Source of the DNA: Sporomusa acidovorans
GTDB lineage: Bacteria; Bacillota; Negativicutes; Sporomusales; Sporomusaceae
Reading direction: 5' to 3'
Length of the DNA stretch: 64,000 nt
NCBI RefSeq assembly: GCF_900101845.1
Contig: NZ_FNAM01000012.1
Span: 62,001 to 126,000 of the forward strand
In this document: positions 1 to 64,000 of the stretch, one piece after another
Layout of the letters: the number at the start of each line of letters is the position of its first letter
Numbering within the stretch: position 1 is the first letter of the stretch
Notes under the pieces: generated by a model
What the model was told of the DNA's origin: nothing
Seen by the model: only the letters and a program-made list of their open reading frames with translations
Databases searched by the model: none
Made by a program: the position numbers and the translations under genes

Positions 1-133
1 CGAAGGGGTTCTTTAGCTTGGACATGAACCCTTAAACAGCTTGAATATCATATGCTGAAAAGGTCAGGTCATTCAAAATGTTCGAGCCCGGCTGCCTACC
101 GCCAGCGATTTTAAAGCACATGGTTTAAAACGA
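1..133 (+). other. Left-edge stretch, possible 3' end of a decayed gene
   Basis: One forward frame reads AEKVRSFKMFEPGCLPPAIL and then KHMV before a stop at 126-128, but the frame is closed by a stop only a few codons upstream. It could be the last fragment of a gene or transposase cut by decay. No family is recognised. The stretch ends right before a clear terminator, which suggests that something transcribed forward once ended here. Confidence 0.25.
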
Positions 134-168
134 AGAAAGCTAATATTGCTGATGAGCTTTCTTTTTTT
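134..168 (+). terminator. Rho-independent terminator
   Basis: AGAAAGCT (134-141) and AGCTTTCT (155-162) form a perfect 8-bp stem with a 13-nt loop, followed by a run of T. It ends a transcript entering from the left edge. Confidence 0.7.
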
Positions 169-472
169 GCAATATAACTGTTTTATATCAGACATAATTT
201 AATCGGTCATCAGCAAAACTATTACCGATAAACGGCGATCCTAAGAGCGATAAACTGATTACAGTCAGTCGGACAAATATTTAATACTATTGTCAGCCAT
301 AAGTTTGACGGCGACGACCGATTCGAAGATTGACAATGTGTGGCTACCGATGTGGCCTGGAGAATGCCATTGCATAAACGACATTTTTCATGCCAACAAT
401 ATACAAATTTTAACGCCATTATGATGCAATCAAAATAACAATGGACGGCGAGCCAAAAAATGCACAAATATC
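169..472. other. Intergenic, nothing recognised
   Basis: About 300 bases of AT-rich sequence lie between the terminator and the marR promoter. A reverse-strand open frame across it has no ribosome binding site and no recognisable domain, so I read it as non-coding. Confidence 0.4.
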
Positions 473-530
473 TTGACATATATCAAATAGCCAGGTAAAA
501 TAACCCTGAAAGTATAACGAATGTCGTTAT
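473..530 (+). promoter_or_regulatory. marR promoter and palindromic operator
   Basis: TTGACA (473-478), a 17-nt spacer and TAAAAT (496-501) make a good sigma-A promoter. Just downstream ATAACGA-ATG-TCGTTAT (514-530) is a perfect 7-bp dyad, placed where a MarR-type repressor would block transcription. Autoregulation by the following gene is an inference from position. Confidence 0.65.
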
Positions 531-555
531 AATATAGAAAGGCAAAGCTACTTGG

Positions 556-1005
556 ATGGATAAAAAATTTATTTCTTCAATGGATGAAGTGTTTCATAGT
601 TTCATTTTTAAGGTGCGCCTTGATAGGTTTGCAACTTATTCAAATTCTTTACAAAGAATGTCGTTGCTTGATTTGCGTATTATACGTTATATCGCGGAAA
701 GAGACAACGTACAGCTAAAGGAAATCAGGGATTTCCTTCAAATCCATAATAGCACGTTAAGCAGTGCTATCAAACGATTGGAAAGGAGAGGCATTTTTAA
801 ACGAGTTTCTAATCCTGAAGATGGCCGTTCCTTTATTATCAAGTTAACGGAATTGGGTGAAAAAGTACATCAAAAGCATAGGGAAGCTGATCTTAGTCTC
901 GCTAAAAATATAGTGGATACATTCGATAAAGATGAGGATAGAAGAGAATTTATTCGTTTAATGAAAATTGTGTCAGATAAGTATGAAAATGAGGCAAATT
1001 TTTAA
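556..1005 (+). CDS. MarR-family transcriptional regulator
   Basis: This 149-residue protein has the MarR layout: an N-terminal helix for dimerisation, a winged helix-turn-helix at about residues 45-105 (LKEIRDFLQIHNSTLSSAIK as recognition region), a wing ending NPEDGRSFIIKLT with the conserved D-x-R, and a C-terminal dimer helix. MarR proteins are usually repressors released by small aromatic or reactive ligands. The gene starts about 25 nt after a palindromic operator, and a strong hairpin ends its transcript, so it is probably transcribed alone. Its likely targets are itself and the downstream ATC hydrolase/MFS/flavoprotein genes, but no second copy of the dyad was seen there, so that link is only positional. 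Confidence 0.85.
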   Translation: MDKKFISSMDEVFHSFIFKVRLDRFATYSNSLQRMSLLDLRIIRYIAERDNVQLKEIRDFLQIHNSTLSSAIKRLERRGIFKRVSNPEDGRSFIIKLTELGEKVHQKHREADLSLAKNIVDTFDKDEDRREFIRLMKIVSDKYENEANF

Positions 1006-1051
1006 TAATAATTGACGTTTAAAGGGCTAAATTGATAGGTGATGTTAATAA

Positions 1052-1101
1052 TTGACTATTTATCTTAATGTTGTTGGGAAAATACCAAGATAAATAGTCA
1101 A
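1052..1101 (+). terminator. Long hairpin after marR
   Basis: TTGACTATTTATCTT (1052-1066) and AAGATAAATAGTCAA (1087-1101) are perfect 15-bp complements around a 20-nt loop. There is no strong T tract, so it may act as a terminator or an mRNA 3' stabiliser. Confidence 0.5.
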
Positions 1102-1549
1102 AAATAATAACCAAATATGACGATGGTAGTCATAAATGTTAATGGGATCGTACGTGATGCCTCTTTCGGACGGTATGATCTTGGCTAAGGTTAGGGCGGC
1201 AACCTATACATAGGTTGCTGTCACGTAGCCTGAGTCAACAAGGGGATGGCTTGTGTATGAACCTTGGTTCATTGCGACTCTACTGCAGGAATGGAGGAAG
1301 GTGATTGGTGCTAAATGAGAATACTGTTGGGGCTGTCACCGCCTTGGTGGCCGTTGGTAGGCATTTAAATTGCCAGTGGGAAAGAAGGAAGATTAATGTT
1401 GGGTCCTTACATGAAACGGCGAAAGGTAGATTAGCCATTGACTCCGACAAGGTTTGAATTGGCAAAAGAATCTTGTCACAACGGGAGGGAAAAACAATAA
1501 CCATTAAGATTCCGTTAAGGAAATACACTGATATGGAGGGGAACTAGAA
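1102..1549. other. Intergenic with a 20-bp palindrome and possible gene debris
   Basis: GCAACCTAT-AC-ATAGGTTGC (1199-1218) is a perfect palindrome, either an operator or a small hairpin. From about 1308 to 1456 one forward frame reads like coding sequence (it begins VLNENTVGAVTALVAVGRHL) but has no start or binding site and stops early. I read it as the eroded remains of a gene that preceded the ATC hydrolase. Confidence 0.3.
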
Positions 1550-2095
1550 ATGGCTGAGATGGTTACTCTGGAAGATGCCAAGGAGCAAGTCAGGAGGGTC
1601 TGCGTTAGGTTAGCGTATTTACATCTTTCTTTTGCCAAGACTCTAATTAACGAATTAGGAGAAGAAAAAGGGAGAGAGTTAATCTTAAAATCAATAAAAG
1701 ACTACGGGATAAGAATTGGCGAAGAAGTGAAAAACGCTGCAACTTCTCGGTGCTTAGATAATACTCCGGATAATTACAAAGAGGATTTGCCCTTGTACGG
1801 CATGCATGACGGTATAGAAACAGTAGAAGTAGATGGAGAAAAAAGAATGCGGGCCTACGGCTGTGTTATGGGGAAAGTATGGAATCAACTGGGAGAAGGG
1901 AAATTAGGGCGTTACTATTGTTTGGTAGATCCAGCCAAGTACATGGCATTTAATCCGAATTATAAACTAATGCATACAAAAGTATTACCTGATGGAGACG
2001 AATACTGTGAACTCGTTCTGAGGCAAACTAACGAACGGGAAAAGGAGGATTTCTCCAGCAGCAATAAGGACTGGCTATACATAGATCAAAAATAG
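1550..2095 (+). CDS. L-2-amino-thiazoline-4-carboxylic acid hydrolase family protein
   Basis: The 181-residue protein resembles the ATC hydrolase family in length and layout: an N-terminal helical part, then a C-terminal half with an RCLDNTP segment, YGMHDGIE, and GKLGRYYCLVDPAKYMAFNP. The founding enzyme opens the ring of 2-amino-thiazoline-4-carboxylate to N-carbamoyl-cysteine, which a carbamoylase turns into cysteine. Family members in anaerobes often have unknown substrates, so the exact reaction is not established. The start is supported by TGGAGGGG 8-14 nt upstream. The next gene, an MFS transporter, begins almost at once but has lost its 5' end. A cysteine desulfidase-like gene lies 7 kb downstream on the same strand. 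Confidence 0.75.
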   Translation: MAEMVTLEDAKEQVRRVCVRLAYLHLSFAKTLINELGEEKGRELILKSIKDYGIRIGEEVKNAATSRCLDNTPDNYKEDLPLYGMHDGIETVEVDGEKRMRAYGCVMGKVWNQLGEGKLGRYYCLVDPAKYMAFNPNYKLMHTKVLPDGDEYCELVLRQTNEREKEDFSSSNKDWLYIDQK

Positions 2096-3247
2096 GTTAA
2101 TTTAATAATAATAAAGAAGAGCGCGAATACGTTCGGCATCACCGCAGATAAGTCGACCCAAGGTATGATGATGACGGTTTTCCTGCTTTTCTACGGTGCT
2201 TCGTGTTTTTTTGCCGGGCCACTGGTTCAACGGTACGGGCCCCGATTAGTTCTCGGCGCCGGCCTCATTTCCTGGGCTGCCATCATGGCGATTATGGGCG
2301 CCACTTCCGTAATTATGGTTCTCCTCGTGTGTCGAGCTATTTTGGGGTTAGGCGAGGCCGTTCTCGGGCCGAGCATATCGAAATTTGTGCAGACTTGGTT
2401 TCCGGTCCACGAGCGGGCGAAGGCCAATGGCGTGTGGTTTGTCGGCCTTGAGGTCGGACAAATCATTGCTTTGCCGCTGATTACTTGGATTACGGTGGCC
2501 TGGGGCTGGCGGTCCAGTTTCTATGCCCTGACTTTGATGGGGTGCTTGCCGGTGATAGTCTGTATGTTGTATGGCTACGATTCGCCGGCTAAACATCCCC
2601 GCATTTCCAAGGAGGAAGTCGAGTACATTACGGGCGGAATGCAGGAAACTAAAGTTCAGGAAAAGACACTTGGAACCTTCGCGTTTCTCAAACTGTCTAG
2701 TTTCTGGTACTCGGCCGTCATTTATGCCGCGGCAAACGCTGGCTTCTGGGGCTTTATGGTTTGGGTACCAACTTATATGAAGACCGCTCTCGGATTTTCT
2801 TTCGCTAAAACGGGGTTGCTGTCGGCGCTGCCGTATCTGGTGGGTACGATTTCCGTCATAGTGCTAACTCCGCTCATGGACAAAACGAATGCACGGGCTA
2901 CTTTCTCAGTGGCCGGTTGCCTGGGCTTCGCCATAACTTTGTTCATGGCAATGTCCGTAACAGATCCGGTGATCGCCGTCGCCGTATTGTGTTTGGCAAA
3001 CGTGTTTATCATGCCGGTATTCCCCGCGGTTTTCACCATTGTCCAAAATATCACTAAACCGACCGAAGTGGCCAACGCTACCGGCGTCTTCAACGGTTGC
3101 GCCTATGTGTTTGCATCAATTTTCCCTTATGCAATGGGCGCACTTTATAGCAGCACTGGCAATATGCAAAACGGTTTTTATTTGCTGGCTTCTGTTTTTG
3201 CGCTGGCTGTCCTGGCAGGTATACCGCTGGTGAAGAATCGTCTGTAG
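2096..3247 (+). pseudogene. MFS transporter, 5' end deleted
   Basis: The frame is open from just after the previous stop (2093-2095). It encodes roughly 11 membrane segments of a major facilitator of the anion:cation symporter type, with GPLVQRYGPRLVLGAG as the loop 2-3 signature and GVWFVGLEVGQ later. The first helix and the usual start are missing. The first legal ATG (2165) lies inside what should be the end of helix 1/start of helix 2 (GMMMTVFLLFYG), and upstream codons read KKSANTFGITADKSTQ, the normal periplasmic loop. No ribosome binding site fits ATG 2165. A deletion has therefore joined the ATC hydrolase stop to the MFS interior. It might still be translated in truncated form, but transport activity is unlikely. 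Confidence 0.75.
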
Positions 3248-3302
3248 TCTTTGTTTATCATGTGCCTGGAGATAACTCCACTACATAAAGGAGGATACAA
3301 AT

Positions 3303-5081
3303 ATGTCAAGGGTAATCGACACCGACGTTCTTGTCGTCGGCGGCGGTGGAGCCGGGTTCCGGGCGGCGATCGGCGCCCGTATGAAAGACGTCAGAGTCAT
3401 GCTACTGAGCAAAGGCCCCTTAGCCCGTTGCGGGGCAACGCCGATGGCCGGCGCGGATTTTACTCTGGACGGGAACAGCATGAGTAAGATTCCGGGATTG
3501 AAAGGCGACCCCAACGACAGTCCAGAAAAGGTGCTGAACGACATCGTAACTCAGGGATGATACCTCAACAACCAAAAACTTATTGAGCAGTACATCAATA
3601 CCGCACCTCAGTGCCTGCGCGAGCTGATCGAGTGGGGAATTAAGATTAAATTATCAGACCAGCGGATGATCTTCACCAGCGGCCTGGAGATAATGGACGC
3701 GCTTCTGAAGAAAGCGCGCGCCATCGGTGTCGACTTGAAAGAAGACATTGCCGTATTGGACTTGGTTACCGTCGACGGGGCGGTCAATGGCGCCATCGGA
3801 CTAGACATCCGTTCCGGCGAACTTGTCCACTTCAGAGCTAAGGCGGTGATTCTCGCGTCAGGCGGCTGGCATAAAGCTTTTTGGCCGACCACCGGCATGC
3901 GGGACTTAGCCGGAGAAGGGATGGCAATGGCATATCGGGCGGGAGCCGCCTTGGGCAACATGGAGTTCGTGACGTTCTGCTGCAACGTGTTTCTCAGTCC
4001 GCCAGCCTGGCAAGGCAGCATAGCGCCGTACGTGATGAGCCTTTTGGTAGGCGGCGGTAGCCTGACTAACAGCACTGGCGAAGATATTCTCCAACAGTAC
4101 GATCCCTTTGTCGTAAAAGTCGGCACTTCTACGGAGTGGAACAAGAGTTTTATCTCCTATGCGACGACGAAAGAGGTGCTGGCTGGAAAAGGGTCGCCAA
4201 ACGGCGGGGTTTACTTCAGCAGAGGCGATGTTCCTTGGGAAAAGGTCTCCAAGATCGCCGAGATGTTATTCCCGAACTGGCGCTGCAAAGGCATCGATTT
4301 TTCCGAATGGGGCAGAATGCTTGAGGTGAACGAAGCGGTCGAGGTAGGCGCAGCCACCGAATACTTCGACGGTGGCATTGTCGTCAACGACCAGTTCGAG
4401 ACAGGCCTGAAGGGGCTTTACGCGGCCGGCGAATGCACTCTGGGCCCGTTCGGCGCCAATCGCGTCTTTGCCGCCATAACCGAGATGCTGGTTCACGGTA
4501 CGACCGCTGGAGCCAACGCAGGCACATACGCGCAGAAGGCCAAAGTCCTGCCGCCCGAAGAAGAGGCTTTCACTGCTTTGGAGGAAAAGATAGAGGCCCC
4601 GCTTCGGCGGGCCAAGGGATATAACCCCGCTCAAGTAAGGCGGCAAGTTCAGGAGGCGGCACACAAGCATCTCGGACCGATCCGCGATAAACAGAACCTG
4701 ACGAAGTTCATCGAGTATCTGGGGGAAGTGAAAACGAACCTCCTGCCGAACCTTGCCACGAGTTCAAAAAGCCGTGTATACAACAAGGAATGGTTGGACG
4801 CGCTGGAACTTGGCAGTATAGCCCAGTTGCTCGAGGTGGCCACACAAAGTGCGTTGGCGCGCACAGAGAGCCGTGGCGTCCACTTCCGCCAGGACTACCC
4901 GATAACTGATAATGACGGCTGGCTGGTCGAGCAGATCGTCCGCCTGGAGGGCGATGGTTTCAAAATTGACCGACGGCCGGTGACGGTCACGATTAAGGCT
5001 TTGCCTTCAGGCAAGGCTCCTTACCTGGAATTCATGAAACAGATGATGCAGTCGCACTCCGATACCGGCGGCAAGCATTAA
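3303..5081 (+). pseudogene. Fumarate reductase/succinate dehydrogenase-like flavoprotein with an in-frame TGA
   Basis: Read through the TGA at 3558-3560, this is one frame of 592 codons with a strong binding site (AAAGGAGG) before ATG 3303. Residues 7-30 hold the FAD-binding Rossmann motif (DVLVVGGGGAGFRAA); the middle carries YAAGECTLGPFGANR; the end has the family's TESRGVHFRQDYP segment. The family moves electrons between FAD and small organic acids such as fumarate, or oxidises amino acids. The TGA sits between GDPND...VTQG and YLNNQKLIEQYI, a conserved block, and both flanks align without loss of sequence. A nonsense mutation (from CGA, GGA or TGG) is the simplest reading. Selenocysteine or readthrough is possible, but I see no convincing SECIS hairpin: CTCAA/TTGAG at 3564-3587 has a loop without G. 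The partner [2Fe-2S] gene follows after 19 nt. Confidence 0.8.
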
Positions 5082-5100
5082 GAAAGGAGAGGCGAGGAAG

Positions 5101-5412
5101 ATGGCTGACAAAACTCTGAAGGTGAAAGTATTCCGCTTCGACCCCTCCGTTGACCAAGAACCGCGATTCGAGGTCTACGAGGTTCCCTTTACCGCCGGCA
5201 TGAGTGTGATGGATGCCCTCGATTATATTTACCAACATGTCGACAGTACGCTGGCGTACTATGACCACGCCGGCTGCACCTTGGGCGTTTGTGGACGCTG
5301 CACCGGCAAAATCAACGGCAAACCCGGCCTGCTCTGCCAGACGCTGATTACCGGGAATGTTACGCTTGAACCCCTTTCGAACAACGTGCTCAAGGATCTT
5401 GTCGTCAAATAA
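5101..5412 (+). CDS. [2Fe-2S] ferredoxin-like subunit of the flavoprotein
   Basis: This 103-residue protein matches the N-terminal [2Fe-2S] domain of succinate dehydrogenase/fumarate reductase iron-sulfur subunits. It has a beta-grasp start (VKVFRFDP...PRFEVYEVP), then the cluster ligands C-x4-C-x2-C-x11-C in AGCTLGVCGRCTGKINGKPG and the final C of LLCQT. The C-terminal domain that carries [4Fe-4S] and [3Fe-4S] clusters in SdhB/FrdB is absent, so the protein is a short one-cluster shuttle. A strong GAAAGGAG site precedes the ATG, and the gene follows the flavoprotein by 19 nt, so the two most likely form one enzyme. Without a membrane anchor gene nearby, the complex should be soluble. Confidence 0.8.
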   Translation: MADKTLKVKVFRFDPSVDQEPRFEVYEVPFTAGMSVMDALDYIYQHVDSTLAYYDHAGCTLGVCGRCTGKINGKPGLLCQTLITGNVTLEPLSNNVLKDLVVK

Positions 5413-5815
5413 CGGGAGTAAATACGGAAAGAGGAGCATTCCTGTAACAAGAAAAAGCGGTCTTTAAAAAAACGAGACGCCCAGCCCTAAATGACAATGT
5501 GCTGATCCCTGCAAGAAAGGCACAAAACCATCTTGAGGAGGCGTCTCACATACAGCGAACTGCGGGAATGTAGAGCCGGGGCAGGCAAGTTGAATTTCAT
5601 CTTACGGGCTGGGAGGTTTGCCACCTGGAGCGGATGTGGAATCCCGACGGCCAAGATAACGGAAACCCGACGCGGTTTGTTTTCTGTACCCGAAAACCAC
5701 TGAGCGAACAGGAGTGGCACTGATCCGGAGAGATGGCTCAACATAATCAAAGTTAATTACTGTGGGATAACGAGAAAAACGACGAATTCGCTAGTTTATA
5801 AAGGGAGGTATAACA
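5413..5815. other. Intergenic with inverted repeat, possible mobile-element debris
   Basis: GAGACGCC (5474-5481) and GGCGTCTC (5540-5547) are 8-bp inverted repeats 58 nt apart. The following 200 nt is GC-richer than its surroundings and reads in one frame without stops for about 50 codons (TYSELRECRAGAGKLNFILR and on), with no recognised family. It could be the end of an insertion sequence or a structured RNA; I cannot decide. The nitroreductase binding site (AAGGGAGG) ends the stretch. Confidence 0.3.
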
Positions 5816-6697
5816 ATGTCAGAAAAAATCAAAGTAGTGCCCTATGGAGGACCAGCATATGAAAAAGAGGATTTAATGAAGATGGAGCCTGCTCTATTGC
5901 GCGCCTTGTTGCGCGAGCGAGTACACCATACTATAGAGGTTCCATTATACCCGACTCTTGTTAGAGGACAAAAGAAACCCATTTCTGCCTTTGGATTACA
6001 GGCTCAAATGGTGTACGACGCCTGGAAAGAAAAAGGATTAATAGATGATGCTCCAGATATTCTCTGGAGCAAGGAATACCTCGCGTTGGCCCAAAAGGTC
6101 CGCGATGGGGTAAAAATTGAATGGAATGTACCTGTGCCGGAGCCGTTTACCGACGAAGAGATGGCCGTCGTAAATAAATTGATATATGGGCGCCGTTCGA
6201 TCCGTGATTGGGTAGATAAGCCAGTTCCCGATGAAATGATTGAGAAAATTCTTGAGGCCGGGAGAGCAGCACCCATTGGCTGTAATTTAGATGAAGTTCG
6301 TTTTGTGGTAATTAAAGATCCAGAAGAAGCCAAAATGGTCTGGAGTGATATCCCTACTCCCAATGCAGTTCTTATAGTAATCTGCTATGACAAACGGATC
6401 CCAAAAGTCGTCGCCCAAGACAAGTTTGTCCCGCATAACGGGGGCTTCGACGCGGCGGCCGCGGGCGATCATATGCTCCTTATGGCCCATGCCCTCGGAT
6501 TGGGCGGCGTTTGGCTTTCAAAGTCCATCAAATCCGACGTGACTGAAGATACTGGGTTGAAATTTAAAGAACTTTATGGCCTGCCGGATTATATCGAAGT
6601 GGCTCTCCATATAGCCGTCGGCTGGCCTGCCGTGGGTACCATAAAAACGCAACGGATGCCCTTGAAAGAAATGATGCTAACAAAAGGCAAAAAATAG
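5816..6697 (+). CDS. Nitroreductase-family flavoprotein
   Basis: The protein has 293 residues. The first 115 or so form a family-specific extension, and the nitroreductase fold starts near residue 120 with YGRRSIRDWVDKPVPDEMIE, the usual R-R-S-x-R FMN-phosphate motif, followed by ILEAGRAAPIGCN. Toward the end, HMLLMAHALGLGGVW and the closing AVGWPAV match the FMN-site and dimer regions. Such enzymes reduce nitro groups, quinones or enones with NAD(P)H or ferredoxin. The binding site AAGGGAGG lies 7 nt before ATG. The gene stands between the flavoprotein pair and an amidohydrolase on the same strand, so it may act on the same compound; this is inference only. Confidence 0.85.
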   Translation: MSEKIKVVPYGGPAYEKEDLMKMEPALLRALLRERVHHTIEVPLYPTLVRGQKKPISAFGLQAQMVYDAWKEKGLIDDAPDILWSKEYLALAQKVRDGVKIEWNVPVPEPFTDEEMAVVNKLIYGRRSIRDWVDKPVPDEMIEKILEAGRAAPIGCNLDEVRFVVIKDPEEAKMVWSDIPTPNAVLIVICYDKRIPKVVAQDKFVPHNGGFDAAAAGDHMLLMAHALGLGGVWLSKSIKSDVTEDTGLKFKELYGLPDYIEVALHIAVGWPAVGTIKTQRMPLKEMMLTKGKK

Positions 6698-6830
6698 TAA
6701 TTAAATAGAGCGGGAGGGGCCATTGATGGTCGGCGCGATTCCTGAATACACTACTTAAATACTAGAAAAGACTATTAACCAATATATCTTAAATATTGTC
6801 GTCACTGGCACCATATTCATAGAGTTCAAG

Positions 6831-6881
6831 TTGCCCCTGCTGCATGATCTATAATGGCGGGCTTTGGAGCGGCAGGGGCAA
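6831..6881. repeat. 10-bp inverted repeat downstream of the nitroreductase
   Basis: TTGCCCCTGC (6831-6840) and GCAGGGGCAA (6872-6881) are perfect complements separated by 31 nt. No T run follows, so this is not an obvious terminator. The rest of 6698-7150 shows no gene. Confidence 0.5.
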
Positions 6882-7151
6882 CGCTGATTGCCTTCCGTTC
6901 AGTTTCTAGCAGGGTCGGCCGGTTCTCCTGAGACGGGCAGTACATAAAGTCGGCCGCATGGAATATCCTCAGAGTACAACCAGTAATAACAGGGAGTAAG
7001 CTACTAAAATATTTGTTTAGCCGAGAAGGCTATTTCCGCATGAGTAAACCCTTCATATACACTATGTGGTTGGGTATAGATTACCGATGGAATTCAGGCA
7101 AACTTTCCAGAAGTTGCAGCCTAAAGCTGTCTAGTTTCGGGGGAGCGTTAT

Positions 7152-7286
7152 ATGTCGTCTTTTGCTCCGTATACTATGGGCGTCTTTGTTGATATGACAG
7201 GTGCACCTACTTCAGGCTTCTTCTTGAGATCTTTGTCGATTATTGTTTTGGTTGTTTGGCTGCCTTTGCATAGAGAAAAATATTAA
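7152..7286 (+). pseudogene. C-terminal fragment of an MFS transporter
   Basis: The frame reads SFAPYTMGVFVDMTGAPT, then SGFFL, a hydrophobic helix and the ending LPLHREKY before the stop. That is the usual last helix and tail of an anion-symporter-type major facilitator. Nothing upstream in the same or other frames restores the rest of the protein, so at least 350 residues have been lost. It probably served the adjoining M20 amidohydrolase as its uptake system. Confidence 0.6.
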
Positions 7287-7331
7287 TACTTATACACGAT
7301 TTGCATTGGGATTAGAATACTGATAAAGGGA

Positions 7332-8648
7332 ATGAGGGTAATGGATTCCACTAAATTGAAACAAAAGGCTTGTAAAATTATTGAGCAATATGGTGAAACA
7401 ATAATTGCTTACACGCAAGATGTTGAGCAAGAGCCGGAACTAGGCTTTAGGGAATTCCGTACTGCAGAAAAAACTGCCAAGTTTTTTAGAGATTTGGGTT
7501 TAAACTATGAAGAAGGATTAGCCATTACGGGTGTAAAAGCAAAGCTGGGCAATTCGCCAGGACCTACTGTTGCCGTATTGGGAGAACTGGATGCTATTAT
7601 TTGTTATGACAGTCCATTGGCAAACCCTAATACAGGCGCCGCGCATGCTTGCGGACACAACATTCAGCTTGGTGCTATGATGGGAGCGGCAATTGGATTG
7701 ACTTTGTCTGAAGCTGCTTGTGAGCTTAACGGTAATATAGTGTTCATGGCCACACCCGCGGAAGAATACCTCGAAATTCCATATCGTGCAAGGTTGCGTG
7801 AAGAAGGGAAAGTTCATTTTTGTAGCGGAAAGCAAGAACTGGTTTATCGCGGAGCCTTTGATGAAATTGATATGGCGATGATGATTCATGCTTACCAAAT
7901 GAATGGAACCAACAATTTCATGTTGAACCAAACAAACAATGGCTTTGTGGTGAAAGATATCCGTTATGAAGGCAAGGAGGCTCATGCTGCTGCCGCGCCG
8001 GAGGAAGGAATAAACGCGCTAAATGCAGCAATGCTGGGGCTGATGGGTATTAATGCTATGCGGGAAACCTTTCGCGATGAAGATGTAATAAGAGTACATC
8101 CTATTGTTACAAAAGGTGGCGATGTAGTTAATTCTATTCCAGCAGACGTCAGGATTGAAACGTTCGTACGCGCTAAAAGTATTGAGGCCATAGAGTCTAC
8201 CAGTCTAAAGGTAGAACGAGCATTGCGCGCTGGCGGCGATGCTATTGGGGCTAAAACTCATATAGCAACAACGCCTGGCTATCTGCCTATTCGAATTTGC
8301 GAACCTTTTAGTAATGTATTTTCCCAAAATGTTAACGCTGCTTATCCGGGGGCCGAAATTATATGGGGAGGGCATTCGGGCGGTTCCACAGACATGGGTG
8401 ATGTATCACATATTATGCCGGTGATTCACCCATACACTAGTGGAGTGAACGGGGCTTTGCATACAAGGCATTTTAGAGTAGTCGACTATAATATTGCTTG
8501 CATTATCCCGGCTAAGATTATGGCTATGTCGGTAATTGATTTATTGGCGGATGATGGAAAAAAGGCACAAGATATTCTTACAAGCTATAAACCTGTCTTT
8601 AACAAGACGCAATATATTGCAAAAATGAATTCACTTTACAGCAGTTAA
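7332..8648 (+). CDS. M20-family amidohydrolase/peptidase
   Basis: This 438-residue protein has the M20D layout of zinc- or manganese-dependent amidohydrolases: metal ligands in AHACGHNIQ, the catalytic pair in ATPAEEY, a dimerisation insert rich in alanine (EGKEAHAAAAPEEGINALNA), and the late GGHSGGSTDMGD block. Relatives cleave N-acyl amino acids or aminobenzoyl-glutamate (AbgB-like). Translation probably begins at ATG 7332 behind AAAGGGAA; a second ATG lies three codons on. The gene follows an eroded MFS gene and precedes RidA and a cysteine desulfidase-like gene. In the thiazoline pathway the carbamoyl-cysteine step is also done by an M20-type enzyme, so a role there is conceivable but unproven. 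Confidence 0.85.
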   Translation: MRVMDSTKLKQKACKIIEQYGETIIAYTQDVEQEPELGFREFRTAEKTAKFFRDLGLNYEEGLAITGVKAKLGNSPGPTVAVLGELDAIICYDSPLANPNTGAAHACGHNIQLGAMMGAAIGLTLSEAACELNGNIVFMATPAEEYLEIPYRARLREEGKVHFCSGKQELVYRGAFDEIDMAMMIHAYQMNGTNNFMLNQTNNGFVVKDIRYEGKEAHAAAAPEEGINALNAAMLGLMGINAMRETFRDEDVIRVHPIVTKGGDVVNSIPADVRIETFVRAKSIEAIESTSLKVERALRAGGDAIGAKTHIATTPGYLPIRICEPFSNVFSQNVNAAYPGAEIIWGGHSGGSTDMGDVSHIMPVIHPYTSGVNGALHTRHFRVVDYNIACIIPAKIMAMSVIDLLADDGKKAQDILTSYKPVFNKTQYIAKMNSLYSS

Positions 8649-8838
8649 ATGGATTGTGCAATTTAATAATAGCAAGAAAAAATCTGATTAGGGAGTTCCG
8701 TTGCATCCTGCGTAATTTTCCACATAAGTGGAATTGAAGCAGTAAAGTAGCAGGATAAAGGCGTAATCGTTTGTGGAAGACTTACTCAGTTTGATGTCTC
8801 AATGAAATAGATATATTAAGGTCTTAAGGAGTCAGTAT

Positions 8839-9219
8839 ATGAAAAAAATTATAAACACTGATAAAGCACCAAGTGCAATCGGTCCATATTCTCAAGCAAT
8901 TAAGGCCAACGGATTTATCTTTGTATCCGGTCAATTACCTGTAGACCCTGCTAGTGGACGATTTGCTGAAGGTGTTGCTGCTCAAACCAAGCAATCTTTA
9001 GAAAATGTAAAAGCTATTTTGACAGAAGCGGACTGTACTTTTAATGATGTAGTGAAAGCTACGGTATTTATCAAAGATATGGATAACTTTAGTGAAGTGA
9101 ACAATGTATACGCAGCTTATTTTACCAAGGAGTGTCCTGCACGTGCATGCATCGAAGTAGCTCGTCTGCCTAAAGATGCGTTAATTGAAATTGAAGTAAT
9201 TGCAATTTGTAAACAGTAG
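8839..9219 (+). CDS. ridA: RidA/YjgF-family enamine/imine deaminase
   Basis: This 126-residue protein carries the RidA signature almost unchanged: an N-terminal APSAIGPYSQAIKANGFIFV, FVSGQLPVDPASG, and the C-terminal CPARACIEVARLPKDALIEI with the substrate-binding arginine at residue 102. RidA hydrolyses 2-aminoacrylate and related enamines that PLP enzymes and cysteine/serine dehydratases release. It lies immediately upstream of a cysteine desulfidase-like gene whose reaction releases the same reactive intermediate, which gives a clear reason for the pairing. AAGGAG precedes the ATG by about 9 nt. Length and motifs are normal, so the protein should be active. Confidence 0.93.
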   Translation: MKKIINTDKAPSAIGPYSQAIKANGFIFVSGQLPVDPASGRFAEGVAAQTKQSLENVKAILTEADCTFNDVVKATVFIKDMDNFSEVNNVYAAYFTKECPARACIEVARLPKDALIEIEVIAICKQ

Positions 9220-9342
9220 TTTATGAAACAGGTTGCAAGGGTGTATGGGTGCATAAAGTGGGGCGGCAGATAAGGTAGTTGATAGACAACATAACGTTAC
9301 GAAAGCCGTGTTATTTTTGCTGAAACGAAAGGAAGATTCAGT

Positions 9343-10656
9343 TTGAAAGATATATCATCCACAGCGGGCAATCCCTTGTGGTCAGAATTTATCAAAGCTG
9401 TAAAAAAAGAGGTGGTGCCGGCCCTAGGCTGTACCGAACCTATTTCGCTGGCCCTGGCGGCAGCCATCGCCGCCCATTGGTTGGCAAAACCGGTCGAGCG
9501 GATTGAAGCCAAGGTATCTGCCAATTTGATGAAGAACGGCATGGGGGTTACCGTTCCGGGAACTGGCGAAACTGGCCTCTATATCGCGGTTGCCGTAGGC
9601 GCTCTCGGCGGCGATCCAGAAGGACAACTGGAGGTGCTGAAAAACCTGACACCGAAGCAGGTAGAGGCCGGCAAGCGCATGGTTGCAGAAAATCTTGTTC
9701 AGCTTACCATTGCAGACGTACCTAATACTCTGTATTCAGAGGCCCGAGTTATCCATGGCGAGGAATGGGTTAGAGTTTGTATTGCCGACACACATACTCG
9801 GGTAGTGCACATTGAAAAAAACGGCAAGGTAATATTCACGGCGGAACCGCAACAGGCACTGGCTGATGATAGTACAGAGTACTCGTTGACTGGTGTTCGG
9901 ACTCGCGATGTATATGACTTTGCCATCCAAGCGCCGCTTGCAATGATCAGCTTTATCCGGGAAGCTGCCACCATGAACTGCTCTCTGTCCGACAGTGGTA
10001 TGAGCGGGCAATATGGTCTTAATGTTGGCGCCATAATGAGCCGGCAGATTGAACAAGGATTGCTGTCGGACGGTCTTTTGACCCAGATTTTAATGCGTAC
10101 CGCCGCCGCATCGGATGCGCGGATGGGGGGCGCGACGCAGCCGGCGATGACCAACTCCGGTTCCGGCAATCAGGGTATAGCAGCAACCTTGCCTGTCGTC
10201 GTAGTGGGCGAGCATGTAAAGGCAAGTGAGGAAGAGCTTACGCGGGCGCTGATGCTGTCTCATATGATGGCAATCTACATCCATGACAAGCTTCCCCGGT
10301 TGTCAGCCTTATGTGCTGTTACTACCGCATCTATGGGGGCGGCAGCAGGTATGGCGTGGCTCCTGAAGGGCAATTATGAAACAGTCAGCATGGCTCTTTC
10401 CAACATGATTGGTGATGTGGCTGGAATGATTTGCGACGGGGCTTCCAATAGTTGTGCCATAAAAGTTTCTACATCGGCTATTGCTGCATATAAAGCTGTT
10501 CTAATGGCGCTTGAGGGAACAAGAGTCACAAAAAGCGAAGGCATTGTTGCTGACGATGTTGATCAGTCAATAGCTAACTTGTGCGAATTAGCCTGCTTAG
10601 GTATGGTACAGACTGATGAGCAAATATTAAGAATTATGCTAAACAAGATAAATTAG
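9343..10656 (+). CDS. L-cysteine desulfidase/UPF0597 (CyuA-like) family protein
   Basis: This 437-residue protein belongs to the oxygen-sensitive [4Fe-4S] cysteine desulfidase family (CyuA/CdsB; UPF0597). The diagnostic ALGCTEPISLALAAA lies at residues 27-41, with C30 as a likely ligand or catalytic residue. Further conserved cysteines occur in MICDGASNSCAIK and NLCELACLG near the C-terminus. The reaction is cysteine to pyruvate, ammonia and hydrogen sulfide. The start is TTG 9343, chosen because AAAGGAAG lies 8 nt upstream and the protein begins normally there. It forms a natural pair with RidA 120 nt upstream. Some family members act on other amino acids, so the substrate is likely but not certain. 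A bidirectional terminator ends the unit. Confidence 0.85.
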   Translation: MKDISSTAGNPLWSEFIKAVKKEVVPALGCTEPISLALAAAIAAHWLAKPVERIEAKVSANLMKNGMGVTVPGTGETGLYIAVAVGALGGDPEGQLEVLKNLTPKQVEAGKRMVAENLVQLTIADVPNTLYSEARVIHGEEWVRVCIADTHTRVVHIEKNGKVIFTAEPQQALADDSTEYSLTGVRTRDVYDFAIQAPLAMISFIREAATMNCSLSDSGMSGQYGLNVGAIMSRQIEQGLLSDGLLTQILMRTAAASDARMGGATQPAMTNSGSGNQGIAATLPVVVVGEHVKASEEELTRALMLSHMMAIYIHDKLPRLSALCAVTTASMGAAAGMAWLLKGNYETVSMALSNMIGDVAGMICDGASNSCAIKVSTSAIAAYKAVLMALEGTRVTKSEGIVADDVDQSIANLCELACLGMVQTDEQILRIMLNKIN

Positions 10657-10699
10657 TATCGGTATATATTAAAGTAAAACTCTTAAAATTATCCCCGCC

Positions 10700-10816
10700 A
10701 TGTCTTTAAAGAGATGGAGTCGCACGGTCGCTACGGCGGTTAGCATTTTCCTCATTCCGGTATTATTTGTTGTTGCTGTTTATTTGGAGTATTTGGTGGA
10801 GGCGAGCAAGATTATG
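10700..10816 (+). CDS. Possible 38-residue membrane peptide or gene remnant
   Basis: A short frame (starting MSLKRWSRTVATAVSIFLIP) contains one hydrophobic stretch of about 20 residues. No ribosome binding site precedes it and no family is recognised. It may be the eroded end of a membrane protein rather than a real gene. Confidence 0.2.
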
Positions 10817-10868
10817 ATTTTAATCAAAGGATAAGGTACAATAAGTTTCGCAAATTCAGTTACAACAA

Positions 10869-10897
10869 AAAAGGGGACAAGTTTGCAGTCCCCTTTT
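10869..10897. terminator. Bidirectional terminator between convergent genes
   Basis: AAAAGGGGAC (10869-10878) and GTCCCCTTTT (10888-10897) form a 10-bp stem with T or A tracts on both sides. It serves the forward desulfidase gene and the reverse kinase gene. Confidence 0.75.
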
Positions 10898-10962
10898 ACT
10901 CCCCACTATTCTATGCTTCTATGCTGAGTATTTTACGCAAATTTGGAAAAAATGTGCAGGAT

Positions 10963-11899
10963 TTATGTGAGTCCAGTCAAGGCGGTTCTCATCTGTGAAA
11001 TATCATCAAAACGATCTTTCGAGTCATAAGCGCATGACTTTAGAACAATTGTTTGTAGGTCATCACTGCCCCTAATAGGTGGCGGAATTTTTTTTCCCAA
11101 AAGTCTATAATGAGTTGCTTTACTGCGTTCTAAATGATCATTGTATTTCTGCGACTGAAATGGGAGACGATTATTATTCATCAGCTCGTATAAAACCAAT
11201 CCTAACGAATACATATCTACTTTATTATTGTTAGCATTAATGACATTGCTGTGATATATCTCGGGAGAAATATATAATTCTGTTCCAATTCTGGTTACTT
11301 CACTTGTAGATTCCATGTATTTGGCAATACCGAAATCGCCAAGCTTAAAATGATTATTATCTTGGGATAAAAAAATATTTTGTGGTTTTATATCACGGTG
11401 CATAACATTTTCTTTTTGTATTACCTCGAGAGCAGTGCAGATGTCAATGCCGAGCTTTATGACTTTGTTTTCATCAAAACAAGTAAAGTAGTTGTCAATT
11501 CTTTTCAAGAAATCCATTTGAATTAAAATTACTTGGAAGATACCGTCTAGCTCTATAATATCAAATTTCTGTATTGTACTTTTTAACAATTTTGCTATAT
11601 TGCTCGACCTCCTCATCGTTTTTCATAGCAATGTATAGCTCTCTTAACCCTGTTTCGTCAGGTATAACGATAGCTTTTGCGACCGATATAGAGTTTTTAT
11701 CATACTTGTGAAATAATTTATATACAATACTAAATCCACCTCTACCAAGAACTCCGTTTAAGTGGTAGGTTCCAAACAATGGTTCCAATCCCTTAAGCTT
11801 TTCACCTAAATTTTCAATATGTGAAATGCGTCTTGATAAAAAACAATCGTGCCATTCATTTTTTGGTAAATTATTTAAATATTTACCGAATTTTTTCAT
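10963..11899 (-). pseudogene. Ser/Thr protein kinase, split by a frameshift
   Basis: Two overlapping reverse frames together make one small Hanks-type kinase. The upstream frame (11899-11561) has the glycine loop GVLGRGGFSIVYK and an SVAKAIVI strand with the ATP lysine. The downstream frame (11616-10963) has the catalytic loop MHRDIKPQN, the GDFGIAKY metal motif, SPEIY as activation segment end and DMYSLGLVLYEL. Both read into the same place near 11556-11580, where a one-base change would join NTE to KFDIIELD. All catalytic residues are present, so the damage looks recent (or is a sequencing error or rare programmed shift). No transmembrane segment or sensor domain is visible. The gene is AT-rich and divergent from the Wadjet operon, 240 nt away, suggesting a defence or accessory origin. 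Confidence 0.75.
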
Positions 11900-12025
11900 T
11901 TTCTAAACTATCCCCACAAAATTAATATGTTCACCTTTTCTATATATTACGAGCCGTTCATAATAAATACCGTTGAATTTATACATTATACAATACAGTC
12001 TGTTTGTCTCTTGACCAGTCAAAAT

Positions 12026-12049
12026 AACTGAGCTGCCGGCAGCTCAGTT
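12026..12049. promoter_or_regulatory. 24-bp perfect palindrome upstream of jetD
   Basis: AACTGAGCTGCC followed directly by its complement GGCAGCTCAGTT lies in the divergent region between the kinase and jetD. It could be an operator for one or both transcripts, or a hairpin; no T run follows. Confidence 0.45.
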
Positions 12050-12142
12050 TAATGCCCCCCATGTTTACTTCTTGGGAATTAACCTTGATGGTCAAATGTG
12101 ATACAATTAATATGGTGAAATAATACAAATAACGGAGTGCCT

Positions 12143-13237
12143 ATGAACGGTTATGAGTCTACGAAAGAATTATACAAAAAGTTGAGAAATGAAGTTAAGA
12201 GCTGCCAAGGTAAATATATCCTTCTTACCGCATTACTGGCGGCTGCCGAAAGTCTTGGTCAGGATATGCCGGCTTTTCTGCAAAGTCCCGAAGGACAAAG
12301 AACTTTTACTAGTACGGTAAGGCAGCTTGTTGAAGACGCTTTCTTGTCGCCGGTGGGTCGAAAACCGAATACCCTAGGCGGGCTATATTTTAAATACAAA
12401 ATAATAAATGAGATTACGCCGAAAGATAATGAACTGGTGCCCGAGATGGTTAGGATAATAGTTCCCCCGGCAAAGCTGGATTATTACTTGAAGAAACCCG
12501 GGGATTATATAGAAGATAGGGAGATTATCACGATTATTTCTGATTTTCTTCGGCAAGAGAAGTTTGAACTGGTAACAGTGAACGAAAGGGCCTACGAGCT
12601 ATTCGGGGATGAGAAGTTTTTTAAGGGAGCGGGCAAAGTCAGAAGCCGCGGGGAGCTTGTGCTCAAAAGACTCGGGCTTAATTATCAAAGTATTGGTTGT
12701 AAGGAAACTTTGGAGCCTTTTTTTAGTTTTTCGAAAAAGGACTTTCATTTGCATAATGAAAGAAAAATATATATTATTGAAAATAAAGATACTTTTTGGT
12801 CATTCAAGGAAAATGTTATGGGGGTTTCGGCGGCGGCTACGGTGGACATGCTTATTTACGGAGAGGGACGGAAGATTTTAAGCAGTTTTAAATTTATCGA
12901 GGAATATGAGATTAACCCAAAAACCGATGATGTCTTCTATTTCGGCGATCTTGATCCCGAAGGTATTAATATTTATGCGGAACTTGCTGCAGAATATCCT
13001 GAGTATCGGATTCATCCCTTTTATACGGGATATGAGGCAATGCTGGCCATTGGCTTAAAGCGTCCACCTGCCAAAATACCGAAACAACAGCGAATCAAAG
13101 CCGACAACATGGCAAGGTTTTTGGCCGGATTTACTGAGGGGTTGGCCGAGAAGCTAAGCGAGCTGTTTACAAGCGGCTGTTATATACCGCAAGAGGCACT
13201 ATCGGCGGCTGAAATGAGAGAAAGGTTTGGAAGATAA
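12143..13237 (+). CDS. jetD: Wadjet JetD, TOPRIM-type nuclease subunit
   Basis: This 364-residue protein matches the DUF3322/DUF2220 JetD family. The N-terminal two thirds form the winged-helix arm region. The TOPRIM nuclease core follows with IIENKDTFWSF, the glutamate-bearing LIYGEGRKI near residue 240, and VFYFGDLDPEGINIYAELA near residue 265, where the D-x-D metal ligands sit. JetD dimers cut plasmid DNA once the SMC motor has extruded a small circle. I place the start at ATG 12143 (CGGAG 6 nt upstream) rather than GTG 12137. It is the first gene of a tightly packed four-gene operon; the next start follows its stop without a gap. The jetD-first order differs from the jetABCD order of type I. 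Confidence 0.88.
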   Translation: MNGYESTKELYKKLRNEVKSCQGKYILLTALLAAAESLGQDMPAFLQSPEGQRTFTSTVRQLVEDAFLSPVGRKPNTLGGLYFKYKIINEITPKDNELVPEMVRIIVPPAKLDYYLKKPGDYIEDREIITIISDFLRQEKFELVTVNERAYELFGDEKFFKGAGKVRSRGELVLKRLGLNYQSIGCKETLEPFFSFSKKDFHLHNERKIYIIENKDTFWSFKENVMGVSAAATVDMLIYGEGRKILSSFKFIEEYEINPKTDDVFYFGDLDPEGINIYAELAAEYPEYRIHPFYTGYEAMLAIGLKRPPAKIPKQQRIKADNMARFLAGFTEGLAEKLSELFTSGCYIPQEALSAAEMRERFGR

Positions 13238-14878
13238 GTGCAAACATTTAAAGGTAGCAGCCTGGACAAGGACGATATACTGGCCCGCGAGATTATCCAA
13301 GAAAGTCTTGGCGGAAAAGATCCTGAGCTTGCTCTTGCCGAGGATTTCCTGGAGGAATTGGACGTCAGGCTGGAGCAGATAAAGGTATATTACCCCATAA
13401 TGGAAATGCTGCGTAAACGCAAAATGGATACGGAGTTCATGCAGCTTGTGCCGGAACTCTGTTTTTTGCTGCTTGCCTATCTGATATATGAGGGTAAGCT
13501 CAAACATAAAGGGCTAACTTTTGGAGAGCTGGAAACCTTTATAACTAAGGCTTTACGGCATATTATGGCTAATTGTGCCGCTGCTGCGCGCGAGTTGATA
13601 ACGGAAATACTGGACGGCCTGCAGAACGGCGGCCGGAATTTTGTTTTAACAACTTATAATTTAAAGACAGGAAGCTTTCGCGAAAAATACATAAAACTTA
13701 TTGAAATTAAGCAGTCAGAGGAAAATGTGCTTGAATACTTTATTACTGAGCAGGGTGTTGATTTTTATCTGCGGACTAAAGAATTTCCTGAGGAAACCAA
13801 AATAACCATCAACCTCCTTCTTTTCCAGAAGCAAATGGAGAAGGGAGCATTCGGTTTTGCTTACGATACAGTTAAGCGCCTCAATATGGAGGTGCAGAAG
13901 AAAAAGGATAAGAAATATTCTCTCCTTGAAGCTTTGATGTACGGTCAGCTTGATTCAGGCGAGGCTTATAACCGCTATCACCGCAGTATTGTCCTGCAGT
14001 TCGAAGAAGAAGCCGAACTTTTCAATACGGCAGTGAAAAATGTTAATATGGTGTTCCACGAATATGTGGACAGAATTCAAAATGGTTTGGCTGATGAAAA
14101 GCAGGTGCGCACCTTTACGCTGATAAAAATAATCGAAAAGGAGATCGGCCGTGCGCAGACGCTGCATACTGAGCTGTTAAAGGAAGCTGTAAGCTTTACT
14201 AAAGAATATGATAATGCGCTGGGCGTTAGGAGAAAGGCCATTTTTACCGAACGGTTCAATTTTCAAAACGAGTTTGAAAAGCTGGTCAGCCAGAATGACA
14301 GGCCGGAAGCGATGAAGTTTTTGTTTGAACCGCTGATGAATCCGTATGTAAGAAAACAGTTTAACCTGCTTAGAGCCTTTGAGCCGCAGCGGGTTGCCCA
14401 GGTGAAGGCGGAAGCAGGGGAAGAACCGCTGCCTGAAACTGTTGTTAACCGGATTACGGTTGATAAGCTTACCAGCCGCCGGGTCAGAGGCAACTTTGTC
14501 TTCTATGCGGCAAGGCTGCTGGAGATGCTGAGTAACCCTAAGCGGGAGATAAGCCTAAAGGCTTTTGGCCAGATGCTGATGGACAGGTTTTCCGAAGATA
14601 GTGTCTATAACGGAGACTTTATTAGTTTTATCCTTGAACTTAACAGAGATAAGAAAATCGGCGAGCATGTCAAAAGGATAAATTTTGCTAATGGGAAGAT
14701 TGATATAGATGAAGATCTCAAGACTATGGAAGCAGTGTTCGTGAAGGCCGCCCTTAGTTTGCCTGGTCAAAGCACGATAAATCAGGTTGTTGTTACAACT
14801 TTTCCCGATTCTGAGCTTGAGCTTTTACCGGGACTTAAAATAACCGATATGATGTTTATAGGAGAAAGCAAATCATGA
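13238..14878 (+). CDS. jetA: Wadjet JetA, MukF-like kleisin subunit
   Basis: This 546-residue, mostly helical, charged protein occupies the kleisin position between jetD and jetB. The N-terminal third (FLEELDVRLEQIKVYYPIME) and long central helices resemble MukF/JetA folds, in which the N-terminus docks on the SMC neck and the C-terminus on the opposite head. A C-terminal winged helix is plausible around residues 400-480 (SRRVRGNFVFYAARLLEMLS). It starts with GTG 13238 right after the jetD stop, behind GGAAG, and overlaps jetB by four bases (ATGA). Sequence divergence in this family is high, so the assignment rests largely on length, position and the clear JetC and JetD neighbours. Confidence 0.75.
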   Translation: MQTFKGSSLDKDDILAREIIQESLGGKDPELALAEDFLEELDVRLEQIKVYYPIMEMLRKRKMDTEFMQLVPELCFLLLAYLIYEGKLKHKGLTFGELETFITKALRHIMANCAAAARELITEILDGLQNGGRNFVLTTYNLKTGSFREKYIKLIEIKQSEENVLEYFITEQGVDFYLRTKEFPEETKITINLLLFQKQMEKGAFGFAYDTVKRLNMEVQKKKDKKYSLLEALMYGQLDSGEAYNRYHRSIVLQFEEEAELFNTAVKNVNMVFHEYVDRIQNGLADEKQVRTFTLIKIIEKEIGRAQTLHTELLKEAVSFTKEYDNALGVRRKAIFTERFNFQNEFEKLVSQNDRPEAMKFLFEPLMNPYVRKQFNLLRAFEPQRVAQVKAEAGEEPLPETVVNRITVDKLTSRRVRGNFVFYAARLLEMLSNPKREISLKAFGQMLMDRFSEDSVYNGDFISFILELNRDKKIGEHVKRINFANGKIDIDEDLKTMEAVFVKAALSLPGQSTINQVVVTTFPDSELELLPGLKITDMMFIGESKS

Positions 14879-15612
14879 ATGCAGGCACGATAGAAATATT
14901 GGATCATGCGCTGGATATACTTAAAGTCCTTTTGCAGGGGGAAGAAGTGAGTAAGAACAAAAACGTCTTACTATATGATAAATACCGCTACAATGCAGCG
15001 GTTGAGGAGATGCTCATTCATATCGCCGATAAATTGGAGCTGAGAATATATGCCGGCAGCGACAGGCTGTTTGTTTGTCCGGAGGCCGGCAGCCGTCTGT
15101 TTGGCTGGACGAATGAAGAACTTAGGGACAGGATTAGCTACGTTACGACGAACAGCGAGCTTTTCACCTGTTACTTTATCATTATGACGCTGGTTACTAT
15201 GTTTTACCGCGAGGCATATCCTGATACGCCGGTAGCCTATGTAAAAATAAACGAGCTTATTGAAAGCGTGGCGCGACGCCTTGAAAACTTGGGTAGGCTC
15301 CCTGAACTTGAGAAGGTCAGTGAAGAAAACCAATTTGATTTTACTGAAATCTGCAAGGTTTGGCAGCGTCTGCCTGATGCCAGGGAAGGGGTGTCAGGCG
15401 GCAAAAATGACAAGGTTGCTTTTGTAGAGAATGTATGCCGGTTTTTATACAATGAGAAACTGATTGCTCTTGATATGACTCAGCGAATCATCTATCCGAC
15501 TGAGCGGCTAAAGGTGATTATCTGGAACTACTATGAGGACAGGGATAACAGAAGAGACTTGCTTTCCTTTGTCAGGGGGCTGGAGGTTAACGCTGATGCC
15601 ACACATCAATAG
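14875..15612 (+). CDS. jetB: Wadjet JetB, MukE-like winged-helix subunit
   Basis: The 245-residue protein fits the MukE/JetB class of small winged-helix dimers that bind the kleisin centre. It has an N-terminal helical part (ILDHALDILKVLLQG), a YDKYRYNAAVEEMLIHIADK segment, and a C-terminal winged-helix region including KNDKVAFVENVCRFLYNEKL followed by a strand pair. It overlaps jetA by four bases upstream and jetC by 17 bases downstream, as expected for co-translated subunits of one complex. The family is poorly conserved in sequence, so the call depends on operon position and size. Confidence 0.75.
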   Translation: MNAGTIEILDHALDILKVLLQGEEVSKNKNVLLYDKYRYNAAVEEMLIHIADKLELRIYAGSDRLFVCPEAGSRLFGWTNEELRDRISYVTTNSELFTCYFIIMTLVTMFYREAYPDTPVAYVKINELIESVARRLENLGRLPELEKVSEENQFDFTEICKVWQRLPDAREGVSGGKNDKVAFVENVCRFLYNEKLIALDMTQRIIYPTERLKVIIWNYYEDRDNRRDLLSFVRGLEVNADATHQ

Positions 15613-18600
15613 CATAAGGTTAGTTAATGTTCATTTCAACAACGCCACTCAGTTCTATGAGGATTTCCGCATGGAGTTGGGCGGAAAGAATACTACCTAT
15701 GATTTGGAGAACGGCGGCGGGAAATCGCTGCTGCTGCTCATGCTGCTCCAAACCGTTTTGCCCAAAACCAACCTGCGGCGGGAAAAACCGGTAAGCCTTA
15801 TATTTCAGGGCGGAAAAGACAGAACATCACACGCAGCAGTTGAATGGCTGCTGGAAGAGGGAAGCGATTACAAATATCTCCTAACCGGCTTTTCTGCCAG
15901 AAAAAGAAAAGGTGCAGGCGAAACGACGGTTGCAAACGAGGAAGAGGAACACCTGCAGGCGGGTGATATTGAGCATCTCAACTGGTGCGTCTTTTATAAT
16001 AACAATAGTATTACGGGTATCAAGTCGGCACCATTGAGCCTTGGCCAGTCAGGGCGAAAGGTTTACGCCAGCTTTGAAGACATCCGCAAGTATATCGGCC
16101 AGATGAAGCAAAAGGGGTTGCCGGCCGAGACTTTTGATAAGATTGAGCAATACCAGCGTTATATCTCGGCACACGGTCTTATTGCCGCCGAGTGGAATAT
16201 TATCCGCGGCATCAATAGCGGTGAAAACAATATCGAGTCATATTTCAGGCAGGATGCAACCTCGCGCAAATTGATAGAAAACCAGTTCGTCAGAATTATT
16301 GAGGACATGGAAGCATTGAACAAGGGGGGCAAGCAGGGCAGCGAGAGCAGCCTCTTGGCTGACACTCTTATTGAAATCAGAAGTAGGCTGAATGAATACC
16401 TTAAGCTCAAGGGGCATATGGCTGAATATGAAAAAATCAAGGAGCACTTCAGCGAGTTTGGACGAAAAAATAGCGAGCTGCTTGAGATATTTTCCGAGTA
16501 CGAAGCGTACAAGCAGGAGGCTTTTGCAATTCGCAAGCTGATAGCTGATAAACTGAGGGGATTAGAGCAAGAACAAACAGCAGCACTAACCAGGTATGAC
16601 TATAATACCAAAAGCAGTAATGAAGGGAAAGATCTGAAAAGGCTGCTTGAAGCCGGTTTAGTTAACTATGAAAAAACACGACTGGGCGACGAGCATGCAC
16701 AACTGCAAGCAGGCCGAGAAAAGGTAGCCAACAGGCAAATTGAACTGAAAGCTCAGCTCGACAGGCTGCTTACGCTAGAAGGATACGGGGCCTTCCGTAC
16801 AGATGCGAGAAAGGTTAGAGAAATCGCAACACGTCTTGAATGGCTTAAATCTTCAGCCGATAAGCAAATGGATGAATACCGGGGGGCAGGCGGCAGGCTG
16901 AGGTTCCTCACAGACAAAAAATTAGGCGAACTGGATAGAAGTCACCAAGATCTTATTATAGCCAAAAATAAACTTAAAGGCGAACAAGAGGAAGCCGGGC
17001 AAAGAAAAGTTGAAGCGGAAAAACAAGAGGCTGTGCTCAAAAGCGACATTGCCAGTTTAGAAACTCAGGAAAAGACAGTGGCGCAAAAGCAACAGGAACT
17101 GAATGAATTCTTCCTGAGGCGCGGCGAGACGGATGCGCTGCTTTTCACCGACAAGTCTTTGGCGGAAACTGAGGAAACGCTGATTACATACTCGCAGGAG
17201 ACAGAATCAATCGCACGGGAGATAAAAACGCTTGCAGATAGACTGCAGACGTTGGCCCTAGAAGACGTCAGACTTAAGAGCGAGATAACATCCCGCCTTA
17301 AAACCAGAGATCAGCAGGAGAAATGGCTAAAAAGCTGCCAGACTGAGAGGGCAAGGCTGGAAGAAAGGGCAGCAGCTTTCGAAAATGAAACACTGGGTGA
17401 ATATCAAGAAAGTTTGATGCGCTTAACCGAAGCCGAAAGATTGGCCAAGCTTGAAAAAGAAATTGAAGCAGGCCGGCTGCGCCAGAAAAAACAGCTGTCA
17501 GTGGCCAGGGGCTATTACGTTCCTAACGAAGAACTGCTGGCATTAGCTGACAAGCTAAGTGCCAAATGCGAGTTTGTCCAGGCCGGGATTGATTGGTTGG
17601 CCAGGCTGAGCCATGAGGAAAAGGACGAACTCCTAAACAAGCTGCCCTACCTACCGTTTGCCGTGATCGTTGATAGGCTGTCTTTTGAAAAACTAAAGAG
17701 CGGCAGGCTTAAAACCGATTTTGCTTCCGACTATCCTGTCCCCATCGTCAATATCGAGACTATTCGACAGCCGCAGGCCAAAGAACAGGCGGAGGAGATT
17801 TACTACATAGTAAGCTTTGCCGAGCTGGTGCTTGAAAGCGAGCGCTATGAAGAGTATCTTCACAGCCTGGAAACCGCTATAACAGCTGCTGATAATGAGG
17901 CCCTTGTTATCGGTACGAGAATAAAGGAATTAGCCGCTGCGTTGTCAGAGTTAGCAACCTTTTTTGCGCAATATCCGGTTGATAAGATAGAAGCTGCCCA
18001 AAAAATAGTGGAACAATTAACCGCAGAAACCGCCGAACTGCAAAAAGAACGCACGACCATAAGCAGCGAGAAAGCAAAGTGCAGTAAGCGTACCCAGCTT
18101 CTAGAGGCCGAAAGTGAGTCGCTCGGAAAACTCATTGCGGACGCACAGCTTAAACGGGAAAAACTCGAACTCCTCATGCAAACAGCCGCCAGCCTGACCG
18201 GCATTAGAAATAACCTTACGGCAAAGCATAATGAATATAAAACGGTTTTCAGTAATTTAACCGCGATTAATACTGCCATAGCTGAGCTTTCCCAGCGCTA
18301 TACCGCCTTGGAGAGGGAATTTGAGGCGCTGCTTCCGGAATTCTTTGAACTGAAGAAAGCAGTCGAACGATTGGCTGGTTTTACTCCAGTCGAAAACACC
18401 TTTTCCCTTTCGCAAGCCGAGGCGGACTATAACGCCATGCATCAGGCTGTAAGCGGCAGGGCGGCTGAGGAAAATGACCTCAGAAGCCAGCAGGCTGCGT
18501 GTCTAAATAGACTTGATGATCTTAGAAAAAGAATCAAGCGTGATTATGGCGGAGACTTAGATGAAGTCGCGCAAAGGGAAGAAAATGGCGTGCAGATAAG

Positions 18601-19987
18601 TCTGCCTACTCCTGCCATGATTGAAACGGCAAGGCAAGACAAAAGAGACAATGATGTCAAGCTGACAGCGGCAGACAAGGCCGTCCATGATCTTGAGCTC
18701 AGAATAAACTCGGCCGAGGTAAGACTTGACGGGATACTAAAAGATATTCCGCCTGATACGGTCTATGAACTGCCTGTTTACGATAGTCAAGTCCGTTATC
18801 AACAGGAAATAGCTACAATGGAAGCGCTGATAAAAAGCTATGACCGGGAGGTTGCCGAAGCCTGCGCAGAACTTGAACAAATAAAACGGAAAATAGACAA
18901 ATTGATAGTTCAGGCTGATTACTACGACGGCTTCATTGGGCGGGAGAAGATTGAGGATGCCGGAGCCATAGCGGCAGATATTAAGGAGTTCCGCGCGTTC
19001 GAAGACGAGTTTTACAAACTCAGAGATACTATCACAGGCCAATGTGACAGGTGGGATAACAGACTTAAAGCCATTGGCGAGGAAACGGCCAATTTTGTCA
19101 TTCGTGAGCCTTTAGAAGTACTGGCGGGAATTAGCCGGCCGCTAAGCGCAAAGGAATGTGAGGCCAGACAAGCAGCCTTTAGCGAATATATTGCCAGCCT
19201 TGATCAGCAGATGCAGAAAATCAATCATGACATAATACAGCTGGAAAGCTACCAGCAAGACTTTATCCGCCGCTGTGTTCAGCGGGCTGAACTGGTACTA
19301 AGCCACTTAAGAAAACTTGAAGCACTGTCACGGATTGAAGTCTATGGCCGGCGGATTAACATGATTGAGCTTAGGTTAAATGAGTTTGATGACAAAGACA
19401 AGTTTCTCCGGATGAAAGCGCACATTAACGGCATTGTCCAGGAGATCGGCGAAGAAGGTGCGGTCGACCGCAAACGCATAAGTGCTAAACTTGCGATCAA
19501 AGAACTGCTGGCCCAGATAACCGACATGGAGAAGGCCGCTGTAAGGCTGTACAAGATTGAGAACATCCCGGAAAACTCCAAGTTCTACCGCTGGGAAAAT
19601 GCTATCGGCTCAGAAGGCCAAAACAATTCGCTGTACTTTATCTTTGCCGCCTGCCTGATATCCTTTATCAGAATGCTGTCTATTGCCAACTCCTCGGTAA
19701 AATCCAAAAAGGTTATCATCGCTGATAATCCTTTTGGTGCAACCTCTGCCGTCTATCTTTGGGATCCAATGTTTAAGATAATGAAACAGAATGATGTTCA
19801 ACTCATTGCCCCCGGCCATCGAATTCCAAGAGAGATCACCTCCCGGTTTGGGGTAAGTTATCTATTAAATCAAGATGTCCTTGAGGATGGCAGGCTGCGA
19901 GTGGTAGTAAAGGACGTGCGGGCCGAAGAGAGCGAAGAGGTCATTAGATATGTGGAGCCGGAGCAGCTTTCCATGTTTTTAACGTAA
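15596..19987 (+). CDS. jetC: Wadjet JetC, SMC-family ATPase
   Basis: This 1463-residue SMC-like protein starts at ATG 15596 (binding site GGAGG in the end of jetB). The Walker A loop is LENGGGKSLLLL near residues 38-48, preceded by the SMC beta-strand region IRLVNVHFNNA. Two long coiled-coil arms flank a hinge in the middle third (around YVPNEELLALADKL to SFAEL). The C-terminal head has SEGQNNSLYF as the signature-like segment and a Walker B strand VIIADNPFG near residue 1376. The residue after the Walker B aspartate is N, not the glutamate of canonical SMC/MukB; DNPFG is known from some SbcC/MukB-like lineages. JetC homologues extrude DNA loops to find small circular DNA for JetD to cut. A terminator follows 40 nt downstream. 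Confidence 0.88.
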   Translation: MPHINSIRLVNVHFNNATQFYEDFRMELGGKNTTYDLENGGGKSLLLLMLLQTVLPKTNLRREKPVSLIFQGGKDRTSHAAVEWLLEEGSDYKYLLTGFSARKRKGAGETTVANEEEEHLQAGDIEHLNWCVFYNNNSITGIKSAPLSLGQSGRKVYASFEDIRKYIGQMKQKGLPAETFDKIEQYQRYISAHGLIAAEWNIIRGINSGENNIESYFRQDATSRKLIENQFVRIIEDMEALNKGGKQGSESSLLADTLIEIRSRLNEYLKLKGHMAEYEKIKEHFSEFGRKNSELLEIFSEYEAYKQEAFAIRKLIADKLRGLEQEQTAALTRYDYNTKSSNEGKDLKRLLEAGLVNYEKTRLGDEHAQLQAGREKVANRQIELKAQLDRLLTLEGYGAFRTDARKVREIATRLEWLKSSADKQMDEYRGAGGRLRFLTDKKLGELDRSHQDLIIAKNKLKGEQEEAGQRKVEAEKQEAVLKSDIASLETQEKTVAQKQQELNEFFLRRGETDALLFTDKSLAETEETLITYSQETESIAREIKTLADRLQTLALEDVRLKSEITSRLKTRDQQEKWLKSCQTERARLEERAAAFENETLGEYQESLMRLTEAERLAKLEKEIEAGRLRQKKQLSVARGYYVPNEELLALADKLSAKCEFVQAGIDWLARLSHEEKDELLNKLPYLPFAVIVDRLSFEKLKSGRLKTDFASDYPVPIVNIETIRQPQAKEQAEEIYYIVSFAELVLESERYEEYLHSLETAITAADNEALVIGTRIKELAAALSELATFFAQYPVDKIEAAQKIVEQLTAETAELQKERTTISSEKAKCSKRTQLLEAESESLGKLIADAQLKREKLELLMQTAASLTGIRNNLTAKHNEYKTVFSNLTAINTAIAELSQRYTALEREFEALLPEFFELKKAVERLAGFTPVENTFSLSQAEADYNAMHQAVSGRAAEENDLRSQQAACLNRLDDLRKRIKRDYGGDLDEVAQREENGVQISLPTPAMIETARQDKRDNDVKLTAADKAVHDLELRINSAEVRLDGILKDIPPDTVYELPVYDSQVRYQQEIATMEALIKSYDREVAEACAELEQIKRKIDKLIVQADYYDGFIGREKIEDAGAIAADIKEFRAFEDEFYKLRDTITGQCDRWDNRLKAIGEETANFVIREPLEVLAGISRPLSAKECEARQAAFSEYIASLDQQMQKINHDIIQLESYQQDFIRRCVQRAELVLSHLRKLEALSRIEVYGRRINMIELRLNEFDDKDKFLRMKAHINGIVQEIGEEGAVDRKRISAKLAIKELLAQITDMEKAAVRLYKIENIPENSKFYRWENAIGSEGQNNSLYFIFAACLISFIRMLSIANSSVKSKKVIIADNPFGATSAVYLWDPMFKIMKQNDVQLIAPGHRIPREITSRFGVSYLLNQDVLEDGRLRVVVKDVRAEESEEVIRYVEPEQLSMFLT

Positions 19988-20027
19988 ACATTGTCGTATC
20001 TAAAGTAAGGATAGCAACACGGATTAA

Positions 20028-20068
20028 GGCCGGAGAATTGCCCTAGTGGGTGATTCTTTGGCTTTTTG
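20028..20068 (+). terminator. Terminator of the Wadjet operon
   Basis: GAATTGCCC-TAGT-GGGTGATTC (with two G-T pairs), extended by GGC/GCC pairs, is followed by GGCTTTTTG. It lies just after the jetC stop. Confidence 0.55.
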
Positions 20069-20089
20069 TGTGAACAGATACCCCATGCT

Positions 20090-20212
20090 ATGCATGTGGT
20101 TCCAAAGAGCTTTGCCCCAAAATACAGGAAACAAGCGATATACGAAAAGTTTTTCATAGTGGGAGAGAGTAAATGGAAAAATATTCTAGAAGAATACAAG
20201 GGACGGGGTTAA
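20090..20212 (+). pseudogene. Possible IS200-type transposase fragment
   Basis: The 40-codon frame contains SFAPKYRKQAIYEK, which resembles the FAPKYRxxxIYxK stretch near the N-terminus of IS200-type Y1 transposases, then diverges. There is no HUH motif and no binding site. If real, it is a small leftover of an insertion behind the Wadjet operon. Confidence 0.3.
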
Positions 20213-20250
20213 TAGCAACTTGAATTATTCCATTACCACAGTGTATCTAC

Positions 20251-20300
20251 TTGAATGTTTGACACAATAAATGATATAATAATGTCATAATTGAGACATT
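20251..20300 (+). promoter_or_regulatory. Promoter and operator of the toxin-antitoxin operon
   Basis: TTGAAT (20251-20256), an 18-nt spacer and TATAAT (20275-20280) form a promoter. Directly after it AATGTC (20281) and GACATT (20295-20300) form a dyad, suited to binding by the Phd-type antitoxin for autorepression. Confidence 0.55.
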
Positions 20301-20317
20301 ATTTGGAGGGTTTTGTT

Positions 20318-20593
20318 ATGGGAGTTCCTGTTGTAAAGCCGATCAAAGAATTACGTGATACAAAGACCATCGCCGCCATTTGTAATGAACAGGGGAGGCC
20401 GGTCATTATTACAAATAATGGACGGACGCAGCTTGTTATTATTAGTGAAGCTCAATTTGAAGAGTATGAGAATATGAAGGCAAGACTTGATTTGTACGAG
20501 AAGTTAGCGGAAGCGGAAGCTGAGGCGAATACGGGATTTGAAGGACATCGCCTATCCGACGTAGCAAAAAATCTAATGGCAGATTTAAATTGA
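20318..20593 (+). CDS. Phd/YefM-type antitoxin
   Basis: From ATG 20318 (TTGGAGGG 7 nt upstream) the protein has 91 residues. The N-terminal half is a Phd/YefM DNA-binding domain: VVKPIKELRDTKTIAAIC, then RPVIITNNGRTQLVIISEAQ, where the G-R-x-x-x-V-I-x-S core is typical. The C-terminal half is acidic and helical and would wrap the toxin (YEKLAEAEAEANTGFEGHRL). Two bases separate its stop from the toxin start, a normal antitoxin-first operon. An earlier ATG at 20291 lacks a binding site and overlaps the operator. Confidence 0.85.
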   Translation: MGVPVVKPIKELRDTKTIAAICNEQGRPVIITNNGRTQLVIISEAQFEEYENMKARLDLYEKLAEAEAEANTGFEGHRLSDVAKNLMADLN

Positions 20594-20594
20594 T

Positions 20595-20924
20595 ATGACG
20601 ATGGTTCCCTTTGTGATCAAACTGTTGACACCTGCACGGCAGGATTTATATGAAATCAAGCAATTTATTCAGCAAGATCGCCCGCTTACAGCCAGGCGGG
20701 TTATGGAAAAAATTCTTCAGGACATCATGACGCTAGAAACATTGCCAGAGGCCGGTTCAGTGGTTTATGACAAGCGGCTGCAGATGATGGGATATCGATA
20801 TTGGCCTGTGCTTGACGGCAAGTACATTGCTTTTTACGTAATTTACAAAAGTCAAAGGCTTGTACAAATACGGCGCATTTTGTCTGCAAGACAGGATTAT
20901 TTGCCGATTTTGCGCGGAAAGTAG
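20595..20924 (+). CDS. RelE/ParE-family toxin
   Basis: The 109-residue protein has the RelE/ParE plasmid-stabilisation fold: LLTPARQDLYEIKQFIQQD at the start, a helical pair (ARRVMEKILQDIMTLETLPE), GYRYWPVLDGKYIAFYVIYK for the central strands, and a closing RRILSARQDYLPIL. The R-R-I-L-x-A-R-Q-D-Y pattern is typical. RelE members cleave mRNA in the ribosome, ParE members poison gyrase; sequence alone does not settle which. It is translated right after its antitoxin and sits beside the Wadjet operon, consistent with an island of defence and addiction genes. Confidence 0.85.
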   Translation: MTMVPFVIKLLTPARQDLYEIKQFIQQDRPLTARRVMEKILQDIMTLETLPEAGSVVYDKRLQMMGYRYWPVLDGKYIAFYVIYKSQRLVQIRRILSARQDYLPILRGK

Positions 20925-20935
20925 TTGTAAGAAAT

Positions 20936-21186
20936 ATGAAAGAAATAGCGCATGTCAGACAGGTTCAGGCTTGCGATGACTATGTTCTGCATATTACGTT
21001 TAACAATGGAGTAACGAAGTTGTATGATCTAAAGCCTAAATTGAATGATGAACGCTTTAGCATTTTACGCGATAGAGGTTTTTTTAAGCCGTGCAGGTTG
21101 ACGGCGGGGGATTCGGAATTAGTTGGAACGATGATGTCGACATGAGCGAGAATGAGCTTTGGACTAAAGGCAAAGAAATGAATTAG
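20936..21186 (+). pseudogene. DUF2442 protein, frameshifted
   Basis: The first frame (ATG 20936) reads VRQVQACDDYVLHITFNNGV and TKLYDLKPKLNDERF, the usual DUF2442 beginning, up to RGFFK. The conserved ending then continues in another frame from 21088, VQVDGGGFGISWNDDVDMSE, to a stop at 21184-21186. One missing base near AAGCC (21086-21090) explains the break. The nominal first frame ends at 21145 with unrelated residues. DUF2442 genes often sit beside DUF4160 or toxin genes; function is unknown. The gene lies 11 nt after the toxin, so it was probably third in that operon. Confidence 0.7.
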
Positions 21187-21269
21187 TCAAATTCCAGATT
21201 GTGGAATAGGATATGGGATTTGCAGGGGCACGGATCGCCACCACCACTCAAATCTGGAAATGAATTGAA

Positions 21270-21292
21270 CCCGCGAATTTCGCGGGTTTTTT
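21270..21292 (+). terminator. Terminator after the toxin-antitoxin operon
   Basis: CCCGCG (21270-21275) and CGCGGG (21281-21286) flank AATTT and are followed by six T. A nearly identical sequence, including the trailing TTGCTGT, occurs at 45153. Confidence 0.8.
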
Positions 21293-21380
21293 GCTGTAAT
21301 TTTTGAAAGGTTGAGGATAGCACTACCAAGTAAAATAATTTTACTTAAAATATATATTCCGCATTAAAGAATATTGCGGC

Positions 21381-21456
21381 GCAGGCGGGTGGTGCATTGA
21401 CAACGCTCCACCACTGGCGTTTGACTTCCGCTTTTGCCAACACACCACCCGCCTGC
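21381..21456. repeat. 14-bp perfect inverted repeat around a structured loop
   Basis: GCAGGCGGGTGGTG (21381-21394) and CACCACCCGCCTGC (21443-21456) are perfect complements. The 48-nt interior holds a smaller stem, AACGC/GCGTT. There is no reading frame and no T run. Candidates are a small structured RNA or the ends of a miniature element; no direct repeats were noticed at its flanks. Confidence 0.55.
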
Positions 21457-21591
21457 ACAAATCTTTAGCACGTTGTATATAGTAAATTTTTCGCCTACAA
21501 AAATGGACGTTTTATCTGTCGCAAAATCGTTCAACTCTTCATAGATTATAGTGTACCACTTACTCTATGCAATAAGGAGGCCAGCTAGCTT

Positions 21592-21711
21592 ATGGGTTTT
21601 GGTGGATTCGGTGGCTGTGGAGGTCGAGGAGGTTTCAGTTGGATCATAATAATCATTATTATTATCTTACTGTTCTGTTGCTTTGAAGATGATTTTAGCC
21701 CGACCTGTTAA
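21592..21711 (+). CDS. Small glycine-rich single-span membrane protein (39 aa)
   Basis: The frame begins with ATG 21592, 11 nt after a perfect AAGGAGG site. It encodes a glycine-rich head (MGFGGFGGCGGRGGFSW), one very hydrophobic helix of eight consecutive isoleucines followed by LLF, then a short acidic tail ending in C. The layout recalls the YjcZ-like small glycine-rich membrane proteins of Firmicutes, whose role is unclear. The strong binding site and membrane-protein logic support a real gene despite its size. A hairpin at 21757-21792 follows. Confidence 0.6.
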   Translation: MGFGGFGGCGGRGGFSWIIIIIIIILLFCCFEDDFSPTC

Positions 21712-21756
21712 GTAATTTTACTTAAAGCCAAATCACAACGAGATATTAAGAAACAC

Positions 21757-21792
21757 AGAATGAGGCATTACATAACAAGGATGCCTCATTCT
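21757..21792 (+). terminator. Hairpin terminator after the small membrane protein
   Basis: AGAATGAGGCAT (21757-21768) and ATGCCTCATTCT (21781-21792) make a perfect 12-bp stem with a 12-nt loop; the T tract after it is weak. Confidence 0.6.
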
Positions 21793-22190
21793 ATGTTTAA
21801 ATTTAGTCAGCTATCTTATTTGATAAAAACGGTAATTTAATCAATTCATATAAATTATATTGTATCAAGATTATTTGTCTACTTTCCCCAGTGATTGTGT
21901 TGCTGGGTGTTTTTTTGTTGTTCGGATGAGCGACTTTTCAAGGAAGCAAAGGGACGTTCTTTTTGCTTCCTAAGAAGGTCTGATTATTGCATATGATAAT
22001 AATTTATTGTTAATTTATAAGATAGACAGGTATTTTCAATTTTTTGTCAAAAAATTTATTAAGTGTGTAATGGTGGATATAAATACATGTTGCTTAATTA
22101 AATTGTAAAATAAGCTGGGACCAAAGTAATGTCGACGCTGCGTGAGTATGGTTTGTAATTGAAGCAATTATCATCAATGGGGGTGTAAGC
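21793..22190. other. Intergenic upstream of the dGTPase gene
   Basis: AT-rich. It contains a 10-bp hairpin, AGGAAGCAAA (21941-21950) with TTTGCTTCCT (21962-21971). No gene is seen. The dGTPase promoter should lie in the last 200 nt, but no single box pair stands out. Confidence 0.4.
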
Positions 22191-23420
22191 GTGAAAAAGG
22201 CTTTGTTCGCCAAAGTTGGTGCTCATGAAGGAAATCCAAAATGGAAAGCAAGTATTAGCAGAGTAACTCCAATTTATAAGAGAACGGATGATATTCGTAG
22301 TGAATTTGCACGGGATTACAATCGTATTCTACATAGCAATGCGTATAGGCGGCTTAAGCATAAAACACAAGTGTTTTTCGCTACTAGCAATGATCATATT
22401 TGCACTCGAATAGAGCATGTGAATCACGTAGCCTCTGTTAGTTATACAATAGCCAACTATCTTGGTTTAAATACTGAACTGACAAACGCTATTGCGCTAG
22501 GACATGATTTGGGGCATACGCCTTTTGGACATGCTGGTGAAGAATTTATAAAAGGAATATTACAAAATGAAATAGGAGAGACATTCTGGCATGAGCGCAA
22601 TAGTTTGCGCTTTGTAGATAAATGTGAGACGCTTCCCGACAATGAGGGAAGGGAACGTAATCTTAATTTAACGTATGCAGTTCGAGATGGCATAGTATGC
22701 CACTGCGGGGAGGTAGATGAGAATTCAATTTTTCCTAGAGAAGAGGCTTGTGATTTATATTCTGTGCAGAAGGCCGGTCAGTGCGCCCCTTTCACATGGG
22801 AAGGCTGTATAGTTAAAATTTCTGACAAGATAGCTTATATAGGACGAGACATTGAGGATGCACTCTTGCTCAAAATATTATCAGTAAGTGAATTAAAAAA
22901 GGAATTAACTAAAATAAGTCGCGAATTTGCAGATGCCAAGGCCAGCGAAATCAATAATACGATTCTAATGCATGACTTTATTATCGATTTGTGCCGGACA
23001 AGTTCTCCTGAGAAGGGCATTGCTTTTTCGCCTAAATATCTTGAGTTGATCAATACATTGAAAAACTTTAATTCTCAATATATTTATTGCCATGAAAGAC
23101 TTGCTAATTATAAACGTTTAGCAAATTTGATAATTGAATGTATATACCAGACGCTCCTCAAAGCTTACTCTGGTAAGGATACAATTAATGAATTAAATAA
23201 ATATCGTGAAATTTATCCAAGTTTAGTGAACAATTTTTGCGAATGGCTAGTTAAATACTCTGACACTGAAAACCGGGAAATGAAGGGGAGTAAATATCGG
23301 AATGAGATTTTATACCACCTTGAAAATCGTAAGGACTATATTCAAGCGATCATAGATTATATATCCGGTATGACCGACAACTTTGCAATCAAAATCTTTA
23401 ACGAAATTACTACATTTTGA
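22191..23420 (+). CDS. dgt: Deoxyguanosinetriphosphate triphosphohydrolase-like HD protein
   Basis: The 409-residue protein has the dGTPase/SAMHD1-type HD fold: an N-terminal RSEFARDYNRILHSNAYRRL, HKTQVF, then the metal ligands H and HD in RIEHVNHVASVSY and ALGHDLGHTPFGHAG, and a later KISDKIAYIGRDIEDA that gives the last aspartate. These enzymes split dNTPs into deoxynucleoside and triphosphate and can starve phage of DNA precursors. Start GTG 22191 is supported by GGGGGTG upstream. Only 9 nt separate it from the YfbR-like gene, so the two are co-transcribed. It stands in an island with Wadjet and a toxin-antitoxin system, making an antiviral role plausible; housekeeping dNTP control is the alternative. 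Confidence 0.88.
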   Translation: MKKALFAKVGAHEGNPKWKASISRVTPIYKRTDDIRSEFARDYNRILHSNAYRRLKHKTQVFFATSNDHICTRIEHVNHVASVSYTIANYLGLNTELTNAIALGHDLGHTPFGHAGEEFIKGILQNEIGETFWHERNSLRFVDKCETLPDNEGRERNLNLTYAVRDGIVCHCGEVDENSIFPREEACDLYSVQKAGQCAPFTWEGCIVKISDKIAYIGRDIEDALLLKILSVSELKKELTKISREFADAKASEINNTILMHDFIIDLCRTSSPEKGIAFSPKYLELINTLKNFNSQYIYCHERLANYKRLANLIIECIYQTLLKAYSGKDTINELNKYREIYPSLVNNFCEWLVKYSDTENREMKGSKYRNEILYHLENRKDYIQAIIDYISGMTDNFAIKIFNEITTF

Positions 23421-23429
23421 GGTGCTACT

Positions 23430-24014
23430 ATGAGTCATTTTTTCGCTTTTCTAGCCCGCATGAAATTTATTCAGCGTTGGGGGTTAATGCGCAATACTTT
23501 TACTGAGAATATTCAGGAACATAGTCTGCAAGTAGCTATGATAGCACATGGTCTGGCTGTAATTCGCAATACATATTTTGAAGGGAAACTTGATGCTGGA
23601 AAAGCAGCTCTAATGGGGATGTACCATGAGGTTTCAGAAGTTTTTACAGGTGATTTACCAACTCCGGTAAAATATTTTAATCCCAAAATTAAAGCTGTCT
23701 ATAAGGATATTGAAAATATGTCACAAATGAAAATATATAATATGCTGCCACATGAATTGAAAAATTCCTACCTAGGCTTATTAGCGAGGCAAGATGAGGA
23801 TCGGGAATTATGGCAAATTGTTAAAGCTGCAGATAAAATTAGCGCATATCTAAAATGTGCTGAGGAACTTAAGGCTGGTAACCAGGAGTTCTCGGTTGCA
23901 TACAAAAGTATTAAGCAAGAACTGGATAATAATAAGTTACCCGAGGTTAAATATTTTATGGAAGTATTTGCGCCAAGTTTCTCTTTATCCTTGGACGAGT
24001 TAAACAACCTTTAA
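23430..24014 (+). CDS. YfbR-like 5'-deoxynucleotidase (HD domain)
   Basis: The 194-residue protein matches YfbR in length and motifs. It starts SHFFAFLARMKFIQRWGLMR, has the metal-binding NIQEHSLQVAMIAHGLA, then MGMYHEVSEVFTGDLPTPVKYF (H-E-x-x-E and G-D-x-P-x-P, both diagnostic), and VKAADKISAYLKCAEE for the last aspartate. YfbR removes phosphate from deoxynucleoside 5'-monophosphates. Next to a dGTPase it would complete the loss of deoxynucleotides from the pool. A GAGGTG site precedes ATG 23430. No other gene follows before a group II intron fragment. Confidence 0.9.
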   Translation: MSHFFAFLARMKFIQRWGLMRNTFTENIQEHSLQVAMIAHGLAVIRNTYFEGKLDAGKAALMGMYHEVSEVFTGDLPTPVKYFNPKIKAVYKDIENMSQMKIYNMLPHELKNSYLGLLARQDEDRELWQIVKAADKISAYLKCAEELKAGNQEFSVAYKSIKQELDNNKLPEVKYFMEVFAPSFSLSLDELNNL

Positions 24015-24114
24015 GGATAGAGGAAGACAATGTGATTTTATTGCAAAAAAGTTGCAACTGATAAATAGCTTATCTAAGCTATGAGAGGAAAGGGGAAGCA
24101 AAAAAGAATGTCCC

Positions 24115-24345
24115 GTGCGCCAAGAAGCGCGCGGATTATAGCGGGTGGGAACCCCGCCTGAGAAGGCATGGCCAGCCACTCTGTATAATGTCTGTGGAGG
24201 GAAGGGCGTAACATAGCAGTGCCCTTGAAAAGGGAAACAATGCTGCACTGGAGGCAGAGAGAACTTTGGAAACAAAACAAACAAGGATAGCCAAACTAGC
24301 AAACTATGGCTAGACGCGAATGCTGCTACGAAGAGCCGGATGGTA
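24115..24345 (+). mobile_element. Group II intron fragment (5' part only)
   Basis: The stretch starts GTGCGCCAAGAAGCGCG, the usual GUGCG intron 5' end, then AGCGGGTGGGAACCCCGCC (a domain I hairpin), CTGTATAAT, GGAGGGAAGGG, AATGCTGCACTGGAGGCAGA, and ACGAAGAGCCGGATG, all commonly seen in that order ahead of bacterial intron reverse transcriptase genes. The sequence then breaks off; no reverse transcriptase and no domain VI/3' end follow. It is therefore a dead remnant. The match is from memory of family sequences, not an alignment. Confidence 0.5.
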
Positions 24346-24644
24346 GTTTATGGCGTTTTCCCAATCCTGCACCACTGCTTCCCATGATTGTTCCGGTGAA
24401 AATGGAGATACTTGATTCGATTTCAGCATACAGATTAAGAAAAAGAGCAATCGACCATTATTGAGGTCCATTGCTTTTTTCTTGTCTCTGGATAGAAGCA
24501 TCACCCCGTTTAAAGCTGAAAAAATTATAGGAATGCATTGCCAAAAACAAGAATAAGTGATAAAATTCAAACACGGGACATTGTTAAACAACGTATAATT
24601 ATAATCTTAGTACAAAATAATACTTAGTTCAACGAGGTGCGAAA
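24346..24644. other. Intergenic, no supported gene
   Basis: A reverse open frame spans most of this stretch, with residues such as WEAVVQDWENAINYHPALRS near its end. It has no binding site and no recognised domain, and I do not call it. The promoter of the following TetR gene should lie at its right end (TAATACTTAG and nearby AT-rich boxes). Confidence 0.35.
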
Positions 24645-25277
24645 ATGACTATCAATAAAACTCTTGGCGAAACCCGGATGGAAAGAAAAAAAGCCGAAAT
24701 GAAACAGAAAATTATTACGGTGGCAATGACCCTATTTAAAGCCCAGGGAGTCGACGCAACTACCATGGAGCAAATCGCAGCGGAGGTAGACATTGCCAAG
24801 GGGACGCTATATAATTACTTCCCTGTCAAGGAGGCCATCATTGACGAATACATCAAACAAACTTTCCGGGATAAAAATGCCGACAGAGTCTGGCAGCTTG
24901 AAAAACTGCCAGACACCCGCACGCGCATGACTGCAATTTTCAGCGAATTAATCGGAGGAGTGCAGTCGCAAAAAGATATCTTCGAAAAGTATGTTATCTA
25001 CCGGATGCAGAGTATGGCTTCCTTCCACCAGGAGGACAGCGAAAAAAGTGGTTTTTACCTGGTGGCTACCGAAATCATCAGGCTTGGGCAAAAAAGTGGC
25101 GAAATCAGAGATGATCTGCCACTGTATATACTGGTGGAACTGTTCGAATTTGCCTTTATTGAAGTAGTAAAGCAATGTTACCTGGAAACAGAAACGTTCA
25201 ACGCCCAAGAGGCTATTGAGCAGTGTGTCGATCTCTGTATTCATGGAGCCGGACGGAAAGCCACTGAACAAATCTGA
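24645..25277 (+). CDS. TetR/AcrR-family transcriptional regulator
   Basis: The 210-residue protein has the TetR N-terminal helix-turn-helix at about residues 22-68: IITVAMTLFKAQGVDATTME, QIAAEVDIAKGTLYNYFPVKE. The rest is a helical ligand and dimer domain without a recognised ligand signature. GAGGTG precedes the ATG by 7 nt. TetR proteins usually repress an adjacent efflux or enzyme gene. Here the next gene is a broken short frame and then an alpha/beta hydrolase, so its original target may be partly lost. Confidence 0.88.
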   Translation: MTINKTLGETRMERKKAEMKQKIITVAMTLFKAQGVDATTMEQIAAEVDIAKGTLYNYFPVKEAIIDEYIKQTFRDKNADRVWQLEKLPDTRTRMTAIFSELIGGVQSQKDIFEKYVIYRMQSMASFHQEDSEKSGFYLVATEIIRLGQKSGEIRDDLPLYILVELFEFAFIEVVKQCYLETETFNAQEAIEQCVDLCIHGAGRKATEQI

Positions 25278-25325
25278 TACGGGCGGGCATTGTAACAGTC
25301 AGCTACTTTGTAGGGAGGTTTACTT

Positions 25326-25488
25326 ATGACTGATCAGCAACCAATATCAGGTTACAACCCCGTCGCCGGATCTTTTTGCTGATACTATTGACCAGATCGA
25401 TATTATGGAAGTGATCAAAACCGGACAAGAGGAAATCGTCCGCAGAAAAAAAGAATACCTGGAAAAGGCCGGCAAGGCCAAAGGGTGA
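25326..25488 (+). pseudogene. Short frameshifted gene remnant behind the TetR gene
   Basis: An ATG with a good site (GGGAGG) at 25326 opens a frame (MTDQQPISGYNP) that stops after 18 codons. A second frame continues as SPDLFADTIDQIDIMEVIKT and GQEEIVRRKKEYLEKAGKAKG to 25488. Together they suggest a small or C-terminal coding segment broken by one indel. The family is not recognised. Its stop overlaps the next candidate start, so it belonged to the same operon. Confidence 0.4.
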
Positions 25489-25505
25489 ATAGAGGGGGAA
25501 TAGTT

Positions 25506-26453
25506 GTGCCCAGTTTGCGGGGTCGCTTATTTAAATTTTTGCTGCAGAACCGGCATTTATTGCAATTTCAATGGAGAAAGAAAATCATCGACTGGAGTCA
25601 ATATGAAGCAATACTAAATTTTCGTAAAGAGGTGGAAGCAGGAGCCGAAAGATTTGGCAAGGTACCAAAGAATATCGTAATATCGCCTGTAAATATAGAT
25701 GGTCTTTATGCCGAATGGCTTATACCCGAGGGAGTAGCAAAGGACAAAATAATGTTATATTTTCATGGCGGCGGGTATGTATGTGGCTCGTGCAAGTCCC
25801 ATCGTTCAATTACTTCGAAGTTTGTAACAGGTAGTCAGACCGGTGCACTGCTGTTCGACTATCGCCTGGCGCCGGAGCATCCTTATCCCGCGGGATTGGA
25901 AGACGCCTTAAAAGCATACCGCTGGCTTCTTGATGGGGGGATTGAACCTTCCAGTATAGTATTTGTGGGAGATTCCGGCGGGGGAGGTTTATTATTAGGC
26001 ACTTTACTTGCCCTGCGTGATCAGGACACGCCTTTACCGGCTGCGGCTGTGGCATGCTCGCCGGTTACCGATTTGAAGTGTGCCGGAGAATCTCATCGGA
26101 CAAAAGCTAAGCTGTGTCTGTCCCCGGAAGGCATGGCACTTGCTATAGCAAGGCATTACGCGGGAGATAAGGGATATGAAATACCGTATGCTTCACCACT
26201 TTACGCGGAACTTCATGGTTTGCCGCCACTTTTAATCTATGTTGGTGAAGACGAAATTCTGCGCGATGACTCAACTCAATTCGCAGCCAAGGCAAAAGCA
26301 GAAGGGGTCGACGTAACTTTAAGGGTGGGTGAGGGTATGTTTCATTGCTATCCCGCCACGGCTCCCCTTTTTCCTGAGGCTACTGAAGCAATGAAGGAGA
26401 TTTGCACTTTTATAAGGAGAATGTTGAAGATTGAGTCAAACCTGAAAGACTAG
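25506..26453 (+). CDS. Alpha/beta hydrolase (hormone-sensitive lipase-type esterase)
   Basis: From GTG 25506 (GAGGGGG 8 nt upstream) the protein has 315 residues. It shows the HSL/family IV esterase set: oxyanion motif YFHGGGYVCGS, DYRLAPEHPYPAGLEDA, nucleophile elbow GDSGGGG, acid in EDEILRDDS, and histidine in GMFHCYP. Such enzymes hydrolyse short-chain esters or amides in the cytoplasm. A longer start at GTG 25485 overlaps the remnant upstream and has no good binding site. It is followed by a MerR gene 33 nt downstream, so transcription may continue. Confidence 0.88.
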   Translation: MPSLRGRLFKFLLQNRHLLQFQWRKKIIDWSQYEAILNFRKEVEAGAERFGKVPKNIVISPVNIDGLYAEWLIPEGVAKDKIMLYFHGGGYVCGSCKSHRSITSKFVTGSQTGALLFDYRLAPEHPYPAGLEDALKAYRWLLDGGIEPSSIVFVGDSGGGGLLLGTLLALRDQDTPLPAAAVACSPVTDLKCAGESHRTKAKLCLSPEGMALAIARHYAGDKGYEIPYASPLYAELHGLPPLLIYVGEDEILRDDSTQFAAKAKAEGVDVTLRVGEGMFHCYPATAPLFPEATEAMKEICTFIRRMLKIESNLKD

Positions 26454-26486
26454 TGGAAATACTTTGGCGGGAATTGGAGGGAGTTC

Positions 26487-27023
26487 ATGTATTCCATAGG
26501 TAAATTATGCCGTGAGTTTAACCTTTCTAGAAGTACTCTTCTGTATTACGATACCATTGGATTATTAACCGCTTCTGAACGTACTCGGGTTAATTACAGG
26601 CAATATTCGGAAGAGGACAAAAAACGCCTGGGGAAAATATGCGCTTTTCGCGAAGCAGGAGTGCCTTTAAACCAGATAAAAGATATATTTGATACTGGAG
26701 GTATGGATGAGAGTAATATCTTAGAGAGACGCTTAAATAAGTTGAACGAGGAAATCCGGTATTTAAGATTACAGCAAAAGTTGATTGTTGAAATGCTCAA
26801 AGGAAAAACCCCAACTGACAGAAAAATGCTGATGGACAGTCAAACATTTGTTTCAATACTCAAATCCGCGGGGCTGGATGATGAAACATTGAATTATTTA
26901 CATGTACAGTTCGAAAAGAATTCACCGGATTCTCACCAGTTTTTTCTGGAATTTTTGGGATTGGCCGACGAAGAAATAAAACATATCCGGGGGTGTTGCC
27001 AGCAAGAAGAAAGAAGAGCCTGA
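26487..27023 (+). CDS. MerR-family transcriptional regulator
   Basis: The 178-residue protein begins with the MerR winged helix: YSIGKLCREFNLSRSTLLYY then DTIGLLTASERTRVNYRQYS. The dimer coiled coil follows at residues 80-115. The C-terminal part contains only a terminal CC pair (RGCCQQEE), so a metal or multidrug ligand cannot be named. TTGGAGGG precedes the ATG. The intergenic region after it carries a classic MerR-type promoter with two dyads for the same half-sites, so the downstream MFS gene is its likely target. Confidence 0.9.
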   Translation: MYSIGKLCREFNLSRSTLLYYDTIGLLTASERTRVNYRQYSEEDKKRLGKICAFREAGVPLNQIKDIFDTGGMDESNILERRLNKLNEEIRYLRLQQKLIVEMLKGKTPTDRKMLMDSQTFVSILKSAGLDDETLNYLHVQFEKNSPDSHQFFLEFLGLADEEIKHIRGCCQQEERRA

Positions 27024-27028
27024 AATAC

Positions 27029-27078
27029 TTGACCTGACTATAACTTTATAGTTTATGATGATGTCTATAAAGTTATAG
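27029..27078 (+). promoter_or_regulatory. MerR-type promoter with two operator dyads
   Basis: TTGACC (27029-27034) and TATGAT (27054-27059) are 19 bp apart, the over-long spacing that MerR activators correct by twisting DNA. CTATAACTTTATAG fills the spacer (27038-27051) and a second dyad, CTATAAAGTTATAG, lies at 27065-27078. The MFS start is at 27095. Confidence 0.8.
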
Positions 27079-27094
27079 AAAGGTCGTAATAAAC

Positions 27095-28291
27095 ATGATC
27101 AACAGAAACTTTACTTTCCTTTGGCTGGGAAAGATCATATCCCAGTTGGGAGATAAGTTTTATGCCGTCGCGCTTGCGTGGTGGATTCTGCAGAAGACCA
27201 ACTCTCCTTCTATCATGGGATTTTTTTTATTGGCATCAGTGCTTCCGGGTATTCTCCTCGGGTTTTTCGCCGGGGCGCTGACTGACCGCTGGCAGCGGAA
27301 AACAATGTTGATTGTAACCGACATTATTCGGGGCTGCCTTGTACTGGCCATATCTTATCTGTCAATGATCGATGCACTCAAAATCTGGCATGTTTTTTCC
27401 ATCGGGTTAGGTTTGTCCCTGGCTACGGCCTTTTTTGACCCAGCCATACAGGCGATTATTCCGGAAATAGTCGAAAAAGAAAAATTGACCAAAGCAAATG
27501 GCATGAGCCAGATGGTCGGTGGTATCTGTACGGTAGCGGGACCACTGCTGGGAGCGTTGGCTGTAAGCGTTTTTGGCCTGACATTGGTGTTTTTCGCCAA
27601 CAGTATTTCTTATTTTGTTTCTGCATTTCTGGCCTGTTTTCTAATAATAGACAAGGTTTATCAAGAACCCGGCGAAAAGAGAAGTGTCTGGAAGGATATG
27701 CATGAAGGTGTTTGCTTCATCAAGAAACAAAAGCGGATAGCTTTTGTTTTGAAAATTATCGCTTTAGCCCATCTTTTTGTGGGGAGTTTATCGGTTTTGC
27801 TGCCGTTTTTGGCAAATGGGCTTGAAGGCTGCGGAGTGAACAACCTCGGCTACCTGGAAGCGATGATAGGGGTCGGATTGGTTGCGGGATCAGCATTTAT
27901 GAGTGTGAAAAAGAAAGCTTCCGTAGACGAGCGGACGTTGGTTTTATTTATCATGACGGTGGGGTTTTGTTTTATAGCAATCAGTGTTTTGCAGTTTTTG
28001 AGAATACAAACCGTGTACATCTATATGTTAATCATGATGGTTATTGGTACCAGTATTGCATTTGCGGCAGTCTTCTGGCAATCATTGCTGCAAAACTATA
28101 CGCCAGACCATATGACGGGAAGAGTGTTCAGCGTATCGACATTGGTCGGCAATACGTCGCTTCCGCTTGCTTACGGCATATTCGGTGTATTGTTGAACTT
28201 AAGCTCCATCTATATTTTGACAGCGGCATGCGGCGCGTGCTTGATAGGTTTAAGCTCTTATTATATTTTCAAAGCAAATGAATTTAGGTAG
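27095..28291 (+). CDS. MFS exporter (EntS/MFS_3-like)
   Basis: The 398-residue protein has 12 predicted membrane segments and starts NRNFTFLWLGKIISQLGDKF, a typical opening of EntS/macrolide-efflux-like facilitators. The loop 2-3 motif is GALTDRWQRKTMLIVTD, and the PEIVEKEKLTKANGMSQMVG region after helix 4 is also typical. It probably exports a drug or siderophore-like compound and is induced through the MerR promoter directly upstream. A second gene set (PadR and FtsW-like) starts shortly downstream. Confidence 0.88.
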   Translation: MINRNFTFLWLGKIISQLGDKFYAVALAWWILQKTNSPSIMGFFLLASVLPGILLGFFAGALTDRWQRKTMLIVTDIIRGCLVLAISYLSMIDALKIWHVFSIGLGLSLATAFFDPAIQAIIPEIVEKEKLTKANGMSQMVGGICTVAGPLLGALAVSVFGLTLVFFANSISYFVSAFLACFLIIDKVYQEPGEKRSVWKDMHEGVCFIKKQKRIAFVLKIIALAHLFVGSLSVLLPFLANGLEGCGVNNLGYLEAMIGVGLVAGSAFMSVKKKASVDERTLVLFIMTVGFCFIAISVLQFLRIQTVYIYMLIMMVIGTSIAFAAVFWQSLLQNYTPDHMTGRVFSVSTLVGNTSLPLAYGIFGVLLNLSSIYILTAACGACLIGLSSYYIFKANEFR

Positions 28292-28453
28292 AGCTCTGGC
28301 CGCAGTATTGCTGACAGCGACGAAATGGCCGGGAGCCGGAGAAACCTATATCATGCAAATTGTGGTTGCAAAAAATTGAGAGGTGTATTATCATTATACA
28401 TAGATATACTATGCATCGAACCACGATGGTTTCTGAAGGAGAGGGATTCTAGA

Positions 28454-28795
28454 GTGAGGATCAATAAGGAGCTGCTTAAAGGAAGTACGGTTATCCTTAT
28501 TTTGAAATTGCTGGAACGAAAACCGATGTACGGTTACGAAATGATCAAAGAGATGGAGAATACTTCAGGTGGGGTGTTCCAATTTAAGGAAGGTACGCTT
28601 TATCCCATATTACATTCGCTGGAGCTGGACGGGATGCTTGAGGCTTATTGGTCGGATGCCCAGGGGAACCGACAGCGAAAATATTACCGGCTGACCGAAC
28701 GGGGCCGGTCGCAGCTTGAAGAAAAAAGGCGGGAGTGGGTTATATTCCGCTCGGTAGTGGAACAGATTCTCGGGGAGGCGATTGTATGTCTTTAG
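28454..28795 (+). CDS. PadR-family transcriptional regulator
   Basis: From GTG 28454 (AAGGAGAGGG about 8 nt upstream) the protein has 113 residues: a PadR winged helix starting LLKGSTVILILKLLERKPMY and GYEMIKEM, the wing region GVFQFKEGTLYPILHSLELD, and YRLTERGRSQL. A longer frame from 28325 exists but has no binding site or family match. PadR proteins of this short type control adjacent membrane protein genes. Its last ten bases overlap the next gene, whose protein carries the 'permease prefix' domain that is often paired with PadR. Confidence 0.9.
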   Translation: MRINKELLKGSTVILILKLLERKPMYGYEMIKEMENTSGGVFQFKEGTLYPILHSLELDGMLEAYWSDAQGNRQRKYYRLTERGRSQLEEKRREWVIFRSVVEQILGEAIVCL

Positions 28796-30048
28796 AACAA
28801 AATCGTTTGGTGCAAACCTATCTGGATGCAGTATGTGCGCAAATAAAATGGCGTGAAGTGCACGGGGAGGTGAGGTCGGAGCTGTTGTCCCACCTGGAAG
28901 AGATTGCTCTGGAACTAAAAAATGACGGTCTGCCGGAGCAGGACGCCATCTCGACTGCTATATATAGAATGGGGGATGCGGTCGACTTAGGTCGGCAGTT
29001 CCAGCAAACCCATGCGCCGCAGAGGAACTGGCCATTGGTTGGTGCTATTGCCTTACTGAGTTGTCTGGGCTTGGCGGTAATGCATATACTGGATACAAGT
29101 GGTGTGCTGCCAGGACCGCTGCACCTGTTTGTCAAAAGCGTGATTTTTACCGGTATCGGAATCGCGATGTTACTTTGGCTGCACTGCTATGATTTTAGAA
29201 AGCTACGCCCCTACACTCCGCACCTCTATGCGGGTACAATTCTGCTTTGGTTAGCCGTCCTGATGCTGGGACCGTCTTTGGATGGAAAATCGTTTTTGGC
29301 TTTAGGGTCTGTTTCAATCGGTGGTCAAAATCATAGCCTTTTCATTAACTATATCGGCATTACGCCATTTTTCCTAACTCTTGCGCTGGCAGGAATCTTC
29401 ATCGGCAAAGACTGGACAAATAGGCCATGGACGATGAAGGCCGCTTCGCTTTTGATCATTCCGGATTTCCTTTATATGATAAGCGGCACTGCTTATCTTG
29501 CGGTGGTTTTTACATTAATATTTGCTGTTCTCATGGCTGTGTCCGGTGCCCCAAAGATACGGATCATCGGATTCCTGCTGATGCCGTTTGGTTTATTTCT
29601 GATCAAGTTGGCTCTCATTGTGGATAATTTGAGTCTTTTTCATATCATCCGTTCTGCGGATTTGTGGGGGCAAGGCATTTCCATGCCGAAAGCTTTAACA
29701 GCATTTCACACCGACTTTGTCTTTCTTTACTTAGTTCATAAGTTCGGCTGGCTGGCAGGTGTCGGCACTGTCGCCATAGGGTGTGCCATATTGCTGGTAT
29801 TGGTTCGTGCAGTGCGACAGATCAAGGATCAATATGGGAGAATGGTTGTGGCGGGACTTGCGGCTTATTTTACCATCAATTTCTCCTGGCATGTGCTGAT
29901 GTCGCTGGGGCTGGTACCCGTTGCATCTGTAAGCCTGCCGTTCGTAAGTTTCGGTGGCTCGCAAACGGTTGTAAACTTGGCAGCCACCGGGGTGATTTTA
30001 AGTATTTACAAGCGGAAGAATCTGCGAAATCAAATCATGTGGTTATAA
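28786..30048 (+). CDS. FtsW/RodA/SpoVE-family membrane protein with permease-prefix domain
   Basis: From ATG 28786 the protein has 420 residues. Residues 1-80 are a soluble helical prefix (VQTYLDAVCAQIKWREVHGE, DAISTAIYRMGDAVDLGRQF) typical of PadR-linked permeases. The rest has about ten membrane helices with SEDS-family features: GPSLDGKSFLALGSVSIGG, a TDFVFLYLVHKFGWLAG segment matching the FtsW/RodA 'TDFIFA...E.GF' loop, and the ending LPFVSFGGSQTVVNLAATGV, the diagnostic S-F-G-G-S. SEDS proteins polymerise peptidoglycan glycan strands. Its PadR control suggests an inducible, perhaps stress- or antibiotic-related, copy rather than the housekeeping enzyme. Confidence 0.85.
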   Translation: MSLEQNRLVQTYLDAVCAQIKWREVHGEVRSELLSHLEEIALELKNDGLPEQDAISTAIYRMGDAVDLGRQFQQTHAPQRNWPLVGAIALLSCLGLAVMHILDTSGVLPGPLHLFVKSVIFTGIGIAMLLWLHCYDFRKLRPYTPHLYAGTILLWLAVLMLGPSLDGKSFLALGSVSIGGQNHSLFINYIGITPFFLTLALAGIFIGKDWTNRPWTMKAASLLIIPDFLYMISGTAYLAVVFTLIFAVLMAVSGAPKIRIIGFLLMPFGLFLIKLALIVDNLSLFHIIRSADLWGQGISMPKALTAFHTDFVFLYLVHKFGWLAGVGTVAIGCAILLVLVRAVRQIKDQYGRMVVAGLAAYFTINFSWHVLMSLGLVPVASVSLPFVSFGGSQTVVNLAATGVILSIYKRKNLRNQIMWL

Positions 30049-30210
30049 TGATAATCTACTAACCCTAATGGCTTCGCTTATGGTAAGACCAGCTATAAAG
30101 AGCCAGCGTATAAACATAATCATTAATGCTATAGATACAAGAATATATAATTTTTTCCACATTATGGTGATGAACCCTGAAAGAACGAATAGACTAGTTT
30201 TAGCTTTCAT
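30043..30210 (-). CDS. Possible 55-residue membrane protein
   Basis: A reverse frame starts at an ATG that overlaps the stop of the IS91-type transposase remnant (TAAATGA) and runs to 30043, with two hydrophobic stretches (LFVLSGFITIM and LYILVSIALMIMFIRWLFIA). No binding site is visible and no family is recognised. It could be a passenger of the element or chance. Confidence 0.25.
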   Translation of the reverse strand: MKAKTSLFVLSGFITIMWKKLYILVSIALMIMFIRWLFIAGLTISEAIRVSRLSL

Positions 30211-30808
30211 TTAGTGCACACAGGGCAACGGGTTACCTCTTTGCCAGTAAGAATCGATAAAATTTTTGTTGTAGTAAGTCCTTCGAATTTTGCTCGGTAT
30301 AATGGACTGCCGGTTAATTGCCGGCAGAGATATAACTTCGTCTGTTTGTTGCGGTTGGAGAGCAAGCCATAGTGTCTGATTTTGACAAATCCTTTGGGTA
30401 ATACGTGCATGAAAAAGCGCCGGAGAAATTCAATGCCAGTTAGGGTTAGTTTTTTTGTCTGGTTGTTGTGTTTTCGGTCTTTTACAGTAATCGTTACGAT
30501 ATTTTCATCCATAGCGGCAATCCGGCTGTGGATAGGGCTATACGATGGGTATATCTTCCCAGATATTTGACAACTGCCACCGGCCCGGAAAATGTCCGTT
30601 TGGTATAAGAGTACCGGTTTTTTTGATAACACTGATCCAGCAAGGCTTGAAAGCGCTTGGGATTTTGATATTGCTTGGCGTCGCTATAAAATGCCAGTAA
30701 ATTTTGGTGATAGTACCGTTTCAGATGATGCAGAAATTTGCCGCGAAACTTTTTTGATACTACTTTAACGGGAACAAAAAACTTTTTATTCGTGCTTTGC
30801 CAGTTGGT
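30207..30808 (-). pseudogene. IS91-family transposase, truncated and frameshifted
   Basis: The 3' frame (30632-30207) contains EFLRRFFMHVLPKGFVKIRH, YGLLSNRNK and the final CPVC, the standard end of IS91/IS801-type Y2 transposases. Upstream, another frame reads YYHQNLLAFYSDAKQYQNPK and VAVVKYLGRYTHRIA, where YLGRYTHRIA is a strong family motif. The two frames shift near 30540-30565. The N-terminal zinc finger and the first catalytic part are missing, so this is a dead remnant of at most half the gene. Confidence 0.8.
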
Positions 30809-30990
30809 TATTAGCCTATTTAATAAGGTATTACGGTGTATAAATAGATGTGATGATGTTTCGGAAAGCTTTCTGCCATAAAAAAGATATATGCCCAGTG
30901 TATGTACAAGTTCAAGTTCCCAAGGGTCAGCCTATAATTCTCTGAATTTTTGGATGGCAATAATAAGTAATGTTCTGTTTTCAGGCAAAA

Positions 30991-31840
30991 CAAGGGGACA
31001 GGGATATTGTTTTTGTCTGAGAAAATTGATATAATTTTCTCAGAGGTGAAAAAAGTGGCAAGAAAATCGAGAGAAAAAAGCAACAGTGGAATATATCATA
31101 TCATCTTACGCGGGATCAATCGTCAAAGCATTTTTGAGGATGATGAAGATCGGCTGAAATTTATCAAAGACCTTGCGAAATATAAAGAGATCAGTCAATG
31201 CCGAATATTTGCCTATTGCTTAATGGATAATCACGTACACCTCTTACTAGAAGAAACACAAGAGTCTATTAGTATGATGATACAGCGGGTCAGCTCAAGT
31301 TACGTTATTTGGTATAATCGTAAACATGAACGATGCGGTCATTTATTTCAAGAGAGGTTTAAAAGTGAAGCGATAGAAACAAACAGTTATTTTTTAATGG
31401 TCCTGCGATATATCCACCAGAACCCTATAAAGTCAAAAATCATAAACGATGTAGCAGCCTATCAGTGGAGTAGTTATAATGAATATGTAAAGAGTGCGCA
31501 ACTTGTTGATAAAGAATATGTATTAAGCATGTTCTCGGACCAGACAGAGGAGGCGGTTGGTCGATTTGTACAGTTTTTACAAGAGGTGAATCACGATGTC
31601 TGTTTGGAAGTTCCGGAAGCTAAAGTGAAAGTCACCGATGAATTTCTTCGTGAAAAGGTCAGACAGCAATTTGGCATTGATGCAATAAAGATTTGTAATG
31701 AAGAGAGGGAAAAACAAGACCACATATTGCGAGTCCTAAAAGCAATTGGTGGTATCAATATACGCCAGATAGCGCGGATAACGGGACTATCGTCGACACG
31801 GGTTTGGAAAGTTTGAAACAAAACCCCTGTCCCTGTGTTT
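30991..31840 (+). mobile_element. RAYT-type element with complementary G-rich ends
   Basis: The left end CAAGGGGACAGGGATA (30991-31006) and right end CCCCTGTCCCTGTG (31824-31837) share GGGACAGGG in inverted order. Just inside the left end CTGAGAAAATT-GATAT-AATTTTCTCAG (31017-31043) is a perfect hairpin that runs into the transposase binding site. A deleted copy with the same left end and hairpin is at 34156, which shows that the unit is mobile. Confidence 0.7.
31055..31816 (+). CDS. REP-associated tyrosine transposase (TnpA_REP, Y1 family)
   Basis: From GTG 31055 (AGAGGTG 7 nt upstream) the protein has 253 residues. The Y1 HUH domain is complete: IYHIILRGINRQSIFEDDED, the HUH pair in YCLMDNHVHLLLEE, and the catalytic tyrosine helix with LRYIHQNPIKSKI and AYQWSSYNEY. 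A C-terminal helical part with a helix-turn-helix look (INIRQIARITGLSSTRVWKV) follows. RAYTs mobilise REP palindromes as single-strand DNA. A reading from ATG 31007 would pass through the left-end hairpin and is unlikely. The gene seems intact. Confidence 0.88.
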   Translation: MARKSREKSNSGIYHIILRGINRQSIFEDDEDRLKFIKDLAKYKEISQCRIFAYCLMDNHVHLLLEETQESISMMIQRVSSSYVIWYNRKHERCGHLFQERFKSEAIETNSYFLMVLRYIHQNPIKSKIINDVAAYQWSSYNEYVKSAQLVDKEYVLSMFSDQTEEAVGRFVQFLQEVNHDVCLEVPEAKVKVTDEFLREKVRQQFGIDAIKICNEEREKQDHILRVLKAIGGINIRQIARITGLSSTRVWKV

Positions 31841-31859
31841 CCATACTAGTTAGTCAATG

Positions 31860-31890
31860 AAGACTCTTCAGCTTTTAGCAGGAGAGTCTT
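31860..31890 (+). terminator. Terminator after the RAYT element
   Basis: AAGACTCT (31860-31867) and AGAGTCTT (31883-31890) form an 8-bp stem followed by TTGTTTT. Confidence 0.65.
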
Positions 31891-32001
31891 TTGTTTTAAA
31901 GGTGTAAGAATGGACAAAGTATCTCAATTAGGGGAGGGAGAGATTGATAAGCAAAAATAATAGGAAGTAATGTTAAGATTAATTGAAGAGGGGGACGGAC
32001 A

Positions 32002-33795
32002 GTGAATTATAAACGTAAAGCATTTTTTCAGCGTATTTCAGTTTGTAGCATTATTTGCTGCATCGTATTACTAATTTCCGCTACTGCATTTGCCGCAGCA
32101 CATAACAGTTATCAGGATGGGCTTGAATTCGGACGCCTAAATTCGGCAGCGATTCAGTCTAATATTGATGCATTGAAAAAAATGGCGGATGAACACACGA
32201 TAAATATGACAACTGTTATGGAACAGGCCTATCAAGATGAAGAATTGTACAATAAAATAATGCCGGATAAGGTACAATGGATGCACGGTGTTGCTGAAGG
32301 GGCCAATCTACCCTATGAAAAATTATTGGTATTAAACTCTGTAGATCGAAATATTACTGGATTCCAAGGTGAATGTACGACCTTTATGGCTCAGGGTTCT
32401 GCTCTAAAAGGCAGTAAAGGAACGATAATTTCAAAGAACCGTGACCAATCGGCTGCCACGCTGTCTGAGATTGGTCTGCAGGAAAAAGCCCGTCATAGTT
32501 CTGATGAAGTATACCAGGCAGCTTATATTGACATTCCCCAAGTGATCGAAACCTACAAATTTGTCGGCTCGCGTACAGCAGGGCGCTGGGGTTATGGCAT
32601 GGGAATCAATGAATTCCAGGTAAGTGTCAGTGATAACGACTCCACTAGCCGCGATATCCTAGAGTTTAAAAAAGGTTTGCACGATAATGATGTAGTGCGG
32701 CTGGTCCTCGAACGGGCGAAGACAGCCCGTGAAAGGGTGGATGTAGTCGCTAATCTGGTAGAAAAGTATGGTCAGTCTTGGAACGGCATTATGTTTGAAA
32801 TAGGCGATCCCAATGAGTTGTGGATTGTTGAAGTTACCGGGCACCGGTGGGCGGCTAAAAGGTATGTAAATACGATAACGGCCCGTTCCAACCAGTATGA
32901 AATTGGCGATGACTATGATTTATGTTCAAAAGATTTAGTTTCCTTTGCTGTCGAACAAAAATGGGTTAAAGAAGGTACGCAGAGAATAAACTTCCGTAAG
33001 GTTTACGGTACACTGGAACTTTATCCCGAAAGTAACGATAATTTTGCTAAACGTCCTGCTGTTGAAAAACTGTATAATACCGAAATGCGTTATCAAAGAG
33101 CGATGGAATTATTGACAAAAGCTAACGGGCAAATCGATGCGGGTATTTTAATTCCGTTTACCCGAGACCATTATGATACATACAAACTGCCAAGCGGCAA
33201 AGTGATTGATATGCATCAAGTTCCCTTTTATAGCAGTGATGCCGTTGACTGGTATAATAGGGAATGGATGCCTGAGTGGCCTAAGAAAGATACGATTGAA
33301 ACTTCAATCTATATTCGTGGCATTTGTGGGCACGATTTAGGCTGGGGAGCAACAAGCTCAACGGGGATGATGATATCCCGGCCCGATGTTCCCAATGAGC
33401 TAGGTGTAATGCTTCATAGCTTTATGCAGCCTTGCAATAGCACCTATATACCATTTTACGTAGGAATGACTAAGCTTGATCCGCGATATAGCACCCCCAA
33501 AGCTGCTTACACCTTCCATAATATTGCTATGCGTAGTTTTGGGTATTACAAGCTCTACCACGATGGGATCCGTTTAGCATTTGATCCCTACGAAAAACAA
33601 CTATTATCAGATATGCCGGCATTTGAGCAACAGTATATGGAACTTAAAAAATCCGGCAATGACAGCGAAGCTCAGAATGCTATTAATAATTTTGTCGCTG
33701 AAAAGTGCAACAGTGCTTTAAAAGCTGCAGATAAAGCGCTGGATAATATGGAAGAGGCCGCCATAAGAAATAGTCAATGGCAGGCTAGACAGTAA
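32002..33795 (+). CDS. Secreted C69/acyltransferase-like Ntn hydrolase
   Basis: The 597-residue protein starts with a signal peptide (KRK, then VCSIICCIVLLISATAF and an AAA cleavage region near 33). The segment HGVAEGANLPYEKLLVLNSV and the likely nucleophile C125 in FQGECTTFMA, followed by GTIISKNRDQS, match N-terminal-nucleophile hydrolases of the C45/C69 dipeptidase type; the Cys would be freed by self-cleavage. The second half (LIPFTRDHYDTYKL, ETSIYIRGICGHDLGWGATS, LDPRYSTPKAAYTFHNIAMR) resembles C69 dipeptidases (PepD). It probably acts in the cell envelope on peptides or acyl-amides. No gene partner is evident; it lies between two copies of the RAYT element and ends with a strong terminator. 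Confidence 0.78.
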   Translation: MNYKRKAFFQRISVCSIICCIVLLISATAFAAAHNSYQDGLEFGRLNSAAIQSNIDALKKMADEHTINMTTVMEQAYQDEELYNKIMPDKVQWMHGVAEGANLPYEKLLVLNSVDRNITGFQGECTTFMAQGSALKGSKGTIISKNRDQSAATLSEIGLQEKARHSSDEVYQAAYIDIPQVIETYKFVGSRTAGRWGYGMGINEFQVSVSDNDSTSRDILEFKKGLHDNDVVRLVLERAKTARERVDVVANLVEKYGQSWNGIMFEIGDPNELWIVEVTGHRWAAKRYVNTITARSNQYEIGDDYDLCSKDLVSFAVEQKWVKEGTQRINFRKVYGTLELYPESNDNFAKRPAVEKLYNTEMRYQRAMELLTKANGQIDAGILIPFTRDHYDTYKLPSGKVIDMHQVPFYSSDAVDWYNREWMPEWPKKDTIETSIYIRGICGHDLGWGATSSTGMMISRPDVPNELGVMLHSFMQPCNSTYIPFYVGMTKLDPRYSTPKAAYTFHNIAMRSFGYYKLYHDGIRLAFDPYEKQLLSDMPAFEQQYMELKKSGNDSEAQNAINNFVAEKCNSALKAADKALDNMEEAAIRNSQWQARQ

Positions 33796-33916
33796 CAGGG
33801 AAATGATGAGTAGCTTTGACTTGGTAAATAGTTTTCTATCACTACCATGGATAACTAACCTTTAAGGGGACGCTATATTTTTGGGTGACCAGAAAAATAT
33901 ATAATTTTCAAGATGC

Positions 33917-33961
33917 AAGACCTCCTATAGCAGTCATTTATGTCCTGACATAGGAGGTCTT
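33917..33961 (+). terminator. Terminator after the C69-like gene
   Basis: AAGACCTCCTAT (33917-33928) and ATAGGAGGTCTT (33950-33961) form a perfect 12-bp stem followed by ATTTTTCTT. Confidence 0.8.
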
Positions 33962-34155
33962 ATTTTTCTTCAGGGTTGGAGTTTATTTTTACTTACCTAT
34001 CCGTTGAATCTTCTCAGCTAGAATGAAGAAGCGTCCATCACCCAGCCAGTGTGGCCATGCCGCGCAAGGGGGGACAGAAGGAAAAGATTTCATGTTCCGG
34101 CAGTTAAAATACAAAACTGGAATAGTCGCTTAACTGCTGTTTAGAAAACTTGGAA

Positions 34156-34319
34156 AACAAGGGGACAGGGATATTGTTTCTGCCTGAGAAAATTGATAAT
34201 TTTCTCAGAGGTGAAAAAAGTGGCAAGAAAATCGAAAGGAAAAAGCAAACGATGTCTGTTTGGAAGTTCCGGAAGCCAAAGTGAAAGTCACCGATGAATT
34301 TCTTCGGGAAAAGGTCAGG
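34156..34319 (+). mobile_element. Miniature, internally deleted copy of the RAYT element
   Basis: The first part repeats 30991-31086: the CAAGGGGACAGGGATATTG end, the CTGAGAAAATT/AATTTTCTCAG hairpin and the GTGGCAAGAAAATCG start of the transposase. It then jumps to sequence matching 31593-31663 (CGATGTCTGTTTGGAAGTTC and on). About 505 nt of the gene are missing. The fused frame stops after about 25 codons. It lacks the right end seen in the full copy. A further small palindrome, CGGGACA/TGTCCCG (34361-34381), follows and may be a related REP. Confidence 0.8.
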
Positions 34320-34429
34320 AACTGTTAGCAGAGGGCAAGGATGTCCGCCGCAAGGGACACCGGGACAGATTTCTTGTCCCGACAAAATAAGATCACAAAG
34401 CAGCAGTATGTGTTCTTACTTTTAAATTT

Positions 34430-34473
34430 GCTGTGGATAGGTCAACGAAAGATAACCTATCCACAGCTTTTTT
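34430..34473 (+). terminator. Strong hairpin terminator
   Basis: GCTGTGGATAGGT (34430-34442) and ACCTATCCACAGC (34455-34467) form a 13-bp stem followed by six T. It would stop forward transcription through the repeats before the reverse sigma-54 regulator. Confidence 0.75.
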
Positions 34474-34652
34474 GGTTATAAGGAAACCTCAGCTATGCTG
34501 GGGAGAGGGGAAGCGATTTGAACTATTGGACGGTTACTATAGAAAAAATAAAAAGGAGCCTATTCCAGGATGTTAATTTTTAAACATTAAACATCCGAAC
34601 AAGCTCTACAAGAAAACGAAAACGTATTACTAGGAGCTGCTATTTAAGACAG

Positions 34653-36695
34653 CTAATTAGTGTCCTTTAGTGGAAAATTATATGCACGAAGCCTTCTGTA
34701 TAGTGTACTACGGCTCAAACCCAATATTTTTGACGCCTTTATCAGATCGTTGTCAGTATAGGCCATAACATCCATGATAGCATTTTTCTCCAGTTCACTT
34801 AAAGGTTTAAATCTGCCATACTTTGATGAAGAATCTGAAAAGCCAACCACTTCATCAGGTAAATCGCATAGTTGAATGACTCCATTTTGTGCTATATTTA
34901 CGGCCAAAAACATGGCACTTTTGAGCTGCCTGATATTTCCAGGCCATTCATATTGTGTTATTTTTCTCCAAACGGCTGGGTCCACATCACAGATTGGTAA
35001 TTTTAATCGAAAACACTGCTGTTTAATGAAAAATTGAGCAAGCGGAATAATGTCAGTACTTCTTTGCTGTAAAGAGGGTATTTCTATTTTACAAGTGGCT
35101 AAGCGATAATAGAGGTCTTCGCGGAAAGTTCTTTGCTGTACCATTTCATATACTCTTTTGTTAGTTGCGGCAATTACTCTGAAATTGACGGGTATATATT
35201 TATTTCCCCCGATACGCAGAACACGTTTATCTTCTAATACGCGTAGTAGGACGGCTTGCAAATCAAGCGGCATATCACCGATTTCATCGAGAAAGAGTGT
35301 TCCACCATTAGCCATCTCTACTTTACCAATACGCCCATTTTTATCAGCACCGGTAAAGGTACCTCCTTCATAGCCAAATAATTCGCTTTCAATAAGATTT
35401 TGCGGTATCGAAGCGCAATTAATAGCAACAAAGGGTTTTTCAGGTAATGCTTCATTGTGTATTGCTTGAGCGAACAGTTCTTTCCCGGTTCCGGTATCGC
35501 CAATTAGTAGAACGCTCAAGTCGCTATAAGCAATTTTGTTGGCAAGCTGCTTTGCTTTAATTATCTTAGGATTCTCTCCCAAGATATCTTTAAAGGTGTG
35601 TACAGCGCTAAATCCTTCAGTTTTTTCGTTAGTTATAGAAGTTTGTTTAATACTGCATACCCGTATGATTGCTCCCGCTATATCATTTTGATCAATTAAT
35701 AAAGGTTCAACCTTCAAGACACATTGCTTATTCCCATTGACTCCATTAATAGTAGCTGCAACATTGGCTGTGGAAATCTTTCCGTGTAATACGCCGGATA
35801 CTTGAGAAAAATGACCAAGCAGTTCAGAGTAATGCCTTCCTTTTATTATATCAGAATTTAATCCAAGCAATTGTTCGCCGCCTTGACTTATATAGCTAAT
35901 TTCTCCTCTGTGGTCAATAAATAGCAAGCCATCATTGACCATGGATAAGGCAGAGTCCAGAATACTACATTGAACCGCCGTGTGAAATTTATGGCTGGCT
36001 TGGGCTAAAGCTTCTTCAATCTTTCTGGCGGTTGAAAATTGCCAGGCAATTAGCCATGTGAACAATGCTTCTTCTTCTTTCGTATGTTTGTATTTACGAT
36101 AATAAGGGATAGTAAAGACGGCGGCTACATTATCTTTTGCATCATGGATAGGTACGGATATAACTACATTTCCTTTTTGCAAGACATAGTTATAGGTTTC
36201 AGGTCCGACTGTACATACAGGTTTTCCAAGAGCTGCACTTAGGGAGTGCGCTGCTGTGCCTACAGCTTCCTCGGATATATCAATTCCGGGAGTTTTTAGT
36301 TGTGCTACGCACGGGTTATGTACAGAAAGTAATATGCCATTGCGGTCTGTTAAGCCAAAGGTATAGGGAGAATTTTTGGAAATAAAACGTAAGCCTTGAG
36401 TAATTATTGGCTCAGCCACATGCAATAGTAACTGATTGTCTTTAAGAACCTTTTTAAACTGTGAGGGCTTGAGTAACTTTTCACGCAGTGAAGTTTTGGG
36501 CAAAATACCGCGCTGCTGAGAACGTAACCATGATGACGCTATCTCTTTACGAATTAAAGTATTATCTTGGGGAAGCTCATTGAAATTGATGAGTCTTTCT
36601 TTGTATTTAGTTATTTCATCCAATTGCTGAGGTTGTAAATGCATAAAAGACATTAGTTCCTGAAATTCGCTACTTGTCTCTAAAACACTATTCAT
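34653..36695 (-). CDS. Sigma-54-dependent transcriptional activator (AcoR-like)
   Basis: From ATG 36695 (GGGAGG 8 nt upstream in the reverse sense) the protein has 680 residues. The N-terminus resembles AcoR-type sensors with a GAF-like region (about 65-230), followed by a PAS domain (about 250-350: ALSMVNDGLLFIDHRGEISY). The AAA+ core has Walker A GDTGTGKE near 397, the sigma-54 loop written GTFTGA near 441 instead of the usual GAFTGA, Walker B GGTLFLDEIGDM, and a sensor RFREDLYYRL-type segment. A Fis-like helix-turn-helix ends it (NDLIKASKILGLSRSTLYRR). It is divergent from the molybdoenzyme operon, whose promoter has a -24/-12 box, so it almost certainly controls that operon. Confidence 0.92.
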   Translation of the reverse strand: MNSVLETSSEFQELMSFMHLQPQQLDEITKYKERLINFNELPQDNTLIRKEIASSWLRSQQRGILPKTSLREKLLKPSQFKKVLKDNQLLLHVAEPIITQGLRFISKNSPYTFGLTDRNGILLSVHNPCVAQLKTPGIDISEEAVGTAAHSLSAALGKPVCTVGPETYNYVLQKGNVVISVPIHDAKDNVAAVFTIPYYRKYKHTKEEEALFTWLIAWQFSTARKIEEALAQASHKFHTAVQCSILDSALSMVNDGLLFIDHRGEISYISQGGEQLLGLNSDIIKGRHYSELLGHFSQVSGVLHGKISTANVAATINGVNGNKQCVLKVEPLLIDQNDIAGAIIRVCSIKQTSITNEKTEGFSAVHTFKDILGENPKIIKAKQLANKIAYSDLSVLLIGDTGTGKELFAQAIHNEALPEKPFVAINCASIPQNLIESELFGYEGGTFTGADKNGRIGKVEMANGGTLFLDEIGDMPLDLQAVLLRVLEDKRVLRIGGNKYIPVNFRVIAATNKRVYEMVQQRTFREDLYYRLATCKIEIPSLQQRSTDIIPLAQFFIKQQCFRLKLPICDVDPAVWRKITQYEWPGNIRQLKSAMFLAVNIAQNGVIQLCDLPDEVVGFSDSSSKYGRFKPLSELEKNAIMDVMAYTDNDLIKASKILGLSRSTLYRRLRAYNFPLKDTN

Positions 36696-36838
36696 CCAAG
36701 ACAACCTCCCTATAGTTTTAAACATACTTTTCCCAAAAATCAAGTAAGAACTTTTTAGAATGAAATGATTGAGCTAGCTTTCTATAAATGTTATACCTAT
36801 ATTCTTTATTATTTGTCAAGCAAAAATAAATTAAGATC

Positions 36839-37009
36839 TTGTCTCGTGTCAAAAAGACAATTCAGTCATTATTAACAGAGTTCAAATTGAATTAAATGTT
36901 AAAAAGGCTAATTATATTAAATCAAAATGAACTAAGATATTTAAATGACGTAGAAAATTGTAATAAATAATAGCTTTTTTTCAAAAAAAACAGCGTTTTT
37001 TTGAAAAAA
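36839..37009. promoter_or_regulatory. Candidate upstream activator sites
   Basis: Two dyads lie upstream of the sigma-54 promoter: TTGTCT (36839-36844) with AGACAA (36855-36860), and the AT-only pair TTTTTTCAAAAAAA (36976-36989) with TTTTTTTGAAAAAA (36996-37009). The first has the TGTC/GACA form of known AcoR-type sites and is the better candidate; the second is close to the promoter and may be an IHF-like bend. Confidence 0.45.
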
Positions 37010-37021
37010 GATCTAAATTTA

Positions 37022-37038
37022 TTGGCATAATTTTTGCA
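37022..37038 (+). promoter_or_regulatory. Sigma-54 (-24/-12) promoter
   Basis: TTGGCATAATTTTTGCA fits the TGGCAC-N5-TTGCA consensus with one mismatch (T for the C after GCA) and correct GG-GC spacing. It lies about 155 nt before the first gene of the molybdoenzyme operon and opposite the sigma-54 activator gene. Confidence 0.82.
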
Positions 37039-37193
37039 AATAAAAAATTAACGCAGGCCTAATAGCATTGTAGAGGCTAAGAACTTTACGAGGCGATACA
37101 CGGGCCAGAAAGGGGTTTGCAGAAAGGGGGAGAGTGGTTCAGACAATGTACAAAAGATTTCATACTTAATTATTACGGTAGAGGAGAGAGCAG

Positions 37194-39875
37194 ATGAAAC
37201 AACTAGTACTTAACAGACGCCAGTTTCTCAAAGCGACTGCCGTAACCGGGATTGCGACAGCGCTTGGTGGTTCATTTAAAACAGGGTTCACGCAAGGTGA
37301 AGCTGTGAATAGTGCACCAGCAGCAGAGACAAAGATCATTAAGACGAACTGCAGGGCATGTATTGCCAACTGTGGTGTTCTTGCACATGTCAAGAATGGT
37401 CGCGTAGTCAAGCTCGAAGGTAATCCCGAATATCCTATGAGCAAGGGAGCTCTGTGTGCCAAAGGGCTTGCTGGCATACAGGCCCTTTATCATCCCAATC
37501 GCAACAAGTATCCGATGATAAGGGTTGGTAACCGCGGTGAAAACAAATGGAAGCGCATTTCATGGGATGAGGCACTCGATACGATCGCTAAGAAACTCAT
37601 GGAGACTCGCGAAAAATATGGGGCGGAAACAGTGTTTTGCTCCACCGGCGGCGGCGGAAATCCCGAATTTTGGAGCATTCCCCGTTTTTGCAATGCCTTC
37701 GGTACACCCAATTGGTTTGAGCCTGGTTGTGCACAGTGTTACCTGCCGCGAACCTTAACTTTTGCGCTGATGTATGGCGGCCCTGATACCAGTATCGCTG
37801 ACTCAAACTGTCTGGAGATTTATGACCCTGACGATACGCCGATGAAAACATTGGTTATGTGGGGAACAGACCCCTCCTATTCCTGCCCGGCTGGTGGAGG
37901 AGGTGCCGTGGCGGAGCTTCGTGCCCGGGGAGTACGTACTGTGGTTATCGATCCGCGTCTAACTCCGGATGCAGCAAAGGCTGACGTTTGGTTGCCTATC
38001 AGGCCAGGAACAGATGTGGCGCTTATGCTGGCCTGGACCCGTTATATTATCGACAAAAAACTCTACGATCAAGACTTTGTTTTGAAATGGACAAATCTTC
38101 CTTATCTTGTAGACGTCAAGACGCAAATGTTGCTGCGGGCCAGTGAAAATGCGGAGGGGACTCCGGATACGTTTATGGTATGGGACACAAAAACCAATTC
38201 GGCGCAACCCCTGGCCTATCCATGGAACGACAACCTTACCCCTGCTCTCGAAGGTACCTTTATGATAAATGGAGTGGAATGCAAGACTGGCTTCCAACTA
38301 CTCAAGGAGCGGTCCGAGCCTTATACTCTTGAAAAAGCAGCGGAGATTTGCTGGCTTGATGCAAATAAGATCGAAGAAGCTATTAAGCTTTACGCGCTAA
38401 ACTCACCTGGCGGTATCAGCCTGGGCGTTGCGACTGACCAAAATCCCAACTCGGTGCAGGCCGCTATGGGTGCAGGTACTCTCAATGTGCTGATGGGCAA
38501 CGTGGAAAAACCAGGCGTATTGATGAATCGATTTAAAACGAGCGGAATCGCGCCTATTTTCACCTATATTGTTCCGCCTGCCTTAAAACTTCTTTCGGAA
38601 GAACAACTCAAAAAACGTTTAGGAGGCATAGAGTATAAGGGCCTTCTCCAATGGTGGGCCGCTCAACCTTCGGCAGTCCTTGACGCAATTCTTACCGGTA
38701 AACCTTACAAACCGCGCGTATGGCTTGATCGGTCCGGTAATAAGTTTGGCGTGCTTGCAAACAGTTCAGCATGGGTGCCAGCCCTTGAGCAGCTCGACTT
38801 CATCGTTCACATGTATATGTATCCTACCTCGTTTTCGACTTATGCAGATATTCTGCTCCCCACCACAGAGTGGTTGGAAACGAATATGCCAGTTGAATCC
38901 ATGAATAAGGTTTTCGCCCGACAGGCTGTGACCCATCTCTGGGAAACAATGGACGAAACGTTAATCTGGTCTAAGTTAGCCAAACGTTGCGCGGATCTGG
39001 GGCATGAGAATTGCCAGAAGGCTTTTGATCTCGATTTTATGGGCAAAGACCTTCCTTATTGGAACAGCATGGAAGAGCTTCTGGATATTTTTACGAAGTC
39101 TGCGGTCAAAATGAACTGGAAAGAGTTCGCACAAAAAGCGCCTATAGAATACCTGCCGATGAAGGAATACAAAGAGTACTATGTTTATAAGAAAATTGAT
39201 CCTCAGACAGGACTGCCGGCAGGCTTCAACACACCTTCTAAAAAGCTTGAAGTTTATATGGAAAACATGATTATTTTGGGCAGGACGGGAAAACCATTTA
39301 GTACATATCCCTTGCCCCCTGCTTCGAAGGACTATAATCCCCTGCCGTACTTCCTGGAGCCTCACGAAAGTCCACTGGAAGGCAGTGAACTTGCCAAAGA
39401 ATTTCCGTTGGTCATGACGAACGGCAGAGTCCCGGTTTATCATCATGGAACATTACGGAATGTACCTTGGCTGAGAGAAATTTATCCTGTGCCTGAAATC
39501 TGGATTAACCCCAAGACTGCAGCTAAATATGATATTTCCCAGGGAGATTGGGTCTATGTAGAATCAAAACGCGGCAAAATTCAGGCAAAAGCCTGGCTGA
39601 CAGAGGGGCAGCATCCGGGTGTTGTTTATATGGAGCGTTTTTGGAATCCAGAGACAATGGATACGGAAACTCGTGGTTGGCGTGAAATGAACGTCAACAT
39701 ACTTTCCAAGAATGATGCGCCCTTCAATGATGTTGTCGGTACCTATACGCTCAGGGGATACCTTGTCAAGATATCAAAGGCCGATGGGCCGCCGAAAGGC
39801 GTTTGGCTGAAACCACAGGAGTTCAAGAAATGGCTTCCTGAACCATCTGATCCCACAAAAGAGGTTGAGGTGTAA
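37194..39875 (+). CDS. Tat-exported molybdopterin oxidoreductase, catalytic subunit
   Basis: The 893-residue protein starts with a Tat signal (LNRRQFLKATAVTGIATALG). A [4Fe-4S] cluster site follows with C53, C56, C60 and C88, then the bis-MGD domains: RISWDEALDTIAKKL, PRFCNAFGTPNWFEPGC, MWGTDPSYSCPAGGGG, VVIDPRLTPDAAKADVWLPI, and the C-terminal MTNGRVPVYHHGTLRNVPWL with GDWVYVESKRGKIQAKAW. In the active-site stretch C179 or C182 (GCAQCYLPR) is the likely molybdenum ligand, as in the cysteine-type group (polysulfide, thiosulfate, arsenate or acetylene hydratase-like enzymes). The substrate cannot be told from sequence. GGAGAG precedes the ATG. It heads a seven-gene operon with its Fe-S and membrane subunits. 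Confidence 0.9.
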   Translation: MKQLVLNRRQFLKATAVTGIATALGGSFKTGFTQGEAVNSAPAAETKIIKTNCRACIANCGVLAHVKNGRVVKLEGNPEYPMSKGALCAKGLAGIQALYHPNRNKYPMIRVGNRGENKWKRISWDEALDTIAKKLMETREKYGAETVFCSTGGGGNPEFWSIPRFCNAFGTPNWFEPGCAQCYLPRTLTFALMYGGPDTSIADSNCLEIYDPDDTPMKTLVMWGTDPSYSCPAGGGGAVAELRARGVRTVVIDPRLTPDAAKADVWLPIRPGTDVALMLAWTRYIIDKKLYDQDFVLKWTNLPYLVDVKTQMLLRASENAEGTPDTFMVWDTKTNSAQPLAYPWNDNLTPALEGTFMINGVECKTGFQLLKERSEPYTLEKAAEICWLDANKIEEAIKLYALNSPGGISLGVATDQNPNSVQAAMGAGTLNVLMGNVEKPGVLMNRFKTSGIAPIFTYIVPPALKLLSEEQLKKRLGGIEYKGLLQWWAAQPSAVLDAILTGKPYKPRVWLDRSGNKFGVLANSSAWVPALEQLDFIVHMYMYPTSFSTYADILLPTTEWLETNMPVESMNKVFARQAVTHLWETMDETLIWSKLAKRCADLGHENCQKAFDLDFMGKDLPYWNSMEELLDIFTKSAVKMNWKEFAQKAPIEYLPMKEYKEYYVYKKIDPQTGLPAGFNTPSKKLEVYMENMIILGRTGKPFSTYPLPPASKDYNPLPYFLEPHESPLEGSELAKEFPLVMTNGRVPVYHHGTLRNVPWLREIYPVPEIWINPKTAAKYDISQGDWVYVESKRGKIQAKAWLTEGQHPGVVYMERFWNPETMDTETRGWREMNVNILSKNDAPFNDVVGTYTLRGYLVKISKADGPPKGVWLKPQEFKKWLPEPSDPTKEVEV

Positions 39876-39877
39876 TT

Positions 39878-40453
39878 ATGACGCAAAGAACTATGGTAGT
39901 TGACTTGGATCGCTGCATCGGCTGCAAATCTTGTGAGGTGGCGTGTAAACAGGAAAACGGAGTGATCCTTGGCTGTACGTGGAATAAAGTGTTGACAGTG
40001 GGGCCTACCGGTATGTTTCCCAAAGTAGAAATGTACTTTTTACCGACAATGTGCCAGGAATGTAAGGATGCACCGTGCGTTAAGGCCTGCCCAACCGGGG
40101 CGTCCTATAAGAATGAGGATGGAGTTGTCCTTATCGATAAAGAAAAGTGCATTGGTTGCCGGTATTGCATGATGGCCTGCCCTTACGGCGTCCGTACCTT
40201 TAACGAAGAGACTAAGGTAGTGGAAAAGTGCACGCTGTGCACCCAGTTGCAAGCCATTGGCGAGCAGCCGGCTTGTGTAAAAAATTGTCCGGCAAAGTGC
40301 CGGTTTGTGGGCGACATCGACGATCCGAACAGTGATGTTTCCCAAGTCATTCAAAAAGCTGGCAGCGAAAATGTGCATGTTCTGCCGGATGTAGGGAACC
40401 ATCCTTCTGCCCGGTATATATTGCATAGCAAAACGGCCACATGGAAGGAGTGA
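39878..40453 (+). CDS. Four-cluster [4Fe-4S] electron-transfer subunit (DmsB/PsrB-like)
   Basis: The 191-residue protein has four ferredoxin cysteine clusters in the DmsB/PsrB/NrfC order: CIGCKSCEVACKQE, CQECKDAPCVKACPTGA, CIGCRYCMMACPYG, and CTLCTQLQAIGEQPACVKNC followed by PAKC. It passes electrons between the molybdoenzyme and the membrane subunit encoded next. No signal peptide is present; it should ride out with the Tat substrate as a complex. The gene begins two bases after the catalytic subunit's stop, implying coupled translation. Confidence 0.93.
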   Translation: MTQRTMVVDLDRCIGCKSCEVACKQENGVILGCTWNKVLTVGPTGMFPKVEMYFLPTMCQECKDAPCVKACPTGASYKNEDGVVLIDKEKCIGCRYCMMACPYGVRTFNEETKVVEKCTLCTQLQAIGEQPACVKNCPAKCRFVGDIDDPNSDVSQVIQKAGSENVHVLPDVGNHPSARYILHSKTATWKE

Positions 40454-40457
40454 TAGC

Positions 40458-41339
40458 ATGAATATTCAATGGCCATTAGTTTTCTTTACATTGTTTATCG
40501 GGCTTGGCTGCGGAACCTTTGCTGGCTCTGTTATCTTGACCGAATGGTATGGCAAGGCAAAACAAATTAGAACCATCAGTTCGCTGATTGCGATTGTGTC
40601 AATTGGCGTCGGTGGCGTGTCAAGTACCCTGCACTTAGGCCATCCGGAGCGAATGTTTGGTGCGTTGGGTCATCCAACTTCCGGCATCTTCATGGAGTCA
40701 GCGCTGAGCTTCCTGTTAGGTCTGGCCATTATTATTTATCTTTTGGCACTCAGGAGAAACGCTGCTGCTGCAACCTGCAAAGCGATCGGAACCGTTGGCG
40801 CGGTACTGGCGGTCGGACTTACGTTTGTTAACGGTGATGCCTATGTGATGGCTTCCATACCTGCCTGGAACACATGGATTCTGCCGGCATTTTATTTGAC
40901 CTCAGCAGCGGTTATGGGTTGCTTCAGTATCGGTGTGCTGCTTGCACATACAGTAAACTACAACACAACGATGACAGCGGAGACGGCAGCAACAACAGAA
41001 CCCATAGCAGCAAGCGGCATGATAAAACAGGCGACGCTGATTGCCCTGGCCGTTCAAGCGGTGGTGCTCGTGGCGTACTTGCTACACATAGCCAGTGCGC
41101 CTTATCCTGATGTGACTCGATCGGTCACGCGGGTTTTGGCCGGCAATCTGGCTCCCCTCTTCTGGGGAGGAGTGGTGCTGCTCGGTTTACTGGTTCCTAC
41201 AGCGCTGATGACGAAGTTTTATACGAAAAATAATGAGGGGTTCCCGGTCAAGCTCGGCTTGGCTGCCGTTCTGGCAGCGGGCGTTGCCTTTCGAGCCTTG
41301 ATGTTCTTACTCGGAAGTAGTATTAAGCAATTTTTTTAA
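40458..41339 (+). CDS. DmsC-family membrane anchor subunit
   Basis: The 293-residue protein has eight predicted membrane helices and the DmsC family start QWPLVFFTLFIGLGCGTFAG, then GGVSSTLHLGHPERMFGALG, in which the histidine-rich loop is typical of DmsC anchors that exchange electrons with menaquinol. It links the periplasm-facing catalytic and Fe-S subunits to the quinone pool. It starts four bases after the Fe-S subunit gene. The anchor is DmsC-like rather than NrfD-like, which is of interest for predicting quinone chemistry. Confidence 0.88.
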   Translation: MNIQWPLVFFTLFIGLGCGTFAGSVILTEWYGKAKQIRTISSLIAIVSIGVGGVSSTLHLGHPERMFGALGHPTSGIFMESALSFLLGLAIIIYLLALRRNAAAATCKAIGTVGAVLAVGLTFVNGDAYVMASIPAWNTWILPAFYLTSAAVMGCFSIGVLLAHTVNYNTTMTAETAATTEPIAASGMIKQATLIALAVQAVVLVAYLLHIASAPYPDVTRSVTRVLAGNLAPLFWGGVVLLGLLVPTALMTKFYTKNNEGFPVKLGLAAVLAAGVAFRALMFLLGSSIKQFF

Positions 41340-41405
41340 TGATAAAAGTGGGGAAGAGGTTTTGCATCTCTTTCCCAACTGTAATAAAAACAGTGGGGGA
41401 AGAAC

Positions 41406-42092
41406 GTGGAGAAATTAGTAGAGTACTCAGCAATTATGGAAAACCGAGAAAATTTATACCGTTTTTTGGGACGACTCTATAAAGTTGAAGTCGATCAGGC
41501 CTTGCTGGACCAGCTAGAAGGCCTGTGCTTTCCTGTTGAGTGCGGCGAAGACGAACTTGCCGCCGGCTACCGGCTGCTGGCAGGGTATTGTCAACAGCTT
41601 ACGGGCGATCCGTTGACCGATCTGGCCGTAGATTACGCAAGGGTGTTTCTGGGGGCAGGAATAGCCGGGAACGAAGCGGCCTATCCATATGAGTCTGTTT
41701 ATACAAGTCCTAAAAGGTTGATCATGCAGGAGGCGCGCGATCAAGTGATGGCAGCCTACCGCGCAAAAGGCTTGAGCAAGCTGGAAACGCTCGATGTTCC
41801 GGAAGATCATATCGCCCTGGAACTTGAATTTATGGCGTACCTATGCCAGGAGACGCAACAAGCTTTGTCTAGGCGGGACTGGCCGGCAGTTGCAACCTGT
41901 CTTAAGGAGCAACGGGATTTTTTTGTCCAGCATTTACTGAATTGGGTTCCGGCGTTCTGTGCCGACATCGAGAAGTATGGTGAGACTAAGTTCTATAAAG
42001 CGGTTGCGAAAATTACCAAGGGCTATTTGCGTTTGGAACGTACCCTAATGGAAGAACTCATCGAGGAAATAGTTGTGGAGGTTGGTGCATAA
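41406..42092 (+). CDS. TorD/DmsD-family maturation chaperone
   Basis: The 228-residue, all-helical protein has the TorD/DmsD features: NRENLYRFLGRLYKVEVDQA at the start, LAVDYARVFLGAGIAGNEAAYPYESVYT (Y-x-x-x-F-x-G and the P-Y-E-S segment), and DHIALELEFMAYLCQE (the E-x-D-H-I-x-x-E-L-x-F-M block). These cytoplasmic chaperones hold the Tat signal of the molybdoenzyme until cofactor insertion is complete. GTG 41406 is chosen as start behind GTGGGGGA. Its stop is immediately followed by the next ATG. Only the catalytic subunit and the NapG-like protein here have Tat signals, so these are its likely clients. Confidence 0.9.
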   Translation: MEKLVEYSAIMENRENLYRFLGRLYKVEVDQALLDQLEGLCFPVECGEDELAAGYRLLAGYCQQLTGDPLTDLAVDYARVFLGAGIAGNEAAYPYESVYTSPKRLIMQEARDQVMAAYRAKGLSKLETLDVPEDHIALELEFMAYLCQETQQALSRRDWPAVATCLKEQRDFFVQHLLNWVPAFCADIEKYGETKFYKAVAKITKGYLRLERTLMEELIEEIVVEVGA

Positions 42093-42686
42093 ATGACCTC
42101 ACGGCGCACCTTCCTAAAAATAACCGGAGGAGCGTTTGCCCTTGTTCTCGGGCTGGGAGAAGCCGCAAAGATTCTGCCCCGTACAGCTCTTCTCCGTCCG
42201 CCGGGGGGACAGGACGAAAACGCGTTTATCGCGAGATGTCTACGCTGTGATCGTTGCCGGAGTGTTTGTCCCACAGCGGTGATCGGTCTGGCGAATTTAG
42301 CGGACGGCATCCTGGACGCGCGTACGCCCGTGATGAAGTTTCATCTTGGGTATTGCAATTTTTGCAATCAATGTGTTGCCGTCTGCCCCACGCAGGCATT
42401 GAAACCTTTTGACAGGGAGACGGTGAAGATTGGTCTGGCGACAGTGAAGAAGGACATTTGCATCGCCTGGGATGCCAGCGGCTGTACGGTGTGCATGAAT
42501 GCGTGCCCTTATCAGGCGATCCTGCTTGACGGACAAGGCCGGCCGAGCGTTGATCCCCAGAAGTGCAACGGCTGCGGCATTTGCGAGAAGGTCTGCCCCG
42601 CACTGGTGATGCGATCATACATTGGCGGCAATGTGCGCGGAATTGTCGTCACACCCATTGCCACGAGAGGGGAGGGCCGCGTATGA
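42093..42686 (+). CDS. NapG/MauM-like Tat-exported ferredoxin
   Basis: The 197-residue protein starts with a Tat signal (TSRRTFLKITGGAFALVLG) and contains four [4Fe-4S] motifs: CLRCDRCRSVCPTAV, CNFCNQCVAVCPTQA, CTVCMNACPYQA (with an upstream C), and CNGCGICEKVCPALV. NapG proteins pair with NapH to take electrons from menaquinol to a periplasmic reductase. The following NapH-like gene overlaps it by four bases. Its presence next to a DmsC anchor gives the operon two possible routes from the quinone pool. Confidence 0.9.
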   Translation: MTSRRTFLKITGGAFALVLGLGEAAKILPRTALLRPPGGQDENAFIARCLRCDRCRSVCPTAVIGLANLADGILDARTPVMKFHLGYCNFCNQCVAVCPTQALKPFDRETVKIGLATVKKDICIAWDASGCTVCMNACPYQAILLDGQGRPSVDPQKCNGCGICEKVCPALVMRSYIGGNVRGIVVTPIATRGEGRV

Positions 42687-43567
42687 ATAGGCATAGAACA
42701 AGGACGCTTAGATTGGCAACCATGGCGGCCGTAGTGATCATGCTTGTGATTGGTGCGGTCAGAAATGCCGGCACCGGGTCAATTTCTGCCTTCGGTGTGG
42801 AGAATATCGCCGCGATTTGTCCTCTGGGCTACCTGGAAACAGCGCTTGCCGGCCGGGATATCATGCCCCAATTGCTCATCGTTTTTCTCGTGATTGCCGG
42901 ACTGACCGCCTTGCTGGGGCGTGTCTTTTGCGGCTGGATTTGCCCCATTCCGCTAGTGCGCAAATTATTGGTCAATAGAATTGACGAAGGCCAACAGGCT
43001 GCTATAAATAGCAGCTGCCCTGATGAGGCGGAGCAGCCGGTTCTTAAGGAAACTGCGGCAGCAAAGGCTTCCTGCCTGCAAAAGGGTTTTGACGCTAAGA
43101 AAAATTCAACATCAGGACTCATGATTCTTGGTGTAACTTTGGGGTCTGCCGCCATTTGCGGTTTTCCCGTATTCTGTTTGATCTGCCCGCTAGGACTAGT
43201 CTTTGCGACCTTGTTTGCCTTGATCCGTCTCATTCATTTCAACGAGCCGACAATGGATCTCATCGTTTTTCCCATGATAGTCATTGTTGAACTTGTGCTT
43301 TTGAAAAAATGGTGCAGTAAATGGTGTCCTGTCGGCGCTTTGCTCAGCCTCTTCAGCAAGTTCAACCGTAGTCTTGTGCCTACCGTGGACCGTTCCCGCT
43401 GTCTGGAAGAGGGCCAGGGTAGCCAGTGTCAGCGCTGCCGCAGTGCCTGCAGCTTTGACGTGGATCTTAAAAACGGCAAGGGAACAGGCGGTATCAGTGA
43501 ATGTACCAAGTGCCGCGAATGTGCCGATACCTGTCCGGTGCAGGCGATTCGATTTCCCTGGAGGTGA
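42683..43567 (+). CDS. NapH-like membrane polyferredoxin
   Basis: From ATG 42683 (GGGGAGGG upstream) the protein has 294 residues. It has four or more membrane helices and cytoplasmic C-x3-C-P motifs in FCGWICPIPLVRKL and WCSKWCPVGALLSLFSK, with another CLICPLG, as NapH/YccM proteins show. The C-terminal ferredoxin domain carries CQRCRSACSFDV and CTKCRECADTCPVQA. NapH draws electrons from menaquinol and hands them to NapG. A frame extending upstream to 42563 lies inside the napG-like gene and is not used. Confidence 0.9.
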   Translation: MNRHRTRTLRLATMAAVVIMLVIGAVRNAGTGSISAFGVENIAAICPLGYLETALAGRDIMPQLLIVFLVIAGLTALLGRVFCGWICPIPLVRKLLVNRIDEGQQAAINSSCPDEAEQPVLKETAAAKASCLQKGFDAKKNSTSGLMILGVTLGSAAICGFPVFCLICPLGLVFATLFALIRLIHFNEPTMDLIVFPMIVIVELVLLKKWCSKWCPVGALLSLFSKFNRSLVPTVDRSRCLEEGQGSQCQRCRSACSFDVDLKNGKGTGGISECTKCRECADTCPVQAIRFPWR

Positions 43568-43575
43568 ATACTTAC

Positions 43576-44742
43576 ATGCTGTCTAAACTTGAACAATTTT
43601 CCAAAGCCTGCGCCAAGCTTGGCAAGCGCGGGATCGTCATACAGGACAAGCGGTGTCTGCATAAGCGACATGTTCACAGCTCCTGCCAGCTCTGTGCAGC
43701 AGTGTGTCCCCATGGTGCCATCACCTGTTCAGCGGGCATTACCCTGCTCGCTGAACAGTGTACCGGCTGCGGTGCCTGCACGGCGGTCTGCCCCAGCGGG
43801 GCGCTTGCTGCTAAGCTGCCTTCTTTTCAAGAATTACGGTCACTTGTCGCCCGGCATGTGGCCTATTCGGGAGCCGTCGCTTTCGCTTGCGAGGCCTATC
43901 TTACCTCTCATCCCTCCGAGCGCCGGCGCGTCATCGCTGTGCAATGTACCGCGCGGTGCGATGAAGCCGTTCTTGTCGATGCGGTTCTGCGGGGCGCAAC
44001 CAACGTGGCGATCCTCAGTGCCGCTTGTGCGGATTGCTCACAAACCAAGCTTTGTGAGCTGGTTCAGACAATGGCGGACACGGCTAACCGGTTATTGGCA
44101 CGTTGGCAGTATCCTACCGTGATTGCGCTTACAGAGAAGATTCCGGCGAACATTAAACCTCTGCCTGTTAGCGAAGGCGAGGCGACAGGAATGTCACGGC
44201 GAGCTTTTCTTAGCGCCTTTACGAAGCAAAGTGCGAGTTTGTTTACACAGGTGCTGCCGGAAATGATCGCTGGTGCTGATGAACAACAACCGGAAAACAG
44301 TAACGTACGGCAAAATCCACTGGAAGAGTCGAAGTATTTACCGGATAAGTGGTCCTCATTGATTAATTTGCTAAAACAACTGAAAAACACGGCGGACCCT
44401 GCGAATTTTTCCAGCAGACTCTGGGGAGATATCTGCCTGGCTGATAGCTGCAATGGCTGCGGGGCTTGTGCAGACGCCTGTCCAACCGGGGCCCTGATGA
44501 CTGGCAGGCAGGAGAACGCTTGGAGTATTTCCTTGGATGCGTCGCGGTGCACACGGTGTGGCTTATGCCAGGATGTCTGTTGCCATGAAAGTATCAAAAT
44601 GATCCCGACTGTCGCCCTAGACACACTGCTGGCCCAAGGGCCGCGGGTACTCATCATAAAAAAACAAGACGATATCGATCAGTTGTTTGAGCCGATAGAC
44701 CGGCGCATGGCTCGCTTGTTGGGGTGCGAGGCAAAGAATTGA
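43576..44742 (+). CDS. Ferredoxin protein with MvhD/FlpD-like middle domain
   Basis: From ATG 43576 (CTGGAGGTG upstream) the protein has 388 residues in three parts. First, two [4Fe-4S] motifs, CQLCAAVCPHGA and CTGCGACTAVCPSG. Second, residues 85-200 with FACEAY, VIAVQCTARCDEAVLVDAVL and AACADC, resembling the iron-sulfur delta subunit (MvhD/FlpD) that docks on heterodisulfide reductase. Third, after a twin-arginine-like MSRRAFLSAF at about 205 that is internal and probably not a signal, two more [4Fe-4S] motifs, CNGCGACADACPTGA and CTRCGLCQDVC. It seems a cytoplasmic electron hub at the end of the operon; its partner is unknown. I do not know a named protein with this arrangement. Confidence 0.7.
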   Translation: MLSKLEQFSKACAKLGKRGIVIQDKRCLHKRHVHSSCQLCAAVCPHGAITCSAGITLLAEQCTGCGACTAVCPSGALAAKLPSFQELRSLVARHVAYSGAVAFACEAYLTSHPSERRRVIAVQCTARCDEAVLVDAVLRGATNVAILSAACADCSQTKLCELVQTMADTANRLLARWQYPTVIALTEKIPANIKPLPVSEGEATGMSRRAFLSAFTKQSASLFTQVLPEMIAGADEQQPENSNVRQNPLEESKYLPDKWSSLINLLKQLKNTADPANFSSRLWGDICLADSCNGCGACADACPTGALMTGRQENAWSISLDASRCTRCGLCQDVCCHESIKMIPTVALDTLLAQGPRVLIIKKQDDIDQLFEPIDRRMARLLGCEAKN

Positions 44743-45337
44743 GAAAGAATCGAAGTTAAAATATCTAAAACTAAATGGAAAATGAGGAGAAAATAACATG
44801 AGAAAACAAAGTGGGTAATGTTAAGGTAGGTGGCGAAGTTCCTTCACTGCTGTTTTGTATTTTTTTTTGAAGACTCAGAAGACTCATGGGGACAGTTTAG
44901 ACGATGCAATAACGAATGAATCAAAACCGTTCGAAATCATTGAAAAAGTCAATATAAGGAGTGTATCCTCTTTATGATATATGTATGCAAACAGACCGGC
45001 GTTCAAGGATGAATTGACAAGGGTATAGGCTCATTCATTTTAAATGGAACAGGGGGATAGGAAGGTAGTTTAACTGATATTCAAAGTATGGACAAAAAAA
45101 GTACGGTAATTGCCAAAGAACTGCTTACATAAATAGCGCCCCGTTAAAAAAACCGCGAATTTCGCGGGCTTTTTGCTGTGTATTTTCGGTTCACCCCTAT
45201 GCGCAAAAATATGAAAATAGGTTATAATGGAAAAGCGAGTAAGAAAAGGCGCGGTAGAGTTTTAACAAGAATGCCCGGAGGCATTTAAAGACTGTGCCAT
45301 TGAGATAGAAAAAGAATTGGAGATAAAAAAGAAATAC
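44743..45337. other. Intergenic with fragments of decayed sequence
   Basis: Short in-frame pieces (for example one ending MDKKSTVIAKELLT near 45130) suggest an eroded gene, but stops are frequent and no family is recognised. GGGGACAG at about 44889 resembles the RAYT element ends. A terminator closes the stretch at 45153. Confidence 0.3.
45153..45174 (+). terminator. Terminator, second copy of the CGCGAATTTCGCGG type
   Basis: CCGCG (45153-45157) and CGCGG (45163-45167) around AATTT, then GCTTTTT. It matches the terminator at 21270 over about 20 nt including the TTTTTGCTGT tail. Confidence 0.7.
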
Positions 45338-46672
45338 ATGGAAAAAATTCGAATGGCTATTGTCGGGCCTGCCGATTCGGTGTCTTTAGCCTACGCGGTA
45401 GCATTGGAACGAAGCGATATCTTATCGCCGCAGGGTATCGTCTATCAGGACGCAGCGCAAGTTCCGGAAATTATGCGGGCACGTTGTCCGGAATTTGATA
45501 TGTGGTTATTTTCGGGTATTGTGCCGTACCACTATGCTCTGTCTGTAGCCACTCATAAGCCGTTGTTTTATCTTCCACATACCGGTTCTAGTTTATATCG
45601 GGCCCTGTTTGAAATCACGTATATTAAAAATTTGAAGCTGCATAGAATTAGCTTTGATACATTTAGTCAGGTCGAGGTAGAAGAAACTTTTAAGGATATA
45701 AATCTACCGTTGCCTACCATATATGTTAAACCGTTTTCCGACGTGGCTTCGGCCAAGGAGTTTGCGAATCATCATTATGAACTATGGCAGGCAGGCAAGA
45801 TCGATATTGCCATCACTTGTTTTTTGGCAACGTATGAAAAACTAAAAGAATTAGGGGTGCCCGCTTTTCGTGTTTGGACGACGCGGAGCAATATTCGCAC
45901 CACGTTGGATGTGGCAATAAATTCCTGCCTGGCACAACGCTTTAAAGGCAGTCAATTGGCAATACAACAAATTGCGATTGATGAATACGATAATATAGTA
46001 CGTGCCAGTTCAAGCTATAATGTAAAGCGTATGGAAATGTGTTTATACAAGATTTTAGTCGATTATGCCGAAATGTTGAAAGGTTCTCTCGTAAGCCGGG
46101 GCGATGGCCAGTATACTTTGTATTCTACTCGTGGCATATTGGAAGACAGCACCCATGAACTTACCGTTATTCCTATACTGGAAGAAATATCCTGCCAGGT
46201 AAAGGGGGCGGTTAGCGGCGGCATTGGTTTCGGTGTTACGGCCTATGATGCCGAACAAAATGCATTTCATGCACTGGGTATCGCCCAGCAGAAAGGCAAA
46301 GGGCTATGGATGGCGGTAAACGATGAGCGGGAAGTGATCGGCCCCTTAAGCTCGGCAGTGTATCTTAAGTATTCCGTGCAGGCGGATGCTGCGGCCTGCA
46401 AACAGATGGCTGATCAGCTAAACCTTAGCGTCACTACCGTCAACCGGTTGCTGGCAGTGATTGATAAGTTGGATAAGGATACTATCGGGGCAGAGGAACT
46501 AGCCGTCTATCTGAGCATTACGTCCCGCAGCGCCAGAAGAATCTTAACGATTTTAGTGGAAAATGGCTTGGCTGAATTTGCAGGAGAAGAGATGCTTGCT
46601 AAGGGGCGACCGCGTAAACTCTATAAAATCAACTTACAGTTACTGCTGGAGCATTTACATCATGAAGATTAA
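45338..46672 (+). CDS. Winged-helix regulator with degenerate GGDEF-like domain
   Basis: From ATG 45338 the protein has 444 residues. The N-terminal 190 residues have alternating strands and helices (IRMAIVGPADSVSLAYAVAL, CPEFDMWLFSGIVPYHYALS) like a receiver or substrate-binding fold. Residues 290-340 read GGIGFGVTAYDAEQNAFHAL, the pattern of a GGDEF-related domain without catalytic residues. A C-terminal winged helix follows (AEELAVYLSITSRSARRILT, then KGRPRKLYKIN). TTG 45317 is another possible start. It is probably the local sensor for the DcuC-like carrier and amidohydrolase downstream; a terminator separates them, so control would act in trans. Family name not known to me. Confidence 0.65.
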   Translation: MEKIRMAIVGPADSVSLAYAVALERSDILSPQGIVYQDAAQVPEIMRARCPEFDMWLFSGIVPYHYALSVATHKPLFYLPHTGSSLYRALFEITYIKNLKLHRISFDTFSQVEVEETFKDINLPLPTIYVKPFSDVASAKEFANHHYELWQAGKIDIAITCFLATYEKLKELGVPAFRVWTTRSNIRTTLDVAINSCLAQRFKGSQLAIQQIAIDEYDNIVRASSSYNVKRMEMCLYKILVDYAEMLKGSLVSRGDGQYTLYSTRGILEDSTHELTVIPILEEISCQVKGAVSGGIGFGVTAYDAEQNAFHALGIAQQKGKGLWMAVNDEREVIGPLSSAVYLKYSVQADAAACKQMADQLNLSVTTVNRLLAVIDKLDKDTIGAEELAVYLSITSRSARRILTILVENGLAEFAGEEMLAKGRPRKLYKINLQLLLEHLHHED

Positions 46673-46688
46673 TTTAGCTAAAATATAT

Positions 46689-46760
46689 TGACAAGGGCCA
46701 TAAAAGCAAGTATGCTATTTACATAGCAACGGAGCTCTCGTATTTATACGGGGGCTTTTG
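46689..46760 (+). promoter_or_regulatory. Promoter followed by a terminator hairpin (possible attenuator)
   Basis: TTGACA (46689-46694), 16 nt, TATGCT (46711-46716) look like a promoter. About 20 nt on, AGCTCTCGTA (46733-46742) and TACGGGGGCT (46747-46756) pair with two G-T pairs and are followed by TTTTGTTTT. It may simply end the regulator transcript or attenuate the carrier operon. Confidence 0.45.
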
Positions 46761-46946
46761 TTTTCAGTACGAGTAAAAGCTCGTTTTTTAATTGCTATTT
46801 AAGGAAATATCCGTAAATAGACTGAAAAGAAATGACGGCATGCAATTACTCTGTTTGTCTGATTTGCCAAAAAAGACGGAAAGGAGAAGGTCTGCAGAGA
46901 TAAGGAGTAAACAAAATTCATAGCGATAAGGGGAGAGGTGTTTGAT

Positions 46947-48197
46947 ATGATGCTTACTATTGGTGTGATTTTGGTCATTATTACAATTTATTTTTTGGTC
47001 AAACGTTACGATGCGCGCTTAGTGCTTTTAGTATCTGGTATCCTTATGGCCTGTGTGGCTGGCACCCCTATGGCTGCTTTGAACGCTTTTGCCAAAGAAA
47101 TGACAAATGCCGGCTTAATTCAAGCCGTATGTTCCGTTATGGGCTTTGCTATGGTTATGCGGTTTACCGAATGTGACAAACATTTAATCAATCTGATGGC
47201 CAGTGGTTTGGGAAAAGTTCGCCCGCTTTTAATTCCCGGCGTGGTGGTGGCTACCTATGCGGTAAATGTGGCCTTGCCGAGTGCGGCCGGAACAGCGGCG
47301 GCGGCAGGCGCAATTTTTGTACCTTTAATGATGTCTGCAGGTGTGCATCCTGCCATTGCGGCGGCAGCGGTCAAGTGTGGTACATACGGCAGTATGCTTA
47401 ATCCAGGTTTGGCGCATAATCCGGTTGTAGCAAAAATTGCCGGCGTCGGGGTTATGGAGGTAATTGCCTTTCAATTCAAAGCCAATGTTGCGTCACTGAT
47501 TGTTGCTGCGATTTTAATTACCGTTATTGCCTACTATAAAAAAGAACACAAGGGATACCACGCGGAAGGACTGGAAGTCGATAACACTTTTAAAGTCAAT
47601 TTGCTGTATGCTCTGATGCCGATGTTTCCGATTCTGCTTCTCCTTTTAGGGGCTACCCTGGTACCTTCTTTAAAAACTGATGTGCCACAGGCTATGATTA
47701 TCGGCTGTGCACTGGCTCTTTTAGTTACCAGGAAAAATCCCATCGGACTTAGCAATGCCTTTTTTGACGGTATGGGTAAAGCATACGGTGAAATAATCGG
47801 CATTATCATTGCGGCCGGGGTATTTGTGTCCGGTTTGACCGCGATGGGGCTTGTTAAGGCGTTCATCGATGCTATGCTGAATAATCCGGCAATTGTTAAA
47901 GTGTGTGCTGCCGTTGGTCCTTTTGTCCTGGGGTTTGTCGTTGGCTCCGGCGATGCGGCGACAATGGCCTTTAATCAGGCAGTTACGCCGCATGCGGCCG
48001 ATTTTGGCATGGGAACCGTTCAAATGGGCAGTATGGCTACCTTGGGCGGTACGCTTGGACGTACGATGTCGCCAATTGCCGGCGCTACTATCATTGTAGC
48101 CGGTATTGCCGGCATTAACCCGATGGAAGTTACAAAGCGTAACTGGCTGCCGATGGTAGGAGCTATGATTATCGGTATGGCCCTGTTGATGTATTAA
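46947..48197 (+). CDS. DcuC-family anaerobic C4-dicarboxylate carrier
   Basis: From ATG 46947 (GGGGAGAGG 8 nt upstream) the protein has 416 residues and about 12 membrane helices. Family features are VKRYDARLVLLVSGILMA near the start, VALPSAAGTAAAAGAIFVPL, KCGTYGSMLNPGLAHNPVVA, and VVGSGDAATMAFNQAVTPHA toward the end. DcuC carriers exchange or export C4-dicarboxylates such as succinate under anoxia, but relatives next to amidohydrolases may carry N-acyl amino acids. Here the next gene is an AbgA-like hydrolase 43 nt downstream, so import of its substrate is a reasonable guess. Confidence 0.85.
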   Translation: MMLTIGVILVIITIYFLVKRYDARLVLLVSGILMACVAGTPMAALNAFAKEMTNAGLIQAVCSVMGFAMVMRFTECDKHLINLMASGLGKVRPLLIPGVVVATYAVNVALPSAAGTAAAAGAIFVPLMMSAGVHPAIAAAAVKCGTYGSMLNPGLAHNPVVAKIAGVGVMEVIAFQFKANVASLIVAAILITVIAYYKKEHKGYHAEGLEVDNTFKVNLLYALMPMFPILLLLLGATLVPSLKTDVPQAMIIGCALALLVTRKNPIGLSNAFFDGMGKAYGEIIGIIIAAGVFVSGLTAMGLVKAFIDAMLNNPAIVKVCAAVGPFVLGFVVGSGDAATMAFNQAVTPHAADFGMGTVQMGSMATLGGTLGRTMSPIAGATIIVAGIAGINPMEVTKRNWLPMVGAMIIGMALLMY

Positions 48198-48240
48198 TCG
48201 CTGAAGGAAAGAGCCTGTTTTTGACAAAGGAGATTAACGA

Positions 48241-49548
48241 ATGAATACGGATATTTTGGAATTAGTGGCAACAAAAAAGGAGAATCTTGTCAAGTGCCGC
48301 CGCGATTTACATAAACATGCAGAAACAGCCTGGACGGAATTTCGTACAGCGTCGATTGTGGCCGCAACATTAGCCCGCCTCGGCTATCAAGTGGCAGTGG
48401 GCGAAGAGGTGATTGATGCTGAGGTCATGATGGGAGTACCTTCTGAGCAGGAATTGATCAACCATCAGGCAAGAGCTATAGCCCAAGGGGCTGATCCCAG
48501 CTGGGTAGGCAGAATGCAGGGGGGAAAAACCGGTGTGATGGGCGTGATGCACTTCGCTGAGCCAGGACCGGTTATCGCATTCCGTTTTGATATGGATGCA
48601 AATGATGTAGTGGAAGCCATGCTGGCGGAACATAGACCTTGGCGTGCAGGTTTTGCTTCTGTCAATGCGGGAGCGATGCACGCCTGCGGGCATGATGGTC
48701 ATACAGCGATCGGTTTAACCCTGGCAGAAGTTTTAACTGAAGTAAAAAATGAACTTGCGGGAACGGTAAAACTGATTTTTCAGCCTGCCGAGGAAGGAGT
48801 ACGAGGCGCGAAAGCGATGGTTGCGCGCGGTATTGTCGATGACGTTGATTTTTTTGTTGGCTTGCATTTGGGGATTGGGCTAAAGCAAAGAGGCACAGTG
48901 ACTTGTAATACGGTAGGCTTCTTGGCGACGACGAAACTGGATGCAGTCTATACCGGCGTTCCTGCTCATGCCGGCGCAGCACCGGAAACCGGGAAAAATG
49001 CATTATTGGCAGCGGCCACGGCCGCTCTTAATCTGCACGCTATTTCCCGCCATAGCAAAGGCGCTTCGCGTATCAATGTCGGGGTATTACAGGCTGGAAC
49101 CGGACGCAACGTCATACCGGACAAGGCGGTACTGAAACTTGAAACACGCGGGACTACCAGCGAAATCAACAATTATATTTACCAGAGCGCGCTCAGAATC
49201 CTAGAGGCAGCAGCTGCGATGTATGATGTTAAACTCGATTTGTCGCCAATGGGCGATGCTTCTACCAGTGAAAATAGTCCTCTGCTTGTGGAGCGTTTGC
49301 AGCAGATTGCTGAAACAAGCAACTTATTTGCAAGCATATTGCCGGAAGGAAACATCGGCGGCAGCGAAGATTGTACCTATTTCATGGAACGGGTACAGCA
49401 AAAAGGGGGGCAGGCTGCTTATTTGATGATTGGCACCGAATTGGCGGCCGGACATCATGATTCGCGTTTCGATTTTGATGAAGGAAGCTTAGTTAGTGCG
49501 ACTGCTTTGTTAGGCAAAGCCGCCGTTGAGTTTTTAAGTAAGAAATAA
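48241..49548 (+). CDS. AbgA-like M20D amidohydrolase
   Basis: The 435-residue protein is close in length and layout to p-aminobenzoyl-glutamate hydrolase subunit A: CRRDLHKHAETAWTEFRTAS at the start, RFDMDANDV, the metal site MHACGHDGHTAIG, FQPAEEGVRGAKAM with the catalytic glutamates, PAHAGAAPETGKNALLAAAT, and late GGSEDCTYFMERVQ. An insertion (GVPSEQELINHQARAIAQGA) near residue 65 is also typical of AbgA. The B subunit is not adjacent; the M20 gene at 7332 is more AbgB-like but 40 kb away. AAAGGAG precedes the ATG. It is co-transcribed with the DcuC-like carrier. Confidence 0.87.
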   Translation: MNTDILELVATKKENLVKCRRDLHKHAETAWTEFRTASIVAATLARLGYQVAVGEEVIDAEVMMGVPSEQELINHQARAIAQGADPSWVGRMQGGKTGVMGVMHFAEPGPVIAFRFDMDANDVVEAMLAEHRPWRAGFASVNAGAMHACGHDGHTAIGLTLAEVLTEVKNELAGTVKLIFQPAEEGVRGAKAMVARGIVDDVDFFVGLHLGIGLKQRGTVTCNTVGFLATTKLDAVYTGVPAHAGAAPETGKNALLAAATAALNLHAISRHSKGASRINVGVLQAGTGRNVIPDKAVLKLETRGTTSEINNYIYQSALRILEAAAAMYDVKLDLSPMGDASTSENSPLLVERLQQIAETSNLFASILPEGNIGGSEDCTYFMERVQQKGGQAAYLMIGTELAAGHHDSRFDFDEGSLVSATALLGKAAVEFLSKK

Positions 49549-49685
49549 ACAACTCCCACCGCAGCGCACCCGTCCGAGTCAGGATATGATGATTCTATTG
49601 GTCTTGACGTTGGAAGCAGAAAAGGGATAAAATAAGTTGCTATGGATAATAATGACAATGGATCAAGTTGTAACAAGGTGGGAAA

Positions 49686-50399
49686 ATGAAAAAGTATCTA
49701 TTGGGTTTTATTTTTATTTGTATCATAGCTATTAGTGTCTTGTCTGTGACGAAACCAGTATATATTGGTTTTGATAACGATGCAGGGCAAATTATGCATG
49801 TGGTTACATCAGATATGAAGCATGAACGTACGATTTCATGGAAAACATCAACTTTCGGAACCCCGGGAAGTTTGGAGATACGTCCCAAGCAGTCGGATAC
49901 TAGCACAATAATTCAAGCAGAAGCAGTGGAATTGCCTTCGTACAACGGCGGCAAACGGTTTATGCTCTATACGGCGCATATAACTAACCTTACGCCTGGA
50001 ACTGAGTATGAATATCGTGTTTCCGCCGGCAAACGGCAATCTGCCTGGAAAGAATTCAAAACTGAACCGGAGGCGACAGCTTTTAAGGCACTTGTCTTTG
50101 GTGATTCACAGTCAGCTGATTATCGTAAAGATTGGGCGAAAACAGCTCAAATAGTCCGGGAGAGCAACTCAGATGCAGTGTTTTTTATCAATATGGGTGA
50201 TCTCGTTGATAATGGACAAGACGACTGGCAGTGGAACGCATGGTTTGACGGAGCGGCGAATCTTTTGGCAGCGATGCCAATAGCTCCGGTGATGGGAAAT
50301 CATGAGGCATATAGTCTCGATTGGCAAATGGCCCCGCCCAATTACTATCTCTCACTGTTTGCTGTGCCGGCAAATGGTCCGGCGGGACTAGAACAGTGA
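49686..50399 (+). pseudogene. Metallophosphoesterase with FN3-like domain, 3' truncated
   Basis: The 237-residue frame has a signal or membrane anchor (YLLGFIFICIIAISVLSVT), then a purple-acid-phosphatase-type N-terminal domain (MHVVTSDMKHERTISWKTS, ITNLTPGTEYEYRVSAG), then the start of the calcineurin-like domain: VFGDSQSADY, FINMGDLVDNGQDDWQWNAW, APVMGNHEAY. Metal ligands D, D and N-H are present, but the frame ends at GPAGLEQ before the two C-terminal histidine motifs that complete the site. Relatives are about 400 residues, so roughly the last 40% has been deleted and activity is unlikely. A terminator follows 50 nt later. Confidence 0.8.
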
Positions 50400-50448
50400 A
50401 CTTATTGATCAAACAGAACTAAAAAAATAGCAACAGGCAGTATTAGAA

Positions 50449-50493
50449 AATACCCAACTTTGCAGAAAAAACAAAACTACAAAGTTGGGTATT
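50449..50493. terminator. Bidirectional terminator
   Basis: AATACCCAACTTTG (50449-50462) and CAAAGTTGGGTATT (50480-50493) form a perfect 14-bp stem between the forward phosphoesterase remnant and the reverse sulfatase gene. Confidence 0.75.
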
Positions 50494-50571
50494 ATTCATT
50501 GGCTGTTAAACACAATTTCAGCATAATTTTATGAATTTCTAACTTGGTCTGCTCATTAAATAGACTTGAAC

Positions 50572-52584
50572 CTATTGAACCCCAAGAACAGAATTACCGA
50601 CAAAGTATTTGGCATATAAATCCTGAACCCAATGGATCAGTGCTTTTTCAGAAGCATTTTGATTTTTTCCACTATACATGTCGGTTTTAAATTGGCCGTC
50701 TTTGGACCAGTAATAAATTGTTTCTCCAAAAAAACCAACTGCATAACTACGACCTTCCGGAACAGTCAGCATATTTTTCCCGGAAAACTCGAGCGGTGAA
50801 GAAATACCTAATATCCCCAAAAGTGTAGGTGCAAAATCGATCTGGCTCGCGAATGCCGCACTGCTGAAATTATGAAAAGGCTGCAAATTGGGGCTAATAA
50901 AGAGCAGCGGAATGGGGGCTATGGTTAAACTAAGGTCGCCTTCGCCAAGACGCTTATAGTGGTTGTTCTGGCTGGGGTGGGGATTATGATCGCTCGTAAT
51001 AATAATAAGCGTCTTATCGTCCAATAAATTCCGGTACTCTAGATCATGGAAAAATTTTTGGAAGGTAATATTCTCCCAGTAAATTCCCTTGAGAAAAACA
51101 TTGTTCGCTTGGTCGTTGATAGCCGCTGGAATATCATCCTTAGACAACCCGCAATAGGGATATGGCTGATGCGAATCTATCGTCTTCGTCACCAGGAAAA
51201 GCTTTTTATTGCGATTTTGATCCAGGATTCTGATGGTTTCTTCATACATTACGTCATTATGGAATCCCCAGCCGCTGCTGCCAATATATCCTTCTTTTTC
51301 CAAGTCTTCTTTTGCTCTGTAAATGTTCATACCAAAACGTTTTTTATAGGCGCGAAATTCATCATTATAATATTGGCTGGTAGCCTCCAAGAACATCGTA
51401 TCATAACCATTCTTTGCGAGAACTTTGAATAACGTGGCATTATTTTCAAAAGATTGATCATCGGTATAGATCAACTGGGAAAGAAACATGGAATTAAGCC
51501 CTTGAGTCGTCGGCTTATTCGCAGTGTAATAATGATCGGCATGGGGATACTTGCCCCATAAACTATCTAAAAATTGTGTTGTTTCCGCTGGAATCTGTGG
51601 GTTATAGAAATGCAAGTAATCCCGATGAAAAGATTCAGCGACGATTACGACGATTTTTTCATAAGGAAAAGCATTTTGAACGGAAATAGGCTTTTCCCCA
51701 ATTTCGATTCCCAATTCACTCAACAGCAGTGTTTCGTTTTTAGAAAATGCCACACGATAAAGCTGGTTGGAGGCTGTTACCTGTCTTGCGTTATTTCGTC
51801 CCCACTCTCGCACCAAGTTGATGGTTACAGACTCAGAAATGAGATCGCGGGATAAGTCTCTGGCCTTTTCTATGTCGCCTTCCTCATCAAATCCATTTGC
51901 TATCAGTACTTTTGGGTATACATAAGCCGTGGCAAAATTAATAAAGTTAAAACCAATATAGAGCGTTATCATGATGATAACGACACTTTGTGTATGCAAC
52001 TTGTTGATTTTTTTCGGTAAGCGAAATAATAACATAAGCAGGAAAAAGCTTATTAAAATTCCAAGTAAAACATAGTTATCGGCAGTATAGATTACACTTA
52101 GCATAGAGTAGGTATTTAGATTTTCGAACAGTATTTTTTCAATATGTGATGATGTAACAAAAAAATATGCCATATCACAATAAAAAAACAAAATGGTAAT
52201 AAAATACGATAAAAAGTATATGGTTTTGGATAGAGTATTATCCCATTGCATGAAAGCGTAGCAAGCAATTAGCACCAATATACTATTATTAATTACACCT
52301 GACAAAATGGATAGGATCGTCATTACATTATAAATTAACTTAAATGAATGGATAATAGTCAGGGAGATTCCTATCCAAAGAATCGCGACAATCACTATGG
52401 GCAAATAATCTCGTGCAATTTGTTTGACACGAGATAAATTTTTGCTAAAAAACATAAAGATACTTGCCAGCAATAGATCACGAAAAAGAGCATTAGCTAG
52501 ATCAATAGCAAAGATACCTGTCGGAAATTCCGGTTCACGACTGTAGAATTGAAACGAAAGATACATTTCAACGAAAAGAATCAA
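50572..52584 (-). CDS. LtaS-like membrane sulfatase/phosphoglycerol transferase
   Basis: The protein has 670 residues from TTG 52584. About five membrane helices occupy the first 230 residues. The extracellular sulfatase-fold domain follows with VVIVAESFHRDYLHFYNPQI (metal glutamate), ANKPTTQGLNSMFLSQLIY (nucleophile threonine), SSGWGFHNDVMYEETIRIL, KTIDSHQPYP and IITSDHNPHPSQNN (late metal D-H). These enzymes transfer phosphoglycerol or phosphoethanolamine to envelope glycans. The start is uncertain: the frame stays open about 30 codons farther, and the only strong binding site (AAGGAGAG near 52665) lies upstream without a standard start codon at the right distance. ATG 52566 is an alternative. 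Confidence 0.82.
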   Translation of the reverse strand: MILFVEMYLSFQFYSREPEFPTGIFAIDLANALFRDLLLASIFMFFSKNLSRVKQIARDYLPIVIVAILWIGISLTIIHSFKLIYNVMTILSILSGVINNSILVLIACYAFMQWDNTLSKTIYFLSYFITILFFYCDMAYFFVTSSHIEKILFENLNTYSMLSVIYTADNYVLLGILISFFLLMLLFRLPKKINKLHTQSVVIIMITLYIGFNFINFATAYVYPKVLIANGFDEEGDIEKARDLSRDLISESVTINLVREWGRNNARQVTASNQLYRVAFSKNETLLLSELGIEIGEKPISVQNAFPYEKIVVIVAESFHRDYLHFYNPQIPAETTQFLDSLWGKYPHADHYYTANKPTTQGLNSMFLSQLIYTDDQSFENNATLFKVLAKNGYDTMFLEATSQYYNDEFRAYKKRFGMNIYRAKEDLEKEGYIGSSGWGFHNDVMYEETIRILDQNRNKKLFLVTKTIDSHQPYPYCGLSKDDIPAAINDQANNVFLKGIYWENITFQKFFHDLEYRNLLDDKTLIIITSDHNPHPSQNNHYKRLGEGDLSLTIAPIPLLFISPNLQPFHNFSSAAFASQIDFAPTLLGILGISSPLEFSGKNMLTVPEGRSYAVGFFGETIYYWSKDGQFKTDMYSGKNQNASEKALIHWVQDLYAKYFVGNSVLGVQ

Positions 52585-52820
52585 AACGATTCCGATAATT
52601 TTATTTTTGTGAAAGGAACATGTTTCTTTAATATGTGCTCCGTTAATAATAATAACTCTCCTTCAGCATATCTTATTAGATATGTAGTTTCGCTACCGCA
52701 TGACATAATCCTTTTATGTGATAAGACACTTGTCCCTGCTGACACCCTACCCCTGTTTTCTTTACTCGGTATGGTATAATAAAAAGAACAAGATACTCTG
52801 GCACACAAGGAGACTTAGCC

Positions 52821-53588
52821 ATGACTTCAAGGCAGATCCACCTCGTTTTTGACACTAAGATTGGCGGCACCAAACCGGTGACCGTTGTCGATACCGGCCA
52901 TAAATGCCCCTTCTGTTGTCGCGACGAACTTGAAGGCATTATCGCCGAAGACGGGCCGATACTTCTTATCGCTAACAAATATCCGGTGCTTCGGGACACC
53001 TTCCCGACTGTCCTCATCGAAACCGATGACTGCGCATCCGAACTGTCGCTCTATCCCAGGGACCACCTCCACCGGGTCATCCGCTTCGGCAGCGAGAAAT
53101 GGCTGGACATGATCGCCGGCGGCGAATTCGCCTCGGTTCTGTTCTTCAAAAATCACGGCCCCAGCTCGGGCGGCACCATTCGCCATCCCCACATGCAGAT
53201 TATCGGCCTCCGCCACGTCGATTACACCGCCAACATCCCCCCGGTCAGCCTCGAAGGCATTGTCATCAGTCGCGACGGCGGCGTCGAACTCGCCATCGCC
53301 GATAAGCCGCTGGTCGGCTTCGTTGAACTCAACCTCAAACTCGCCAACCTCGGGCAAATCGACCGCCTGGCCGACTACCTGCAGATCTGCGCTCATTACT
53401 TCCTCCACAACTTCAACCGCCACTGCAACAGCTACAACATCTTTTTCTACCATATAGACGGCCAGATAACCGCCAAAGTCATGCCCCGGTTTGTTACCTC
53501 ACCCATCTTCGTCGGCTACGCCATCCCCCAGCTGTCCACCCGTATTCCCGACGTCGCCGCTGACCTAAAGCGAATATACGGATTATAA
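52821..53588 (+). CDS. DUF4931 family protein (GalT/HIT-like)
   Basis: The 255-residue protein resembles DUF4931, a small branch of the galactose-1-phosphate uridylyltransferase/HIT superfamily. It has a zinc-type CPFC motif (GHKCPFCCRDELEGI), ILLIANKYPVLRDTFPTVLI, an NHGPSSGGTIRHPHMQIIGL stretch in which H-P-H-M-Q is the HIT-type active-site triad, and a second half for a related fold (AHYFLHNFNRHCNSYNIFFY). Substrate unknown, probably a nucleotide-linked sugar or phosphate. Its base composition is notably richer in G+C than its neighbours. AAGGAGA precedes the ATG. Confidence 0.78.
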   Translation: MTSRQIHLVFDTKIGGTKPVTVVDTGHKCPFCCRDELEGIIAEDGPILLIANKYPVLRDTFPTVLIETDDCASELSLYPRDHLHRVIRFGSEKWLDMIAGGEFASVLFFKNHGPSSGGTIRHPHMQIIGLRHVDYTANIPPVSLEGIVISRDGGVELAIADKPLVGFVELNLKLANLGQIDRLADYLQICAHYFLHNFNRHCNSYNIFFYHIDGQITAKVMPRFVTSPIFVGYAIPQLSTRIPDVAADLKRIYGL

Positions 53589-53608
53589 TCAAACTAAACC
53601 CTAAGCAT

Positions 53609-53639
53609 GCAGCCTTCAGCCCAACAATCTGAAGGCTGC
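53609..53639 (+). terminator. Terminator after the DUF4931 gene
   Basis: GCAGCCTTCAG (53609-53619) and CTGAAGGCTGC (53629-53639) make a perfect 11-bp stem; only a weak T tract follows. Confidence 0.6.
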
Positions 53640-53704
53640 GTTAGTTTCCCCGGCCTTAGCAGATCGCCCCTTACTGCAAATCCGAAGGTCATAAAAGGTT
53701 TAAA

Positions 53705-53807
53705 GGTCAAAAAGTCAAAAATAATGAGCCAGCGTGTGAATTTAAGACTTTTTTGCTATACACTGCCAAATCTGATGCGTAGGCCTATTATTTGACTTTT
53801 ATTGACC
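53705..53807. promoter_or_regulatory. CtsR-like heat-shock operators upstream of dnaK
   Basis: On the reverse strand 53807-53791 reads GGTCAAT-AAA-AGTCAAA, one mismatch from the CtsR consensus of two RGTCAAA heptads three bases apart. On the forward strand 53705-53719 reads GGTCAAA-A-AGTCAAA, the same heptads one base apart. The two sit inverted about 70 nt apart, 100-200 nt before dnaK. No HrcA/CIRCE element was seen. Confidence 0.6.
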
Positions 53808-53906
53808 TTTTAATTAATAATCATTTTCTGCTAATATAAAACTGTAAACAAGTAAAAACTCCCAGCAATTTGATTACTAATTATAAATAAAGAGGAGGCG
53901 CAAATT

Positions 53907-55781
53907 ATGGGAAAAGTAGTTGGCATTGATTTAGGTACTACTAACTCTTGTATAGCGGTATTGGAAGGAGATCGTCCTGAGGTTATCGTGAATGTGGAAG
54001 GCTGCCGCACAACTTCCTCGGTTGTCGCTTTTCGCGATAACGAGCGTCTTGTCGGTCAGCTAGCCAAACGCCAGTCTGTTTTGAATCCGGCAAAGACCTT
54101 TTATTCGATAAAGCGATTCATTGGCCGTCGCTATAACGAAGTCACCGCGGAGATGAAACTTGTTCCTTATCAAGTGGCGCAAAGTGCAGATAATAACGTG
54201 ACTTTTGTTGTCGACGGTAAGAACTATGCGCCGGAAGAAATCTCGGCCCAGGTACTGCGTAAGCTGGTGGATGATGCCGGCAAATACTTAGGGGAAAAGA
54301 TAACCGATGCAGTCATTACAGTTCCTGCTTATTTTAATGATGCCCAGCGTCAAGCTACCAAAAACGCCGGCACCATTGCCGGTCTCAATGTTCTTCGAAT
54401 CATCAACGAACCTACCGCTGCCGCCCTGGCCTACGGCCTTGATAAGAAAAAGAATGAAACCATCCTGGTATTCGACTTAGGTGGCGGCACCTTTGACGTA
54501 TCCATCCTGGAAGTTGGCGACGGCGTGTTTGAGGTAAAAGCCACCAACGGCGACACCCATTTAGGCGGCGATGATTTTGACAAAGCGATTGTCGATTGGC
54601 TGGCAGCCGAATTTAAGAAAGATACCGGCATCGACTTGCGTACCGACAATCAAGCGCTGCAACGCCTGACCGAGGCTGCTGAAAAAGCGAAAATTGAGTT
54701 GTCGGCCGTTACCGAAACAGCCATCAACCTGCCGTTCATTACCGCTGACGCCAGCGGTCCGAAGCACCTGGATAACAAGCTTACCCGGGCAAAATTTGAT
54801 GACATAACCCATCACCTGGTGGAGCGTTGCCGCACTCCCGTTGAAAAAGCGCTGGCTGATGCCAAACTGTCGGCTAAAGATATTGATGAAGTCATTTTAG
54901 TCGGGGGGTCTACCCGTATCCCGGCAGTTCAGCAGCTAGTCAAGCTTATGACCGGCAAAGATCCCAACCAGAGCGTTAATCCTGACGAAGTGGTAGCTAT
55001 CGGCGCCGCTATTCAGGGGGCTGTATTAAGCGGTGACCTCAAAGATGTCGTACTGCTGGATGTTACCCCGCTGTCGCTGGGAGTCGAAACCCTTGGCGGT
55101 GTCATGACGAAAATCATTGAGCGCAATACGACCATTCCTACCCGCCGCAGTCAGATTTTCAGTACGGCAGAGGATAATCAGCCGCAAGTAGATATTCATG
55201 TGCTGCAGGGCGAGCGTGAAATGGCCAAAGACAACCGCTCGCTTGGCCAATTCAAATTGAACGACATTCCGGCCGCACCCCGGGGCCTGCCGCAAATCGA
55301 AGTTACTTTCGATATTGACGCCAACGGTATTCTCACAGTCAGTGCCCAGGATAAGGCCACAAACAAAGAACAGTCCATTACCATCAGCGGTTCCGGCAAT
55401 CTCGACAAAACCGATATTGACCGGATGGTGGCAAATGCCAAGCGATACGCACAAGAAGATAAAACCCGCCGTCAATTGGTCGAATTTAAAAATGAGGTAG
55501 ATTCGCTTGCTTACCAAGCTAAAAAACTGCTAGCAGAACAAGGCGATGCGTTACCCACCCATATTAGTGGCCGTCTGACAGCAACACTTGCGGCAGCCCA
55601 GCAGGCGGAAAACACTACTGACAGAGATAAGTTACTGCAACTTAAAAATGAATTAGAGCAAGCCTACAGTCAGGCCTGCCAATACCATACGGAAAAGGCC
55701 GGACCATCTGAAACTCCCCAGGCTTCCGGCCAAACTAAAACAAATGATGATGTGATTGATGTCGAATACGAAGCAAGCTAA
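53907..55781 (+). CDS. dnaK: Chaperone DnaK (Hsp70)
   Basis: The 624-residue protein is a full-length Hsp70: phosphate loop [86 protein letters not shown], the linker [19 protein letters not shown], the substrate domain with [20 protein letters not shown], and the C-terminal DDVIDVEYE tail. Its gene is not flanked by grpE or hrcA as the main copy usually is in Firmicutes; with CtsR-like boxes upstream and a damaged dnaJ-like gene downstream, it may be a second, separately controlled copy. AGAGGAGG lies 11 nt before the ATG. Confidence 0.95.
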
Positions 55782-55824
55782 TTAACCAGTAGAGATCTTG
55801 TTAACTCAAAAAGGGGTGATGCGC

Positions 55825-56713
55825 ATGCAGTACATTGACTATTATGAAACACTCGGAGTGGCGAAAACCGCATCCGCAAAAGAAATAAAGCAGGCCTACC
55901 GCAAGTTGGCCCGCAAGCATCACCCCGATTTACATCAAGGTGATGCCAGGAAAAACGCAGAGGAAGAATTTAAACGTATTAATGAAGCCTATGAAGTACT
56001 AAGCGATCCGGATAAACGCGCCAAGTATGACAAGCTGGGTATGAACTGGCGAGCAGGCGATGAAGTTCACTTTGATCCAGATACCGGCCAAGGGTATACT
56101 TATTACCAGTCTGGTAATTTTGACAACAGCGGATTTGCATTCAGCAATTTCTTTTCCAGTATTTTTGGTCAGGACTTCGCCCGCGGCCAGCACAGCGGCA
56201 GACGGGCAAATACGGCTAACAGCAAAGGCGAAGATATCGATGCCGAGCTTAGTATAACTATCGAAGAACTCATTCATGGTGTAGACAAAGAAATTCACCT
56301 CTCGTCTCCACAAGTATGCCCAACTTGCCAAGGTCAACGCTTCAGCGAGCAGGGTGTCTGTCCGGCCTGCCACGGAGCAGGTGTCATCGAGGAAACTAAA
56401 AACGTAAAGGTAAAAGTACCATCCGGCCTTTATCCGGGCGCGGCGCTGCGCCTCAAGGGGTTAGGCGGCAAGGGATATGGAAGCGGGGCAGCCGGAGATT
56501 TGTTCCTGCATCTCCAGGTTATGGAAAGCGCACTCTGGCAAGTAAACGGCAGCGACCTGGAAACCGAATTTACGCTATATCCTGAGCAAGCCGTTCTGGG
56601 TGACAGCATCAATTAATATCCCGCAAAACCTGTCGCTGGCCGCCAAGGAGCTTTATCGTCAACTGCACAAACTGAACAGTAAATCGGAAACACCGGCAGA
56701 GAAAATCGCGTAA
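55825..56713 (+). pseudogene. DnaJ-like co-chaperone with a C-terminal deletion
   Basis: From ATG 55825 (AAAAGGGGTG upstream) the J domain is complete (YYETLGVAKTASAKEIKQAY, K-H-H-P-D-L, YEVLSDPDKRAKYDKLG). An FSNFFSSIFG region follows, then two zinc-type motifs, CPTCQGQ and CPACHGAG, where classical DnaJ has four. Client domain I is present (VKVKVPSGLYPGAALRLKGL), but the frame ends at EQAVLGDSIN (56616). The expected tail appears directly afterwards in another frame, NIPQNLSLAAKELYRQLHKL, ending 56713. About 40 residues of client domain II have been deleted at 56609-56618, with a frame change. The J domain may still stimulate DnaK. Confidence 0.78.
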
Positions 56714-57147
56714 CAGGAAAGCCTATACAAAATGTGGTACAGGAGGATATAAGAGAGGTTCGCCTAGTTTCCTTGGAAGAACCGAAATAGGTGAATTTGC
56801 AAGGGCGTAGATCGCCTTCCGCATGCAATTTTATACAGAAATAATCTGACCTTGAGCATAAGTTTTGCCGAAATGGCAGGCTTATGCTTAATTTATTGTG
56901 CAGCAAAATTATGCTTAATCGCAAGAACTCTTCACCTGCTTAACGAGGAACTCTTGTTTTTGGCTATAGCGTTCATGCGCATACACTGTAAATAATGCCT
57001 ATTTCCCAGCAACTGATTTCTTATAAAAAGAATCACGCTTAATAATTAAGGCCCTAAATGGAAATATTTTTAGTAGGCGGGTTTCACAGTATCGCCTGGC
57101 AATGAAATTCCCAATACTTTAAAATACTAATTTTATTCGGGAGAAAT
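56714..57147. other. Intergenic with hairpins
   Basis: AGCATAAG (56855-56862) and CTTATGCT (56881-56888) make an 8-bp stem, probably a terminator for the dnaK unit. GGCG-TAGAT-CGCC near 56805 is a second small hairpin. No gene is seen. The promoter for the large synthase gene should lie in the last 100 nt; AGAAATATG directly precedes its start. Confidence 0.4.
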
Positions 57148-60100
57148 ATGATTTTAAATACTGAACAGTTCCGACAAAAAGCGCATATACTTGCCCTGAC
57201 CCACGACCCGTACATGAGACGCTGGCCGTCAAAGTGCCTGTGGCGGGAGTTACATGCCAATGTCGGGAAATTACGCGCGTTCATACGCCTTCTGCGGCAC
57301 GACAAGGCAAGTTGCTCGCAGCCTGCGGAAGAATGGCTTTTGGATCATGCCGAGTTCATAGAGGAACAGGCGCTGGTCGTCCGACAGCAGCTTGACGACG
57401 CCTTCTTGCAGAATTTGCCCGACTTGCGCAGGACTGGCGCGCTGAGGATACTGTCCATTTGTGCCGATTATCTTGAGCAGGTGGACGGGAACCTGGATGA
57501 GGACTCGCTTATCAGCTATATCAATTTTTACCAGGAAGTATCGGTTCTGACCATTGCTGAGGCGTGGGCGGTCCCGCTCATTCTGCGTATTGCCTTGCTC
57601 CGGCGCCTGGCCGAAGTCATGGAACTGGTCCGCGAACGGCGCGAGGTATGTACGTCGGTCGAACGGCTGCTGGCGCGCCTGGAGGCGTCGCGGTTAGATC
57701 CGAAGGTGCTAAAGGCCGCCCTGGAAGAAGCAGGCCAGGATATGCCGCTCGCCGGCGCGGCTGTAGTCTACCTGGCCAGGCGCCTGCGCGAGTGGGCGGA
57801 CGATTCGGCGACCGTACGCGAATGGCTGATGTGCAAACTGGAAAATGGCCCTGACAGTCTGGACCGGATCGTCTCTTACGAGTATCAGCTTCAGGCTGCC
57901 TATCAAATGTCGGCAGGCAACCTCGTCAGCAGTCTGCGTAAACTTTCGCGCCTGGACTGGAATGAGCCGTTCGAGCGGGTTTGCATGGTTGAGCACACGT
58001 TGCACGGGGAAATTGCAGGGGTGTATCCGCTGCTTGATTTTTCCAGCCGCGACGTGCTGCGCAAGCGGGTTGAACAATTAGCACGCCGCCTGCGCGTACC
58101 GGAAAATCTGGTGGCGCAGCAGGCCGTTGAACTTGCGGCGAAAGAATATAAGCAGGTGAAAGCGGCTGAGGCTGCTGGCGGCGGTGCGGCGGAGCCGGAA
58201 CCGCCACGCCAGGCATTTACCGCATATTATCTGCTCGAAGCGGACGGCGTCAAAAAACTGCGGCATGCGCTGAAATTGTGCGCCGCTCCCCGCTATTTAC
58301 CGGAAACAGAGATTTCGCGCCGAGCCACCGGCACATATTTCACCGTCCTTGCCGGATTGTTCACGGCCGCCCTTCTCGGTTTCGCCGGCTGGATCTCCGC
58401 CGGTGAAAGCTTCACCGTCGCCCAGTGGGCGGTGATTGCCCTGGCGTTGTCTTTACCGGCGAGCGAGTGGGCCGTTACGGCTGCCCATTGGCTTATTGAG
58501 TGCGTTAGGCAGCCGCGACCGCTGCTCCGTTACGATTTTTCACGCGGAGTTCCGCCGGAGGCGGCTACGATGGTTGTTGTTCCCGTCATCTGGTCTACGG
58601 CCAAAGAGGTGCAGGAGTTGGCGGACCGGCTGGAATTGCATTACCTGGCTAACCGCGACGATAATATCCATTTTGCCCTCCTGGGCGACCTGGCCGACGC
58701 TGGCGCGGAGAGGGTTCCGGAGGATACCGCCGTCCTAGATGCCGCCCGTGCGAGCATAGAGGCGTTGAACTCCAAGTATTCCCGCCCGGGCGGGAGTACT
58801 TTCCACCTTTTTCAGCGCCGCAGGTTGTGGAATCCATCCGAAAGGGTGTGGATGGGGTGGGAGCGTAAGCGGGGCAAGTTGGTGGAATTTGTTGAACTGC
58901 TCAAAGGCCGGGCCGATACGACTTTCGACTTGGTCGTTGGCGACACGGCTGTCTTGCCGCGCATCCGTTACGTCATCACCCTTGACGCCGATACCGAGCT
59001 GCCGTTGGAAAACGCGCAGCGGATGATCGGCACGCTGCATCTGCCCTATAACCGGCCGCGGTTAAACAGTACACGGACCCGGGTCATCGCGGGCTACGGC
59101 GTATTGCAGCCGCGTATCGCTATCAGCCATGGCGCGGCCTTGCGGTCGCGGTTTGCTGCGCTGTGGTCGGCGGACCCGGGGATCGATCCGTACGTCTTTG
59201 CCGCTTCCGATCCGTACCAGGACGGGCTGGGCCAGGGAATCTTCACGGGTAAAGGCATATTCGACGTCAATACCTTTGCCGAAGTTTTATGCGAACGCAT
59301 CCCGGAAAACCGGGTGCTTAGCCACGATTTGCTGGAAGGCGGGTTTTTGCGCGCCGGCCTGTTGGCGGATATCGAATTGATAGACGGGCATCCGGCTGTG
59401 TTCAGCGCTTATCAAAAGAGAATGCACCGCTGGGTGCGTGGCGATTGGCAACTGCTTCCTTGGCTGTTTTCCCGCGTACGCGACCGGCGGGGGGCTCTTT
59501 TGCCGGTTGATTTGCCGCCTCTCGCCCGCTGGCAGATGATCGACAATCTACGGCGCAGTTTACTGCCGCCGGCGCAGTTTGCCGTACTGCTGTTGGGACT
59601 GACTGTTTTGCCTGGCTCTCCCAGTCGCTGGTTGGCTGTGGTATTTGTTACCATGTTGTTGCCGCTTTTCCGCCAACTGGCAGCGGTCAGGTGGATAGTC
59701 TGGCGGCCGCGGAGTCTTTTCGGCACAGCCGGTCAAATTTTGGTAAACATGATGACGCTGCCGTTTCAAAGCGTGCTGCTAGTGGACGCAATCACCAGAA
59801 CCCTGTACCGCTTATTTGTATCAAAACGTCATTTGCTCGAATGGGTCAGCGCAGCGGAAGTCGAACGCCGCCAGTGGGGCGGGCGCTACCCTGGGCTGCT
59901 GGGTATATACGGAGGTTACGTGTTGGTGTTCTTGTTTGCCTTGGCGGCGGTCACTACCGCTCCGGCACTGCGGTGGACAGGCTTCGCGCTTTGCGCTTTA
60001 TGGGTTGTTGCCCCCCTTGTCGTCCGCTGGCTGGACCGGCCTGCGACGCCGCGGCTTGAACGTCCTTTGACGGCACGCGAAGAGGCAGAATTGCGAAACG

Positions 60101-63100
60101 TGTCGGAACAGATATGGGCGTTTTTCGAAGACTACGTTACGGAAACAGAGCATTGGCTGCCGCCCGACAACGTTCAGTTGGAGCCGCCCAACGGCATCGC
60201 CCACCGCACTTCGCCCACCAACATCGGACTTTATCTCACTTGCGCACTGGCGGCACGTGATTTCGGGTTTATCGATACGCCCGGCCTGATCGAGCGCTTG
60301 GAGCGCACCATCAGCACCGTGGAGCACTTGGCTAAATGGCAGGGCCACCTGTACAACTGGTACGATACGGTCACCCTTGAGCCGCTGCCGCCGCTGTACG
60401 TGTCAACCGTGGATTCCGGCAACTTCGCTGTCTGTTTGGTGGTTGTCAAGGAAGGGGTGGCGGAGTGGCTCACGGCAGACCTTGTCGAGGACGGGGGGAC
60501 AGGGGCTGAAGAGGGCTGCGGCAAGGCGGTGGAAGCTTTGAATGTTGCCTTCGCCGAGGAATTGGCCCCTGCGCCGGCAGACGAAGCTAAAGGCCAGCGC
60601 GGGGAATGGCTTCTCCGCGGGCAGAAACTGATCGCCCGTTTGGAGACGCTGCTTGGCGGGACCGACTTCCGTCCGCTTTACGATCATAAAACCAAATTAT
60701 TCCACCTCGGCTATAATGAAAGGTTGGATAAACCTGATGCGATCCTATATGACCTGATGGCGTCGGAGGCAAGGCTGTCAAGCTTTATCGCCATCGCTCT
60801 CGGCCAGGTGCCTGTGTCGCACTGGCATGCGCTCGGACGGACCATGACCAGAGTGGGAAGACGGGTCGCGCTGCTCTCGTGGTCCGGGACAATGTTTGAA
60901 TATTTGATGCCCTGGCTGTTCATGCGCACCTACCGGAACACCGTCTGGGACAGCACCTACCAGGCGGCGGTGCAGCGGCAAATCGAGTATGCGCGCCAGC
61001 AGGGAGTCCCGTTTGGCGTCTCCGAATCGGGCTACTATGCCTTCGATCATCAGATGAACTATCAATACCGGGCGTTCGGCGTTCCCGGTCTTGGCTTCAA
61101 GCGCGGTCTTGAGCACGATCTGGTTGTGGCGCCGTACGCGACAATCCTCGCTCTGCCTTTTGCGAAGCATCAAGGGTTGGCGGCTCTGCGCAGGCTGGAG
61201 GAACTGGGGGCCCGGGGAAAATACGGCTACTTTGAGGCCGTTGATTTCACGCCTGAACGGTTGCCCGAGAACCGGACCGGCATCGTTATCCGCAGTTTTA
61301 TGGCCCATCACCAGGGAATGAGCCTGCTCGCCCTCGCCAATTTGTTGGCGCCGAAAAAAATAACCGAACGTTTTCACCGCGACAAGCGCGTGCAGGCGGC
61401 ACAGCTACTCCTGCAGGAGCGTATCCCCGTACGGCCCAAAATCATCAAACATCCCGCTTTTGCCTATACGTATGTAGCACGCGAGCGGCCGCTGGCGACC
61501 GGCAGTTTGCGCGAATACCGCGGCGCGGACACGCCCGCACCTGAGGTGTGCGTCCTGTCAAATGGGACGTTTACGACTGTCGTGACCAACAGCGGCGGCG
61601 GGTTCAGCCGGTGTGAAGGTCTGGCTGTCACGCGCTGGCGGGAGGACCCGGTGCTGGATAACTGGGGGAGCTATATGTATATCCGGGACGTCGCCCGCGA
61701 CGTGATATGGTCGCCGGCATTTCAGCCGTGCCGTACGGTCTCGGCCGAACAACGAGTGAAATTTTCTCTTGACCGGGCCACTTTTATGCGTGTTGACGAC
61801 GATATACAGACGAGCCTGGAAATCTGCGTGTCCCCGGAATGGAATGCGGAAGTCAGGCGGCTGACGCTTGCCAATGCCGGCAGTAAAGTACGGATTCTCG
61901 AGGTCACAACCTTCCTTGAACTGGCCCTGGCATCGCCTATGGCCGATGATGCCCACCCGGCTTTCAGTAAATTGTTCATCCAAACGGCCTATGTGGAGGA
62001 TGCCGGCTGCCTGCTGGCTCAGCGCAGGCCCCGCCGGCAAGACGAAAAACCGTTGTGGGCGGCGCATGCGCTAGTGGCCGCGGGTCGAAGCCTCGGGCCG
62101 GTGGAATACGATACCGACCGGGCAGGCTTTATCGGCCGGGGTCATACCCTCGTTCTGCCGCAGGGAATCCGGTCCCGCTTGCGCCAAACGGTGGGCTCAG
62201 TGGCCGATCCCGCCTTCGTTATGCGGCGGCGCGTGAGCATCGAGCCCGGTGAACAGGTGCAGCTATTCGCCGTCACTACCGTAGCGGGCACGCGGCAAGA
62301 GGCAATAGATCTTGTCGGCCGTTTCCCGGGAGAATTGGTGGTGGAACGAACCTTTCAACTGGCCTGGAATCGCAGTCAAATCGAACTACGGCATCTCCAT
62401 CTGACTGTCGCCCAGGCCGATGCCTGGCAAGCTTTTGCCAGCCGGGTGCTGTATACCCCGCCGCTGCGGCAGGAACGTAAACAGAGTATCGCCGCCAATG
62501 CAAAGGGCCAGTCCGGCCTGTGGGCGTACGGAGTTTCCGGTGACCTACCGGTAATCCTGGTGCGGATCGGGAATAGCACCGATATGCCGTTTGTGGTTGA
62601 GATGCTAACCGGGCACGAATATTTGCGTCGGCTGGGACTGTTTTTTGACCTGGTCGTTTTGAACGAATCAGCAGGAGGCTACCGGGAGGAGTTGCAGGAG
62701 GCGCTCAAGCGGGCGGTGGAGCAAGCCGTCGGCTGGCATGGCGCCGGGCTGGGCGGAGTTTTTATCATCAATGCCGGCCAACTGTCGGACGCAGACAGGA
62801 CGCTCCTCTTTGCCACCGCGCGGGTTGGACTGCGAGCCGACGGCCCCAGCTTCGGCGCGCAATCCAGGCTGCTCCGCGTGGTTACCGCCTTGCCGGCGGC
62901 CATCAGGCCCACGGTGCCGGCAAACAGGTTCGCGGTACCAGTGCCGGATAACGGGCACGATTGGCTGTTCTTCAACGGCTGGGGAGGATTTTCCGCCGAT
63001 GGCCGGGAATACCGGATCATGCTTAAAAGCGGCAATCCGTTGTCGGCACCGTGGATCAATGTAATTGCCAACCCGCGTTTCGGTTGCCTTATTTCCGAAC

Positions 63101-64000
63101 TCGGCACAGGCCACACTTGGTGGCTGAACAGCCGTGAGTGCAAGCTGACTCCGTGGTCCAACGATCCGGTACTCGATCCGCCGGGTGAAGTATGTTATTT
63201 GCGGGACGAAGAGAGCGGCGAACTGTGGCTGGCTGCTCCGGAGCGGGGGGATGATGCTTCCATCCCGGGTTACACCGTTACCCACGGCCGGGGTTTTACC
63301 TGCTTTTCCCACGAACGACATGGTATCAGGCAGGAAATGACGGTTTTCGTTCCCGTAGACGACCCTGTCAAGGTCATCAGACTTCGGCTGAAGAACGGGA
63401 CCGCCGGGCGGCGGCGCCTTTCCGTCACTTATTACGCGGAATGGGTGCTGGGGGTGCAGCGCCGGACGAATGCTTCGTTTATCATCACCGAGTGGGACGA
63501 AGCCGCCCGGATGCTGCTGGCGCGCAATACGTATCAGGAGGCATTGCGCGAGGCATGGGCCTTTCTGGGTGTATATCCGGGGCCACCGGCTCCGCCGGAA
63601 GAACTATCCTGGACGGCGGACCGCAGTGAGTTTCTCGGCCGGAGCGGCACATGGGAAAAACCGGCGGCCCTGGACCGCGAGCGCCTGTCGGGCCAAACGG
63701 GACCTGTTCATGATGCCTGTGGCGCGGTGCAGGCCAAGTTTGTGCTGGAATCGGGCGGCGAACAGACGGTCTACATTCTGCTTGGCGCCGAGCATTCCCG
63801 GGATGCCGCCGTGAAACTGGCGGAAAAGTACCGCCAGCCCCCGGTTTGTGACCAGGCCTTGGCCGGCGTGCGAGAATTTTGGGATGGCGTTGTGGGCCAG
63901 ATTGCGGTTGCCACGCCCTGTCCGGAAATGAATATGCTGCTCAATGGCTGGCTGTTGTACCAGGCGCTGGCTTGCAGGATGTGGGCGCGGTCCGCTTTTT
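57148..64000 (+). CDS. NdvB-like cyclic beta-1,2-glucan synthase (3' end outside window)
   Basis: The frame from ATG 57148 (GGGAGAAAT upstream) stays open to the right edge: at least 2284 residues. Residues 1-390 are a helical N-terminal region (LTHDPYMRRWPSKCLWRELH) ending in membrane helices near 395-450. A GT84-type glycosyltransferase follows, with ITLDADTELPLENAQRM near 610, then VLSHDLLEGGFLRAG and MHRWVRGDWQLLPWLF, and further helices near 800-960. From about 1150 comes the glucoamylase-like block (LFHLGYNERLDKPDAILYDL, GVSESGYYAFDHQMNYQYRA, SFMAHHQGMSLLALANLL). The sequence from about 2000 is the GH94 region and breaks off at LNGWLLYQALACRMWARSAF. The enzyme starts, extends and closes cyclic glucan for the envelope. 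This region is G+C-rich compared with the rest. Confidence 0.92.
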   Translation, partial: MILNTEQFRQKAHILALTHDPYMRRWPSKCLWRELHANVGKLRAFIRLLRHDKASCSQPAEEWLLDHAEFIEEQALVVRQQLDDAFLQNLPDLRRTGALRILSICADYLEQVDGNLDEDSLISYINFYQEVSVLTIAEAWAVPLILRIALLRRLAEVMELVRERREVCTSVERLLARLEASRLDPKVLKAALEEAGQDMPLAGAAVVYLARRLREWADDSATVREWLMCKLENGPDSLDRIVSYEYQLQAAYQMSAGNLVSSLRKLSRLDWNEPFERVCMVEHTLHGEIAGVYPLLDFSSRDVLRKRVEQLARRLRVPENLVAQQAVELAAKEYKQVKAAEAAGGGAAEPEPPRQAFTAYYLLEADGVKKLRHALKLCAAPRYLPETEISRRATGTYFTVLAGLFTAALLGFAGWISAGESFTVAQWAVIALALSLPASEWAVTAAHWLIECVRQPRPLLRYDFSRGVPPEAATMVVVPVIWSTAKEVQELADRLELHYLANRDDNIHFALLGDLADAGAERVPEDTAVLDAARASIEALNSKYSRPGGSTFHLFQRRRLWNPSERVWMGWERKRGKLVEFVELLKGRADTTFDLVVGDTAVLPRIRYVITLDADTELPLENAQRMIGTLHLPYNRPRLNSTRTRVIAGYGVLQPRIAISHGAALRSRFAALWSADPGIDPYVFAASDPYQDGLGQGIFTGKGIFDVNTFAEVLCERIPENRVLSHDLLEGGFLRAGLLADIELIDGHPAVFSAYQKRMHRWVRGDWQLLPWLFSRVRDRRGALLPVDLPPLARWQMIDNLRRSLLPPAQFAVLLLGLTVLPGSPSRWLAVVFVTMLLPLFRQLAAVRWIVWRPRSLFGTAGQILVNMMTLPFQSVLLVDAITRTLYRLFVSKRHLLEWVSAAEVERRQWGGRYPGLLGIYGGYVLVFLFALAAVTTAPALRWTGFALCALWVVAPLVVRWLDRPATPRLERPLTAREEAELRNVSEQIWAFFEDYVTETEHWLPPDNVQLEPPNGIAHRTSPTNIGLYLTCALAARDFGFIDTPGLIERLERTISTVEHLAKWQGHLYNWYDTVTLEPLPPLYVSTVDSGNFAVCLVVVKEGVAEWLTADLVEDGGTGAEEGCGKAVEALNVAFAEELAPAPADEAKGQRGEWLLRGQKLIARLETLLGGTDFRPLYDHKTKLFHLGYNERLDKPDAILYDLMASEARLSSFIAIALGQVPVSHWHALGRTMTRVGRRVALLSWSGTMFEYLMPWLFMRTYRNTVWDSTYQAAVQRQIEYARQQGVPFGVSESGYYAFDHQMNYQYRAFGVPGLGFKRGLEHDLVVAPYATILALPFAKHQGLAALRRLEELGARGKYGYFEAVDFTPERLPENRTGIVIRSFMAHHQGMSLLALANLLAPKKITERFHRDKRVQAAQLLLQERIPVRPKIIKHPAFAYTYVARERPLATGSLREYRGADTPAPEVCVLSNGTFTTVVTNSGGGFSRCEGLAVTRWREDPVLDNWGSYMYIRDVARDVIWSPAFQPCRTVSAEQRVKFSLDRATFMRVDDDIQTSLEICVSPEWNAEVRRLTLANAGSKVRILEVTTFLELALASPMADDAHPAFSKLFIQTAYVEDAGCLLAQRRPRRQDEKPLWAAHALVAAGRSLGPVEYDTDRAGFIGRGHTLVLPQGIRSRLRQTVGSVADPAFVMRRRVSIEPGEQVQLFAVTTVAGTRQEAIDLVGRFPGELVVERTFQLAWNRSQIELRHLHLTVAQADAWQAFASRVLYTPPLRQERKQSIAANAKGQSGLWAYGVSGDLPVILVRIGNSTDMPFVVEMLTGHEYLRRLGLFFDLVVLNESAGGYREELQEALKRAVEQAVGWHGAGLGGVFIINAGQLSDADRTLLFATARVGLRADGPSFGAQSRLLRVVTALPAAIRPTVPANRFAVPVPDNGHDWLFFNGWGGFSADGREYRIMLKSGNPLSAPWINVIANPRFGCLISELGTGHTWWLNSRECKLTPWSNDPVLDPPGEVCYLRDEESGELWLAAPERGDDASIPGYTVTHGRGFTCFSHERHGIRQEMTVFVPVDDPVKVIRLRLKNGTAGRRRLSVTYYAEWVLGVQRRTNASFIITEWDEAARMLLARNTYQEALREAWAFLGVYPGPPAPPEELSWTADRSEFLGRSGTWEKPAALDRERLSGQTGPVHDACGAVQAKFVLESGGEQTVYILLGAEHSRDAAVKLAEKYRQPPVCDQALAGVREFWDGVVGQIAVATPCPEMNMLLNGWLLYQALACRMWARSAF

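Follow-up and report, generated by a model that had tools for sequence, protein, structure and literature searches.

The final gene of a tight molybdoenzyme operon in Sporomusa acidovorans encodes a 388-residue protein in which two ferredoxin domains flank a domain resembling MvhD, the delta subunit that links hydrogenase to heterodisulfide reductase. What such a protein does behind a molybdoenzyme is the question raised by this locus. According to the original prediction, it could connect the quinone/molybdoenzyme branch with a cytoplasmic flavin-based or HdrA-like partner, an arrangement held to be new for such operons. We examined the gene in its window (the whole stretch of DNA that was analysed, 64,000 nucleotides) together with homologous loci from other genomes.

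The features of the operon and of the protein are collected in Table 1. The candidate promoter upstream, TTGGCATAATTTTTGCA, is a good match to the sigma-54 -24/-12 pattern and lies about 157 bases ahead of the operon's first gene. Among solved structures, the molybdoenzyme is closest in sequence to acetylene hydratase (2e7z, 214 bits) and to thiosulfate/polysulfide reductase (2vpw).

Table 1. Features of the operon and of its last gene, in positions of the window.
Feature	Position	Strand	Basis
Divergent sigma-54 activator (PAS-AAA-Fis)	34653..36743	-	profile
Candidate sigma-54 promoter TTGGCATAATTTTTGCA	37021..37037	+	pattern match only
Molybdopterin oxidoreductase catalytic subunit, Tat signal	37194..39875	+	profile
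DmsB/ArrB-type Fe-S electron transfer subunit	39878..40453	+	profile
NrfD/DmsC-type membrane anchor	40458..41339	+	profile
TorD-family molybdoenzyme chaperone	41406..42092	+	PF02613
NapG-like exported ferredoxin	42093..42686	+	profile
NapH-like membrane ferredoxin	42683..43567	+	profile
Ribosome binding site GGAGGTG	43560..43566	+	sequence
Ferredoxin / FlpD-like / RR linker / ferredoxin gene, complete, 388 aa (ATG at 43576, stop at 44742)	43576..44742	+	ORF inspection, sequence
N-terminal 2[4Fe-4S] domain, residues 27-79	43654..43812	+	profile, alignment
FlpD/MvhD-like domain, residues ~99-187	43870..44136	+	profile and predicted fold
Family-specific Cys site C105, C124, C151, C154	43888..44037	+	15/16 aligned members
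Internal twin-arginine motif S-R-R-A-F-L, residues 207-212	44194..44211	+	alignment
C-terminal 2[4Fe-4S] domain, residues 290-341	44443..44598	+	profile, alignment

The predicted fusion of ferredoxin, MvhD-like and ferredoxin parts at the end of the operon was borne out, with one 2[4Fe-4S] domain on either side of an FlpD-like domain. The cluster cysteines are residues 27/37/40/44 and 62/65/68/72 in the N-terminal domain and 292/295/298/302 and 325/328/331/335 in the C-terminal one. We aligned 16 divergent family members, leaving aside the formate dehydrogenase type, whose middle cysteines are lost. C27, C37, C40, C44, C68, C72 and C124 are kept in all 16 sequences; C105, C151 and C154 are kept in 15, as is the motif of the first N-terminal cluster, C-x9-C-x2-C-x3-CP. 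The internal RR-F-L motif, already pointed out in the original prediction, proved to be invariant at both arginines (R208 and R209, 16/16). From this cysteine pattern the middle domain is predicted to have a cluster site of its own within an FlpD-like fold. Neither a signal peptide nor a transmembrane segment is apparent in the protein (maximum hydropathy over 19 residues, 1.49). The catalytic subunit, by contrast, carries a Tat signal, and the protein itself is probably located in the cytoplasm.

Profile searches and a predicted structure both relate the middle domain to MvhD/FlpD. The Pfam FlpD profile (PF02662) scores 21.9 bits on the protein itself, against a cut-off of 22.3, and 24.0 bits, above that cut-off, in a six-frame search of the genome; a haloarchaeal family member from an equivalent operon reaches 66 bits. 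A profile made from FlpD sequences only, without family members, matches the middle domain at E=1.6e-4, with 0 matches in 200 shuffles. An iterated profile gives 57 bits, a score that is partly circular because family members had joined it. For residues 20-205, an AlphaFold model based on 22 sequences (pLDDT 86.3) is matched by Foldseek to solved MvhD/FlpD chains (5odh_D/5odc_D, 7bkb_F and 8rvu_F) over 97-98 columns, with a probability of 1.00 and a target TM of ~0.5, a fold match that is not fully independent since the input alignment contained FlpD sequences. Full-length prediction from four sequences gave a pLDDT of 36, and the reliable model is confined to residues 20-205. The structural similarity that had been set beforehand as the test of the MvhD resemblance was found, and sequence and model together make the middle domain a relative of MvhD/FlpD.

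The canonical FlpD cysteine set (C-x2-C, pC, GC-x4-C) is incomplete in the alignment of the 388-residue protein: C105, C124 and C154 fall on FlpD cysteines; the second FlpD cysteine has been lost, and C151 stands two residues away from the place of the fourth. The protein thus has the fold and some of the cysteines of MvhD/FlpD. With HdrA-FlpD fusions it has in common the order of ferredoxin and FlpD parts; these fusions, however, contain the HdrA flavin domain, whereas the Sporomusa protein has neither a flavin domain nor a nearby HdrA gene. When the HdrA profile is run on the protein, it aligns only over the ferredoxin and FlpD region. Tandem double [2x4Fe-4S - FlpD] modules were also seen in proteins of Bathyarchaeota and Chloroflexi (L046, 149-1399; L041, 9473-10714; L070, 10180-11448), and the last of these genes adjoins an hdrA gene.

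We then surveyed the neighbourhoods of homologues, which were collected regardless of their neighbours from plasmid records, same-phylum genomes, Actinomycetota and Gammaproteobacteria as GTDB defines them. The resulting 59 loci come from at least five phyla (Bacillota, Actinomycetota, Pseudomonadota, Campylobacterota and Halobacteria), loci of the same genus not being independent. A molybdenum oxidoreductase gene lies within 9 kb at 44/59 loci and TorD is encoded at 37/59. NapGH is found at 13 loci, spread over more than one phylum, MobB or MobB-MobA at 10 (nine of them directly adjacent), Mrp/NBP35 at five, TatC at three and MoeA at two; the TorD, MobB, MobA-like, MoeA and TatC assignments were confirmed with Pfam. 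At least one molybdoenzyme or maturation gene is present at 52 of the 59 loci, and the tested genes are absent from seven, one of which is a fragment and one near a contig end. There are loci at which the family gene directly adjoins mobB(A), tatC, moeA or the gene of the Fe-S carrier Mrp. Because the molybdoenzyme types differ among loci (arx, formate dehydrogenase with DUF3305/3306, haloarchaeal, NapGH type), the constant partner is the enzyme plus its maturation tools and not one electron pathway; the electron-transfer partners vary.

Several loci of the survey have features of their own. In Coriobacteriia-type Actinomycetota (L181, L182, L185 and L187-L191), the family gene directly adjoins mobB or mobB-mobA; a CcdA-thioredoxin fusion gene is nearby in four such loci, and one Coriobacteriia-type genome holds six family matches. 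Family copies at L179 (3517-6123) and L180 (4076-11003) are flanked by multiheme cytochromes with up to 18 CxxCH motifs, with no molybdoenzyme in view.

The same survey bears on the proposed HdrA link. Genes for HdrA, HdrB or a second FlpD were found by profile search at 0/59 loci; as a control, separate HdrA genes score at least 138 bits with the HdrA profile and three HdrA-FlpD fusions 38-47 bits, near the threshold of 40. One weak HdrA match, at L015, covers only a short Rossmann-type stretch and was not taken as HdrA. No hydrogenase gene is annotated at the plasmid loci. The suggestion to look for hdrA elsewhere in the genome did yield the gene, but in a MetFV-HdrABC-MvhD cluster that includes an MvhD of its own (L025, G000:C31, 7791-12603; HdrA 948 aa), an arrangement known from acetogens (PMC6085437, PMC5736913). 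This cluster adjoins NuoEF/Fe-hydrogenase-like genes.

An electron-transfer adaptor, whose FlpD-like domain would link the NapGH/quinone branch to HdrA, a hydrogenase or a ferredoxin in the cytoplasm, is on these grounds unlikely. The true homology of the middle domain to MvhD/FlpD speaks for it, as do the HdrABC encoded in the host, the position of NapH directly upstream in Sporomusa, an HdrA N-terminal-like domain in one long family member, and the N-terminal ferredoxin, whose best structural alignments include the HdrA C-terminal ferredoxin (Z ~10, against 8-9 for other ferredoxins). Yet HdrA, HdrB and a second FlpD are missing from all 59 neighbourhoods, the host HdrA is already provided with an MvhD, the protein has no flavin domain and a changed FlpD cysteine pattern, and the family also occurs in operons without napGH, in haloarchaea and in proteobacteria. 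The link of the protein to HdrA or hydrogenase is thus not supported, although proteins can meet without gene linkage.

The expected novelty of the arrangement for such operons did not hold either, as homologues are found in arx, formate dehydrogenase and haloarchaeal molybdoenzyme operons. By sequence, ArxB2 (ArxB') of arsenite oxidase operons belongs to the family: it has the same three-part layout and cysteine sites, and its homology is full length, covering both ferredoxin parts and the middle. The homologue on the Sulfuricella denitrificans plasmid pSCD is 30.6% identical over 87%, in an arxB2ABCD-like layout with regulators on the opposite strand; the ArxA of this strain is discussed in PMC6549141. 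According to that paper, ArxB2 is a ferredoxin with an unclear role and its gene seems confined to arx, whereas the family is much wider than arx operons. Compared with arx operons, the operon in the window has no arxSR-like two-component pair and has napGH added, and the GRGWG motif known from reports on ArxA is missing from its catalytic subunit. Without these regulators and this motif, the 388-residue protein counts as a family relative of ArxB2 and not as ArxB2 itself.

Two further proteins from the literature or from known operons invite comparison. The 4Fe-4S protein of DUF3305/DUF3306 formate dehydrogenase operons is homologous and adjoins TorD and a molybdoenzyme, but is longer (~650 aa), has an extra N-terminal part and has lost the middle cysteines. 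DmsH of Shewanella oneidensis, which may be a family member, is predicted to be cytoplasmic and is encoded after the TorD-like dmsG; deletion of dmsH impairs DMSO and iodate reduction (PMC11302344). In a literature search of limited reach, we found no paper naming the family or its FlpD relationship.

PMC6683785 counts ArxB2 among structural components, and in many operons the family gene is encoded alongside the enzyme. Both observations would suit a protein that stays in the mature respiratory complex, as a subunit or as its electron-transfer arm, in line with the label of arsenite oxidase small subunit sometimes given to ArxB2. We regard this role as quite improbable, since, unlike the catalytic subunit with its Tat signal, the protein shows no apparent Tat or Sec signal or membrane segment, and since several copies, among them coriobacterial ones without an adjacent molybdoenzyme, directly adjoin only mobBA.

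Within Sporomusa, the gene sits directly behind napGH. The genome of the window encodes three copies of the 388-residue protein. The other two and those in other Sporomusa-group genomes are 62-73% identical to it over their full length (62-71% for the copies of related genomes, 70% in Sporomusa silvacetica). The gene order molybdoenzyme, Fe-S subunit, NrfD, TorD, NapG, NapH and 388-residue type is common to nine loci, at one of which the last gene is frameshifted. Decayed copies were seen at L022/L035, L023 and L024: one is frameshifted, one is a fragment fused behind a NapH-like piece and one is a C-terminal fragment adjoining another molybdoenzyme operon.

A position directly behind napGH would fit an electron-transfer role too. 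The protein could be mainly a redox-balancing electron conduit at NapH, from quinol to a cytoplasmic Fe-S protein, with no direct assembly role, a reading in keeping with the presence of NapH near the gene at 13 loci, not all of one phylum, and with the title of Kern and Simon 2009, cited in PMC10609526, according to which membrane attachment of Wolinella NapF needs NapH. Against this conduit, to which we likewise assign little probability, stand the other 46 loci without NapGH. Very improbable is a sensory or regulatory role in the cytoplasm, in which the protein would detect redox state or control the operon or the supply of cofactor; the many cluster motifs and the absence of a catalytic domain would agree with it, but the protein has no DNA-binding or signalling domain and dedicated sigma-54 or two-component regulators already stand beside many loci.

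The nearest functional analogue is NapF. It is reported to bind NapA in E. coli and to be required for Fe-S assembly in NapA in R. sphaeroides, whereas its effects are marginal in E. coli and Wolinella (PMC10609526). On a Citrobacter plasmid, napF occupies the same slot behind dmsABC-TorD. Both proteins have four [4Fe-4S] motifs, no apparent export signal and NapGH or TorD neighbours. The NapF profile (TIGR00402) gives 39.7 bits on the 388-residue protein and does not reach the equivalog cut-off of 102.2. Profile comparison with NapF yields 83.0 and 88.1 for swapped halves against 75.1 and 78.4 when the order is kept, a modest likeness, as dicluster ferredoxins all score against one another; in plain BLAST of the two proteins, cross-matches among all cluster motifs leave the result ambiguous.

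NapF opens with an N terminus of the S-R-R-x-F-L type followed by a dicluster, an arrangement found in the C-terminal half of the Sporomusa protein. The C-terminal dicluster of NapF has the spacing C-x6/7-C-x2-C-x3-C and the N-terminal dicluster here C-x9-C-x2-C-x3-C, and such a long first gap occurs in only 11/132 background ferredoxin-type ORFs. A twin-arginine segment followed by a dicluster, and a second dicluster with a long first gap, are thus both present, in halves that are swapped relative to NapF. Given this arrangement, the long-gap motif and the profile scores, the protein resembles a NapF whose halves have changed places and into which an FlpD-like domain has been inserted; NapF, at ~165 aa, has no such domain between its halves.

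Alternatively, the N-terminal part may stem from the ferredoxin-FlpD end of HdrA-FlpD fusions, since the order is the same and a long haloarchaeal member keeps an HdrA N-terminal-like domain. That member lacks the flavin domain. The long family members lie at L030 (7197-9143) and L031 (7095-9197), with Mrp/NBP35 shortly downstream of both.

We favour, with some confidence, a role of the 388-residue protein in the cytoplasm, where it would serve exported Mo/Fe-S oxidoreductases as an assembly or redox factor of the NapF kind. The family's constant neighbours point to this role, being the enzyme, its chaperone and the functions of nucleotide attachment to the Mo cofactor, its insertion, Fe-S carriage and Tat export; the lack of an apparent export signal and the analogy to NapF point the same way. 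Function is here read from gene context, which by itself does not tell an assembly role apart from a structural or electron-transfer one. As a NapF-like factor, the protein would dock with the catalytic subunit while the latter is bound to TorD and has not yet left the cytoplasm; in Sporomusa it would also dock with the cytoplasmic face of NapH. With up to five clusters, if all are occupied, it would supply electrons or Fe-S units while the [4Fe-4S] clusters and the Mo cofactor are being installed, ahead of Tat export. We infer the docking and the cluster occupancy, and propose the donor role by analogy to NapF.

More tentatively, the protein may represent a widespread unnamed family of molybdoenzyme assembly ferredoxins that includes ArxB2 and the 4Fe-4S protein of formate dehydrogenase operons. 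Members would join an HdrA-MvhD-like ferredoxin-FlpD end to a NapF-like RR-ferredoxin, carry their own cluster site in the FlpD fold and act as reductant or Fe-S donor in the maturation of Mo-enzymes. The MvhD/FlpD fold would then be used here away from hydrogenase and HdrA. The route by which Fe-S clusters and electrons reach TorD-dependent Mo-enzymes before Tat export is poorly known, and joining ArxB2, the formate dehydrogenase operon protein and the mobBA-linked coriobacterial proteins as one family would make the invariant arginines and cysteines a concrete target for mutation.
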